Part shown: in pieces, positions 1 to 64,000 of the stretch | Layout of the letters: every line of letters begins with the position of its first letter | How positions within the stretch are numbered: the stretch's first letter is position 1 | Assembly: GCA_900618425.1 (NCBI GenBank) | Contig: UZAN01040018.1 | Coordinates: 2,426 to 66,425 of the forward strand | DNA from: Echinostoma caproni | Taxonomy: Eukaryota > Platyhelminthes > Trematoda > Plagiorchiida > Echinostomatidae | DNA: 64,000 nucleotides | Reading direction: 5' to 3' | Made by a program: the position numbers and the translations under genes | Notes under the pieces: model-generated | Databases searched by the model: none | The model's input: the letters and a program-made list of their open reading frames with translations, nothing else | Told to the model about the DNA's origin: nothing

Positions 1-299
1 CATGGAAAGGTAGCCGATGGGCAGGCATACGCAAAACGTGGCCAAGCCATCGGAGGAGGTGTAGAGTGATTACTTCTGTTAGAGGGCGACTGTCCACACC
101 CAACACACGACAACGAACCTCGTCACCCGATGTTCCCACCAGACACGAGCAACGCTACGGAGACACCGGTGGTCGAATACAGAACGTCGATTAGCATCCT
201 CCGCTAGGAGAGGCTAAGTCTCGCAACCGTAAAGCAGAACACTACGAACTGCGACGATGTACGCCCTTCCGTTATTATTTTATTATTATTATTTGGGAT
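1..299 (+). repeat. GC-richer segment ending in (ATT)n
   Basis: The first 280 bases look richer in GC than what follows. They end in TTATTATTTTATTATTATTATTT (273-295), a simple-sequence tail as seen at the 3' end of SINEs and LINEs. No coding frame or tRNA-like box is clear, so the family is unknown. The left edge is cut by the window. Confidence 0.3.
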
Positions 300-3200
300 G
301 GTTTGTGATCACTCTATCCAGCAAAGAGACGGTTCATATAGAACAAATGAAAGCAAGGGGCAGTGCTTGTGTGATTGGAATCATCAAAAAGTAAGTGAAG
401 ATTTTCATCTAATAATAGAATTAGAAATGGATTATAGGAATCAACGAAAGCAAAGATTTCCCTGTGAGAAGAACAAGGATAAAATACGCATTGATGATGA
501 TTGTAGTTTTGTGACGGGCAGATTTGGGATAACAATGGATGGAGAAACAGTCAATGCATTTTTTAGAATAATTAATTATCACTTCTGACTTGTCGCACCA
601 AGAAACCATGATGTAGGTTGCCAAGCCACCTTCCGTTTTTCTCTACTTCGCTACCTATCCCGCCCGTAGTAATCTAAGCCATCTATTCACACGAGCACTT
701 CCGTCACGTTTCTCATACATATGCAACGCCTGTTGAAATTAATGCGTGTGTTTAGAACGGAGGTTTAATCCGAGATCTTTGCGAATGTCGAGGAAATGTT
801 GGTACTCTCCAATGATAGCACAGTCATTTTCGTAGGCGGTGTGCAACTAAGTGCAGTCTGCCATCCTCTGCATTTATGAATCTCACTAAACAAATCACTA
901 CCGCGGAGAACTGAATTGACAATTTTCTGTTGGAGAAAATACAGATTTTAGGCATGCTTACTTAACACCGAGACATTGATGAAGCAAACGCGATAAATTC
1001 CCTACGTGAAGAATAAGCACGAGAGTGTAACGCAACCTATCGAAATGTGCGGGGCATAAATATTCATTGACATCTTCTCGGTCATCAGCATTAAAATCAT
1101 TCATATCTCTCGCAGAATGAAACAGAATGAAACTTTGAAGTTCGTTAACTGTTTTCCATAACTGACCAGATTGCCACTGTTATTTCAAGTGTATCTACAC
1201 ATTCCTAATAAATAAGAGGACCATACAGAACAGAAATAACCGCGAAATTTTCAAGGGTTTTCATCGCATCCTGCCATGCCTGCCTGGAAGAACGTCATTG
1301 TGAAGGTAATTAAAATATCGATTCGGAATTCAACTATTTTAATCGAACCGTCACGGCCCCAATGTTGCCCAATTTTGTGTACTCACTCAATCAGGGGTTA
1401 CAGAGTCTTCCTCAAAACATTGGTGTGTTCAAAAAATAAAAGGGATTTAAGTACACTAACATTATTAGCATAATGCACATTTGATTCTGATACATCTAAC
1501 CCGAGAACTGCCTTGAACGCTAATTCATTACGGTGAGTGCATCACAGCTCCAACCTTTTAACTGCACTTAAATTCCCGTGGTCAGAATTCCATCCTTGGA
1601 CTTTTATGTGGCCAAATAAATCTAGCATATCATGATTGAAAGTGCATACGTATCTTTTTCACACCCTATTAACCAACTTGCACATGTACGATCCTGATCG
1701 TGTGTGAATATCGGCGATTGAACACAAGCAAAAGGTCAACGTGCTAGTATCGTGTACACCACTTGGCCAAAGCTGTCAACAAAGATTAAAGCGATTCTTC
1801 CATTAAACGTTTACAAAATGTGTTGTTTCTTTTCTTTCTCTCTCTCTATGCCGCTTTGTTCGCTTGAATATGATCAATTGAAGAAAGCTTACTTTTAGCA
1901 CAATGTATCAACATGTGAATCGTAGACAACATCATCTCCGTGTGCTGGGGCAGAAGGTATTTCTTACATGAACAAACACACAACCGCGCGCGCGCGCGCG
2001 CGCATTGAACTACGACATTGACAACAACGGTCAACAAAGTACAACAGGATAGTCCTGGTTCTGTGAACAGTATCGTTCCGCAAACGACGAGCGTGCGTCT
2101 GACTGACCGCATTCGAGAAAGATAACTAAAGGTGTGGTAGAAAGTCTTGCACAGCTGAGAATTTACGACCACTCGTTGTTTTTTAGATTGTGAAAGAAGC
2201 TGTCCCCATGGCTTGATCTGTGTTTGTGTGAAGTACACAAAAACAATAGGTTCCGTGGGGCAACATGAACACAAGTTTTAAGTACTTTCCGATATAAACG
2301 TGAATACAGAACACAAAAACGGAACTGAGCATTAGTTAATCGAGGAATCAGTCCACTACTGCGGTCTGTTGCAGAAAACAAAACAGTTTATAAATCACAA
2401 ATCATATTCCAACATACTACAATTTCATTGCTCCACATATTTGGTTACCACCACACTGACCTTCTTCTACTGCTACACCAAAGGGTTTTGGCACTCAGTT
2501 CCTGTGGAATCTGGTAGTGTTTGCAGTCCTGTTTTCGGAGTTGTGCAAAGCCCCTCCCCTCAGTTGGTTCTGCGACCCATCTGCAGCAGATCGCAGGTCA
2601 CTTAAGCTCAAAAGCTGAACGGTTATCCGACAAAACTCATGCACTGGTGAAGCCAAAATATACAGTGCCCAAACAGTCGATTAAGGCTGACCATCATAGG
2701 ACGTCCTGATGAGATGGAGAGTCACACAGGTTACCAGTCCGTCAAGCCGTTCGAAGGGATTACCTGAATTTTGGATTGCCTACCTTTCGTTGTACCGTGG
2801 ATATCAAGCTGATATATGGGTGTTATTTGCACAACTCCGAAAAATTGGTTGAAAAGATTTGTCTAGGCCACATTAACAAAGCGCCGAAAACCCGCGCTGT
2901 TTAGACAGAACAGTCTGTGTCATTCTGCCATTACCGTAGCGATACCGTAATCAGATTAGATTATCATCACTTGTGATATGTAAGCGATTTATTTTCCCGA
3001 AACAGTATACTATTCAGATAAAGCAGACATTTGACGGAATCAGACCATTCACAGTTATGGTATTATGTTCTTTATTAAATCCAACCGGTGGTCAAAAGTC
3101 GAGAATTTTTCGTTTCTTCAGCTTATTATACATTCTGTTTACTGAACTATGATCATTTAAGCGATAGAATTTAACCATGAAATATAGCTTAATCATTTAT

Positions 3201-4170
3201 AACCCCAAGTTTGAAACGATACTATCGACGCATCGATCTCCACGTGTCAACGTGAACGGCTTTCTGACGGACTGCTTGAAAAGCCCTCTCATGTGTTTCG
3301 ATAAGCTTTTGCGGAAGGGGCCTGTTCACGATAGCACGGCTGTTAGGGGTTGCGCTCAGTCTGCGATGAGCGATCGTCCATTCATCGTGTACGTGTTCGA
3401 AACCCAACACCGTCGACTTGCTCTTTTATGTATCATTTTATAAACCGTTGGCTTCTGAATATGACCTTTCAGAATGTTTATTATACAACTATTGCAAATA
3501 ATTGGAGTAAAGAGAAGATTCAACCCTGAAGGGTCACATACGTTGGTTTGTACAATTTATCCGGCATCCCATGTTGGTACATTTTTACAGGTGCATACTG
3601 CACTCCAGATGATTTCCCTAGTTAGCGCTAAACACAGTGCTCTTCTCCCCATACACACATAGCAAAATTAAAGCGTTCAATCCGTTTATCTGTTTGTCTG
3701 GATCAGTTCAAGTCATTCACAACATGATAATTCGCCAAAATACGTTGAGGTCCTATCCATTAGCAATGTCTAACCCAATCTAAGCAAACAGCGAAATTCG
3801 AACCTTTTTCGATTCTGTTTTGTTCATTGCTGCTTACGATTTTATCTCCGTTTCCATTGCGTTATTTCACCAGATTACAGTGTATTAAACATTCATCACT
3901 GCTTTCTTCTGTCTCTTACTACCCCTGGTCCCAAAATGTTATGTTTCTGAATCACCTTATAGCACATTGTTGTGCAGAATCAGATGTCGTTCCGAGAAAG
4001 CGATAATGTTATTGACGTATGCTAGTGTATCGGACTGTCCAGAAAACCTGAACTACTATGTGTTGCAAATGAGAAACCGATTAAAAAAACTCGGTTTTAC
4101 AAATAGTAAATGAGAATTGTACAGTTTGCTCTTATCGGAGCAGCCCAAGTGAACACGTGATTATTTGGGC
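300..4170. other. No gene recognised
   Basis: This stretch is AT-rich with short open frames only. Apart from the CG run at 1985-2003 I see no domain, RNA gene or repeat that I can support. Confidence 0.4.
1985..2003. repeat. (CG)n dinucleotide run
   Basis: Nineteen bases of strictly alternating C and G lie in an AT-rich region. Alternating CG is the classic Z-DNA-forming sequence. No gene is attached. Confidence 0.95.
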
Positions 4171-4960
4171 GAAGTCAAAGCCAACGTGAAAGCTTTACTA
4201 TGGGAATTATAAACAAGCTCATGCTTCCCTTGTTCCCATAGGATATTTGCGCAACTTAATCGTTCATCGAAAAAGAATGATTTATGTCACACATGGTTCT
4301 GGGTAGAATTTAATTTATAATGTAGTCTTCAACTAATTTGCGTTTTCATTTGCATAGGAATGTGAATTGTGCCAGGGTTTCATCAAGTCTCGGCTTGAAA
4401 GATTCGACATTTGGCGCACGAAGGTCGTGAAATAGCACAGCTTTCCAAGAAATTAAAAACCGGACTGCAAACGATTGACTTGAAACGATGCCCCCTTAGA
4501 GCAGCGGACGACATGGACAGTTTGGATGCTGCAATATTTTATACATCAAAATCAAGTCCCCTCGAATTCGGCGGTGCTGGGTAGAATGCGGTTCTACTGA
4601 TTGAAATCTCTCCCCGCTGGTGGAACAATGTTGGTGCCAATCCTTTGCTAATCCAGGTTTGTATGACGATCGAATGTACACCCAGAGCAGAAGTAGGAAC
4701 ATTGCTGATTCAAACCGATCAAAGACGCTCCGAAGCAGACCGACCTTCTCCTTGGCTGTGAATGATGCTCTGGTGCAATCGATCGAGCAGGCTAAGTCTT
4801 CTTGAAAAGTGATACCCAGGTCCTTCACATTCGATATATGTGTGAGCTGCCGATTTCCAAGTCAAGACTTTATTTGCTTCAAATCTTGAACTGTACCAAT
4901 CAGGCCGGTAGTTCGACTAAAGCACAATAATGGATGATTGAAGATAGAAAACCTCATGAT
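4171..4960 (-). mobile_element. CR1/Jockey-type LINE fragment, 3' end
   Basis: The minus strand encodes the end of a reverse transcriptase ORF: GNRQLTHISNVKDLGITFQED, then a stretch like the thumb region of non-LTR elements (LLRSVFDRFESAMFLLLLWVYIR), then RGDLILMYKILQHPNCPCRPLL. Further on it reads SNLSSRDLMKPWHNSHSY. The element ends with a remnant of TTTGAC at 4174-4179. Both the protein and the 3' untranslated sequence align with the copy at 29187-29750. Stops and frameshifts break the frame. Confidence 0.7.
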
Positions 4961-7900
4961 TGCGCGGAATTTCAACGTTTTGGTCATTTCGAATTAGACA
5001 CAGCGATCGGTCCATCTGTTCATTCGTAATGAGGAAACCGCAGATGGTAGAAAGTAAACAGGGTTTTGATCTTTGATGAGCGTAACCATACGTTTCAAAT
5101 TAGGGTTGGATTAAACACCTATTTTTTTTCGGGGGGGGGGGTCTACTGAAGACCAGAACAATAGAATGAATACTTGGTTGGATTAAAAAAAGGAAATCAT
5201 AATTGACTCTCACTTCGGTTCATCTGATATAAATTCAGTCATAAACGTCGGTGACTTGAAATTATTTTGTGGATATAACTTTATAAAATTCCTCACGCAC
5301 CGGATGCATTTCAGGTGGGATAAATCTGTGTGCCCATGGTGGACGAACCGAAAGGTGCTTCATCCTTCTTGGGGCGGATAGATATTAACTGTTGTGTCTA
5401 TGCCAGAACAATGATGTATGTAATCATGCACTCCAGAAGTTGACAGACGAATCCAATTTTTGTGCTTCGATTTCCAATGAAGGTCTTTTGCTGTCCGAAC
5501 TGCTGATGAGTTCTGGTGAACAGGATTTAACTGTTTAGTGTTCTTTGTAAAAGAGCCCATGATAATTTACACCAAAATCAGAAGCAATGGCTGTTACACT
5601 CTAAACGGTACCGTGCACAGAACTGCGCACACATTTGTGAGCTGTATGATATGAAGTTTCACTTTTATTTATGGCTAAATACCAGTCGAATTTGAAGAGA
5701 TTGCAGTGTTCTGTCTGGGTCATTCAAAGTAAGAACCGGCTCTTTTGGGCAATGAAATCAAATTGGGTCATGCACTTTGCACGGCAGTTTTATCGTCGTA
5801 TCGTTAAAATTATAACATTTGCGAATTTGTATTTGGGTGAGACGAAGATGTTTTCCGTCACTTTTATTGTATAGGTGTTATTTTCAGTTCCAGTGATGAC
5901 TATTTTGATGTTTGGAAATAGATAGAACAAGAAATCGCCTCTCCCGAAAACTTGTTTGCGCGATACTTTGATCAACTGAAAAGTGCATGCCAATATCTTA
6001 CTTTACGAGATTTGTGGTCGCCAAATAACACATATGTAGGTCTGTTTAGATGTAGTTGTTATTTTCTGGATTTATGGACTTGCATATTTACTTAGTAATC
6101 CTCTCAAAGAGAAGAACACACCAACTCCGGATCGTTCAAAAATCTGCAAATAGCACTAGCAGGAAACACACAAAACAGATTTGTTGCTATTTTGATAGTA
6201 CTCGATAAACGGTCTCAGACCAGATAATGGTAAATCTCTCTCTCTGTCTCTAAGATGACCTTTCCCCGGTGATTAGTTTAAACTAAGATGAAAGGTTGTT
6301 CAAAATCGATGTGTGTTATGCACACTGACATAAACGTAGTATCCCTACTGACGGAAACGATGAAGGCGTCGCACCATTCTCAACCCAAATTTTTAGTATT
6401 TTTTTCTAGGAGAAGAATCCAAACGCGAATTCGTGAATTCCGTCTGAGAATGTTGGCACTTATTTTATTATTTCGCAAAACAAGTGCAGTCAGCCAGCCT
6501 CCGTAGATAACTTTAAGATACACAACCGTGCCCTTTGAACCAGAAATAGAAGCCAGTTGGTTTGTTCAAGAATTTATGGACCTAACAGAACGAAAATTTC
6601 ACTTCAAATAAACAAACTTATTCACATTTATCCCACATGCAGTCCGGCTAGCGAAAAAACTGTTTTTATGTTCAGTTCATACAAACATTTTCTGTTTCCA
6701 TCACTATTGGTAACTGGTTCTGCGATAAACATGAGTTAGGAAATTGACTTTAAGCTTAAGTTTCAGAATTGGCTTCAAACTTAAAGACCCCTGCCATGCT
6801 GTTGCACAAGATATTTTTACCTGCTTTGACAACAGTCTGTAAGATTGTACTGACATTTCCGGATTAAGGCTCAGGCATGTATGTGTGCACTGACGTACAC
6901 TGGAAGTTGGATCAAATACCTGCCGAATTTATTAAGAAATTGTGATCGTCAAGGATTATATCCAGATTATCTTACATGTGTCCTGGCACGTGCGGTCACA
7001 AGCCCCTCCATCCCGGTCTTCTTCTCTTCTTTCTGGTTGTCAAATCACTGAGCGAGTGTTTGCATGGAGTTCTTTCAAAACGGGCAAGCACGTGAGTTCC
7101 ACGTCCAGGTTTTCTTTAACTATCCGACTGCACAAGAAGCGTTCCTTTAGTTTTTCAACGTGTACATATTTACCAAATCAATGAGGCCTGAAACAAGGAA
7201 GAAAATTTTTCTCTCTGAAAGTTAAATCACGTGATATGGATACGTTATTTTTAGTATAGCAACAATAAATCACTTCAAAATCTAGGACATTTCTAAGTAG
7301 GATATAGTATCTGGTAAGAATAATTGCAGCTATTTATATGCGAATATCATTGATGATTGATAAACCGAGCAGTTGATCAACAGTTTAGTTCGAAGTTATT
7401 ACCCTCTTCGTGAAATCAACAATCGCCGTTCAATTACCGTCCTTCAGTCACTTCGGAAAGCCTTCGATTAGTTACTTCTCCTTTCCTGGAAATTTTATCA
7501 TTATGTGTTCAATGGAAAGAAGCAAAAGCCGAGAGATGAAAGCAGCAAAAGAATCCTGAATTTTGAAATGCAATAGCCAGTCTAAAAACACTTTTCAGTA
7601 TGTTTCCTACAAGATTCATCGTGAAATGTCATTGTGATTTCATTAGCATTACTGTTTTATTGTCATGTATACCCTCAAAAATTTCACAAAAAGCTTGTTC
7701 ATTGCCCTCAGATTTGTGCAGTTACTTCGGTTCTCCAAATATGCTGGATGAATAGATTGATGGAGTGAGCATCAGAATGTCAAAATCCATTTTTTTCATA
7801 CTTACGTGGATTCCGAACTCAGTTCGGACAACACAGAGATTTACAATCAGCAATCCATGGCACCCGATCACAGCCGGTTTTGCTGTCTTTGTCGTATATC

Positions 7901-8694
7901 ACGTTTGCGTATCGGGTTACGTTCCATCGGGTCACTCATGCTCGCACTTCTGATGTGAGTTATACAACGCCATTTTCCGTGTGGTTTGATAATTTGTTTC
8001 AATTTCATTATATGCTAAAGAACTCGCAGGATTGAACTAGATTTAGATGTTTTCAGGGACTTCTAGCTCAGAAGATAACAAACGCAAATGCAGCAACCTA
8101 GACGTGTTTATTTTCTTGGAATGGTGTGAAAAACAATCATGATCCCTTGACAATCGGCACTCAAAGTGTTTTCTTGTTTTTCTCGTCACTTCCTCCAATG
8201 ATCCGTTTGAGGGCTCCTACGGGGTCCATATTATTATATGCGTAGATGTCACAACACAAACACATCGTGTTTAAATAGAATTCATCTGCCCACAATTACG
8301 TTTTATTCCAACCTCCGATTGGTTTGAATCCCATCTGTTTTACCCAGTAGCGGTTTCATCTAGCCAAGTGTGAATCGCTTGTTGCCAAGAGTGCCTTCTT
8401 AGCAGAATCACTTCTGCTTTTACGGTTCTGGGGTTATCCTTCTACGTTTTGTCTTTTTCAGTATGCCAACATGTTTAGTCATTTTGTTAACTTCTTCTTG
8501 TACGGTTTTTACTTTCCTCCAAATAAACGCGACTAAATAAGACTATCCTTTGGGCAAACCTTGAAATCTTGTCAAACTTCTGAATGCATTCACTGCCAGG
8601 CGGTATTGTTTAATGATCCACGGAGTTGCGATCACCATTTCTATTCTAAGAAGTATTTTCTTCTTTAACAAACGAAAAATACCAAAATATCTAC
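4961..8694. other. No gene recognised
   Basis: Short frames only. There is a G run at 5131-5141 and a CT-rich run at about 6236-6251. No domain or RNA gene is supported. Confidence 0.4.
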
Positions 8695-11210
8695 GTGCAC
8701 TTGTATGTACGTGTTTTAAGTGTATTCACAAAAGGATTCATTTTACAAATTAAGGATGTTGTTATTAAAAACTTACGGATTTGTCCTACCTGCTCCAGCG
8801 AAAGGAATTTCACACTTCTTATGTCTGGTGTCTTCAGGAGTCATGGCTCAATGAGAATGTGGACGATTTCGTGGTCCAACTGGATACGTTTGCCTGCTTC
8901 AGACAGCATAGACAACAGTGTGGGAAGAAGTTGGGAGGTGGTGTAAATACTTACATCAATAGCAATTGTTTGACTGTCATCTAGTTTCCCAACTTTTATG
9001 GTTTTTCTTTCATCGTCATCGCTAATTTATACATTGCCCATCATTGTAGTTTATCAGACATTGATACATCTTATGACAATTTCCTACCGGATATTGCCCC
9101 ATCTCTTGCTGACAGCTTGCACCTAAGAGCTGGTGACTGCAACTATGACTCCCTCCCTCACTGTACCTGTCTAAACCTCAGTGATCTGATCAGTGAACCA
9201 ACTAGAGTAACCTCTCATCTATATAGATCCCATGATCAGAAATCACGCTGATACATTTTCTACCAAAAATTTCTCCCCCTTAAGCACCAGTGCTCACAAT
9301 CAGATCCTGGTCAGACCTCAGATTTACTCACATGTAGGGCATTTTTGTTTTACTCGTCCCAATCACATCATGTTGCGTCAGCAAGATCTTTCCCCAGACA
9401 ATATTTGCTTTGCTTAGAGAGTCTCAAGGTATTTACCGATTGTTTTCCTTTAAACAACCTGGTTGGCAAATATGACATTTGTCACAGAAATGTTAAACTG
9501 TATTTTTGACATATGCTGTCTTGTGATAACTTTGTTTCTTCAACTTGGCAGAATATCAACACCTTTTCTTAAACAGCTTCGTTGTGAAAAGGAACGTGCA
9601 TTGAAATGTGGTAAGAGGGCCGAAATGTAAAGAATATCTTTTCTGATCAAGAGTGAAATAACACCCTTAGATGTCCTTTATACAAGCCAGTTTTTGGGAC
9701 TAAGCACTGTAAATCTATTTGGTGTGAAATCAAACTACTCTGCATGCAGAAAAAAGTAATTTCCATTTCCTCTATCGATATTATTAACTGAGTGCTGCGT
9801 TTATTCATTCTTCGCCCTACACATACCCCAGTTATAATGAATCCAGTTCTCCACACATCCCAACTCCGTTTGATCCCATAATTTCTGGTGATATGTATGA
9901 ACATATGTGTTCTCTCATGGTGTCCATCGCACATGGTTCAGAAAACTTATGTCCTACCTTTCTTAAACATGGTGCTCTGCCACTGTCTTACATTTTGCTC
10001 ACATTGCTAATCTTTCACTCGAACTCCGAATTATTCCGGACTGATGGCGCCCAGTGAGAATTACTCGCATCTCCCAAGGAACGTCAAAGGCCCCAATAGC
10101 GAAGCGTTTCATACATATGACTTACATATTATTCCCCCTGTAAGAAATTTTAAGTATGCTGATTTTATCGCCATTTCTGTTTCCGTATGCAACCAATCAG
10201 AAGAGGTTAAATATAACACAATCTTATCCCTCCTCGTTTCGTATTCCACTTACTCGGGTCATAATTTTATGAGACACTACTCACTTGTGAGNNNNNNNNN
10301 ACTTGTGAGTAGTAGATAACAAGATTGGTGATCTATTTCAACGACCAAAAATCAGCAAGACCACTGACGGCAATTTGCTGGGTCTCAAAGAAGAACTATC
10401 AATTTGTACATTCATTACCGTCATGTGGACAGGAACTGCGATTTTATGTTTCTGATTAGATTTTTGTGTTATGTATGCCAAATTGGAGATGTCCCATGTG
10501 AAATTCTCAATAAACGAGTATCCTCGACCAGCACCGTCTTCTGGAATTATAACACTAATTTTAATCCCGAAAGATGCATTGAATGTATTTTCACTGTAAA
10601 CCGTTTCGCATCTCCCTCCAACAATGTACAGATTCATTTAAAGCCGATGAGCACGGTCAGTCATGTGAAGTACTTCGTGGTCACACTTGAAAGTAACCGT
10701 CGCTGGTCCTTACATACCAAACTATTGCTCGGAAGTTGAAAGTTTTCTCTTTTCAGATAAGAAGACTGCTCCACTTCTGTTCTGATTTGTCGATGATGGA
10801 GGCTTTTTTTAAACAATGTGTTCTCCCTATACCTCTTTACTGCTCCGCTGTAATTTTTCCTGATTTGCCGAAGGTTGATTTCACGTTGTTGAGGTGTGGC
10901 CTCTCAATAATCAGCCGTATGTCCCAAGTTCCGTTATCGGTTCTGATTGGCAATATGTGTAATGCCCATATTGATGCGTTCTTGAAGTTTGCTGACAATA
11001 TTCTATCAGATTGCACCCATCCTCTACACATTAACCTGTGCGCCTGCAAGTCCCACCTCACTCATTCCAAGTACGAACTTATCCTGTCTTGCATATCTGC
11101 ATACGGAAACTCTTTGGTACTCTATCTTGCCCGGATACTGACTGACAAGGAAAGTATTCGTTCCCACCTTTCTAATGCACTTTGTAGTTAACTCATATTT
11201 TTGCAGGTTC
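8695..11210 (+). mobile_element. CR1/Jockey-type LINE, nearly full domain order, degenerate
   Basis: Pieces of one retrotransposon ORF occur in the expected order. First is an APE endonuclease remnant (LQESWLNENVDDF near 8830, and GDCN near 9132 where GDFN is usual). Next are an RT entry region (SENLCPTFLKH near 9935) and a following segment with IPD.W.PVRIT near 10030. Later RT blocks reach about 10739, and a long conserved C-terminal frame covers 10736-11191 (VLPIPLYCSAVIFPD...SAYGNSL). Frames change several times and stops are frequent, so it is dead. A nine-N gap lies at 10292-10300. Confidence 0.75.
10292..10300. other. Nine-N gap with matching flanks
   Basis: ACTTGTGAG occurs immediately before and immediately after the Ns, suggesting an unmerged overlap between contig ends. 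It lies in the LINE at 8695-11210. Confidence 0.9.
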
Positions 11211-13619
11211 TACGTCCCACGTTTTCACCTGTTTTCACTGGAATTGTAACGGTGGTCTGTTTTTGTCTGAAAGCTTGTGTATAACTCGTTAAAGCTTCAG
11301 TACAATACAATGCACATAAGTACATTGCACATAAGTATGTGAATTTCTACCGTTTGTCTATGTTGACTTCGCGACGTGTGGAGTCAGTTCAACTGAGCAT
11401 CTACCATATATCACTCAAAGTCTGCCTTTTACTACATTTCTCAGTACGAAAACTCCCCTCCTAGAAACGGAGAACAGCTGCGACAAACTGTAGAGAGAAG
11501 TTAAGAGTTTCATTTTGTTCTTCTAGTTAAGAAATACAACATGAAGAGAAAAGCAAGAAATCACTGTTACATTGATTTAGTCTTTTTAAGGATATTGTAA
11601 GGTCGATGTATGTAAACCATAACGAAAGTGGTGCCTTTTGCACACAGCGCCATCAGTATTTACCTGTCTAGCGAGAGTGGCAGTGAAACCAGGTTGAAGC
11701 GATCCACATGCAATAAGGGACAGTCCACACCCATGTATGCTCTATAGTTCAGATGTATAAATATTTCTTATTGAAAAAAAAATCAGACTTGGTTGGGGAC
11801 AAAACTTATATACGGTCAGAACGAGATGGAGAAATAGCCGTACATTGTGTGTTTACTTATTTTAGCTTAGCCTACTATTTTGTACTTTTGAAACCTATTT
11901 TTCTCAGAAGCAAAAGTATTTATGCCATAGGTATTCCGTCGACGGTCAAACAACAACAGCAGCACCAGCAACAACGTGCCATGGTGTGTGTGTGTGTGTG
12001 TGCATGTGTGGATAACCTAAAAGCAAACATTTCACCACTCATTCCATGTCACTTTGAGATCGGTAATGTTATTGACCTCTACATAACTCTAAATCGGAAT
12101 ATTACGCAGCTGATCTGTCTAAATGATAATATTTATTATTTGTTTAACTTAAATACCACTCCTAACTTTTCATGTTTACGGGGATCAATTTCTCTTTTAA
12201 TGATATTCACACCCTCACCCAGTCGTTCAACAGCCGGGCGGGGAATTCATCAGGGTGATTTCTCAATCTGATTGCCCGTGATTCTGTTTTGTTTTCTTAA
12301 TCGGTGCCAGATAGCGCTGTAAATCCTAAATTGTTTTGTATTCTTCAAGTCATTGTAGCCGTTGATCTAATCAAAGGAAGTAGAATGGAAATTGTAGAAA
12401 ACAAGCTAAAATGGTGAATTTTGATGGAATTAGCTGTTTGAGACTAAGATGAATACACTACAGCAATCAAAGTTGGTAAACTGTCTCATGTTTCAAATGT
12501 TTTGAAAATTTCCATGATAGAATTAAGAAAACGAGTCGGTGAGCGAACAATCGTTTACAGATATTCCAAGTCATGCTATTTAATATCCTAAAGTGGAAAA
12601 AACCATTGGTTCTTCGATTGCCTTAGTCTAGCGTGAAAACCACAACAGAATGTAACTTGTCACTTAACCCAAGCGATGAAGTGTCACATCAGTTAACACC
12701 CTAAACTTTCTTGCAAACACATGCTCCCACATCCTCTACCCTATGCCTCCGATTGATGACTTTGAATTGGGGCAATGGCTGTCCTCGTGTAAGCATTTTT
12801 CCATTTTATGATATGCGCGAGCATGCCTGCTTTGGAACATTGGAAAACAATTGTTCGCCCATCGACCCATTTCTCAATGTTATCTCACATTTGATTCGAA
12901 ATTTTCGAACGATAATTTTGCAGCTAGGGCCAGATAAACCTTTTCTTGATGGTATTTCAGGAACAATCTTTGGTGTTCAATTCGTCCACTCCATAAAGTC
13001 AAAGAATGCATAACAAATCTGCTGGAAATGGAATGGGATTGGAGAACAGATCAGGAACAGGTAATTTTGCACTTTTCTCTTTCTCTCATACATAAGTACA
13101 CGTGATCGGATGCACTTTGTCGGACAAAATTAATGGCATTTTTGCTCTCAAGTAGAAAACCGGCAGCTGTATGAATTTCGAATTGGATTTGTTCCACACT
13201 TTCGATGCTCCATGGACTGCAATGTTTATTACTGTCCGTTCGTAAATTGTGTGGTGCAAAACATCGACTGGACGACAGTTTGTTTGCAGGCATTTCTCTG
13301 CGCCATCGGAGAAGAGAATTTCATTAAGGTTCAGCTCATTTGGTGCATCGAAAGCCTTAGCAGCGATGAGGCAAACAGTCAGGAGTTTACGTAAACCATT
13401 TTTGGAAGATTTTGAAATGCCACTTCTAATTAGCCGTTTCACGCGCATTCAAAATCTGTCTGAAGACCGGAGCCTTATTTGCTTGTGGTCTTTGACGGAA
13501 CGCTACATTATACAATTTTCGCTTTGCAAATGCTAGCGAATGCCTCCAGTTGAAATAAAAACACTATCGACAATGCTAAAATGATATTAGCAGGATATCG
13601 CAAGACAGGTTGCATCGTT
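11211..13619. other. No gene recognised
   Basis: The stretch has a small direct duplication, TGCACATAAGTA-C/T near 11311-11340, and the GT microsatellite near 11984. Frames at 11753-12271 and 13086-13448 have no recognisable domain. Confidence 0.4.
11984..12002. repeat. (GT)n microsatellite
   Basis: A short GT run follows a CAACAACAGCAGCACCAGCA trinucleotide-like stretch at 11949-11968. The reading frame over both is low-complexity and not a supported gene. Confidence 0.9.
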
Positions 13620-14870
13620 ATTGAACAAAGAGAATGAAGTTTTGTATCTTGACATCCTTGGCAAACACTTTAGGAGACCATAAATTCAGAATAGTGCAGA
13701 ATTTTTAACAGGATCTTGGTAAAACGGATGCAGCCATAACTATGCTCGATTTTTTCATACTAAAAAATAAAGCACAAATTCTCTACATACTTCAAGCAGC
13801 TTCTACATCGCTTATACAAAATTATATTTCCAAAGAAACTACTACCAACTGGCACGTCTAACCCCCAAATCTACGGTCTGCCAAAGTACATAAACCAGAT
13901 GTCNTGATGCTGATATCAGAAATGAAATCATCGTCTTATCATCGGGTTGCTCGTCGGTCAGTTAATTTACCGGAACGTGGTCGGAGAAGCCACGAATAAT
14001 GCAGTCTGAAACATACATTTGAGTTCATAGATCTGATTAAGGAGAAGAACAATGCAGGAGTACGTATAGCACTCTTGTATGTGATTTTATTGATTAAAAA
14101 TGAAACTTTAGGAAACAATTTCATATCTCTTTGACTGTATCGGCGATAATAAAAGCAAGCTTGGCATTTCATTGGATGAGTTGAAGGAGCAATTATTGCG
14201 TTGCTTTAGCGGAGAGATCTGTGGTCAAAAGGACGGCAGTGCTGCGGAAGAGTCTCCTGGATCTGTCCTAGCCGATGTATTTGTTGCTAACTTAGAAGAC
14301 GGGATATTACGACCCACACTAATAAGCTTGTTATTCTATTGCATGCACGTTTTGAAAACGGTTTTCCGGAAGGATTTGTTCTGAAGAATCTGATAGAACG
14401 GCCCCAAAGGTCACCAAAGACAACATAAAATGTTAGGAAAGATCATCACGCTGACTCTCCCTACTGCATCATTAGGTATTCACTTCATAAGCTAATAAAT
14501 GGTCACTGTGAATAAAAACTATTCAGTCCCTATCCCCTCTTTATTTACAATCATTTACTACATTTTTGATCATGTTCTGTGACTCATTTAGGAAGAGTGA
14601 TCAAACAATTATCGCAAATAATCAAGGAGCACAAACCGTCCTGATTGACTACGGCCACAATAAAATCGATTCCAGTTGCACTAGGAGAACACCTTACTGA
14701 CACGAGCCATCAAGCAAAACAGGACGCATTCAAAATAATCTGCAACTTATTTGCACACCTATTAAAAGTTGTTCGTCAACGACATCTTGCAACAACTGAG
14801 GCGTTGGCTATTTACCTACTCAATCCGTCCCATTGTTCTCACAGATATTTGATCAGTTACTTCGCGTACC
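13620..14870 (+). mobile_element. Penelope-like element remnant 1
   Basis: The signatures are a Penelope reverse transcriptase out of frame with each other: QIYGLPK near 13868, HTFEFIDLIKEKN near 14010, DELKEQLLRCF near 14175, and SVLADVFVANLE near 14260. The last matches the G..LADIF...LE block. A further stretch, GEHLTDTSHQAKQDAFKII near 14680, may be from the C-terminal part. A single N lies at 13904. No intact YVDD or GIY-YIG domain was found. I found no hammerhead next to it, although some Penelope elements carry one. Confidence 0.6.
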
Positions 14871-17351
14871 TTGGCCTCGAATAGACCGCCCAACGACACG
14901 ACCTTGACTCTTGGCATGTTTCAGGGACGCAACCTGAAAAGCGAACAGCTCGTTTAATCCATAGACTGTAAAAATTTCCAAACCAGACATCACAACATCA
15001 GAATCAATCAAGTAAATTCCTTACATTAGATTACTGCACTAATCTGACATTTTTGAACCTTATTTATCAATGTATCAGCCTGAGTAAATGTTTATCGGAA
15101 ACAAATGTTCTTCACTAAAGTGTTTTCTTATTATCAATATTTATTAAAACCAAAATAACAAAGGTGTCGTACTTCTTAGTTTGACTGACAAGGTGGATTT
15201 CTTCGTGACAACTCACTTTCATTTGTATTGCTATCGTGACCCCGAATGTTTAGATTCTTCACTTTTCTCGCAAACTTTCATTCGAATTTTACCATGATCA
15301 TTCGTTTCACCGTCAATTTCATTCGTGCTTCGAATTTGTAAAAGTATCATTAACTGAGGCTTCTTTCAAATACATATGGACACAGATTCAACTACAATAG
15401 CCACACCTTTAACTTCCAGTACCACCGGTGACTTCACAATATACTCTAAACGTAAACTGGTTCACTACATCATCTATGATCATTCACAGACGCCTTTTAT
15501 AAAGCGGTGGAATTGATCTCCCACGAGAACTTCTCAAAGAAGATAAGAACAAAGAAACATGAACGGAAAGACCCTGTGAAAAATAATACTGTTTTGCGCT
15601 CAGTGCATACTACCTGCTCTGGTATCCCCGTGTCCTGCAGAAAGAATCATGCCTGCAGTACTCCATACTACTCGGTGATGCTGAGCAAGTTCATCATCAG
15701 GCGGTGTCACACAAACATATCTGGGGGAGATGACGTTTCGAAGAAGACTTATCTCGAAACTGTCACTAAATATTTCAATGTTTCGTTCAAGTGTTTCAAA
15801 ATATTGCAGAGGTCACCTAGAAACTAAGTATGCAGTTTATATAGGGATCGTGAGGTATATAATAAGCTTTTACTGGTACTATATATCAGTAACTATACAG
15901 GATATTAATGAACTCTCAATCATTTGTTACACACTTTCGCAGTTATCATCTTTCTTGTTTTGTGTTCACAAATGGAAGCAACTCATTAAATCAGAACTGC
16001 CATATAAATTATTGAGGTACTACTAATATCAGTGGTCATTTTGGAGCGCTCTAGAACAGGCAATTCTTGCGGTATTCAAAAAGGACAAGATATCCGAGAT
16101 CCATCCTGTGCATTCCGTTTTTCAACTACAGATGCAACGATTATATCGCCAAACTATTCAGTCAGAGATCCCGAATGACTCTTGAAAGTATGGTTACTCC
16201 GTTTTGTTTGAGACGCATTGTTATGTGAAACCCGATTCATAACGCTTTGTTAAAACAGCAATTGTCCTCTTGAGCATTTGTCACAGAACTATCTTTTCTT
16301 CAACTGACTTGTTCACACCAATGAGATGTACTATCAATTGAGTGTGAACATCATCGGCACAATTAATATTTGAATGCATGTGTAGTTTGTGGAAACGATT
16401 CAGACGTGTGTAAAAACAGATAATGGAATTCAGCATTTTACGATAATATACTGCTGCATGTGTCACGCATGAGAACCATAATGCCGTTCGTCATGATACT
16501 GTAGAAACCATCAAGTAACTTGTCACGTGACTGTAGTAGACTGAAATCAATACCCCCAATCCTGTATTTGAACACAGTTAGCCATTTTAAAACTCATTGA
16601 CACAAAACGATTCTGTGATCGAATGCACGTGCGAATGAGGTGAGAGGACCTAAAAACGACTTCCATAATCCAGTGGCCAGAGTTTCATAGAGTGATTTAA
16701 GGTGTGACAATATTGGGCCTTCCTTTATTTTATCAACGCCGGATTTTGTAAGTTATGTGAACGGGCGCTATCTGTGATAGCAAGACAATGGTGCCGGCAT
16801 TCTATTGGCCGTTATCATAATACGCATTCGAGGTTATGTTTCCTAAAATAGACGTTGGGCGACAACATGGGCACTGGATGAGAGGGACGGTAACTGTTAC
16901 GTACACTCAAATAGACCAAATTCGGGTTTCCTTGAAGTCGACAGTACTGCTTGAGATACAACCTCAAGGATCGCAGTCACTCTACAAAATTATCATATTA
17001 CAATTCCCTAAAGATATTGTTAACTATCTTTCATGGGCTCCCAAACTCTTGGGAGTAGCTTTTCAATCATGAATTTCAAACCTCGAAGATGTACATTTTG
17101 TGTGTTCTAATGCACGCTGATAACGGGAACAAAAAACGTTTTGTCTCAGTTCTGAAAAGAAGCATGCTTAAGTAAACCGAAATGCCTTGTAATGGCGGGA
17201 AATTCCCTAATGCATTTGATCGACCTACTTGTCTGTTTACATTTTTACTCCCTGATCTGTCTCATTTGAGGCATGCAAGTGTTAGGTATGTTGGTTTTAC
17301 ATCAGCTGCACAGAGTATTGTTCGTGATCCATAATATACAGCGTATTGTTT
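14871..17351. other. No gene recognised
   Basis: Open frames at 15507-15827 and 16836-17072 show no known domain. No repeats were recognised. Confidence 0.4.
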
Positions 17352-18260
17352 ATGGAAACTAGTAAAAGGTCAGATTTAAACAAAGACCAATGTGTTACTC
17401 TGCGGTTGACGTCAATGGAGGCAGTTAATAAATCGGAAAAGCGTGCTTATGTTGAAGGAGAAACTGTGATACAACTCTGCGATGGTCCAGTTTTCACAGT
17501 AGCACTTAATGGTTAGTATGTTCAAGTGTTTTGGAGAAGCTCATTTTAACCAAAATCCGCTACTTCACCTCGGTCAATTATTTGTATGGCTTTAGTTTAG
17601 GTTAGAAACCCGTTGTTAGCACAAGATAATATACTTCAAAATCACTACTGCTCCAAATAACCCAACACAATGACTTCCGTGATTTGTGGAAGGAAGAGTT
17701 ACGGAACGGTATTCTGTCTGGTTGCCCCAAAAATCACTTTATTTTGGAGAATGATCATGATCTAGAACCTATCCTTGTTGGTTCAAAAACACTTTAAAAT
17801 AACAGTGTTCCTACTGTGTATTTCGACCAATTTTCTAATAACAAAGTGGCAAAGGATTAACTTTCATTGTTGTGCAACTTCAATTGTTCAAAATTGTTAA
17901 GCACTCTGTCAATAGATTTTTTTAAAATATGATGTGCGACTCGGTGAAAATATTGGGATAGTGGTGCCAACCTTTGAGTTCACATTTTTCTATTATTTTT
18001 TAGACAAGAAAAGTCATCCCTTGACTTAATTTGAAGCCCCAAAAATGCGACTAAGTTCTTTTAGACTTTCAGTGTGCCTACGCGAAGGGAAACTCTTCAT
18101 CAGACTATTAGTTATGCAAATTCAACTAGTGCAATACAAGGTGCTGTACAAGTGTAAAATAAAAGATCGTAGCAGTTATTCTGGAAGAGTAGCTCTCACG
18201 GTATTTTTTTCCGCTTCATCGCAGGGAAGTGTTACAACAAAGCATCAAGTTGCAAGTTAG
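17352..18260 (+). CDS. Possible two-exon gene of unknown function
   Basis: An ATG at 17352 opens 53 codons of balanced composition (METSKRSDLNKDQCVTLRLT...), followed by one base before a donor-like G|GTTAGT at 17511-17517. Without splicing the frame stops at 17514. About 560 bp later an acceptor-like CTTTCAG precedes TGTGCCTACGCGAAGG (near 18070). It opens a 63-codon frame to a stop at 18258 in exactly the compatible phase. I recognise no domain. Phase agreement has a one-in-three chance of being accidental, so this is a weak model. Confidence 0.2.
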
Positions 18261-18302
18261 GCAAAAAGTTTTTTACTAATCAATAGATGAACTGTGGCCT
18301 AG

Positions 18303-18785
18303 TTACCCTTGAATGTGTATCTGAAACAGTTGATGTAGAATAATGTAACACGATGGATCACATGACTTGTCGGTCTCACGTGACCGATGGGCGACAATCA
18401 ATGAAAGCAGGTTATCCGCATCGCGGCCGAATAATGCACACAACGCATTCATTAGACCAGGTGTGCGTTTAGGGTTTTGCACTAATCGGTCGCGTAAGTA
18501 ATAAATAAGAATCTCGTCGAAATGTGAAACCGTTACACAATCAAATACAAAGTGGCTGTACAAAGCTACTGTTGCTTTAATTGAGTGCGACTGTTTGTGA
18601 TTTAAATACATGTTCAAATGCATCAAAGGAGAGAAAAACTGCATACAAAGATCGAACAGAATATAATTTTGGACATCTGGGATTAGTACCAAACTTGCAA
18701 GTTTACTGGGAATCACATGCAATGTGGGTGCACATATGATACTGGGAAGTGGATCGATTGTTACATCCCAGACCACTTCATACAT
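18303..18785 (-). CDS. Unidentified 160-codon open frame
   Basis: This is the longest uninterrupted frame not explained by the calponin gene, an N gap or a shadow of either. It encodes 160 residues from ATG, with a mixed hydrophobic and basic composition (VSHFDEILIYYLRDRLVQ...RDADNLLSLIVAHRSRETDKS). I see no known motif, signal peptide or convincing splice sites; a nearby acceptor-like TTGATTGCAG is followed by an in-frame TGA. It may be chance or an old transposon piece. Confidence 0.15.
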   Translation of the reverse strand: MYEVVWDVTIDPLPSIICAPTLHVIPSKLASLVLIPDVQNYILFDLCMQFFSPLMHLNMYLNHKQSHSIKATVALYSHFVFDCVTVSHFDEILIYYLRDRLVQNPKRTPGLMNALCALFGRDADNLLSLIVAHRSRETDKSCDPSCYIILHQLFQIHIQG

Positions 18786-19147
18786 GGAAATCAGCTCAAA
18801 TCGTCAATAATTCTGCAATCAAAAAGAAACACGTAACTTATTACAAGCTATGAATGTCCAACTATGGTTTAAGAGCCATAGTATGGTTTAGTTGAGGTAC
18901 TCAATCGGAATGATCTGCTAACACGAATCTATAAACAGTATTGAAATCAACTGCTAATGTATGTCTGCCCACTACATATTTGAAAAAAATCGTTGATCCG
19001 GTAGAATTTCTGATTTTATAATTGTGAAAAGGATTATCCAAAAGTCTTGTCCATATATGATTGATCCTGTGCCGTTTGCGATGGAGTAATTATATTCATA
19101 ACATTGACAATCCTAGCAGACGAAGAGATCGATATTCTTTTTTGCCT

Positions 19148-19296
19148 GTTCGTCGAGCTTGGCATTTTGTTTGTAAACGTTTCATCACCAGCCGAGGTGA
19201 CATCATCAGTGTCATGAGTACCACTTCACAAGCACTGATGCTGTCACCTAGGCTGGTGAGGAAACGTCTGTAAACAAATTGCCATGCTCGGCGAAC
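19148..19296. repeat. Long imperfect hairpin (inverted repeat)
   Basis: The left arm 19148-19211 and right arm 19233-19296 are reverse complements with only a few mismatches over 64 bp, separated by a 21-bp loop. For example, CACTGATG.TGTCACCT.GGCTGGTGA occurs in the right arm and in the reversed left arm. Because of the symmetry, both strands show open frames with the same peptide theme (ARRAW/VRRAW.FV..RF); these are not genes. It could be a small foldback element or MITE. Confidence 0.8.
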
Positions 19297-19737
19297 GAGA
19301 TAAATAGAATTCAGTTCACCCGATCTACGAGAACCGATTTTCAATACTTTGTCAAAAGATCAATATTCATGAGTAAACTTCAAAGAAGGAAAACACTGGT
19401 ACCTTTGAACAATAGGATAGCTAATAATTAGGTGCTTGAAATAAGTTGGCAAATGGCTTAAATAATTTGTGAGCCTATACGAAGTTTCGATTCAGAAATC
19501 TACGTATTTTCAAGCTAACCCCGATAAACAGCATACTCGGTTGTATGGGTCATTTTACAGGATGTCAGACTGTCTGTACAAAATATATAGCTCCATGTGC
19601 TTCACTTTCACTATAACAAGTGGAGCCACTGGATGTATTCAAAACGCGTAATCAAGGCAAATGCTGATATACTGCACAACAATTACTCAAAAAAGCACCT
19701 GGTGTCAACATGGAATTTTGATCGTTAGTCCACCCAC

Positions 19738-20043
19738 TTAAGTGCTGCTCTTTTTCCACAAATCATGCCAGCTGTGGTTGCACTCCTCGAGTCCATTCAA
19801 ATTGAGTTTCTTTACGTCGACAAAAGTAAACAAACTTCCATCCCGTTTTCCAGGTTTGAAGAGTTTCAGGAAAATGTGAACAATTTTTACCGTTCGGAAA
19901 TCTGTTAGGGCTATGTGTTCCCGTATTTTCTCAAATTTCATCAGAATAAGCTTCCTGGGTGTGTTTCTTATGGTTTGCACTAAAGCCTTCAGCTCAAGCA
20001 CTGTTTTCATCCCCGATGTATGACTCAAGCTTTTTGAGGTCAT
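19738..20043 (-). CDS. Unidentified 101-codon open frame
   Basis: The minus-strand frame is rich in Lys, Leu and Thr (LKALVQTIRNTPRKLILMKFEKIREHIAL...). Its composition looks protein-like, but there is no recognisable domain and no neighbouring exon. It is listed only so the open stretch is recorded. Confidence 0.12.
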   Translation of the reverse strand: MTSKSLSHTSGMKTVLELKALVQTIRNTPRKLILMKFEKIREHIALTDFRTVKIVHIFLKLFKPGKRDGSLFTFVDVKKLNLNGLEECNHSWHDLWKKSST

Positions 20044-21294
20044 ACGTAGCAGTCTGCGTTTATCATTTCCCGAGAGCTTCTTCCGGTGTCAAATCCGTTT
20101 TACATGCTTCTGTGCCAAATATTATGCCCCAAAAATGCTGGAGCTACTAAAGCGTCTGGCTGACTGATATGTGCCAAAAGTGAACTCACAAAGGAACTCA
20201 ATTCTAGATTTTTCGCATTCAGTAGGGTTCTCTCAACAAGCCAATGTTTTATAGTGGCCAACTTGAATGGATGTGTAAAAGTCAGTCACGAGAGAAGACT
20301 CGTAACGAAACAGGAAATTGTATCGTACGTAACTGCATTGTAGACGTCAGTAGCATAGTATACAGGGGGAACTCGACATTACGTGAGCCTTTAAATGTCT
20401 CCAGGTTCTTCGTATGTGGTTTGAAAATCCTTCACTGCTATGATCACATATGCTGCAACAAAAATTAAAGGCATTTCAAAATGCCCGGTCTAATTCAAAT
20501 AATGTTGTCCTCTACGGATAGATTTGTCCCTTGAAAGTCATTGTGAATGACGAGACCACTGTCATCAGGGTGTTTACGTGATTGTAGTTTGCTTCAGTTT
20601 GTCGACCGCTGACTCATCACAGTCGACAGTTTCTACGTCGACGCACAAATACGAGATGTCTAACACACCGATTTGCTTAATCCGGTCAGGTGTGTGACGA
20701 GAATGGGGGATTCCGTGCTTCTGTCACGACCGAAATTGTTTCCCGGGATATTTTTCGCTAAAATACTCTGGATAATATCATCGAGTTGCGTATTTCGGCT
20801 TTCCACTTGGTTACCATCTATAGATTACCAAATATAAGGAGCGGTGAAAATTCAAAAATTTTGAGATGTATATCAACATAGTGGTCAATACTGACTGGTA
20901 AATCGCCAATGGAGATTATCGCATGACCATAACGCATATCGGTACCGGAAGCACACAAAACAATGAATCTGTCAAACTTATATACTTTTCACATCATAAC
21001 CGATCATACCTGATGACTGGATGCAATGTGAGACATATAGTTTCGAAGACCAGCGGAAATCGACTTTAGTGAGACAAAAATGGATGTTTCCTGCTTTTGC
21101 ATGATGCAAGAACTTGTTTTCTGGCCGTACTTACACCTTGTTCAGTAAGAATACAGCTAGACTGTCCTAAGGTCCATCACCTTTTGTAACATTAGGTGCG
21201 AAATTTGTAGTGGCTTAGTCACTGAAATTGTGAACAAAATTAATTCTACATACAAAAGTATTCCCAAGTAAATCATCTATTATGCTGCTTACAC

Positions 21295-21555
21295 TTGACT
21301 GATCGTGCATCACTTACTCCTATCAGATGGGACTTTTGCAATCTTCATGTAAGTGGTCGTGCTTGTCATATAGGACCTACTTGTCCCACTGAGGAAAAGC
21401 TCGAGTACAGTGTTTTCATCCTTGTGAGAAATCAGGAGTGGTACATATCTGCCGGAACCACGCAGGTCTTCGAACCTGGGCGGCAAAGCCTTTTTATCCC
21501 ACTGGCTTACAACAAAGATGACTCGTGGTGGATCTTAGCACATTGTTACACATGA
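21295..21555 (+). CDS. Unidentified 86-codon open frame
   Basis: The frame contains VRNQEWYISAGTTQVFEPGRQSLFIPLAYN, which looks protein-like and rich in aromatic residues, and ends at a stop at 21553. No domain is recognised. It lies 160 bp before the large N gap, so a longer element may be interrupted by the gap. Confidence 0.15.
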   Translation: MTDRASLTPIRWDFCNLHVSGRACHIGPTCPTEEKLEYSVFILVRNQEWYISAGTTQVFEPGRQSLFIPLAYNKDDSWWILAHCYT

Positions 21556-21683
21556 AAACCACATCATTCATAATTGTTGTCAAGGCTGTTATCTTGGATA
21601 TTGATTAACTCCCTAATACATTACTCAGTAGGAATGTCTCACTAACCATGAGCAGGAGATCTACACAACCGCATGAGAGATTA

Positions 21684-22164
21684 ATTTTTTCTCATGAAAC
21701 CGGGTACAGTGCATCNNNNNNNNNNNNNNNNNNNNNNNNNNNNNNNNNNNNNNNNNNNNNNNNNNNNNNNNNNNNNNNNNNNNNNNNNNNNNNNNNNNNN
21801 NNNNNNNNNNNNNNNNNNNNNNNNNNNNNNNNNNNNNNNNNNNNNNNNNNNNNNNNNNNNNNNNNNNNNNNNNNNNNNNNNNNNNNNNNNNNNNNNNNNN
21901 NNNNNNNNNNNNNNNNNNNNNNNNNNNNNNNNNNNNNNNNNNNNNNNNNNNNNNNNNNNNNNNNNNNNNNNNNNNNNNNNNNNNNNNNNNNNNNNNNNNN
22001 NNNNNNNNNNNNNNNNNNNNNNNNNNNNNNNNNNNNNNNNNNNNNNNNNNNNNNNNNNNNNNNNNNNNNNNNNNNNNNNNNNNNNNNNNNNNNNNNNNNN
22101 NNNNNNNNNNNNNNNNNNNNNNNNNNNNNNNNATTTTTTCTCATGAAACCGGGTACAGTGCATC
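21684..22164. other. N gap flanked by an identical 32-bp direct repeat
   Basis: The 417-base N run (21716-22132) is bounded on the left by 21684-21715 and on the right by 22133-22164. These two stretches are identical (starting ATTTTTTCTCATGAAAC). Either the two contig ends overlap and the gap is artificial, or a tandem repeat was collapsed. Reading frames crossing the Ns are meaningless. Confidence 0.95.
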
Positions 22165-22469
22165 CAACGCTTTTTGAAACTGAGTAAAACGTTGAATCTA
22201 CGTAAAAACTACACACCAAACAGGTGCATGCCCCGGAGTATCCCACAGTGAATAAGGTTAGCTGATTTGTTTGGTTTAGTGCTTGCTGATGCTAGCATGT
22301 ATAAAGTAGGTTTTGGAAGCTGATGAGTTCCTAGAACAGTAGGTTGATCAATGTAATGGTTTCGTTCACACTTTGACCCCTGCTACAAGTGATTTGTCTT
22401 GATCACTGTGGTAATTGATAGTCTTGTTCACTCTTTTTGACCGTACACCTTGTGCATTTATCAAGTTGG

Positions 22470-22700
22470 CTAAGGTCCGTGACCTTTTCTCTTTTCCTGA
22501 TCTTCTGTCGGTTTTATCAGTGCTTCCAGTGCCTTACACTTGCCACACTCGATTGTTGTGATTTCGGCTAAACGAAAGTCATCGTTCTCCTTGTTCATAG
22601 CTTTAGCTAAGTATTTTAAAGTATCCTGCCCAGTTCGTAACCTGAGACAGACCAAAAAGGCACGAATCGCGTTGACAGAACTCTCCAGATTGATAGACAC
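22470..22700 (-). CDS. Unidentified 76-codon open frame, possible exon or element remnant
   Basis: On the minus strand the frame reads SSVNAIRAFLVCLRLRTGQDTLKYLAKAMNK, then a hydrophilic end with CGKCKALEALIKPTEDQEKRKG. An acceptor-like TTGTATCAG lies directly upstream. The composition looks protein-like, but I do not recognise the family. An overlapping plus-strand frame runs into the TA/TATG microsatellite and is a shadow. Confidence 0.2.
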   Translation of the reverse strand: MSINLESSVNAIRAFLVCLRLRTGQDTLKYLAKAMNKENDDFRLAEITTIECGKCKALEALIKPTEDQEKRKGHGP

Positions 22701-22754
22701 TGATACAAATTTATTGGAGGAAACAAAATTAAATTACCAATCAAACCCTAGGAG

Positions 22755-22755
22755 A

Positions 22756-22805
<50 letters not shown>

Positions 22806-22830
22806 ATATATATATATATGTATATGTGTA
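22755..22830. repeat. Compound (TA)n(TATG)n(TA)n microsatellite
   Basis: TA repeats surround a block of about five TATG units. It is prone to slippage and cruciform formation, and the predicted Tyr/Ile/Val peptides over it are artefacts. Confidence 0.95.
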
Positions 22831-24399
22831 TTGTAATTTTGTTTACAAAGACTGCTGTATATAGTTAGATCGGACTGAGAAAATCGATAATAAATATTCC
22901 TGATCTTTGGGGACAGAGAGTAAGGCAATAAATTTTAATAATACGGAATTCACGTATGATTGTTTGAATTTGAAATTGAAAGTGGAAAAGCGCAGGTGTT
23001 AATATAGGTGACAGAAAGGTTACAAGGGAATTTTAAACCCAGGAATTCAAAAGCATTCCAACTTCGCTCTTGGTCAGAACTATTCATCGATAGTGCAATG
23101 CTACAACAAAAGATAGGGCGAATCTCAGTGACTCATAAAACGATTTTCCGTGATTTTCGTCTTATTAACACTAATTTCGCCTGAAATCTTAAAATGAACT
23201 AAATATTATTAAACGATGTGGTCATCGAAGTGCCCATCGATGCATTGTCAAGTTGATTGAAACGCAAACTGCTACCTGCTACAAAACGGGTCGATTAAAT
23301 TATGCAAGAAAGATTCTGCATATGATTTATGCCTCCAATAAAAAATTGAGCCAACATTAGTTGTATGATAGACATAGCAATTTTGAAAACGCTTAGAATA
23401 ATGTCATTTCGTAGAAACTAAATCACCGCTAAATTTTGTATCCTGACTAATTTGAAATATATTCCGGGCATCTTCAAAATCCTGTGGGAATCGTGGTGGC
23501 ACTGAATGGTATTCTCCGTGTCTGTTGATCAACCAAAGCCTAGAGTCAGTAAATCGCCGCTGTAACTATTAGTAAGACTGACCGTGGTGGCATTTTTCAA
23601 CAGCTATTTATTGTCAAGCTATCAATCCAAACTTGTTGTGCAGTGATGATAATTGTACCCAGATAGAAGTTATCCGAATCAAGGATATTAGGAGGTTTGA
23701 AAAGAAAAGCAGTAAAACAAGTCAAAGATCCATTTGGGATAAAAAATGGAGGAGACTTTCGGAACAACAGAGACCATATTCTCAAATCTAAATATTGTGT
23801 ATGTGTATAGTGAAATTACGTTTTTGCAGACGTTTATGGTAATACGCAGGGAGCAAAGTTGAAGAGAAGACAAATATTGCGAGATATTAACATTTGCCAT
23901 CATTCCTTTAGTTTCTACAACGTAAAACGATTTTTAATCAAGTTACGTGATCTGATTTTGTGTGCACAAAAGTTTCTGACTTAATGAGTCGAATTATTTT
24001 GGCACGGATTTTAATGTCCCCTTTCAATGACTGATGCCCGCTTACCGAACGTGGTCACAAAAGCTATCTTGTATAAAAACCAAATGATTTTACGTTGTAG
24101 CGACTTAGGAAATTAAACGAAGTGTTAGCTTCTCACATTATTTGTCTTCTCTCTCTAGTCTACCGAATCGACTAAAGGGAACCAAATGTTTCACAGGCGA
24201 AAGCAGTCGGTTGCTCAGAATACAACAAGGAACAAATAGTAGAGTGAGAAAAAACATCCACTGTCCGTGTTTTCTGCGATATTCACTTTGATATAACCGA
24301 ATTGCGTCATCAGCGTCAGAAGTAGATCACATAGAAGACCACTCAGCCTCGCTCTTGTCGAACGTGGTACATTGGTTTCCTTTAGCGTCATTAATTTTT
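22831..24399. other. No gene recognised
   Basis: AT-rich sequence with short frames only. Confidence 0.4.
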
Positions 24400-24790
24400 A
24401 TCTAGTCACTACTGTTGTGAGACGCTACTCAAACTTGTGAGCAGTTCACAAAAAGATGCGATTGGCGGTTCCTTTCAGCGGTGAAAATTGAACAAGAACT
24501 GTTAGAGCGAACTGCTACTGTTCAGTATGGCAACCATAAAAATGCGCCTCGAATAGAAGACCTTTTCATTAACTATCCTATGTGTCTGTCGAAACTGTGA
24601 AAACTCGTTATAAATGAGATATTTCGTTGTATGAATGCCAATTTACCGATACCCAGACCGTCATTCATAATAAAAGCTATCCTGATCCAGGCACCACCTG
24701 GTGGAATTGTAACACTAACACTAGAGTGTTAAAATTCAGTTCTACAAACGAACACATTCATTTAGTCCTGTTACAGTTTACTCTTCAGGA
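24400..24790 (+). mobile_element. Non-coding LINE remnant related to 10260-10620
   Basis: No long frame remains. The nucleotide sequence follows the LINE at 10260-10620 in order: GAGAC.CTACTC near 24419, GT.TGAATGCCAA near 24630, and GGAATTGTAACACTAA near 24704 against GGAATTATAACACTAA near 10541. This is an old copy of the same family, roughly two-thirds identical by eye. Confidence 0.45.
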
Positions 24791-25639
24791 AGGGACGCGA
24801 TAATCAATGGAATGATTAAATAATGGACGTTTCCCCGGGTTCATTTCAAACCATCGGTAATACCTTTGCTTGAACTACTTTTAACAAACATTTTCAAACT
24901 GTATCTTTCGGTAGAATTAAACAATGATTAGAAATACTTCACATCTGCTGCTCGGTGTGTAATATCGATTGAATCTTGGGCCGAATACCAATTATAGAAA
25001 ATGTTGGCTGTCAATCAAAAAGGAATGCTTTTGCTTCTCCGCCGAAGGAAGTAGTGTACGCGAAAGTACTCCAGTCTCTACTTACAGAACACTGAAGCTC
25101 ATCCAATTACGCCGCAAAAACGGGATGCAAACCTGTGAAGCACATAGTCGGTTGAATGACAGATCTGTTAGTTTTTTTCCATTAAACTACTGATTGGCCA
25201 GTCCATTCCCCGGATTTGTGTGGTATTACTTAGCTGCCCATATCACCAACCAAAGAAGTAAGGAATAATGACGGAACAAGATACCAAGGGCAGTATCAAA
25301 AACATCAGTGGTACATATCCCTCGATCTTCAACCTGGAAAATAAAAACAAGATGATGAGCAGATTTGAACCAAATAAGAGAATTAACCAACTTACATTGA
25401 CTGTTGTAGCTTATCAGATCAGGTAACGATGATGAACCTGTTGACATCATTTGCATTGCTTTATCACCACATTAATACTGTTTTCATTATCTCTCGATGG
25501 CACGGATAACGGACACATAAACTTTAACGTTTTCAATGTATACGTAAGGGAACAACAACAACATAGAACAATAGTGTACAATGCGTTACTGCACTCAATG
25601 TGTTCCATCCATTATTTTCTGCCTCAATGGGCTAATCCA

Positions 25640-26530
25640 AGCTTGATACTCTTAGCTTCAATATTTCCTTATAATATACCGTACTCTTATGAGTATAAAT
25701 ATCAAATGTAACATAAATGGTACACAGTTTTGCATTTTTAGGCCATGAAATAAACCAAAATTGAGACCTGATGAAATAATAAAAGAATGAAGACAAAAGG
25801 ACACCCTGAAATATACCAGCGTTAATGCAGGAAGACAGTGAGGTTTCACCATTGCAGGAGGTAAATTGCGTTCTAAATGAGGAAACGTTTGGAAGAACAT
25901 TCAATACGTCGGATCCTAAATCAGAGTCAGGAAGAAATTGATTGAGAATGCGATGGTCAGGCGAACCGAAGTCGTTGACATAATCAAGGACCATAAGGCG
26001 AACAGTTCCAGGTCTCGTATCTGAAACTGAAGCCAGAGAATGAACAACAGAAGCGACAGCGACAACAATCGAAATTGAATGCTCATAAGAAAACTGCAGG
26101 TGATCGAGAGCATCAGAGAGGGTAGTCATCCGGTTGAACAGCCCTCTTCCAAAGACTTTTAACTGAGTTGAGTTACATTCAGTCGGTTGAAGAACTCTTC
26201 GTTGGAAATGGTCTTATTCGGGCAGCCTTTCAACAATTCGGAGGATATGCACCATTTGAACAACTTATTAATGGTTGTGGTAAGGTGCTTGGTACAAATT
26301 TTTGATAAAACTGCAGCTAACGAGTCCGGTTCATGGGTCTTATCAGGTTTAATTTGCTTCAATTCTTCGAGAACCTCGGTTGCAAAAACAGAGTTGAGGT
26401 TTTCAGGGGAACTAAAAGGAGACCATAGGAAAGTAGAAAAAGTCGAGGCAACAAATTTTTGATTTAATTCTTCCACATCACGGCAGGAGTTCCCACGATT
26501 GACACAGAGTCGCTGCAACACCAACCACAT
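25640..26530 (-). mobile_element. CR1/Jockey-type LINE fragment, reverse transcriptase core
   Basis: On the minus strand one frame reads LEELKQIKPDKTHEPDSLAAVL, followed by LLKGCPNKT, the start of a non-LTR RT. A second frame reads SPDHRILNQFLP and then INAGIFQGVLLSSF, matching the F.S.DH..L and GIPQG.LSP blocks. The expected catalytic YADD region is not seen. The two frames are separated by a stop and shift. The sequence is less similar to the 8695 and 38054 copies, so it may belong to a second family. Confidence 0.65.
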
Positions 26531-29186
26531 TATGCGACAGCTCCGGTTACCCAGAATGATGTCTACTTACATCCGATTGAAGTACTAAATCTCTGCCTTG
26601 ATAAGAATTGATAGTTATTTAACAACGTTGCGCCTGCCACTAATAGATGCCTCTTACTTTTTATGGCAAAATCGTTTTAGATCAGACGATGTAAATCGGG
26701 CAGCACAAATCGAAAAAGAAATGAAGATAGCTGGTGGAATGTTAGCACATGGATAAGTTATTGGTATTGAAAAAACACAGAAAAATTAGATAAAGAAATT
26801 AATGTCAAATTCCAATTTGATTATCGATATGAGGATGAAAAACACTCAACAAAGAAATTTGTGACCGAGTTAGTAGTAGAGTAATAAACCATTTATGCAG
26901 CTTAAGAAGCTGTGCATGGTACTGTTGAATGATTACTTCCTCGACGTGTTTTTCAAGCCGGGTGCTGTTTGTGTTGCTGATTGGTATTGTTTTCCCTTCC
27001 GCTGTTTTCCGACTATGCTAGAATCTTAACAGAATGAGTTGGGGTCCTTGTACTCATATGGTCCATCTGGCGCAGGATTTTATCCGTAATCAAACATATT
27101 CTGAGTGACTCTCACCTCCCAACAACGGCATCATTAGAACTACATGATTTTTCTTGATCCAAGACTAAATTCATTAGTCAGCAAAACTTTCACCTGCTCG
27201 CGATCGGTTTTGTTCGTGGTCAGATTAGTTAGACTGCTAACCATCGAAAGTGATACTACATGTTTCAGGTCACACTGTTTGAACCTGGCCACGAACACAC
27301 TACTTTAGCGGCATAGAACACCGTCATCACTCCTGTTCGATTCCGATTGTCTTTCCTCCAACCCAACCATGCACCCACACAGCTAATCATCTCTCTTGAC
27401 GCTTTAATCATCTCGCAGTTTGACATGGTAATATTGGATCACCAGATTAGGTTGCTTATGGTGATTTAATTATGTGCTACTGCCAGGTCAGATAATGATC
27501 GCAATCCCTGTTGTGTACAATATGTAGGCTTTGCATCATTGCCGTTGCAACTGGCCCATAATACAGAACTTAACTGCCTGTCAAAACTGCATAACGGGAC
27601 AGGGATTCAGTTGTAAACCGGTTCATTGAAGATTATCCGCGATGACCAAAATGTCGGCGGCTTACGAAACTTTACGAAAACATCGTTATCGAATACCAAA
27701 AATTGCATATCCCGTTCCACTGAGCTGAGTTTTGACGGCTTCAGTGATTGAACAAACCGTATGTCGTTTGGGTGCTGGTGTAGAATCATCTGAGTGGAAT
27801 ACCGAATCTGAGTAGGAAGATAACCAGGTTACGTGATTGATCATTTTCGGTCGGTTTATTTACGTTCGCAAAAGCCATTTGGATGGTCTACTTTCAATGG
27901 AAAATGCCACTGAGAGAGAACGAGTTTCTAATTATAAATCACTAGGCCAGGTCCCATGGCTGAAGCGGCTTAGTTGCATAACCCAGCAGCAAGTTTTCAC
28001 GATTATGGGGCTCATCCGTTATGCTGTTCATTTTTATCGGAAAGTATATTTTAAGCTAGTTCATGTTTGTATGATAACAAGATGAAGTTGATCACTGATT
28101 TAATGGTTACCTTTATCCGCTTCGCATAGGTACACGCACAGCTCCTGTATCCAGCTTGTGTACCATAGCAACTTTTCACTTAAGGCTGCCCGGACGATTG
28201 TTAAACAGGCCGCACTCCTGATTGAATTGTGCTTACTCACTATTCGTGTTGTCTTGTGGTTGCAATGCAATACTCTCTGTCTCCTTGTATGAACCATACG
28301 ATGGACTAAGTTTGCGTTGTAAACCGATATGTTCAACAAAAACGCGTGCGCAGTTCATCATTTAAAAGAAAATCAGAAATCACGCCGTGCATGATAGTGT
28401 GTTGAAGTATGTCACTAAAGGAAACGTTGCAATCATAATTAGTTCGCACTGCCAGCGTTTTGTCGTACAAAACCCTGGCAATACCAGGATCTCATTGGTT
28501 AGAGACGCCTGGGGGAATCCTTGCATTCCGTAGATTACCACACTCCCCGTGTCGTCTGCATGAACTGGGAGGGATACGTTCGCACAAATGACATATAGCA
28601 CTCTGAATTGTATCGCTGACAAGTCATGCGCGTGATCCCTTGGAGGGAGACAGACCCACCAGACACACCAGAGAGGAAAATGTGCTTGTGCTTGTGTGTA
28701 TGTGTGCAGCCAGACCAGACTGTTCATTTTACCACTGGGTAGAGCGATGTGGTGGGGAGCACACAAAACCATCTAAAGATCGATGCCGTGCACGTTTAGC
28801 TTAAACTTGTATGTGGGCAGAATGGACGTAATCGACCCAGACAATGGGACCCCGTGCTTGTTGCGCACGCGCACAATCCTGGTTTGATGAAGTAGCTACC
28901 AAATTTAACCAAAGTACTTGTGCCTCGTGGTTTCCTAACTTTACATCGTAATTTTAGTCAATTGTAACAGTGGCATGATTTGTGTCACGTTACGGTAAAC
29001 TGTGAGGTAAGATGATGCTAGTTTCGAATAAGTTAACAAGTATAATCGATCCAACCCGCAAAACCAGTGCAACATACATGGGCGTCCTCTCTCTGCCCTT
29101 TTCAGTTCATTGAATGCACACTTTGGTCATTAAAATGAAAAAAAAAACAACTTGGAAACCACAAAGGCTGAGGTACCCTGCCATGA
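26531..29186. other. No gene recognised
   Basis: The frames at 28380-28772 and 28100-28339 (minus) have no recognisable domain. The segment may contain the 5' part of the LINE at 25640-26530, but I cannot show it. Confidence 0.35.
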
Positions 29187-29750
29187 TTGAGAGATTCCAT
29201 CGAATGGTTTATCGTAGTTCAGTTGTTCTACTTACATTTTGTTTGTAGTCATTCTGTCTCCACACCACTTCTCAACTCCGCATTTGTGGTTGTTATGATC
29301 TTTGTGAAGCTGAAACCAACTGATTTTGACGTATCAAATACTGAAGAACCCAAACCATCCGTGTCGATCGCTTCTCATGTTATCGAACCATGTACACCTA
29401 GGGGGACACCGTTTCAAAATACTGATTCCAAAGTCTGGACTGCATTGCCGGCGCCAGTCTTTTGCAGTCAGAGTATGCAAATCTTGGAACGCCCTTCCAT
29501 CTCATGTCGTTTGTGCACCCACTAATGAATCTTTCAAGCAGAGACTCGACAAAACTTTGGCACACCTCACATTCGTACACTAAAGGCAAACGGAAATTCA
29601 CTGTAGCCTACATTCTCCATCTCCTACCCGGATCTCTATGCGACTCCTTTTCCGATGTGTAACGATTTATCTGTGTAAACATCCTACGGGACAAGAAAAG
29701 CACTAGCTTGTGAGCTATTCCCATAAGAAAACTTTGACTTTGACTTTGAC
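29187..29750 (+). mobile_element. CR1/Jockey-type LINE 3' end with (TTTGAC)3 tail
   Basis: One frame reads NHPCRSLLMLSNHVHLGGHRF, then QSFAVRVCKSWNALPSHVV, then FKQRLDK. That is the usual C-terminal segment of CR1/Jockey ORF2 proteins. The element ends in three copies of TTTGAC (29733-29750). It aligns with 4171-4960 on the other strand, including the 3' untranslated part. Only the 3' end is present, as expected for 5'-truncated insertions. Confidence 0.7.
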
Positions 29751-32104
29751 ATGGAAATACGAGATTTGCCATCGAAAAGATCTGTCTCAGGACGTGACAA
29801 AAAATCACATCTCTCCCTCCTGAATTTTCCTACTCCTGTTTTGTGCATCTTCTATTTGTTACATACCGATAGGCTAGCAATAGTGTACCGCATTCTGCCT
29901 ACTGTTCCCGCTAAATTCAAGTAGAAAACACTATGAGATGATTCGCAGTGAATAAAGCCACGCTATAGAACCAAACTAAAGTACGAAATAGGATGAAAAT
30001 GTTATTTTGTGCCGAATTTTAAGGTTTTTGATGAATTAACTCTGAACAAAAACCATGTGTCATCAAGGAATCAAACAAATCAGTGCGCAAAATTTGCACG
30101 ATTGAAGAAATCACGTAATCATTTGATGGGTGCAACGCCTAACAGATGAGTTCCCTTTTCCAGAGGAGGACGTGAAGCAGGAAAGATTACTAGAATGATT
30201 GTGCTTAATCAACTGAGTATGACGAGAGTTAATATTTTTATATTGCAATATTATCAATGTCATGGTTACACGGTTACCATGCAAGACTGAGGGTGGAATA
30301 ACAAAAGAGTATAGGTATTTACTTTGCATCACATTCTGAGCATCAATAACAAATATTTCGTAGACATAAACGTGAACAAAGGACTTTTTTGCGTCTTAAT
30401 GGAAGGAAAGAGGCATGTCACTTACTTGATTCACAGTTTGATCATTTTACTTGTCAGAAAAAATGAACAATTCTCACCTGTCGGCCTCAGCACTTCAACA
30501 CAAAAAACATTTGTAAAGAAAAAAAGAAAAAAACAAGCATCATTTTTATGATGTACTCCCCTATTATTCAAAAGTCCCGCTTGGTTGAAACCGAAATATA
30601 TATAATTGGAATACAAAAGAGAATTGTTGATATTGTCGAAATCTAACCGCTTGAAAAATATGCGTTTATATTTGTTTCGTGTGGAGCGAAACAGATGGAA
30701 TCCCTCAAACATTTATCTTGATGTTTTGGGGTCTTTAGAGTCACACACAAATGTTGATTTCACGGATCACTGAACAGAATGCAGGTTTGAACATCTTGTA
30801 TTCGCATGACCTGCCGAAATGGGCCTCTGCACGAAACAGCTAAACCTATCCGAGCAGACTGGTAGACAGAAACTGCTTACCTCTTAATCCTCCTCAAATA
30901 TTACTTATCCTCGAGATCAGACAATTTTCCAATGCAGACTGAGTTAGATCCATATGTTTTGACATAAACTAAATGTTTCCTAAGATGTATTTTTATTTTT
31001 TATCCTGTAGTATTTATTTGATTAGCAGTTGTCTGCTGTAAAACCTTCTGGGATAAGTTTTAATTTAGGTTGCGTTTTTCAACGTCGCAATTTGAGTTTC
31101 AAAAATTAACGACTCAAACTGAATATTTGTTTCAGTTGGTTATAATGTTATAACATTAGCGTTCAGCTAGCGAGAAGAATTGCCAACACAATTACTCCAA
31201 GTGTATTGGTTTGTGTGTGTCTACTCATCATTGTTTAGGGTTCCCACTCCGTGGAACATTCTTCCACGTTGAAAAATTACCATGACCTATGTTTGGTACG
31301 ATCCGGATGAGTACCTGCCACTCAAAAATTAAATGAACCAATAGAACAGTTAACGACCTGTAAGTATTGCATGTACATAGATACATCACAGGAACGAGCA
31401 GAGAGATCTCTGACAGGTTCGTTTTGAATTGTGAGGAATTTTGTTTTCAAAATACGCAGGAGAAATTGGTTTCTCTTTCTCCGTTTGACCCAAAGATATT
31501 TTTAGTGTTTTCATGTTATCAATGAGTACTGATTAAGAACAGTGTCAGTGTGTAGTGTGGATAGCAAGCTTCAATCAACTGACTTTGATGTGAAGCAAAG
31601 AGACTTCGGTGTATTGGATTTTCTTCCGTAAACAAAGGAGCATGTAAATATCCTGACAGAAAATCGATGAAAGAGGTGTTTTAAAATAAACGAATGCTTT
31701 AGAATGCTGATGATTTTCTAGGAAGCAAAACTAATTATCCCAGTGAATGGAACGGTTTGTTTGTTCTGAATGGAAACATCGGATGATGGTTAGCAGTGAT
31801 TGTGGTTCACCCTGTTTCAGCACTGAGGTATCATTACATGCGTGAAAACGTTAGAAATTTAGATATTTGATTGTTCTACGTGAGGTATCAGTGAGATCCA
31901 TTCAAACTCTTATCAAGAAAATAAGTTACCTGACTAATCCAATGTCTAAGGCGTGCATCTAAAAATTCACTACATTAACAACCATGTTTGCACAAGTTAC
32001 ATTTCTTTTCGTGATGTGCTTGACTTTTATAAGACTTCATGTCCCAAAAATGTAATCCTGGTGAATAGAATGTATAACATACCTGGCCTTTGTTCAGTGG
32101 TTGG
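29751..32104. other. No gene recognised
   Basis: AT-rich sequence with short frames only. The frame at 30324-30551 ends in a Lys-rich low-complexity run from A-rich sequence. Confidence 0.4.
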
Positions 32105-32275
32105 GTGAGGGCGGTGGTGGCGAAGCGGTTAATTCACCAAATTGTGACCTGGGAGTCCCGGGTTCGAACCGCTCCACCGCCGACCGTCTTCTCAGGCAGC
32201 CTTTGTATGGCTGCAGCCCCCCTTCCTGAATGTTGACTGTACATTTGTATATTCAATAAATAAAAGAGAAAGTAA
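32105..32275 (+). mobile_element. tRNA-derived SINE or tRNA pseudogene
   Basis: A 73-base block (32110-32182) has acceptor-like ends that pair perfectly (GGCGGTG with CACCGCC). It also has an A-box-like TGGCGAAGCGGTT and a B box GGGTTCGAACC. The anticodon and T stems pair poorly when I fold it by eye, so it is not a working tRNA. About 90 bp of unrelated sequence follows, ending in an A-rich AATAAATAAAA tail, the usual layout of a SINE. It differs from the ribozyme-bearing family. Confidence 0.6.
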
Positions 32276-32739
32276 AACGACAAGACACGTGTACGACAAC
32301 CCGAACAGAACGACCCCACAAGAAATTGGTATCACACGTGTTCTGAATGAGCGAGTAATTTACAAACAAAATAATAATGCTCCAATTTTGGAACAATACG
32401 GTTCTAGGTATACAAGTAATTCGCGTAACATCAGGAAGTAATTTTTACGAGGTGATCATCATAGTTGCTTGATGCACTCCAATGGGCGAGTTTCAGCATT
32501 TGATGCCGTATTTTTGGATAAAAATTGACAGAATCATACAAAGCGAAACTGACAGCGGTATATATCGTCTTTGTCAATGAGGCAAGCAACGGCGTAATTC
32601 TGTAAAAACGTTCTGCTTGTCAACAACTGGACGTGCTGGATATGGTAAAACATAATTATGATATGAGAAGGTACGCGTAAATAAAAGTTTAAACCTGGAT
32701 CGTTTGGCTGATGTAGATACAGCTTTTACAAATTAGTTG

Positions 32740-33920
32740 TGTAGTTGGTGATGAATGTTTTAGAGTATTTTGGCAAAAATATTTTCATATGCGTGTAGAT
32801 ATCTGTTTATGATAGGGTCTGCAGGTTTATCCTTGACAATGCCACTGTATTTAGAGATCTCGCCAATAAATAGTCTTCTCTTCAGCATACCGGGGAAAAT
32901 CACTGGGGAGCAACACAACCAGTGGGGGAGCACGCATGTATTCACAAACCTAATAATCAGCGTGTGCAGCACAGAAAGCATTCTCAATCCGAGTGAGAAA
33001 TATAAAAGCTTTCTAACTTTACAGGATGTATTTTGAACATGTAGTGACCATGATAAATTCTATGATAATGTGGCGCCAAGGTCTTTTACGATTGTTGATG
33101 TCGGTACGCGTTCATGATTAGTAGAAAGAGTGGATAACCTATCTTTGACCGCTGAATATGGTAAGTTGGCCAAGATGGAAAACACTATATGCTGACATTT
33201 GGAGGCATTTTAATAACGGAACGAGACAAGGACCAATTTAAAACATCGTTAAGCTTGGTTTTAAATGCGTAAGCCTTTTCAGGGTCGGTCCGTTTTCAGA
33301 AGGTGAATGTTTGTATTAGCCCATTAGATTTTTCACAGGCAACAGGCACTGCTGATGATCTTGGTGGTGGGTTTCACTCCATAACCATCGAACGTGTAGC
33401 TCAAGGGAAAGGGTTTCAATTCCCAACCCGAGGGTCCTGACAGGGACACAAAATGTACGCACTGCTGATGCATCCCAAACGGGATCAAACAGCTGCCCAG
33501 TGCTCTTTGTTGGTGATCACGAATATTTCCCCCGCAAGAAAGTTATTCTTTTACTCTAAAAAGGCATTGTTTGCGTATTTACAGCCAATGAATGTAGAAG
33601 CAACGGGAAATTGTTTGACATACATTTGAAAAAATGGGTTAAATTTTGCACCTTGCCGAACTCCAGTAACAATCGGGCGAGTAGAATATTTCTTACCAAT
33701 GAGAAACGTGCATTGTTTTCTATTCGTAAAGCAATCATAAAACCATCTGCTAACGTTTGTATTACCGCCACTTTCGGTTGTCGCGTTGAGCAATATTGGT
33801 TGATCGAGACTGCGGAATGAGTTTTTATAATCTAAAGAATGCAATGGATGAACAACGATAATGATATTTAAAGCAAAACCACCAATCACAGTAATTCCGT
33901 AGCCAAAAGCTACCAATAAA
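32740..33920 (-). mobile_element. CR1/Jockey-type LINE fragment split by a SINE
   Basis: On the minus strand, 33916-33551 reads SLDQPILLNATTESGG...GVRQGAKFNPFFQMYV...KYANN, an RT palm whose catalytic YADD box has decayed to YANN. After the SINE at 33340-33520, the same ORF resumes with LNDVLNWSLSRS. It runs through STIVKDLGATLS and LSWSLHVQNT to VLPHWLCCSPVIFPGML near 32900. The last block matches VLPIPLYCSAVIFPD of the 8695-11210 copy. Confidence 0.7.
33340..33520 (+). mobile_element. SINE-like copy with decayed hammerhead, inserted in a LINE
   Basis: It shares the block CCTGACAGGGACACAAAA (33436-33453) with the antisense copy at 43370-43485. The hammerhead region 33459-33503 keeps stem I (GCACTG/CAGTGC) and a perfect stem II (ATCCC/GGGAT). 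The core is damaged: CTGATGC for CTGATGA, CAAA for GAAA, and GCC for GTC. An A-box-like TAGCTCAAGGG (33397-33407) and a GGTTTCAATTCC (33412-33423) lie before it, unusually close together. LINE sequence on the opposite strand flanks both sides. Confidence 0.65.
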
Positions 33921-34849
33921 AGCGAAGATGGGATGGTAAACGAAACAGGTTGGCAGGGGGAAAGTTAAGAATACAATGGACCAGGTGTCTAAGCAACTAC
34001 GAAAAAGTACGATCCAACCATAGGATTTGGCTCGAGGAAAACAAACATCAAGCAGCATGTTTGCTGGGAAATATGTATAGCACCGCGCATTGGAAGTATG
34101 CTTGTCATGGTGGTGAACGCAGTTTAAAGACAATATTGATCGGACAGCTCAGATAATTCAGCTGTAATTCCCCTGATCCATTTGTCCTCAACACGAATTC
34201 TTCTTCTTCCGTCACAATGACATAGACAATGAACTGTGACGGTTAACAACCAGCAGATGGAATGAACATCATGGTCCCCACCCGATATTTTGGAGGATAT
34301 ATGTTATGACACTAGTTCCAGTGAGTTCGGAGCAAGCAATCTTTGGCTTTAAAGATTCACAATTGTTGGCAAACTATTATGATCACTCCACTTTCAAAGA
34401 ATGGTAAATCATAATCCCTTCAGGGAGTGTATCTGGTCTCCCTAGAACAATTTAACAAGCTTCTTCTACGAAAAATGTCCAATGTTATCTGCTAACNCCT
34501 CCATCAGTTTGTGTATCAGCGTTTCCCCCTTCCCAATGGAGACGATTGTCTCACATTCACGTTTTATTCGGAATCTTTTCTCCGATCATTGCAATGCGTT
34601 TGATAGTTTTATAAGAGGGAAAGTTATTGTTCCTATATAAGCTCCACTCGACTTAACTGTTTCATGAAATGTCAGCAACTCAATCAGTTTTATTTTACAG
34701 TCTCTCCTCATTAACCTGTTCCAATTTTTGACGCTCTATAAGGAGTAGCACTGTTTCTTGTCCCATTTCCTTGTATTTCTTTAAATAACTTGTATTTTTG
34801 ATTCATTAACTATAATCTTGTATTTCCAAATATGCGGAAGAATATCTCT

Positions 34850-35362
34850 GAATATCTCATCGATTGGTATGCGAATTCCAGCTGTCTATCAACCCAAACA
34901 AAGTGTTTCGATATTGTTTATTCCTCACCGTAGGGTAACCGACTCGATAGAATTCCGGACCTGCATTGCGGTAAATCTGTGTATAATGGACAGTTAACCC
35001 GCCAGATCATTGATCGAGATCTTTCTTGGTCGGAACATGTTATTTCTGTTTTCACTTTGTGTACAAAAAACCGTCATTTTTTGTCCCTAGGCACAAATTG
35101 TACTTTGTGCCTCTCCATGTGTCAAATGGTTTGCAGATATTTGCTTTTTTCCTCAACTGTTGTTTTCCTACCCGGTTATCATCCCCGATTTACTTGCAAA
35201 AGGTTTGAACCAATTCACGAATCCCCGAATGCATCTCGTGATTCATCTGACATTTGGTTCATCTACACAACATTTCTAAACATTCTATTTAGGCCTACAT
35301 ATCCTCCGCACAATGGTCTAAGCAAGTGCACGCGTTCCAAATTTAGGCATATATTTGCTTGA
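34850..35362 (+). mobile_element. CR1/Jockey-type LINE fragment
   Basis: The frame at 34979-35362 reads IIDRDLSWSEHVISV, matching LSWS.H.. after the RT palm in the neighbouring LINE copies, then a frame ending near RFTCKRFEPI. Just upstream, LIDWYANSSCLSTQTKCFDIVYSSP resembles the W...N.L..N..K segment that follows the YADD box. The ORF is interrupted. A single N lies before it at 34497. Confidence 0.55.
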
Positions 35363-36540
35363 ACATATGCATAAAAACGTTATTTATATTTTGCCTTAGC
35401 GCGTTTACTGAAATTTAGTTAAAATGAATTAAAAACTTTGCTGAATGAGCTGTTATTATATTTTCAGTGCTGGTCTTCAGTCTACCACATTGCTCCTTTA
35501 GTTATGTAGCTTCTGGTGAATGTTCCGTCTCGGTTAACAAAAGGCAAGCACTTGGATTGATTTCAAGTCAGCTTAAACTTCACGTGTTAAAACATTTGTG
35601 AAACATCTAGTGTGATTGACTTACCACATATTCTAAAACGCATTTTACACTGTCGGATGAATTGTCCGCTCATTAAACTCTGCTCAGTCTTGATTCCCCT
35701 ATTCAAACACTTATTCGTTTTGACCACATAAATAGCATCGAATGGGATGAGTGGGATAAGACTATACATATTTGGTAGCCACTCTCACTGGGATCCAAGT
35801 GAACTCATCAACTAGATATCCGGAAGCACTGCTTCATGATCTGTTGCCAAAAGAACCGTGTATATCGCGTCATCTGAAACAAACAAGATTCCCCGGGAGT
35901 CTTTTTAGGGTGTCCGTTGCCTATAGTGATTGTGGTTGATAAATTAAACGATCAATTTACGCATCTGCCACACCCTTCTTGAATGTATCCATCATCTCGC
36001 TTGCACGGTACGGACGTGCTTCCTTATTTACCTATACCACCATTTTACTTTTGTTGCGTTCCCTTTACCGAGTTGAAACGGTTTTCTGTATGCACATGCA
36101 GCAAACAGCTTAGAGGTACTGATTACCGTTTCTAATATTGTAGACTAGGTGGGCGAGTTGTTAACCATTCAGTGATCATTCTGTTTTAACGAATAAGTAA
36201 TTGAGAGGGTTGTCAGTGTGTCATTATTTTAAACAAGGATCAGCATCATCCGTCGTTTGGATCATATCAATATTTTCTATCAACTGTCTTCCTGAATGAA
36301 GTCATATGGATTGGGAGTTGCTTGACTATTGATTCCCCAACAAACCTTTTCGGATCCCTTTGATGGTGCCCAAAACATTATTACTCCTGTCACGGAATAC
36401 ATACCGCATACATCGTAACAGGACTATTGATTTTTATTTCCAAACGTAACCAATTACAGAGAACTGGAACGTGCCACAATATATGAACAAAAATAAATCT
36501 GTAGAATAAGTTCATAGATTGCGTGGCCATGTTACTTCTC
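35363..36540. other. No gene recognised
   Basis: Only short frames. No RNA gene or repeat is supported. Confidence 0.4.
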
Positions 36541-36990
36541 TTTTGCCTGACCAAGGAATGGGGGTAACCTCAGGTTCCCCACCTGAAGCCTTTGGCTAGA
36601 AAGCCAAACCTGCAAGATAACAGGACGGAGCTCAGAGTTCTCAGTCCACTGAGGACTGGTGTCCAATTAATTGGATCATACACCCTCCAAGGTACCTCCA
36701 AGGTACCAAACACACCTTGATGCCGAATTGAGCCGGTGACCACTGCCACAACCAGGAAGGTGTGCGTGCGGTTTGTATGCCTCTTCTTGGTTCGTTTGGA
36801 ATCAGGGATTTTAGCCAACTCACCTAAGTGAACTGTCTATGGTTCGCCAACCCAGTTATAGCCCCGGATGTTGGCTTTTCGTCCTCTCACCTCCGCCAGG
36901 CGAAGGCAGTGAATAGGACTTCCTCAGCAGAAGCTATTTGCGACACTCGGTCACGTAGGAGCATTTCGCGAGGTCGAGCATTCACAACTC
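36541..36990 (+). repeat. Dispersed repeat, copy 1
   Basis: This copy shares ordered blocks with 63300-63790 in the same orientation: GACTGGTGTCCAATTAAT, ACCAGGAAGGTGTGCGTG, TATAGCCCCGGATGTTGGC and GAGCATTTCGCGAGGT. The copies are perhaps 60-65 percent identical by eye. No protein is recognisable, and open frames on both strands here are accidental. It is GC-richer than its surroundings. It contains a local duplication, CCAAGGTACCTCCAAGGTACC. It may be the non-coding part of a SINE or LINE. Confidence 0.6.
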
Positions 36991-38053
36991 TAGACACCCA
37001 CCGCAATCATTCTGAAGCTTTCGGTGGCCATTACAAAAGCATCATCAGACCAGTAGATTATGATTTATTCGCTTGGGGTCGCCGATGATCCTTGACATCT
37101 GAGGTAGTTCCTCAAGATAATTTGTGCTGTATCATCACATCTCGGAGATTCCTCCTACTAGTGCAAAACTTACGTATCGTTACGTTATCGGGTGATTACT
37201 GGGCAAAATCAGTAGGTGACCATTATTCTCGTGAAATTCTGAATACGTCAGATAATTTGGTACACGCATGCCTACACACTATTTATTAAAATGCGAGAGA
37301 ACGTTCAGAGTAAGGTGTGCTTTGAAAAATCCATCCCTTTACTTCTGTGTTCAGATGTGATTTTTCAAGGAGTTGGATTTCTTTTGAGGGAAATTTTTCA
37401 TTAACTGAACTGCCTGTATTCATCGGGGCTCCATGAACGTCCGTAATTTAAAATCGTCATTTATCCATACTCACGGTTTTCCGTTTTCCCTATCAAAAAG
37501 TCATCAGATTTAAAACGACCTGGGCATAGTTTACACTCTCGATATTTTCTTCTGAGTTGTTATTGACCAGTAATCAATTATTTCGAAATCGTAAAACTGC
37601 AACAGGTTATTGGGAAATCTCTATTAATATTAAATAAATAAAAAAATATTATTAAATAAATTATTTTAGGACCTTGTTTTGATGCAAAAATACATAGGGT
37701 ATGTCATTCTGAGACCACTAGTATTTTGTAGTACACCTTTCTGAGAGGGTGGTGAAGTTGAATGACACGCTTGTTTGACGACTCGGATGGTATTGGAGAG
37801 GCCCACACGAATCTGATCTTCGGAACCCGATAAACGTTTTCTAGATGTTGAACCCGTAGACATTGAATATAAATCCCCATTTCCAATTAACGCAAGAGGA
37901 CGTTCACTGGAAATCATGCTTCTTTGGACCACATTTTCGTTAACGAAACAACTTTTATTCGTGCCTTTCAACGCGCACCAGTAGGCAGTTTCAATGATTG
38001 TCTACTTAAGGTTTTACCTATAATATATGTAAAATGAAAAACAAAAAACCCTC

Positions 38054-40183
38054 ATGAGGAACAGTGCACCTAAGGTACGTATACGACAAAATCATCTGGC
38101 CAATTTCATGGAATTCAAATCCATGGTTACCGGTACGGCCTTACAACTACTCCATGATCCTGATATTTCAGTCTTCTTTGAAAGCTTCACTAGTTATCTC
38201 AACTACTATTATGATGTGTGCTGCCCTAAAAAGAGAATTCAACTACAGACCAATCGATTCATCTCTGATAGACTGAAATGGTTTCCTAGGCTGAAAGAAA
38301 GGGCGTATCGCTGAAGGGATAAAATGACCGTCAAATCTGTTCACTTCCATATCAGCGGTGAGATAGCTCATCTCAATCAGTTGTATGTTCACACCGTGCT
38401 AGAGTACAGGTTCTGCCGTCAGCTGCGGAACGGACTGAAGTTGCTCGGTGGTCGTTCAACTTTACAGCAATGGGCTCAAAAATCTTTTGCTTCAGGGAAT
38501 AATGTTGTGCAAGCATTACCGAGTCCAAATAAAATGTCACTTGATTTTCATTTCCCTGTGACTGTCATACCATAGGAATTTTTAAAGGAGTTGAATACTA
38601 TCAACAGAGATAAATCCTCTGGTCCTGATGGGTTATCCCCAGTGTTCCTAAAACATGCACAATCCACCTCACACAAACCATTTTATTCATCTCCAATACA
38701 TGTCGGTCAGAAAGAAGACTATTTAACACATGGCGTGATGTTCGCATCACTTCAGTACCTAAGAAAGAAAGGGACAGATTTCGGCGTATTGCTTCATCTT
38801 CAGTATTACGTTTGAGCGAATTATTAATAAGCATCTAATCTATAACCTTCATTTTCGTGATTCCAAGCAGTTTGTTTATTGTAAGCTCTACTTTAGATGT
38901 GTTTTTTTGTCTTACCCGTTCCATTTTATTCACTATAGAGCAAAACCAAAATTTATCATGCTTGTTTCTTGGATTACACAAACGTGTTCAACTCTGTTGA
39001 CAGAAACATACTATTGCCCCTTTTGCCGCAATATAAGCTTTTGCGACATCTTTTGAATTGGATTCACGGCTACTTGACCGACCGACGTCAATATACTAGT
39101 CTCAATAGTATAGGGTCCTTTAGTGTTACTGTAAACCAGGGTGTAATACAGGGTGCAATTTTATCCCATTTTCTGTTCTCCTTTTATATCTAAAATTTGC
39201 CAGTCACCCCAAATGTTTTCAATTTTAAATATCCCAATGACATAGCAGTTGGAGGTGCAACTCACAATAACAACCCTTTAATGGACCCCCTTCAATTAGC
39301 CAGAAGTTTCATTCATGAATGGCACGATGGTGTTGACCTTTCTTTGAATCCAAACAAATGCATTGAAATTTTGTTTTCTGTTTACTGTAGGCCATCAACA
39401 CTTTCTGGATCATCTGTTCCCAACATCTTAATCAGTAACCTAAAATTTAAAAGGCCACAACACTTCAAACATCTTGAATGTTTTCTGTCTGCTGACCTCA
39501 AATGGTCCTATCTCTTATAACAAACATTTTTAAAGTCAGAAAGTTGGCCTTTTATATGTCACGCCTTCAGTATCTGAGAGTGTCATTGTATATCACTTCT
39601 AAATTTATTTTTTGGAGCGTTTTATACCATTGAACCTACTGTTCTCCCGTTATCTTCGCCGTCAACTGTCTAAGGATTTTATATTAATTGGACGCTATCT
39701 GAAAAGCAACTCAAGATATGAAGCTGTATCTTATGAGTAGCTGGTTGGTTCCATTGTCAATCAACACCTCAAGGTGTGACCGTCTGTGTGACTCAATCTT
39801 GTCCAATGCATCACTCCCTAACACTCATCCCTATCTCGCTTCATTTCAACTTCTGACATCCGCGATAAATTTAAACCTTTGCATACTCGTACCACTGCTT
39901 TTCAAAACTCCGTTTTACCTTGTCTTTCACGCTTGTTGGTTTCCAGGGAACGCATATCCAACGATTTTATACACAGTCTAATGTAAACTTTCACCCTGAC
40001 ATTTTCTTCCTTTTTTACGCCTTATCAGTGTCATCCTCATTGTCATGTAAGTAACTATAGGTTATATCTTTGAACTAATTTTTAATAGCGTGCATGCCAA
40101 AGCAAAAGTGATAACATGCTTATCACTGAAAATTCTGTCCACATTGAATGAATACATTGCACTCTTGACTTGACTTGACTTGA
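38054..40183 (+). mobile_element. CR1/Jockey-type LINE, 5'-truncated, degenerate
   Basis: RT blocks appear in order: the linker (LKWFPRLKERAYR), DKSSGPDGLSPVFLKH near 38610, DYTNVFNSVDRNIL near 38970, GVIQGAILSHFLF near 39150, and KYPNDIAVGG near 39227, where the catalytic YADD is now YPND (39230-39241). LSLNPNKCIEI and PQHFKHLECFLSADLKWS follow. The frame breaks several times. The element ends with four CTTGA units (40164-40183), probably its microsatellite 3' tail. No endonuclease domain was seen. Confidence 0.75.
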
Positions 40184-42257
40184 ACGTGAAATAATCAGTT
40201 GCATGTTTGACTAACATAGTAAAGCCACAAATTAGAATCCGGTAATTCTTGTCTTCTTATACTGTACAGATGGGTTCGCGTGATGGCTTTCCATAAGATA
40301 TTTTAACTGCGACTAACATACATATTATTACTTAATGGTTTCCAGTTAGGGAGTTTACCGCGGATACCTGATTTACTTTACATGGTGAAACGAAGACCCT
40401 ACAAAGATAAAATGTTCGAGGAATGGCATTCCGTCACTAGAATTCTTATACTCAGGTACCGATGATATTTTAATTTTTCTGAGTCAGCCGGGATCCGTAA
40501 TTACCGGACATATTTCCATAACGTTTTGACCTTCAGAATAATTATAATATAATACATCAAAAACTATCTTCCATAAATCACTGGAGTAACGGGTAATCGA
40601 AAATATTATGGGTGCATCTTCGGCCGTATGAACATAGTATTCCCGCGAGTTCATTGAACGAATCGTTCTTGGGGCATGTATAACTTAGGGGGACGGGAAG
40701 AGAAACACTTATCTCAATGTTGTTACACTTTCGGTGTCACCCTGACTCCTCAATTCTGAGGAAAAATGTAAAAGTATGTGTAAAAATCTCTACCGTTAGG
40801 AAATTATTAGCTCGTAACAATGATTTTTGACAGAATTACCCTTTACACCAGGCATTGGTTACAATCTCGTTCTGTTTGGTGTCTACTTGATTGTGTCAGT
40901 ACAATGCTAAGATATATATTTAGCGATGTTTAAGTGCACAACAAGCGGGTGCTGGATATAATTAGGTGGTAATGCTTATTCTAAGAAAGCTCAACCATGA
41001 CAGTCAGTGAATTATTACCCGTTACCCGATAAATTAACTACTGTCTTGTCCAAAACAGGAATGAGTACAACTTTACAATTGTTAGTACCAGAAGAGAACC
41101 TTCATGCAATTTTCACACCGGTCACCAATTCCTAGAGGATTGAACGGCCAACGAACGACCAGTGAACAGGGATTGAGACATGCCATGAGGCATCGGATTA
41201 GAAGTTCGTGCAATCGTCAAGCACTTACTACGCACTGTACAGTAATCTCATGAAAATTCTCATCATGTATTGATCTATTCAAAGGAAACAGAGCGTATCC
41301 TAGACAGGAATGACCGAACGGGTTATTGGCAGCTACTTACTGCGGAATGCTATGTATACATTTGTGTCTGTGTGTAGGGATGCAAAGGAGATAGGTGCAT
41401 TTGGATCAGAATGGCGACAGCTGCTTCGACTCGAAACGATCAATAAGACGCAGATTGTGCACTGTGCACTGTGGTGCAACCACAAAATAGATCCGCCTCC
41501 CCTCTCCCGGTTTTCCATGCCACAGGCTCTCCTCTGTATGTGTGTGTCTGCTTCGTCTATTTTGTACCGAGGTCGGAATGACCGCCCGACAGTTCGAGAG
41601 CGACAACGGTAGGCCCAACGCCGAACGATTTCGAATCAACTACGCACATGAAATCGTCCAATTTTGGCACCTAGCTGGAATATGAAAGTAGATGATTGGA
41701 CGGTTTGTTTGGGTGGGCGGATTAGTGGCATAGGGGAAAATGGGCACATCTGATACCGAGATTGCCATGCGTGCATGCGCGGATGCTAGTTCATAGGTGG
41801 GTGGGTAAATGGGGTAGCAAACACACGAATCTGTCTGTACCTGTGCGATGAAGTCAGAGGTCATTGAAAAGGGATAGAATGACCTCATAGCAGCAGCAAC
41901 AATAGCATCGCCCGCGAGGGGTCTGGGTAGGGTAGGCAGACTGACATAACCGTCGGTCGGCTAGCCGACACATACGGATGAACCTGGGACCTATGCGCTT
42001 AGGTGTTCACTTTTTGTGCGTGTGTGTGTAGCTTGTGTGTTTGCTGAGCCTGTCCATGTCTAATTATCTGTTTGTGTGCTGGCCTGCCCACAGGGAAAAC
42101 CCATTTGATTTGTCCCGTTTTTCAGTCGCTCTTCATAACGCACAATTCACTAGTCGCGGAAGCGGAACAGTTCTGTGTGTGCTAACCGTCTCGTTTCACC
42201 AGATTGTGAATAAACTGACCTACTGTGCTCACTGTGTCACTGTAACACTCGATCAAA
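40184..42257 (+). other. 5' flank of the calponin-like gene
   Basis: No gene is supported here. From about 41310 to 42240 the sequence looks richer in GC and contains long open frames on both strands, including a 100-codon frame at 41310-41612. I read this as promoter and 5' leader composition rather than a protein. No confident TATA box was found. Confidence 0.35.
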
Positions 42258-42308
42258 ATGGCTAATCGAATGACCGATATGGGTATGGATGTCCAGGTCA
42301 ATCGCAGG
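42258..42308 (+). CDS. Calponin-like gene, coding exon 1
   Basis: Seventeen codons (MANRMTDMGMDVQVNRR) end in phase 0 at AGG|GTAAGT, a near-perfect donor. The peptide resembles the MAN...V..K N-terminus of calponins and transgelins. An in-frame ATG at 42270 could be an alternative start. A pyrimidine-rich stretch ending in AG at 42201-42202 could be a splice or trans-splice acceptor in the 5' leader; that is inference only. Confidence 0.85.
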
Positions 42309-45300
42309 GTAAGTTCACCTTACCAACTGATGATTCACTCGTCGGGACATTCTTGTGTGGATCAAATGATTTCTAAATGCCTTAGTGAATAAACACTTGT
42401 ATTGGTGCCAAAGTAAATAGTCTAAATCAATGAACACAAGTGATGTAACTTCGTTCGACGTCTGTGTTCCCAGATCGACACTGGTCTTGATAAAGCTTCG
42501 AGATGATTGCATGTTTGATAAGGGAAACTTGCGTAAATATTTTTGTTGGGTAATAATGTGACACAAATTTGCAAAGTTATAAAGTAAATAGCTTTAGTAA
42601 TATTTCATCTCACTGATTGTAATTTCCTTTTCATAATTTTTGACTCTCAAAAATTAATGTTTATTTCCGGAAGAAGTGTAGGTGATACACGGTAATTCCA
42701 ACCAGTAAATGTAAATTTTCTTAACTGATGTCAAAATAATGTGAACGGGAGGAAAGTATGTATAATGCTGACATCTACGACCATCTTGTTAGAGTTAGTA
42801 TACCTCTCTCCTTCCATGGGATCATACTTGAGGAGAACTCATAGGTGACTAGCAATCGCATGCAACTTGAAGCAACAGCCATATGGGTCTATGGTACTCG
42901 GATTATGCTTTGCAAGTCAAACAAAATGATACGCATATTTACACATGGCCATACTCGTGAAATCGCAATCGCCATCGATTGCACCAAATTAATCGGACAA
43001 TTAGGCACATATCCCAATAACCAAGTTTTCTCCACAATCGGTTTTTATGTTCACATGCACACCCAGTACCCAAAGCCAGTGACGACTGAGAAAACCAAAC
43101 TTTGTGTTATTGAGCATACAATCTACTTTCTTCCTTTATTGTAGACACACATTCAGCTCTGTGTTCACAATCATTTCCATGTTATCCGAGTCATAAAGTG
43201 TGCCACATGACTGTCATGTAATCGTGGATTGTGCTCCAAATTAAGCGTTTGTTGCCCTCTGATTGTTGATTGGGTGTGCTTTGGATCACACGATCTGAAA
43301 TTCAAACTCGGTTATCGCTACACGTTTTCCGGTTCACTAGTACACCTTGAAATGCGATGGAAATGTTTGTACAAAGAGCAATTGACAGCTTCTTCGTCCT
43401 GTTTGGGACTCGCCAGCAATGCGTACTTTTTGTGTCCCTGTCAGGGCATTCGGGTTGGGACTCCAAACCCGCAACCATGAACGAAACGGTCAATGGTTAC
43501 CACAGTCATTTCCATGGCATTTGAATATATTTACCTCTTGGGGATTGAACGATCTCCCAAGGAGTGAATGCCAATCCCAAGACTATCAAGAGGGCCAGAT
43601 GCGTCTGAATAATCCAATGGGCTAATCCTATAAATACTTTAGACGTTACTACATCTGTTCAGTGTCTTGTCCTACGTGTTCCTATATCCAAACTATCAAG
43701 CTCATCGTCTGTACTGTGCGTTGGCTAGGGAATGTAAAATAGGAATGTTGGTTGCTTGGATCGCTAAGTCCGGGCCTGACTAGGCTACTTTCACGACGAG
43801 TGGTTAGCAAATTCTTTTCAGAAACACATCTCGTTGTTTGTGGTTAATTTCAACTGATGATTGGGTGTAATTATTAATGATCATTCCAACTCAGTAACTA
43901 TATCTACATTGACTTAATGCAATAAGTCCCACTCAAGCTAAGCAGATCAGTCCGTTCTTTCAACCTGGTAAAACTCGTTTCAACGGAGACAAATATTTTG
44001 ATCAGAAAAGCTGAAATAATCTTATGTGTTGTCTACCAATCCATTTANNNNNNNNCAGTAAATATGATCCCTCCAGTGAAGCTGAAGCGATCGATTGGGT
44101 GAATAAGCTCACCGGTGAGAATGTTCCTCTTGGACGCGAGAATGTGTGTGCAGCGTTGAAGAATGGCCAAATTTTGATCAAGTGAGTCGTTGATAAAGAT
44201 TCTTTCACATTTTGGTTAACTGACTACACCTCTATTCAAAACTATAAAAGAAGCGTGTTTGCAAGAGTTTTGTTTCTTTATACTTCATTCGTCTTGCTAG
44301 GCAGAGGAATATTACCGTTGTTAAGCATACAGTTACCTGCGTGACTGTTTGTTTACTCTTGGGTGAAGCATGATAGCTAATTTTACAAGACTACCTACAA
44401 AAGCTGGTCCAGCTTCTGACAACTAAGTTCAATTGACAAACTGCTTTATTTAGTTTGGGATAGAAAAACATATAAGCGGAACAACCAATATCCATGGGTA
44501 ATAGTATAAAAATATTGTAAATTTTAGTTCGGTGAATTTTGCACGTGGATACACAAAGCAGTCAATATACACCAAATTCTAATTGAATTACTGGTGCTCG
44601 AGCATGAGTGACTAAGTAAGGACGCAGTTCATGGAGTTTGTAAACGTCTTTTACTCGCGACAGGAAAAAACATTCGCGCTTCTTGCAAACATCTGCTTCA
44701 CTGGTGAAATATCTACCATATTTATCAGTAATCTAATCGAGATCGAGTGGAATTTCTTCATTGGATATTGTTTTGCAGTCTGGTCTCCGGTTGGTGGACA
44801 TATTTAATACTTTGATTGATTATAAACTATATCAACCAGGTGAATATAAAACGACGGTTTGTAGTGTTACACAATCCATCCAGTTTACGCTGTAGATGTT
44901 TGGTTTACTAGGACAGAGGCTAACGCCAAACAGCTGGACGTGGACTTAGAGATGGGATATGGGGTCAAATGTGAGCGATTATGAGTACAGAGTGGTAACA
45001 AATAAAGAGGTGTGCTGACTGAGACGGTGATTCCCATACTGAGCTAAGACAAGGGATTCAATAATGTGCAACATACCCCAATGAAATAATCGTATTGCGA
45101 GCGAGCACCGATGAGTCCAGTTGCCCGAATGAGCAGGAAAGGTTGTTACTCTACTCTCATTTTGTTTAGGTTCATACGATTAGACTTAAAGCTTCAACCC
45201 TTGGTTCAAAATAATTGGCCAATAGATCATCACTTTAAACTAGAAAGTGTTTGGAAACCATATACGCCTACTCACTAAAGTAATGCCTGCCTGTCCTGGA

Positions 45301-48300
45301 CCACTTGATTAATCTACTCATTTAGTCTCACCCATTATTTTCATCCATGTCCTAATAAGCTAATATGGGCAACAAACAAGATGTCAGCGGACCATAGAGA
45401 AACCAAGACATGTGTTTCGAACAAAAACACCAGAATGCGATAAAATACAATTTGAAGGAAATATTCGAATGAACCTAAAACATGATTTAACGTTTCAATT
45501 AAATTATGATATCATTCGACATACCACTGATTGGGACCGGTGAACAATTGATGGATTTCGTAATATTCTTTGTAATTATTTCAACTGACTATCCTTCGGA
45601 CTTCATCTTCAGGCACAATCCTCAGTTCATCTATTCAACCATACACTCAGAAGCACTAGACTCGAGTTTCGCTCTTATCAGAGCTCATCAGTAGTGCATA
45701 TCCACCGTCCGGCCTTGTAGGTTCCTTGGCGAATCAGCTCTGCATTGAAGTCCTGACTTAGTAGTAGGCTTTCGATTCGGATTAACAGATTGTCATCTGT
45801 CTTTCTTTGTTGCTGTCGGGTCAAATGAATTGACTATCATTAAAAAAGACACCTAAACAAACATGAATTGGTAATTTGGTTCAACCAAGGTATGAGCTGG
45901 TTGACTCAGTGGTAATACACACGCCTTTCAGAGATCAACTCGCGGACGGAACGGTGGATATGTACTACTGATGAGCTCTAATAAGAGCGAAACTCGAGTC
46001 TAGTGCTTCTGAGTGTATGGTTGAATAGATGAACTGATGATTGTGCCTGAAGGTGGAATCCGAAAGATAGTCATTTCAAATCAATAATAATCAATTATGC
46101 CACACTACCACACATAAGTAACTGTGAGTTAAAAGCGAACGTGTAATATCCGAAAACTTTTACCTGGGCACGGTTCCTACTGATCGAGATACACGAAATT
46201 ATTTTCATATTCAGCTTGAACATACAAATTGTGCCATAATTAAGTCTACGGAAATTCGACGAGAGAGCTACGGGATCTTCGCATAGTAGGAGACATTTCT
46301 CTGGTTAAACTATACCATGATCCGTTAGGATAGACTGTCTCACAGTTTCATTCACATTGCACCTGATNCCTGATACAGTTACCTCTTGTGCGACCTCCGT
46401 TCAGTCACTCTCAAGTTCTGAATGATTTCAAAGCAGGTAACTTGGCCGTTTTTTTCATCTATGCTATGGAATAAACCGGACATTTATTCTATTTGTACCT
46501 GTAATTGATAAACTAAGACACCTCTACAGTGTGTAACATAATTCACCAGAAAACTACTCGGGTCGGACATTATATGCATACACACGAGATGTGTGCTTGC
46601 CTGTCCCCATACCTGTCAGTCTTTTAACCAAACTTGATGTAAATGTATGTATGCAGCTGATGAGATTACCGCGAAATAGCTGAATTCAACACATCCTGTG
46701 ATCATAATGCTTCTTCTTGCTCTCATAAAAATGTTAAAGGGAACTGGTTGCATGAAATTCCTAATGAATTCAAGAGAACTCAAGATATTGACAAGTCCTT
46801 GGAATGAAAATTTTACTGTTGGGTGAGCTGGATAGTATGTGTGAAGTAAAATGGGCTAATCCAAACGGCAAAATATATTACCCATCGTCCTAAATTTTGG
46901 GCAAATTATGGATGTTAACTTTTATTCAATACGAGTTCTCCTGCAGTTCAATCAACCGACTCCATTATCGTTCTTTTGCAATGTAAGATACATCAGACAA
47001 ATTTATTGGTTTTCCATCACCGGTGTCCCTTTCCCAACGGACGACAAATTGTAACTAAAGTCCTTACATCGATCAATTCATCCATGGCGGTAAATTCAAT
47101 AGACTGTATTCTACATCCCGTGTTTTCAACAGGAACTATAGAGCGCTTATGAGGACACTGTTGTCTGCAAAGAAAGTAAATATTTAAATGTACGCACAAA
47201 TTACGCTCGGGATAGTCGGATAGTTTGTCCTCAGCGTAAAAGTTCAAGTGGAAATCAAGCAGTGGCTCAAGACGTTCTCATGCCTCACACCCAAGATTAT
47301 TCACGTATTCCTCAACCTTCAAAGGTTTAATTTGTCACCCTTGGCAACCTCATTCGCCATTCAGCATGAATACTGTCTGTGGTATTTAACCGTACAATAC
47401 TTCTGTACCACTTGCCTGCATATTTGCATCTATACACATATAAGTATCTCAACAAATCTATAGTCACTCAAGTCCGTCATCTTATTTTAATGGAGGTGAA
47501 TAGGAACATTGTCGTTACTCAGTGAAAAGTAATTAGTTTTACCCTTTAGATTTTTCCAATAGCTTTCTGTTATTAGTAAGTTGTCAATGTGCTCACTGAT
47601 CTGTTCTAAACAACCGTTTTCCCAATCTTTATCGCACCTGTTCAGACTTATCAATGCCGTCTATGCTGGAACGCCTGAGCTGCCGGCCTCCGTGGGCAAG
47701 AAACGACATCCGTTCAAGGCCAACACAATGAGTGCCCCATTCAAACAAGTGAGTGGACCGAATTTAGGATGAGGGACCGCGTTTTCTCGGGTGTGCATTT
47801 ATTGAACATGGTGAATCTCCGCAATGGAACAGATATGATGTGATCTGATTGATAGAATTTGGTTATTCTGTGATCGGGAGCTTCCGTGAATACTCGATGA
47901 GAATTGTGGATTTCGATGGTATCCAAATATCCCGGAATTAGCAAATGTGATTGATTTGACTCGTATTGATGCGGAATTGTAATAACTGATTTCCGCAGGT
48001 TGTATATCATTCCATTTGATAGGTATACGAATTGAATTGAGGCCGCTACCAATGACAATAATATTCATGATAACAGTAACGATAATGTTCTTGTTTCCGA
48101 CCCCAACCACAGATGGAAAACATCCAAATGTTCCTGAATGCAGCCGCTGCTTACGGTGTGCCACCTGCCAGTCTGTTCCAAACTGTGGATTTGTATGAAG
48201 CACGAAATATGGCTCAAGTGCTGAACACAATCTTGCAACTTGGAACTGAGGTATGCAAATGTCTGACGCCGTGAAACTGGGTGCTGATTTTTCATTTTGT

Positions 48301-51300
48301 CTGCCTTTAGAGAAACTAGTAGCCGTAAGGTGAATGTGACTGGAGCAGTTTTCCTCACTCTCTTTCTCTTTCACTCTGTTACACTTGAATGCGTCATTCA
48401 AATAATATGTAATACGAGTAGCCGTTGACCGTGAGAACCTATGTCATTTGTTGATATTTTGAGATTTTTTCTCTTTCTGGCTACAACCAAGCACGCCAAT
48501 TGAAATGGTATTGTTACCAATTATTGGAATACTTACTGCCTATTAGCTCCGTAAAAGCAAACGCATTCTGATAGGTGATTACCAAAGGTCTGACGTAGGC
48601 TGTGTGATATCATGAACAAGGGTATTTCTTACGACTGCAAATTAAACATGAACAGCTTTATTTCACATGATGACTGCGAGACGATTTAATGCTGTCATAA
48701 AAATGAGGCAACTTCCAAAAACTACACAGTGTACACTGCACGACAAAATCAGAAGACCGCCTTATATAACTATGTATTTAATTTGCAATGTCTAAACTCA
48801 CCGTCCTTTTTAGGTAGTGATACCTAAAACTACGAACACATTTTTCATTTCCAAAATCAATGAAACAAACTGTGACTCACCAAACACGAAATGATTTTGG
48901 GCCAGTTAGAGATGCATCATACAAGTCTATCTGGTCCATGTGATTCTTACAAAATATATTTGATTATAACTTCATCTGCAGCTCTCTCTCTAATTATCAT
49001 ACTGTCCAAAACTGATTTCCATTGTCATACAGTGTTCTTTTAATGAGGCTCCAACAACAAACAGCTTCGGTTCGCCCTGCGATAAGCAGACAGGGTTTTT
49101 CTTGCAATCAGAGTTGTGCCAAACCTGCGCACAAGTTATTCTTCTTGAATAAGTTTAAGAGTAAATTTGAGCGGTTGCCATTTAACCTAGAGATCACTTC
49201 ATCTACAGTGATCGTCAAGGCAATCTTCAGTTCATATCGAACTTCAATTGATCATCCACCATTCCGTCCAGTAGCTTAACCAAATTAAAGGCTCTTTTAT
49301 GATTGCTCATTTCGAGAGTAGGCAAGATAACTGATACTTTGAAGTTGTGACCAAAGACTAAGTGGTCATTCGTCCATTTTAGTGAACCTTATTTCATATC
49401 ACGGCTGAGAGCCGGTTTGGTGTAGTACATATCGAAATCAGACAGATAGGTTTTACGGGTTGCAACGCCGTGCCGACTGAAAATTCCACTAATTTATTAG
49501 TGGTTAGGGGTTAGGATTATATCGGTGACCTCGGAGTAATGAATCCAACTCATTCCTGTGTAATCCATCTTCCTCATTATTGCGAATTCCCAACCAGTCT
49601 GTGTTTGATAACATTCGCTTTCTAAAAATTACCTTTCATGCTCAATAAACTAAAAGCGGAAGTAGAACATAATTCATTTTGAAACGGAGCACTTAGAATT
49701 TCACTAATGTTTCCCAGTTTGAATCAACTCAAGATGTACTTTGCTTAGAACAACCCGTTGTATTTATCGTAAAATCAACTTAAGAGTGTTGTAATTGCGC
49801 TTTATATGACAAATCTTTATATACCAGGAATCTTTCCAAGTTCTACTTCAAATTATATTTTACGTGAAAACTGAAAAGTTCTTGTTATTTAAAGGCATTC
49901 TAATTGCGACTCTCCTAACTTCGAATGATAATGCGTAACATGTGGGAAGCGTTCATTTGAAGGGAATACGTACCGAACACATCACAAAACAACTAAGTAA
50001 ACTCCAACGCGGTGAAATGCTGGGGTATGTGCTATGTCATGGATTCGTATCGAAGAAGAGTTCGAGGAATCGCGGCAAGTGGTCAATGTTCATAACATTC
50101 ACACCGGTTCGACGTGGTACACTGGCATTGGGAACAATGCTTGCGCAATCACACTGCGAGATATTTAATTTTTCAATGAACTAAAAACAGGACTTCAATG
50201 GATAACTTTTTCTCAACGTTTCATTTGCGGTGCATGCTCTTCGGGGCTTTACAAACCTGCCACTTACTTTTGGCTGCAAAATCGAAGTTTCTATGAATTG
50301 TACCTACGGAAGGACGCCCAATGGAAATTGGTATGCAGTTCGTGAAACTGAGATTGATCACGATCTGATAGGTCGAACAGTGATTGTTAGGTACTTGTTT
50401 TTGATCCCAAACGATATCGAAGAAGTTAACAACCAATACACCCTATTATAATGTAATAGACCGAAGGTTTTCTAACTTTCTAAGGTTGTATTTTGGGATG
50501 CTCGATCCTGTACAGGTTGTCCAAAGTCCATGTTTGAAAGCTTTAGAAATAAAATGAAGCAGTTCTTCTGATCAGACGCAAATCGCCGATGATGGGCAAC
50601 TATTTCTCGTTCCTTTTTACAGTGCCAAAGAAATAATTTCAACGGCCCTACCTGCGGACCAAAACCGACGTATGAGAATAAACGTGAATTCACTGAGGAA
50701 CAACTTCGTATGTCGGAGGGTATCATTGGCCTTCAGGCTGGTACTAACAAATTGGCCAGTCAGGCTGGCATGAGCCACGGAGGTCCCCGACACATCACCG
50801 ACATCAAGGTGGATGCCGCAAGCAAGGAGGGTCAAGGTGTGATTGGTCTACAAATGGGTTCGAACAAGGGTGCTTCCCAGGCTGGCATGAGTCATGGAGG
50901 TCCGCGCCATATCACTGACATCAAGGTGGATGCCGCAAGCAAGGAGGGTCAAGGAGTGATTGGTCTACAAATGGGTTCGAACAAGGGTGCTTCCCAGGCT
51001 GGCATGAGTCATGGAGGTCCGCGCCATATCACTGACATCAAGGTGGATGCCGCAAGCAAGGAGGGTCAAGGTGTGATTGGTCTGCAAATGGGTACCAACA
51101 AGCTTGCTAGCCAAGCCGGTATGAGCCACGGAGGTCCCCGGCACATTACTGATATCAAGGTCGATGCTGCCAGCAAGGAAGGCCAGAGTGTGATTGGTCT
51201 ACAAATGGGTTCGAACAAGGGTGCTTCCCAGGCTGGCATGAGTCATGGAGGTCCGCGCCATATCACTGACATCAAGGTGGATGCCGCAAGCAAGGAGGGT

Positions 51301-51519
51301 CAAGGTGTGATTGGTCTGCAAATGGGTACCAACAAGCTTGCTAGCCAAGCCGGTATGAGCCATGGAGGTCAAAGACACATCGCTGATATCAAAGTGGGCG
51401 AAATCTCCAAAGAAGGTCAGAGTGTTATTGGAATGCAAATGGGTCTGAGCCAGGATCAAGTTGCTTCCCAGTCAGGCATGAGTTTTGGCGCACAACGCCA
51501 CATCGTTGATAGTCATTGA
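42258..51519 (+). CDS. Calponin/transgelin-family actin-binding protein, five exons
   Basis: This gene encodes a muscle-type protein expected to bind and stabilise actin filaments in the cytoplasm. The coding exons are 42258-42308, about 44056-44181, 47646-47748, 48113-48250 and 50623-51519. Introns have GT-AG ends and the visible phases agree. About 440 residues result: a short N-terminus beginning MANRMTD, a SKYDP motif, one CH domain of the calponin type (W31, LKNGQILIK, FKQMENIQMFL, FQTVDLYEARNM, LQLGTE) and a linker (KREFTEEQLRMSEG) that resembles transgelin. Seven CLIK repeats follow (IGLQMGSNKGASQAGM type). Vertebrate calponins have three such repeats and transgelins one. Nematode UNC-87 has seven but no CH domain. 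The ATG at 42258 was chosen because the N-terminus resembles the family and runs in phase to a strong GTAAGT donor. The splice acceptor of exon 2 is lost in an N gap. The family call is very sure; I assign no specific symbol. Confidence 0.96.
43370..43485 (-). mobile_element. Decayed antisense ribozyme SINE in intron 1
   Basis: The minus strand reads a B-box-like GGGTTTGGAGTCCC, then CCCTGACAGGGACACAAAA, then a hammerhead-like region (plus 43378-43422). That region has an intact stem II GTCC/GGAC and GTC, but core CTGGCGA and GAAG in place of CTGATGA and GAAA. It is homologous to the copy at 33340-33520 and almost certainly not catalytic. Confidence 0.65.
44048..44055. other. Eight-N gap at the exon 2 splice acceptor
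   Basis: These Ns directly precede the first readable codons of exon 2 of the calponin-like gene. The true acceptor and up to two codons lie within or just before them. Confidence 0.95.
44056..44181 (+). CDS. Calponin-like gene, exon 2 (start of CH domain)
   Basis: The visible frame reads SKYDPSSEAEAIDW and then LKNGQILIK, the first part of a calponin-type CH domain. The first readable codon is AGT at 44057. The acceptor and perhaps one or two codons lie in the eight-N gap at 44048-44055: using the visible CAG at 44056-44058 as acceptor would give an immediate stop in phase 0. The exon ends in phase 2 at ATCAA|GTGAGT. Confidence 0.92.
45576..45725 (-). mobile_element. Inverted, 5'-truncated copy of the ribozyme SINE
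   Basis: The reverse complement of this stretch aligns to 45943-46090 with roughly nine differences and a one-base gap over about 135 bp. The tRNA-like head is not recognisable, so the copy appears truncated at its 5' end. With its partner it forms a head-to-head inverted repeat with a spacer of about 220 bp. Confidence 0.75.
45653..45697 (-). ncRNA. Type I hammerhead ribozyme, intact core, antisense in intron 2
   Basis: Read on the minus strand: GCACTA (stem I), CTGATGA (core, plus coordinates 45685-45691), stem II GCTC/GAGC with loop TGATAA, GAAA (45667-45670), a stem III of one to two pairs with loop TCGA, GTC (45659-45661), then TAGTGC. Stem I is a perfect six-pair helix. It differs from the plus-strand copy at only two positions across these 45 bases. 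It would be made only from an antisense transcript. Confidence 0.85.
45890..46090 (+). mobile_element. SINE-like element with tRNA-like head and hammerhead body
   Basis: The head contains an A-box-like stretch, TGGTTGACTCAGTGG (45898-45912), and a weaker B-box-like AGATCAACTCG (45932-45942). Together they suggest a tRNA-derived RNA polymerase III promoter. The body is the hammerhead at 45962-46006. A tail of about 80 bp follows. The element has no coding capacity. The layout matches the schistosome Sm-alpha type of ribozyme SINE in kind; I cannot say they are the same family. Confidence 0.7.
45962..46006 (+). ncRNA. Type I hammerhead ribozyme, intact core, sense in intron 2
   Basis: All parts of a minimal type I hammerhead can be seen in order. 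Stem I 5' strand GTACTA (45962-45967) is followed by core CTGATGA (45968-45974). Stem II is GCTC/GAGC with loop TAATAA (45975-45988), then core GAAA (45989-45992). A very short stem III follows with loop TCGA (45994-45997), then GTC (45998-46000) with predicted cleavage after C46000, then stem I 3' strand TAGTGC (46001-46006). Stem I pairs with one G-U wobble. The short stem III is the form reported in schistosome SINE-like repeats and Penelope-like elements. Activity is inferred from sequence only. Confidence 0.85.
47646..47748 (+). CDS. Calponin-like gene, exon 3 (CH domain middle)
   Basis: The acceptor CTGTTCAG precedes 47646. One base completes the lysine split with exon 2, followed by 34 codons beginning LINAVYAG and ending APFKQ. 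The exon ends in phase 0 at CAA|GTGAGT. The peptide continues the CH domain without a break, which confirms the splice pair. Confidence 0.94.
47749..50622 (+). other. Introns 3 and 4 of the calponin-like gene
   Basis: Intron 3 (47749-48112, 364 bp) is short. Intron 4 (48251-50622, 2372 bp) is long and AT-rich. I recognise no repeat or RNA gene in either. The range also contains exon 4. Confidence 0.85.
48113..48250 (+). CDS. Calponin-like gene, exon 4 (CH domain end)
   Basis: Forty-six codons start MENIQMFLNAAAAYGV, include FQTVDLYEARNM and end LQLGTE. This is the last third of the CH domain, including the conserved F-x-T-V-D-L motif. The acceptor is CCACAG and the donor GAG|GTATGC, both in phase 0. 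A 200-codon open frame on the opposite strand over this exon is a shadow. Confidence 0.95.
50623..51519 (+). CDS. Calponin-like gene, exon 5 (seven CLIK repeats)
   Basis: The acceptor TTTTTACAG precedes 50623. A 29-codon linker ending EFTEEQLR leads into the repeats: R1 50719-50835, R2 50836-50952, R3 50953-51069, R4 51070-51186, R5 51187-51303, R6 51304-51420, and a shorter R7 51421-51516. The stop is at 51517-51519. Each full unit is 39 residues (117 bp): the actin-binding IGLQMG.N..ASQAGMS core and a spacer GG.RHI.DIKVDAASKEGQ. R2, R3 and R5 are almost identical, and R4 matches R6 over its first half. R7 carries a two-residue insertion and a diverged core. Confidence 0.97.
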   Translation, partial: CQRNNFNGPTCGPKPTYENKREFTEEQLRMSEGIIGLQAGTNKLASQAGMSHGGPRHITDIKVDAASKEGQGVIGLQMGSNKGASQAGMSHGGPRHITDIKVDAASKEGQGVIGLQMGSNKGASQAGMSHGGPRHITDIKVDAASKEGQGVIGLQMGTNKLASQAGMSHGGPRHITDIKVDAASKEGQSVIGLQMGSNKGASQAGMSHGGPRHITDIKVDAASKEGQGVIGLQMGTNKLASQAGMSHGGQRHIADIKVGEISKEGQSVIGMQMGLSQDQVASQSGMSFGAQRHIVDSH

Positions 51520-52045
51520 TTTGTCATTTCTGTGCATGCGGATAATTATCCTGTGCTGGAGCTGTTATCGCGGACGTGGTATTTCGGTCAACGTTTTTTC
51601 TAAACTCCAAATGATCCCCCAATTGAATATCCAGTAACTGGTCACTTATGCTTATTTTTTTGGCTTCTCGACAATGTTTGTCGGTGCGAATGTGTTCACT
51701 GACTGATTTCGACTCGTTCAGTGAAAACACCGAACAAATCTGTCAAATCTATTTCGACCCAACTGGTTCTCGTTCATTCGTGCCTTCTACCATTTTGTGC
51801 CTACAGGTTCATTTGAGGTGAAGCATGTTTCATGTTTCGGTCTTGTTAACTTGTGAGACAGCATCTGTTCCCTCTTCTTGCATTTCCGTCTGTTACCGCA
51901 CAAGTCAGGAGCCTGATTTCGTGTGGCCAGATACCAGAGACACATGCTCCCTGTAACTTGCGCCAATATCTGAACAGATTATGTTGCCAGTTTGACACGT
52001 TACTGTGTTTCTATTTATTTATCGAATGTTTGGAAGTTTACCTGA

Positions 52046-52051
52046 AATAAA
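52046..52051 (+). terminator. Probable polyadenylation signal of the calponin-like gene
   Basis: An AATAAA lies about 530 bp after the stop codon in an otherwise unoccupied 3' flank. It is a plausible poly(A) signal, chosen because it is the canonical hexamer before the Penelope remnant at 52690. No transcript data support it here. Confidence 0.45.
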
Positions 52052-52689
52052 CCTTGTCAAATCCCGCAACGGACGGAATTGAAAAACCCTGCTTGATTTG
52101 CTATTTTTGTTTGTTGTTTTTTGAAAACTTGGAATGCTAACCTAACATCAGCATTAACCAGAAGTTTACAGACAAATATTGCTTCGTTAGCTTGCGTTAA
52201 TTTAACTGTATAGGTTGGTTAGTGATGTAGATGGTAGACTTAACAGAACTAGATTGTTTTGTAGCTCTCATATAAAGCAAAGATAATTATGCATACATTT
52301 AAGCAGACGATGACTGGGTGCGTTATATCCGTGATGTTTAGAGTTTGGGCCTACGTTAGGTCCTTGGAGCTGCATCACGGATGAGATTTTCACTCCATGG
52401 AAACAGCTGTCAAATATGTTCTAACCGTATGAAAATGATTTGTCTAAGTTAAACTTATAAAAGCAAATAATGAACTACCTCGATATTAGAAAAATAATAT
52501 ATTTTTCAAACAAAATTGTCAGCAATCATCCCCGCAACGTGTGCTTTGATGTCTACTTTTAATCCGCATTACGATATAAGCTATCCACCGTTTGTTACTC
52601 TTCTTAACTTCACTTCGTGTGATGAACCAAGCACAACTTTGCATATATCATCACTGAGGCTCAGATTGTTTAGTGTAGACAACCTGCTG

Positions 52690-53825
52690 CCAATAATTCT
52701 GCATGGCTTGCGATTCGGTTTTGGCAATAAACCTGTACACATCCATCCAGTCATGGACAGGCAAATTAGACATCAGTTTTAGTTTCCAAGGTAAAGCTTA
52801 TCGACAAACGTACGATGTGGTAATGGGAAACCCCATGGGGTCTATCCTAGCTAATTTATTCGTCCAGAAGTTGGAAAGCGAGGCTGAACACATTCTAGAC
52901 CTGTTTACATTATTAGGAAGATAAGTTGATCATATACTCATCATAAGACAAGACCGACGACAAGTCACCTCTTCTTTTCGAGTCATGAACAGTTTGCACA
53001 TGAATGTACATCTCTCACTGAAGGAACAACAAAACGATTGCGTCGCAAGTTCAGACATTCAAATGACAAAGAGGCAAGATGGAACGATTAGCAGGGCCGT
53101 ATACCGCAAAAGTACATGGACTGGTCAATACCTACAAGTTCTTGGTCTCGTACCACTCAATTATAAGTGCGGTATAGTAAAAACACCATTCCGTAGCCGT
53201 ATTTGCAACAAGGATAGTCCAAAAGCGAAGCTAGACCTACTCCAATCAATTATTGTCAAGAACGGCTACCCTGGCAGTTTTAGTAAGAAGTTCAGTCGGA
53301 CACCGAGCAAAAACCTGAAGTAGATTCAACGTCTCCAAGAAGAAAGTCTACATTTGCGTTCCCCTCAAAGATGATGATACCAGCTCGATCATCCAAGATC
53401 CATTGAAAAATATGACAAAACTCTCTTATAATGCTACCAACCCAAGCGTCCTGTACACAATCACATGCAACCCTCCTCCACTCACAAAGAAACTCCTACC
53501 ACTGTCCGCCAAATCATTTACCAATTTGAATGTGAATGTGGAGCATCTCACATTGGCAGAATAGATAGGCAGTGGCAGCCAAGGATCCAGGAGCACATCC
53601 CATGTTGGGTTAGATGGACCGAATCACACGGTTACAGGTCATTCTCTAATTTGATTCCTCAAATCCATGTATACACGTACCACCGACCACTAACACACAC
53701 GAACATTAAACCAGTACAAATCCCCACGCGTACCCAAGGACACCGAACACACAAACAACCTGCGTCATCTGTAGCTCGAAGTCTTTTGATGACGCATCAT
53801 GATCCGGTCCCGAGAAGCTGAATGA
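52690..53825 (+). mobile_element. Penelope-like element remnant 2, RT plus GIY-YIG
   Basis: The frame at 52703-52924 reads YRQTYDVVMGNPMGSILANLF, a Penelope RT block. The catalytic YVDD position now reads stop-V-D-H (52922-52933), so the enzyme is dead. The frame at 52985-53323 contains AVYRKSTWTGQYLQ, the VYRK.T.T..YL block of the family, and GIVKTPFRSR. The frame at 53465-53821 contains IYQFECECGASHIGRIDRQWQPRIQEH, a GIY-YIG endonuclease remnant with the paired cysteines. It begins about 1.2 kb after the calponin-like stop codon, in the same orientation. Confidence 0.75.
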
Positions 53826-54469
53826 AGATCATTAGTCTTACACCAACCTCCGGCTGCTCAGGTTTACGGAATCGATTGTAATCGGAAAATGAAAACCTGA
53901 ACTGGTTGTGCTAGATTACCTGTCACTCACACTGTCACTGCGTTGGCCATGGCAACAGTGTGATGATTCGACCCTGTCCTATTCATGTGTAACCTGATTT
54001 ACTGTCCAATGATGTAAACCGTAGTTTTCTGCTGTTTATTGCATCAGTTGAGATGAAGAGAAGTCTGCCATAAATCATGCAACCTAGCTCTTTTGTGCTC
54101 TCTCTTCCGGTTTATCTCGGAAAATGAATGCATCAATTATGGAATAATTAGAATTTGGCACAAATGATACAATCCATACTGGACCGAGCAAATACGACGA
54201 TTCGATGATGATACACTAAAGAGTAATCTCTGCTTGGACTTACCAACAACGCAGTCGTAATCATGTACACCATCCGTACATATTCTTAGATGACTGATAC
54301 AGTTCCCGGCATTGACCAGGGGCACACATGGAATAAAAATGCAGCACAGCGAATAAGCTTATTTTCGGTGACTCATCAGCTGACTAATGCATCACAATTT
54401 ACATAGCATTATTTTGAATAGAACAGAGGAAGCAAAATAAATGAATGTTATAATGGAGATTGTTGTTGT

Positions 54470-54622
54470 TGTTGTTGTTGTTTTCCGTCTCAATTTAATA
54501 AAGTGGATTTGGCTGAACTTACCACTTGTGTGATTTTCGGTGAATTGGGGAGGTGGACGGTCATGAATGATTTCACAAATTCCTCATGGGTGCAAACGTG
54601 TGTGTGTGTGTGTGTGTGTGTA
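54470..54622. repeat. (TTG)n and (GT)n microsatellites
   Basis: A TTG run spans 54470-54482 and a GT run spans 54598-54622. Open frames over them on both strands are low-complexity and were not called. Confidence 0.9.
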
Positions 54623-56969
54623 TGTAGACATAATGCGCCCGCAAAACCATTTGCGAAGTCACTGAATATCCTATGGCCCTTCACCTCCTCTCCTCTTCCT
54701 CCTCCCCATCCCACCCAAAATCACATAAGCAACAAGGACCAAGCGTTGGACCCGATGATGAGATCAGCCATATCCTGTGTTGTTAAACTGAGACCGAACA
54801 GAACAACAACAAAAATTTTCATTTGAATGTTCATTTATTTTTTTTTTAAATTTTTTTCTATGCAAAATGATGTGATATAAAATATGATGTATTAGCCAGT
54901 TGATACAGTTGTTTTATGTTTGGATAATGTGCACTAACTTCGTGTATTGTCCGTCATCAGGTTTGATCTTTAGACCGTCAAAATGGAATGATTCGAGTAG
55001 TACAAAATTCCAATCCTCCCGGAGGTTAGCGTGAACCAAAGTTGACGAAGACTTGTCCTGATTAGGGTGTTATAGATCAATATCATCGTTTAGGCCGACA
55101 CTGACTTGACAGAGCCCTCAGAGTCCAAGTTCAACAGTTTTCGAAATTTATCCTTCTCCGAACAATAGTGAATGATAGTATGGTACTTTAAATACAAGAG
55201 TTACCATTGCGTCGGCAACAAGCCGCTGATCAGGGCTTTTCTGGTGGGGGCTCAGCGTGAATCCGGAAATCGACCAAGCCAATCGAGAGCGGAACGTTCA
55301 AAAGCAGAAGTTCCTCACTGCGTCAAGTGAACACGCGAAAAGTAAAGAATCGTCGCAGCGTGCATGTGCACATGAGCCCCGTCAGACAAGCGGGTAAGAC
55401 AATTAGATCATCATTACAGGAGAAAGCGAACTACAACGTGATGCGGTTAGGGACAATGGTTAGGAGAGCGGGTAGGATAACACGAACTTGGTAGTTGGAA
55501 TGAAATGAAGCCGTTGTGGTGGATGAGAAGCTCCTGGTTAGAACAATATATTGTTTTATCGGTAATCGAGTGACAATGAGGTGGCTAAACAAATTTGTGA
55601 ACGGGAGTGTGTTAGTTGTCGGATTCAACACCGCTACTCTGAAGCCTGCACGGTTTCACCTACTGCTTCACTCGTTCATATTTGTCGTGGGTTCAACAGT
55701 AAGCGAAAATAGTACTATATACTTTTGCCAGGACCACGAATGCCAAAAGCGGGGACAGCTTACTCATGACCGATGCGCCGTTTTCACTTGGCGTTGAGCA
55801 CAAAGCGCACAGTAACTAATGCATCGTCTGCCTGAAGTCGTGAGTCTTAATTCGACGAAACATGTAGCCAATCTCCCTAAAACTGCCACCCGAATCAACA
55901 CAGTGGAAGCACGTGATCGGAAAATGACCGGTTGGGCACAAAGAAGTACAGTTTAGAAATGGCACAAATGTTGTTTAAAATGGCCTTGAATCAGAACGAT
56001 CCTAGATTTAAAACTGATTTCATGATCAGTATATCAGCATGGACAGNACGGACTCACAAATACTGAACAGCACAGCGGAATTCGGTGACACTTTCATACA
56101 CTGCTACGGGCTATCTGAAACCGCACATGCTAGATACAAGTGAGCTGTACTTTTCTTTTTTCTATTATAGCATGCTGCAGTACATTCCTCCTTTCGTTGT
56201 AATATACCTCCTAGTGAACAGAGTTGGTAATAAACCCTTGGACTTAATGTAGCCCTACTGAACGCAATCTGGAGTGAAGTAAGCCAGCGTCTTTCTGCAG
56301 AGGAGCATAACGTTAGGATTTAACAAATTTGCGGTGATATTTGTAGGAAACCAGGGACTACTGAGGTAAATTTGGAAGGAGAGTAACTGTAATCAAAATA
56401 TTTACCTGACAGTAATGTGGCAGTAATGTAATGTACTGCGCAACATTCGAACATTACGATCTGATTATCGAGAAAGAGAAAATGCAATTTGCAGGTGAAC
56501 GGCGATCTACAAAATCTAAATCTCCCAATATGTGACTGCAGTATTTGAAAAACTACTATAACCTTTGCGGTGCCCCACTGAGTTTCGAGCCTGCTGCTGT
56601 TGATAACTTGAATGCAAAAGAAAGTAGGAGAGGGGAGGGACCTCCAGCATGTTAGTGATTGTAAAGCAATTTAGTTACAACTAAAAAAAAATATGCGGAA
56701 CACGTGAAGTGTGAACAGGTCGGGCTAAACATTCAACTGCCCCACAACCGCTACGTCGTGCAGTGACGCTATAAGTCAAAATGGAGAGATGGCAACGAAC
56801 GAGGGGGTTGATTGTCTTACAATCTAATGGTAATTGTGGGTTTATTTTGTGAGACAGACAGGAGAGATGAGGAGGAATAGAAGCAGGAGATTAAAAATTG
56901 CCACACGCTCAATGCTAATCGTATTGTAATAAGAAACGCGACAGTTGGGTACCCTCTGTTTTTGAGCAG

Positions 56970-57165
56970 GTTGGTAGCCCAATTAGAAACAAAAACAAAA
57001 TGCGTGGATCCGAAAGGGAACAGCTCTCATCAATCTTCGTATGAGAGTGACTCTGTTAAACCTAAAATGATACCGCTATCAAATGGACTCGAACACGTTT
57101 TTGATGTCTGTGGAGTACAGTGGAAAAACGATGAACTGATTTCAAAAGAATATTTTTACCCATGA
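56970..57165 (+). CDS. Possible isolated terminal exon
   Basis: A pyrimidine-rich TCTGTTTTTGAGCAG precedes 56970. The following frame, LVAQLETKTKCVDPKGNSSHQ...DELISKEYFYP, runs 65 codons to a TGA at 57163. The composition is hydrophilic and plausible for protein. I found no partner exon in the preceding 2 kb and no known domain. Confidence 0.12.
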
Positions 57166-60100
57166 AACTAACTCAAAATTGCACCGTATGTTCACTGAAG
57201 CATTTCAGCCCATAACAACTGATCCTAACTGCAGAAAAATGGATAGATACGTATAAACTTAGTAATTAGTTACTAGTGAGTGGTCAAACAATGGACACTC
57301 ACTCTGTCCGAACAGTGTGAAATGTCTGTCACCCTGGCATTATCCTAGTGTTATAAATCCACAATTCAGTACCAGGAAGAGGAGAGCTGTTTATTGCAAA
57401 TAAAGATAAGGTTTTTAGTAAATTTGCATACCACAGAAACATGTCTCATTCGGAACAAGTCTTCAGAATTCCTACAAGCACACAGGATAATTAGTAGAAT
57501 GGTCCAACAGTGGATGTGCATTCTCTGAAGTTGCAAAGAAAAATCCTTCAATCCACCCACGTATTCTGAGGAAATTCAATAACCGCTTCTTGATGTGTGC
57601 AAACTACTTATTCACTACTATTCACTTATACCTGATTTTGAAGCGTATAAGACCGAATTATACTGTGGTGTAGGGAAGAATCTTATAGAAGATTTCTGGT
57701 CATGTCCTTATGATTGGTGACTTTACGTGTCACATACCATGAATAACAATACCACACCGGAAATATGTTTTCAGGTTTCCGGCGACCGTTTGTAAAGTCT
57801 CGATCAGTGGTTACGATTCTCGAGATTTTCCTTTGCAAACAAAACACACTGGGGCTCATAGAATCAGGTTTAATTATATGTGAAACAGCATTCCGGTGCT
57901 TCCTATGCATTTCACTGGTGCGTACACGACATTGTAAAGCTGCAAAAGGATTCACTTCGTTTAGACGACATATTCCTATACCTATCGCAGCCACTATATC
58001 GTAAAAGGTGAGTGAATTTCAGACGTCTATACTATTCGGTGAAAATGATACCACGTGTCTCTGTATCTCTTGATATATGCATATTACTGCTTCCCATCTT
58101 GAGTCCAATTATTGCTTGATATTTTTTGGAATATAATGTTATTGCCAGGATATCATCTGGATCATGCTAGCATGGGAAGTGATTCGTCATCTGTTTGTAA
58201 TGGTCACCGCAAGCCAGCTTTTTGCACAACTGGTACCAGCTTTTTAATGAGACTGTAAGACTGTGGATGGATCCATAAAAATGATGGTTTGAATATATAG
58301 CATTTATGGGTGCTTCCTCCGAAATCTGGGGCAATGATTCATTGATGAATTGGATTAGTCATTTGTTTATGTGCGTCATATATGAAAATGAACGATGAGA
58401 CATAATTCACAGTGGAGTGCAAGGTGGGGCTGGGGAATTTGGTGTGATATTCATAAAACACCAAAGAATAAACAGTTTTGGTTGAAAAGTTATTCAGAAG
58501 TAGGGAGTAATTTGAATTGTTTATGAATCACCCATTGATCCGGACCTAGGAGTGCATCTATCTGGAAATGCAGTGGGCATACAGGAAAACAGACAATACC
58601 GGTTACAGTATCGCACCACACAGCAAGCTGCTTGACCTAAAAAAGTGATTGATCTGCAGCATAAACAAATGAATTATCGAGCGAGTATTTTTGTGGCGAT
58701 TACCAACAAATAACGGAATAAGTATTCAAACAGTTTGTAAGGGGACCATGAAGGATATTGGGATTATGATCCAACGGCTTTCACCGATCAGATTTGGAAA
58801 ATCTCTTCTCTCGGCAGACTAGACAACAATAATTTCTGCTTTTCCAACTAAGTTTGGAAGTTCCTGGATGAATAATAAATTTAGCTGTACTAAATAAATA
58901 AATCAGATAACCAGTCACTGCATTCCTTTTTGAAGTACATTCACTAATGTACGGAGCAATTCAGTTAAGTTCGTATCATTGGCATCACCGAATTGTCTGA
59001 TCAACACCTGTTTGGCACGAATTAGCATTATTTGAACATTCCGTTTTTGATGCTTCAACAGATTACGTCATCTCTAAACTCACCGCAAGGTTCTTTATCG
59101 AAATATCTTTAAGCAGTACCGGTTTCGTATGTTTCCCCAAATCAGATCAAATGCGGGAGATTACAGTTTGAAAATACCAAAACATGTATTATCTACCGCT
59201 GGTCATATAAGGCAAGGAAACAGCATCTATTTGTAGCCCTTATCCAGGTTTTTTCGTAGATTGCTATTGCCTTGACATCAACTTGCACGAGATGGTACAC
59301 TCTGATTGGCCGACAGTGGTCGGCATCTGAGAGACGGAAATCGACTCCAACGATGCCATAAATGTGTCAGTTGTGAGTCAGTTTGAAGGGCGAATAGTCC
59401 ATCGGGTTTCACATGTACAACGCTAGTATCTTCTCAGTTTAGTGCAGAAAAATGGCTTGTACAAACTTTAGTACATTCCTCACTATAAAAGCACTGTTAC
59501 CGGTGTTCGGTGAAAGATTAGAACTCTTAGCTTTCTGGTGGAAATCGAATCATTTTTATGGTGATTCGCTACTCAGTGGGAAATCCAAAATGTCCCGATA
59601 AAGAAGTTATGAGTGAAGGTAGTTGCGGAACCGAATGGATAAAATCCCACTGATTGGAACGAGGTATTCATTTTGATTCTGAATCAAATTTTGTTTTCAA
59701 AATCCAAGGGTGCATATGAAAGTTTGTGAGGTGCACCAATTTAGACTACTGAAATATATAAGGAAATTCCTGAGATAATGGTTCTCCTTCATACAATCGG
59801 TATAAACTAAACCACACAAGCGTCAGATCTGAGAAGGCTTTTTCATGTTGGTATGAATAAATGCCGTCAACATCTTTTGTAATATATGAAGACTCATATA
59901 CACTATGGTACACAGAGATGTAGTCTACGTCACCCGTTGCAAAAGGCATATGTGAGCATGTTTCAAAATAGATGCATCTAGCAGAGTAATGTAATAATTT
60001 AGTCATATTTAGAGCGGATGAAACCTGAACTCAAACTAGGAAGTACTGGACAGCTATTTTGATCTGATTATCGCCTTATCAGTGCGAATACATGCGTCTA

Positions 60101-60184
60101 ACTGGGAATCGAACTCGGAACATTTCAGGCAAGATGCAATCACATCATTCACATAATCAGACCGTTTTTAATTCTCCTATACTT

Positions 60185-60345
60185 GATGGATCACCACCAG
60201 TTTTGCCAGCCTAATGCGGGCATCAAACCTCGAGCGTTCTACCTCTGAGATCTTCGGTTCGATCCGCAGTCTCGTCGATGGATTCGCACTGCTGATAAGA
60301 CCTAAATAGGCAAAGGCAACTGTCCAGTGTTTCCTAGCTTTTCAG
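60185..60345 (+). mobile_element. SINE-like copy with decayed hammerhead
   Basis: It has a clear B-box-like CGGTTCGATCC (60255-60265). A region at 60286-60330 follows, reading GCACTG, CTGATAA, a CCT/AGG hairpin, CAAAGG, GTC and CAGTGT. Stem I and the cleavage triplet survive while both core strands are mutated. It aligns with the copies at 33459 and 43378 in the same order of parts. Confidence 0.55.
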
Positions 60346-63299
60346 TTCAAACTTTATTTGCTAAATTTGTCATATGATCAAAACAAATCGTCCACTACTA
60401 TCAAGTTTGGTATGGTCGTCTGGTTTCATGTACCCTCCAGGACATACACCATAGTGATGTGACAGTAACTTGCTCTCTAGATGACCGGGCCTATTGGTCA
60501 AACGTTTGCGTGAAAAACGTGTCAGGTTACCTGAATGAACTTCTGTTTGGCTTCTTCTGCTTTAAGTAGGCTCCATTCAATTTCTGATTACCGAGGTTAG
60601 ATTTTTCCTTGTTGAGTTTGAAAGTGGTCATATACCTTGAACAAATACCTGTTGAGTCCTCAACTCATTACAGAGCAGAATTGTAACAACCATTGTTTAT
60701 ACAGGGTAAAATATTTGAACATGTAATAAACCATTTTGCTTGTTAAACGTTTCCTTTTGCGTTGATAAAATGTGATTCAGAGGAGCATACATCACTTCTA
60801 GATTCTTGAACAAAATTTTGGATTAACCAAAACAAATACGTTTTCGTTGAAAATCACTTCAAGATTGAATCTACCGGTCTCATTGTAAATTAGTGACCAT
60901 TCATGAACAGAAAATACCTTGAATATATTCACACTGTTCAGATACATACATAATGCATGCAAAGGTATGATCCGCAGAAACAACTGGTGGCCAGAACTTC
61001 AAATGCATGAGTGCCATGTCAGGTAGTATTGATGAGAAGCACACTGTTGAACATTATTGTCGTGCCAACTCAAAAGTTATCAATGTTTGATGTTCAGTTA
61101 AAAAGTAGTTCTCGGTCTCCGTAAGAACAATGTACCTTTTGTTTCTTTCCGATTAACTAGAGGGCTGGTTCTGGTTGGGGAGTACATTTAACGAACCAAA
61201 GAACTCACCCGGATTATTGGACTGGAAACAAAATCGTGTTGCATACGGAGTCTTCATTCATAGCTTCTTGATCGTGAATCAGGAATTCCACAAACGAACA
61301 ACAGCTAAATAAGCTTCATTCACTTGATCTAATCTATTTTTGGAGTGAACTGGATATTCTATGCGAGGGATCCGGTGTTGAAACAATGCACTCTATGGTA
61401 GATACACATCGTCATCACTTAATTCTCAGGAGGTAAGGCCTAAATTTTGGTGTGTTTCTCTGGCGTATGGTTCACGGTAATAGTACATTTCGTTTGGCGA
61501 CCAGTGCCTCACTAGGCCTACATCAAGAGAGAGATAATGCTTGAGAGAAGAAGTAAAAAATGGTATTAAAGTTATGGGGGGGGGGGCAAGGAGCATTGAG
61601 CGGAATGAATGAATTAAGGTAAGCTCCTGTTGCAAATCATTAACTAGACGTTCTCTGTAAGTCAGATATGGAGGATATGAAAGTTAGTGACATGGCAATG
61701 TGGAGTTCTGATGTGTAGTATTGTGGGTAAACAGTGGCTTCAGTTTTCTACCAGTAAGGATTAAAGTTAACCTTGAAAACAGTTGGAGTTATCGGACACT
61801 ACTGCAGTCAGAAATTGGTCGCAAAATAAAAATAAACCTTTTTTCCTATAAATCCACCGAGCGATCATGCGACAACGCAACGTTTTTCAACCCACAAGAG
61901 GAAGCAGATTTGTGTTTGAAGCTTTCTGGGACATATGAGTAAGAATCAAATCGTCAGTATATTTTCAGGGTAAGGTAGACGGGTGTACTTGGGAGAGTTT
62001 GATTGCAATAAAGTGAGAAGAGGATAAAATTGTGTAGCACACTGCAATTAGCGGGAACTGGCGAGGAACTCCTTCCATCACACACTGATGACCTTTCCTT
62101 GGTTAATGAAGTAGTCACAGATATCCAGACAAGTAGAGGACGGGTGTGGCATTGAATTAACGACGTGAGTATGAAGATGTATTGACACAGAAATTTGGAG
62201 TTTTTATAGTCCCACAATAAGACTTGGACAAGTTTGTGCCCCTAATCTAAATACAGTACGTAACAGTGTTGCAGACGAGCATTAACATGGAGAATGGAAC
62301 GCTGCCCGTGATAGGAAATTTGGTTGAAGTCACTGATGTTCACGGAGCACGTGAGAGCATCAAATACAATTTTTTACACAGTATTGAAGCGTGTCACTTT
62401 CGAAACAGTTTAACTAAATTTTCCTTTATTCCTTTTCTGGGAGGGAAAGTAAACAAATGTTCCACCAATAGTTGGTTATTTCACAGTCGGAGAGGGAATG
62501 ATTAAACCTATCTGACCTCGTTGTAACATAGTGATTTGCGTGTACTTTTAAGACACCCGAAAGGAAGTCATAGGATGAAGCACCTTGATTGGATTTAATA
62601 AGCTTCAGTTCTGTAAGAAGATCTAGATTGACAAAAAAGAGATACGTGAGCGCTTGGTGGTTGTGCCATCGCTAAGGAAGTATATGAATGGGTCATATGC
62701 GGGAATGAATGAATTTTGAGCTCCTTTAAATGGCACTCAGTTTTCACAAGAAGGAGAATTTTTCTTTTTGTCAAGAAATTCGGAAACAAACTATTTTGAA
62801 GAACTGTTTTATTATACCTTTGGATAAGATGAGCGATGCCACCGTTGGCTTGCGCCAAGATCGATGATTAGTTTCTTTGTTGCACAGTGGTTCTTTTAAT
62901 TCGCAAGACACAAGGTGATTCGAGTGAGTTTAAACTATTACGGTGGTGGTACAACATAAATCGTAATGAAACTTAACTTAACTTGTAATATTTTCACCAT
63001 GCTTAGAGATGCCCAGGGTCAGAGGTTTCATTCATCTTATCCAAGGTCAACAATTTGTTGGGATTTTGCCACCACATGTATAGTTAACGTTTAAGTGATT
63101 CGGATAAACTTTTAGTATTCAATGTTTTGTCAACCCCAGGAAGAACATTGACCACAAAACCGAGCGTAAACCCAAGGAGTAAAGAGTGAAAGGTTTCATA
63201 ATTTTTATTTCATACACTTCTGAGTTCATACTGTGTGCCAAACCAATCACAGTACAACTTTATAGAAGAGGTTTAGTGAGTTGTTCGTGGACGCGATAC
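60346..63299. other. No gene recognised
   Basis: AT-rich with short frames. A G run sits near 61576-61586. Confidence 0.4.
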
Positions 63300-63790
63300 T
63301 GCCAGATTACCTTGGTCAAGGAAGGTGAAGTTTCGTGGGGAATTAACAACCGGAGCTTTAGATCAGCCAAAATCTCACCCGTAAGGCAACAGAGCCGTGC
63401 AGGAAAACTGTAATTCATCAAGAGCCGGTGTCCGGTTAATCGAATTAGTCCCCTTTTCGACGGGTTAAACCTACAAGGTGCCCAATTTACATTCGATCCC
63501 CACTGGGGTCGGTGACCAATGGAACAACCAGGAAGGTTTGCCTGGGTGTAGTTCAAACGTTTCTTCTTGGATGNAGCTCTGGGTCAACTCCCATGAATGA
63601 ACTGCCAGTGGTTCACGAACTCAATTATAGCCCCAGGTTTAGGGTTTTCTTTTTCTCACTTTGTTGGAAAATCACCGCCACGAGAAGGTATTGAGTAGAG
63701 CTTACCCAGCAGAAGTTGTTTGGAACGCACGGTCCTATAAGAGCATTTCGCGAGGTATAAGTGAAGCCAGACCGGTACCAGCTCAACACA
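63300..63790 (+). repeat. Dispersed repeat, copy 2
   Basis: This is homologous in order and orientation to 36541-36990: GAGCCGGTGTCCGGTTAAT, CAACCAGGAAGGTTTGCCTG, TATAGCCCCAGGTTTAGGG and GAGCATTTCGCGAGGT. A single N lies at 63574. No coding potential is supported. Confidence 0.6.
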
Positions 63791-64000
63791 CTTATCCCCC
63801 ACCTTACTGAGATGTTCGGAGGTGAGGGAATGTATAATCATGTGATGATAATCATGTAGAATATCAATTCGAGTTTAAGCATATGAGCGAAAAACTATAC
63901 AGATCATCGGCAGTCTAACTAGCACGGCCAATTCAAGACTGTTGCCGATGAACACCGCACATATAGAAAAATCGGTGGTGTATTCCAGTCAAAAAAATCG

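Follow-up and report, generated by a model that had tools for sequence, protein, structure and literature searches.

Opposed hammerhead ribozymes in a calponin intron of Echinostoma caproni as the probable footprint of a single SINE insertion by Penelope-like machinery

The two opposed hammerhead ribozymes located in a calponin intron of Echinostoma caproni most probably represent one insertion of an Sm-alpha-like hammerhead SINE with a tRNA-like head, which, judging from its anatomy and that of its relatives, would have been placed by the machinery of a Penelope-like element (PLE). The opposed motifs point to the machinery that moves ribozyme repeats, and not to a switch in a muscle gene. The analyzed stretch of DNA (hereinafter referred to as the window) comprised 64,000 nucleotides of contig UZAN01040018.1, and related copies were searched for in the whole assembly (426.5 Mb, 12,689 contigs).

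The host gene was identified as calponin from calponin repeats at 50593 to 51516 and from exons of the CH domain. Its best protein relatives were fluke calponins and myophilins, and the calponins of Clonorchis, Schistosoma, Fasciola, and Paragonimus were about equally close (84–86% over 70–73% of the query). Comparison with the Clonorchis protein placed the element between exon 2 and exon 3, bearing out the first-pass annotation, which had assigned it to calponin intron 2. An inverted repeat of 136 nt (45573 to 45708 and 45951 to 46086; 92% complementary, 242 nt spacer) lay within the element, and the following features were mapped.

44055–44181, plus strand: calponin exon 2, encoding the first half of the CH domain and followed by a GTGAGT donor (CH match at 16.3 bits, under the curated cut-off for that piece)
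45560–45566, no strand: candidate target-site duplication, left, GTAATAT (7 bp)
45569–46139, no strand: whole insertion (571 bp), a 5'-truncated inverted copy facing, head to head, a direct copy of nearly unit length
45569–45708, minus strand: inverted, 5'-truncated copy, with an outer end of the short type (end mapping)
45649–45702, minus strand: type I hammerhead of the inverted copy, core 45691–45659 (RF02275, 33.1 bits, E = 2.5e-6; motif scan)
45709–45894, plus strand: direct copy, 5' head region, abutting the inverted copy
45895–45956, plus strand: degenerate tRNA-like region with an A-box-like TGACTCAGTGG and a damaged B box (boxes labeled by eye)
45957–46010, plus strand: type I hammerhead of the direct copy, core 45968–46000 (RF02275, 34.4 bits, E = 8.9e-7; motif scan)
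46001–46086, plus strand: 3' arm, from the hammerhead cut site to the short-end position
46087–46139, plus strand: AC-rich tail, on the right arm only, with an outer end of the long type; the stem-loop common in the family is damaged in this copy
46143–46149, no strand: candidate target-site duplication, right, GTAATAT (7 bp)
47647–47748, plus strand: calponin exon 3 (start approximate), ending the element-bearing intron (open reading frame list compared with the Clonorchis protein)

The element was larger than the 45576 to 46090 originally given for it, since the right arm continued into a further tail of about 50 nt; its left end was placed to about 10 bases, and to 45578 by the strictest scoring. 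The candidate duplication GTAATAT was imperfect and did not quite coincide with the mapped ends, lying a few bases away, and is weak evidence for the window copy alone. Another candidate, ATTTCAA, was rejected because it sits within the element's own 3' sequence. The longest open frame overlapping the element had 63 codons, and no coding sequence for a reverse transcriptase (RT) or an endonuclease was found in it, so that the element was not classed as a PLE itself.

Both window copies had the type I core CTGANGA...GAAA...UH with stem II and an open stem I, and no further core was returned when the 64-kb window was scanned with strict hammerhead criteria. The motif scan and the Rfam E-values thus confirmed that a SINE-like repeat carries two type I cores with a tiny stem III, one per strand. 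On the minus strand, cleavage was predicted between 45659 and 45658, and on the plus strand after C46000. The covariance-model check that had been proposed was likewise positive by E-value, with RF02275 (Hammerhead_HH9) matching both arms at 34.4 and 33.1 bits; nothing in the window reached the Rfam gathering score (52 for RF02275), and the other copies of the family also remained below it. Hammerhead_HH9 is presumably one of the amniote intronic ribozymes. In the folded RNA of the element, the arms paired with each other in one long hairpin (−285.6 kcal/mol, z −23), and both ribozymes would therefore be held in duplex. Minimal-stem-III hammerheads of the schistosome W elements cleave in vitro, as passages of PMC8490949 describe, which makes it plausible that an isolated arm of the window element would be catalytically active. 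PLE hammerheads may work as dimers or with the help of protein, according to passages in PMC7761336 and PMC11167929.

The window element belonged to an interspersed family of ribozyme repeats numbering hundreds of copies. The exact hammerhead core pattern occurred 163 times in the assembly and the tail pattern, with up to 2 mismatches, 534 times, whereas the reversed-pattern controls gave 0 in both cases. With the 515-nt query, 11 loci besides the window aligned over 500 or more of its 515 nt at 73–79% (among 40 scored of 3545 candidates). Two samples were used for mapping: 40 copies cut out mostly for their likeness to the window element, and copies picked by the exact core, for which 30 loci were fetched and 27 were kept besides the window, one duplicate being dropped. 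The repeat unit was 459 nt long in the tandem copy L060, in the order head, tRNA-like stretch, hammerhead, 3' arm of about 90 nt, tail of about 50 nt, and next head; L065 and L071 were also tandem. No tRNA was called in the window family by ARAGORN or Rfam. The well-kept copy L074 aligned with the tRNA-Gln-like head of L092, a member of a second hammerhead family described below, and none of 500 shuffles aligned as well; the corresponding counts were 4 of 500 for L049 and 248 of 500 for the window copy, which is too damaged. The copies point to a template that had not been cut at its hammerhead and that often measured about one unit. The near-unit length of the long cDNA could fit a circular template, but the 5' ends scattered over about 120 nt, one of the references used contained an inverted arm, and the 40 copies scored with the 515-nt query had been selected for length.

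The arms decay neutrally. Only 14 of 46 full arms that had not been picked by their ribozyme kept the core and stem II, and conservation was 0.930 at core positions vs 0.901 in the rest of the arm. A core hardly better kept than its arm is the pattern expected of decaying copies. No compensatory stem changes were found within the window family. Across families, as read by eye, stem II was GCTC/GAGC, GACC/GGTC, or GTCC/GGAC, and stem I was GCACTA/TAGTGC or GCACTG/CAGTGC.

Head-to-head copies with the 3' ends outward were found at 38 of 68 mapped loci, namely 14 of the 27 core-picked loci, 23 of the 40 similarity-picked loci, and the window; no locus had the 3' ends inward. The arm ends fell mostly into two clusters about 45–50 nt apart; of the 102 mapped, 49 belonged to the short cluster and 37 to the long one (86 together). 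One short and one long end were present in 24 of 25 hand-listed pairs. Strict automatic scoring, which classed 22 of the 38 pairs and left 16, gave short/long in 20, and 23 of 200,000 label shuffles reached that number. Permissive scoring gave 25 short/long, five long/long, and one short/short among 31 pairs (binomial P = 3e-4), with one end outside both clusters in 7 of the 38 pairs. Exceptions to the one-of-each tendency were L054 (short/short) and L064 (short/short by strict scoring), and among the permissive long/long pairs, L042, L052, and L058 became short/long by another scoring and L012 and L078 stayed ambiguous. In the permissive short/long pairs, the longer copy had the short end in 16 cases and the long end in 9, indicating that the end rule is independent of which copy is longer.

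The flanks of the 25 hand-listed loci shared a longest stretch of 7.32 nt on average, vs 4.97 nt in re-paired flanks, whose highest mean among 200 shuffles was 5.64 nt; per locus, this stretch ranged from 4 to 12 nt, and single loci were often ambiguous. From these shared flanking repeats and the end rule it follows that both arms entered together, as one insertion. The element had first been described as an inverted SINE pair with arms about 93% identical; the opposed arms stood, at 92%, and the notion of two SINEs gave way to that of one insertion unit. The same arrangement occurred at dozens of loci whose flanks and truncations differed and whose arms had diverged, which makes it unlikely that the inverted pair is an assembly artefact.

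The tail itself was AC-rich, with a mean A+C content of 63% over 37 long-end tails vs 47% in the L060 unit. A stem of at least 5 bp was possible in 29 of the 37 tails (mean fold z −1.9). Covariation in the tail hairpin was weak, with 92.1% of cells paired, two pairs changed on both sides, and the score reached by 26 of 500 shuffles; in the window copy, the tail hairpin folded no better than shuffles. At four loci (L012, L027, L029, and L058), the tailed partner was little more than the tail. These tail-only partners look as if reverse transcription from the long site had run into the short-site cDNA on the same RNA.

A second hammerhead family in the same genome had a comparable layout. With a broader core pattern, 838 exact matches were obtained (control, 0), most of which, among the 100 listed, belonged to two further cores; these 100 also included four places with opposed copies less than 500 bp apart, all in the order minus then plus. 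In L092, which represents the second family, both arms matched Rfam Hammerhead_1 at 49.9 bits (threshold, 34), and a tRNA-Gln head was called by ARAGORN in L092 but not in L093 or L096. Among 40 scored candidates, the ends clustered at query positions of about 5–7 or 34–38, corresponding to a tail of about 31 nt. The family formed 19 head-to-head clusters, and one more without class. Both ends were classed in 14 clusters, a number that includes L092's own place; 12 had unlike ends (in 3 of them with the short end roughly placed, at query 49–52), one was long/long, and one was short/short, and 1381 of 100,000 shuffles reached 12. Some copies matched the query arm at 99–100%, and the second family is younger than the window family. 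It was represented by L092 to L096 (C451, C520, C485, C596, and C687), and it included near-identical copies, tandem and head-to-head layouts, and a tail of about 31 nt. A third core, with stem II GTCC/GGAC, was seen in L097 to L099 (C682, C439, and C518), and scored 54–56 bits with Hammerhead_1, the top of the scan.

The PLE machinery is named as the mover because the features of the SINE match published features of PLEs. In passages of PMC3846280, an adjacent inverted terminal copy (inverted pLTR) is described as typical anatomy of Penelope, together with a target-site duplication of 8–10 bp and a 31-bp tail on one inverted pLTR, and the parts of PMC6155905 and PMC7761336 that concern Penelope state that its terminal repeats carry hammerheads. 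The first-pass annotation had known of no paired, opposed arrangement of this kind; it is typical of Penelope elements in the account of PMC3846280, and opposed pairs also exist elsewhere in the same genome. In vitro work on an anole PLE showed that both target strands are cut and extended, and that two adjacent internal RT starts, located mostly in an AC-rich stem-loop, delimit the tail (PMC11167929). In that element, RT starts 111–118 nt into the ORF and the hammerhead cuts at 26 nt, about 85–92 nt apart (PMC11167929). The distance from the cut site to the short end of the window element was close to this spacing, at about 90 nt. The PLE-type insertion features found here were the head-to-head inverted terminal copy, the tail at one end, and, in the group of 25 loci, the short target duplication.

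On this basis, insertion may be envisaged as follows. An endonuclease would cut both target strands, and reverse transcription would prime on each of them at a position inside the SINE RNA that lies downstream of its hammerhead, starting at the short-end site on one strand and about 50 nt further on the other, across the AC-rich stem-loop. One cDNA would span about one unit and the other would halt early; the two would then join head to head, and gap filling would leave a short target duplication. The opposed ribozymes would thereby be two copies of the element's 3' region, and the hammerhead, if working, would process the element's own multimeric or circular RNA and not calponin. In the PLE in vitro work, the start site was the same on both strands (PMC11167929), so that the one-of-each tendency is not predicted by that work.

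Two other routes to a head-to-head pair were weighed against two-strand priming. Chance landing of two independent SINEs might be suspected from the 30 of 68 loci that were not head to head and from the 8% difference between the window arms, but this is very improbable and largely refuted: 38 loci were head to head and none had the 3' ends inward, the outer ends were unlike in 20 of 22 strictly scored pairs, group-level shared repeats flanked the entire structure, and the second hammerhead family showed the same pattern. A fold-back of one cDNA, by self-priming or template switching, would fit the varying truncation point of the inverted arm, and passages of PMC3846280 propose such a process for Penelope palindromes. 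It should, however, repeat the same end type, yet the two ends differ, and the PLE enzyme cuts and extends both strands in vitro (PMC11167929); we therefore regard fold-back as unlikely, though less so than independent landing.

The first-pass annotation had further proposed a self-controlled calponin switch, in which the ribozyme on the plus strand would cut calponin intron 2 except when masked by the antisense arm. Both cores were intact in the window copy, as at none of the 8 other loci having two full arms, and no other opposed pair occurred among the 100 listed of the 163 exact core matches. Moreover, schistosome hammerheads with a minimal stem III can cleave, and intronic hammerheads conserved in amniotes are described in parts of PMC6155905. 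Nevertheless, with 14 of 46 arms intact, both would be intact by chance in about 9% of pairs (roughly one in eleven), the arms fold on each other, and the family is scattered genome-wide in decaying copies with a core hardly better kept than the arm. No evidence for the switch was found, a domesticated intronic switch is extremely improbable, and a role of the ribozyme in calponin expression is unsupported. The duplex of the arms could alternatively be an RNA-editing target. Insertion by two-strand priming remains the preferred reading of the window pair.

Open reading frames with RT and GIY-YIG domains were present in the genome, with 145 GIY-YIG matches, many of them short, and inverted repeats flanked the GIY-YIG region in 3 of 10 places examined. 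The SINE unit gave nothing better than E = 1.0 against 13 loci (10 GIY-YIG places, several truncated or damaged), and no intact hammerhead was detected by motif scan in the 10 GIY-YIG places, nor by Rfam on 9 of the 13 loci. No PLE copy with the SINE termini was found among these places, and it is from anatomy that a PLE is proposed as the mover.

Several decayed structures were recorded in these places and in the window. The inverted repeats flanking GIY-YIG had a SINE-like layout (L089, 1558–1665 and 3534–3641; L090, 2255–2319 and 3304–3368; L086, 1–232 and 1821–2053). L089 also contained, by eye, GACC..GGGTC-GAAAC, resembling a damaged hammerhead, some 77 nt ahead of the end of the 3' repeat, and an inverted tRNA-like pair (3881–4157; 83% over 282 nt; RF00005, 46–49 bits) downstream of a damaged RT and GIY-YIG element. 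In the window, a decayed Penelope-like fragment with RT-like and GIY-YIG-like parts was seen by eye on the plus strand at 52697–53820, where Pfam gave no match, and a decayed reverse transcriptase lay at 38576–39520 on the plus strand (RVT_1, E = 2.2e-4 for 38939–39190, below the curated cut-off). A further inverted repeat was found at 54375–54519 and 54761–54904 (71% over about 150 nt).

On balance, we lean slightly toward a broader proposal, in which fluke hammerhead SINEs of the Sm-alpha kind would be obligate parasites of PLEs. The hammerhead and about 140 nt would mimic the start region of a PLE, each insertion would use both internal RT starts once, one per target strand, and the head-to-head copies would be fossils of two-strand priming. 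If this is true, the mover of animal ribozyme SINEs and retrozymes is named, and a rule of one start site per strand emerges that is absent from the PLE in vitro work (PMC11167929). Two findings appear to be new within the portions of the open-access literature covered: ends of the PLE type on hammerhead SINEs with a tRNA head, and the tally of one short and one long end per pair. With such ends present in two families of ribozyme SINEs of the same genome, the guess that PLEs are the mover becomes countable and testable, and the one-short/one-long tendency provides genomic evidence on the priming of both target strands. To our knowledge, priming of both strands is known from a single enzyme, in vitro. 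Annotators should read opposed ribozymes within a gene as an insertion footprint first, and as a regulatory device only if this is demonstrated.

The Sm-alpha and Sj-alpha elements of schistosomes are likewise short interspersed SINE-like repeats with a type I hammerhead. An origin from tRNA-Gln is given for Sm-alpha-like SINEs in passages of PMC2770079, and it matches the head of the second family (ARAGORN, L092). The window family differs from Sm-alpha in its GCTC/GAGC stem II, minimal stem III, sub-gathering Rfam scores, degenerate tRNA-like region, and longer 5' part, and inverted ends with one tail were not encountered for Sm-alpha in the portions of the Sm-alpha literature covered. Type I hammerheads also occur in the RECK and CTCL introns of amniotes, and the window copies match HH9 best in Rfam; the amniote hammerheads are conserved in named introns, as parts of PMC6155905 report, whereas the window copy is one of many decaying repeats. 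With PLEs, the family shares the inverted terminal copy, one tailed end, a short duplication, a hammerhead upstream of the tail, and an AC-rich stem-loop. Unlike PLEs, the SINE encodes no RT or endonuclease, and it shares no termini with the 10 GIY-YIG places; its tail is about 45–50 nt long, and that of the second family about 31 nt, vs 30–40 given for PLEs. Metazoan (non-LTR) retrozymes are similarly small non-autonomous units with a type I hammerhead, and the window family also has tandem copies, although its unit (459 nt in L060) is slightly longer than the approximately 170–400 nt stated for metazoan retrozymes in parts of PMC7229834. The same parts of that paper present PLEs as a strong candidate for the mover of metazoan retrozymes, on circumstantial grounds (PMC7229834).
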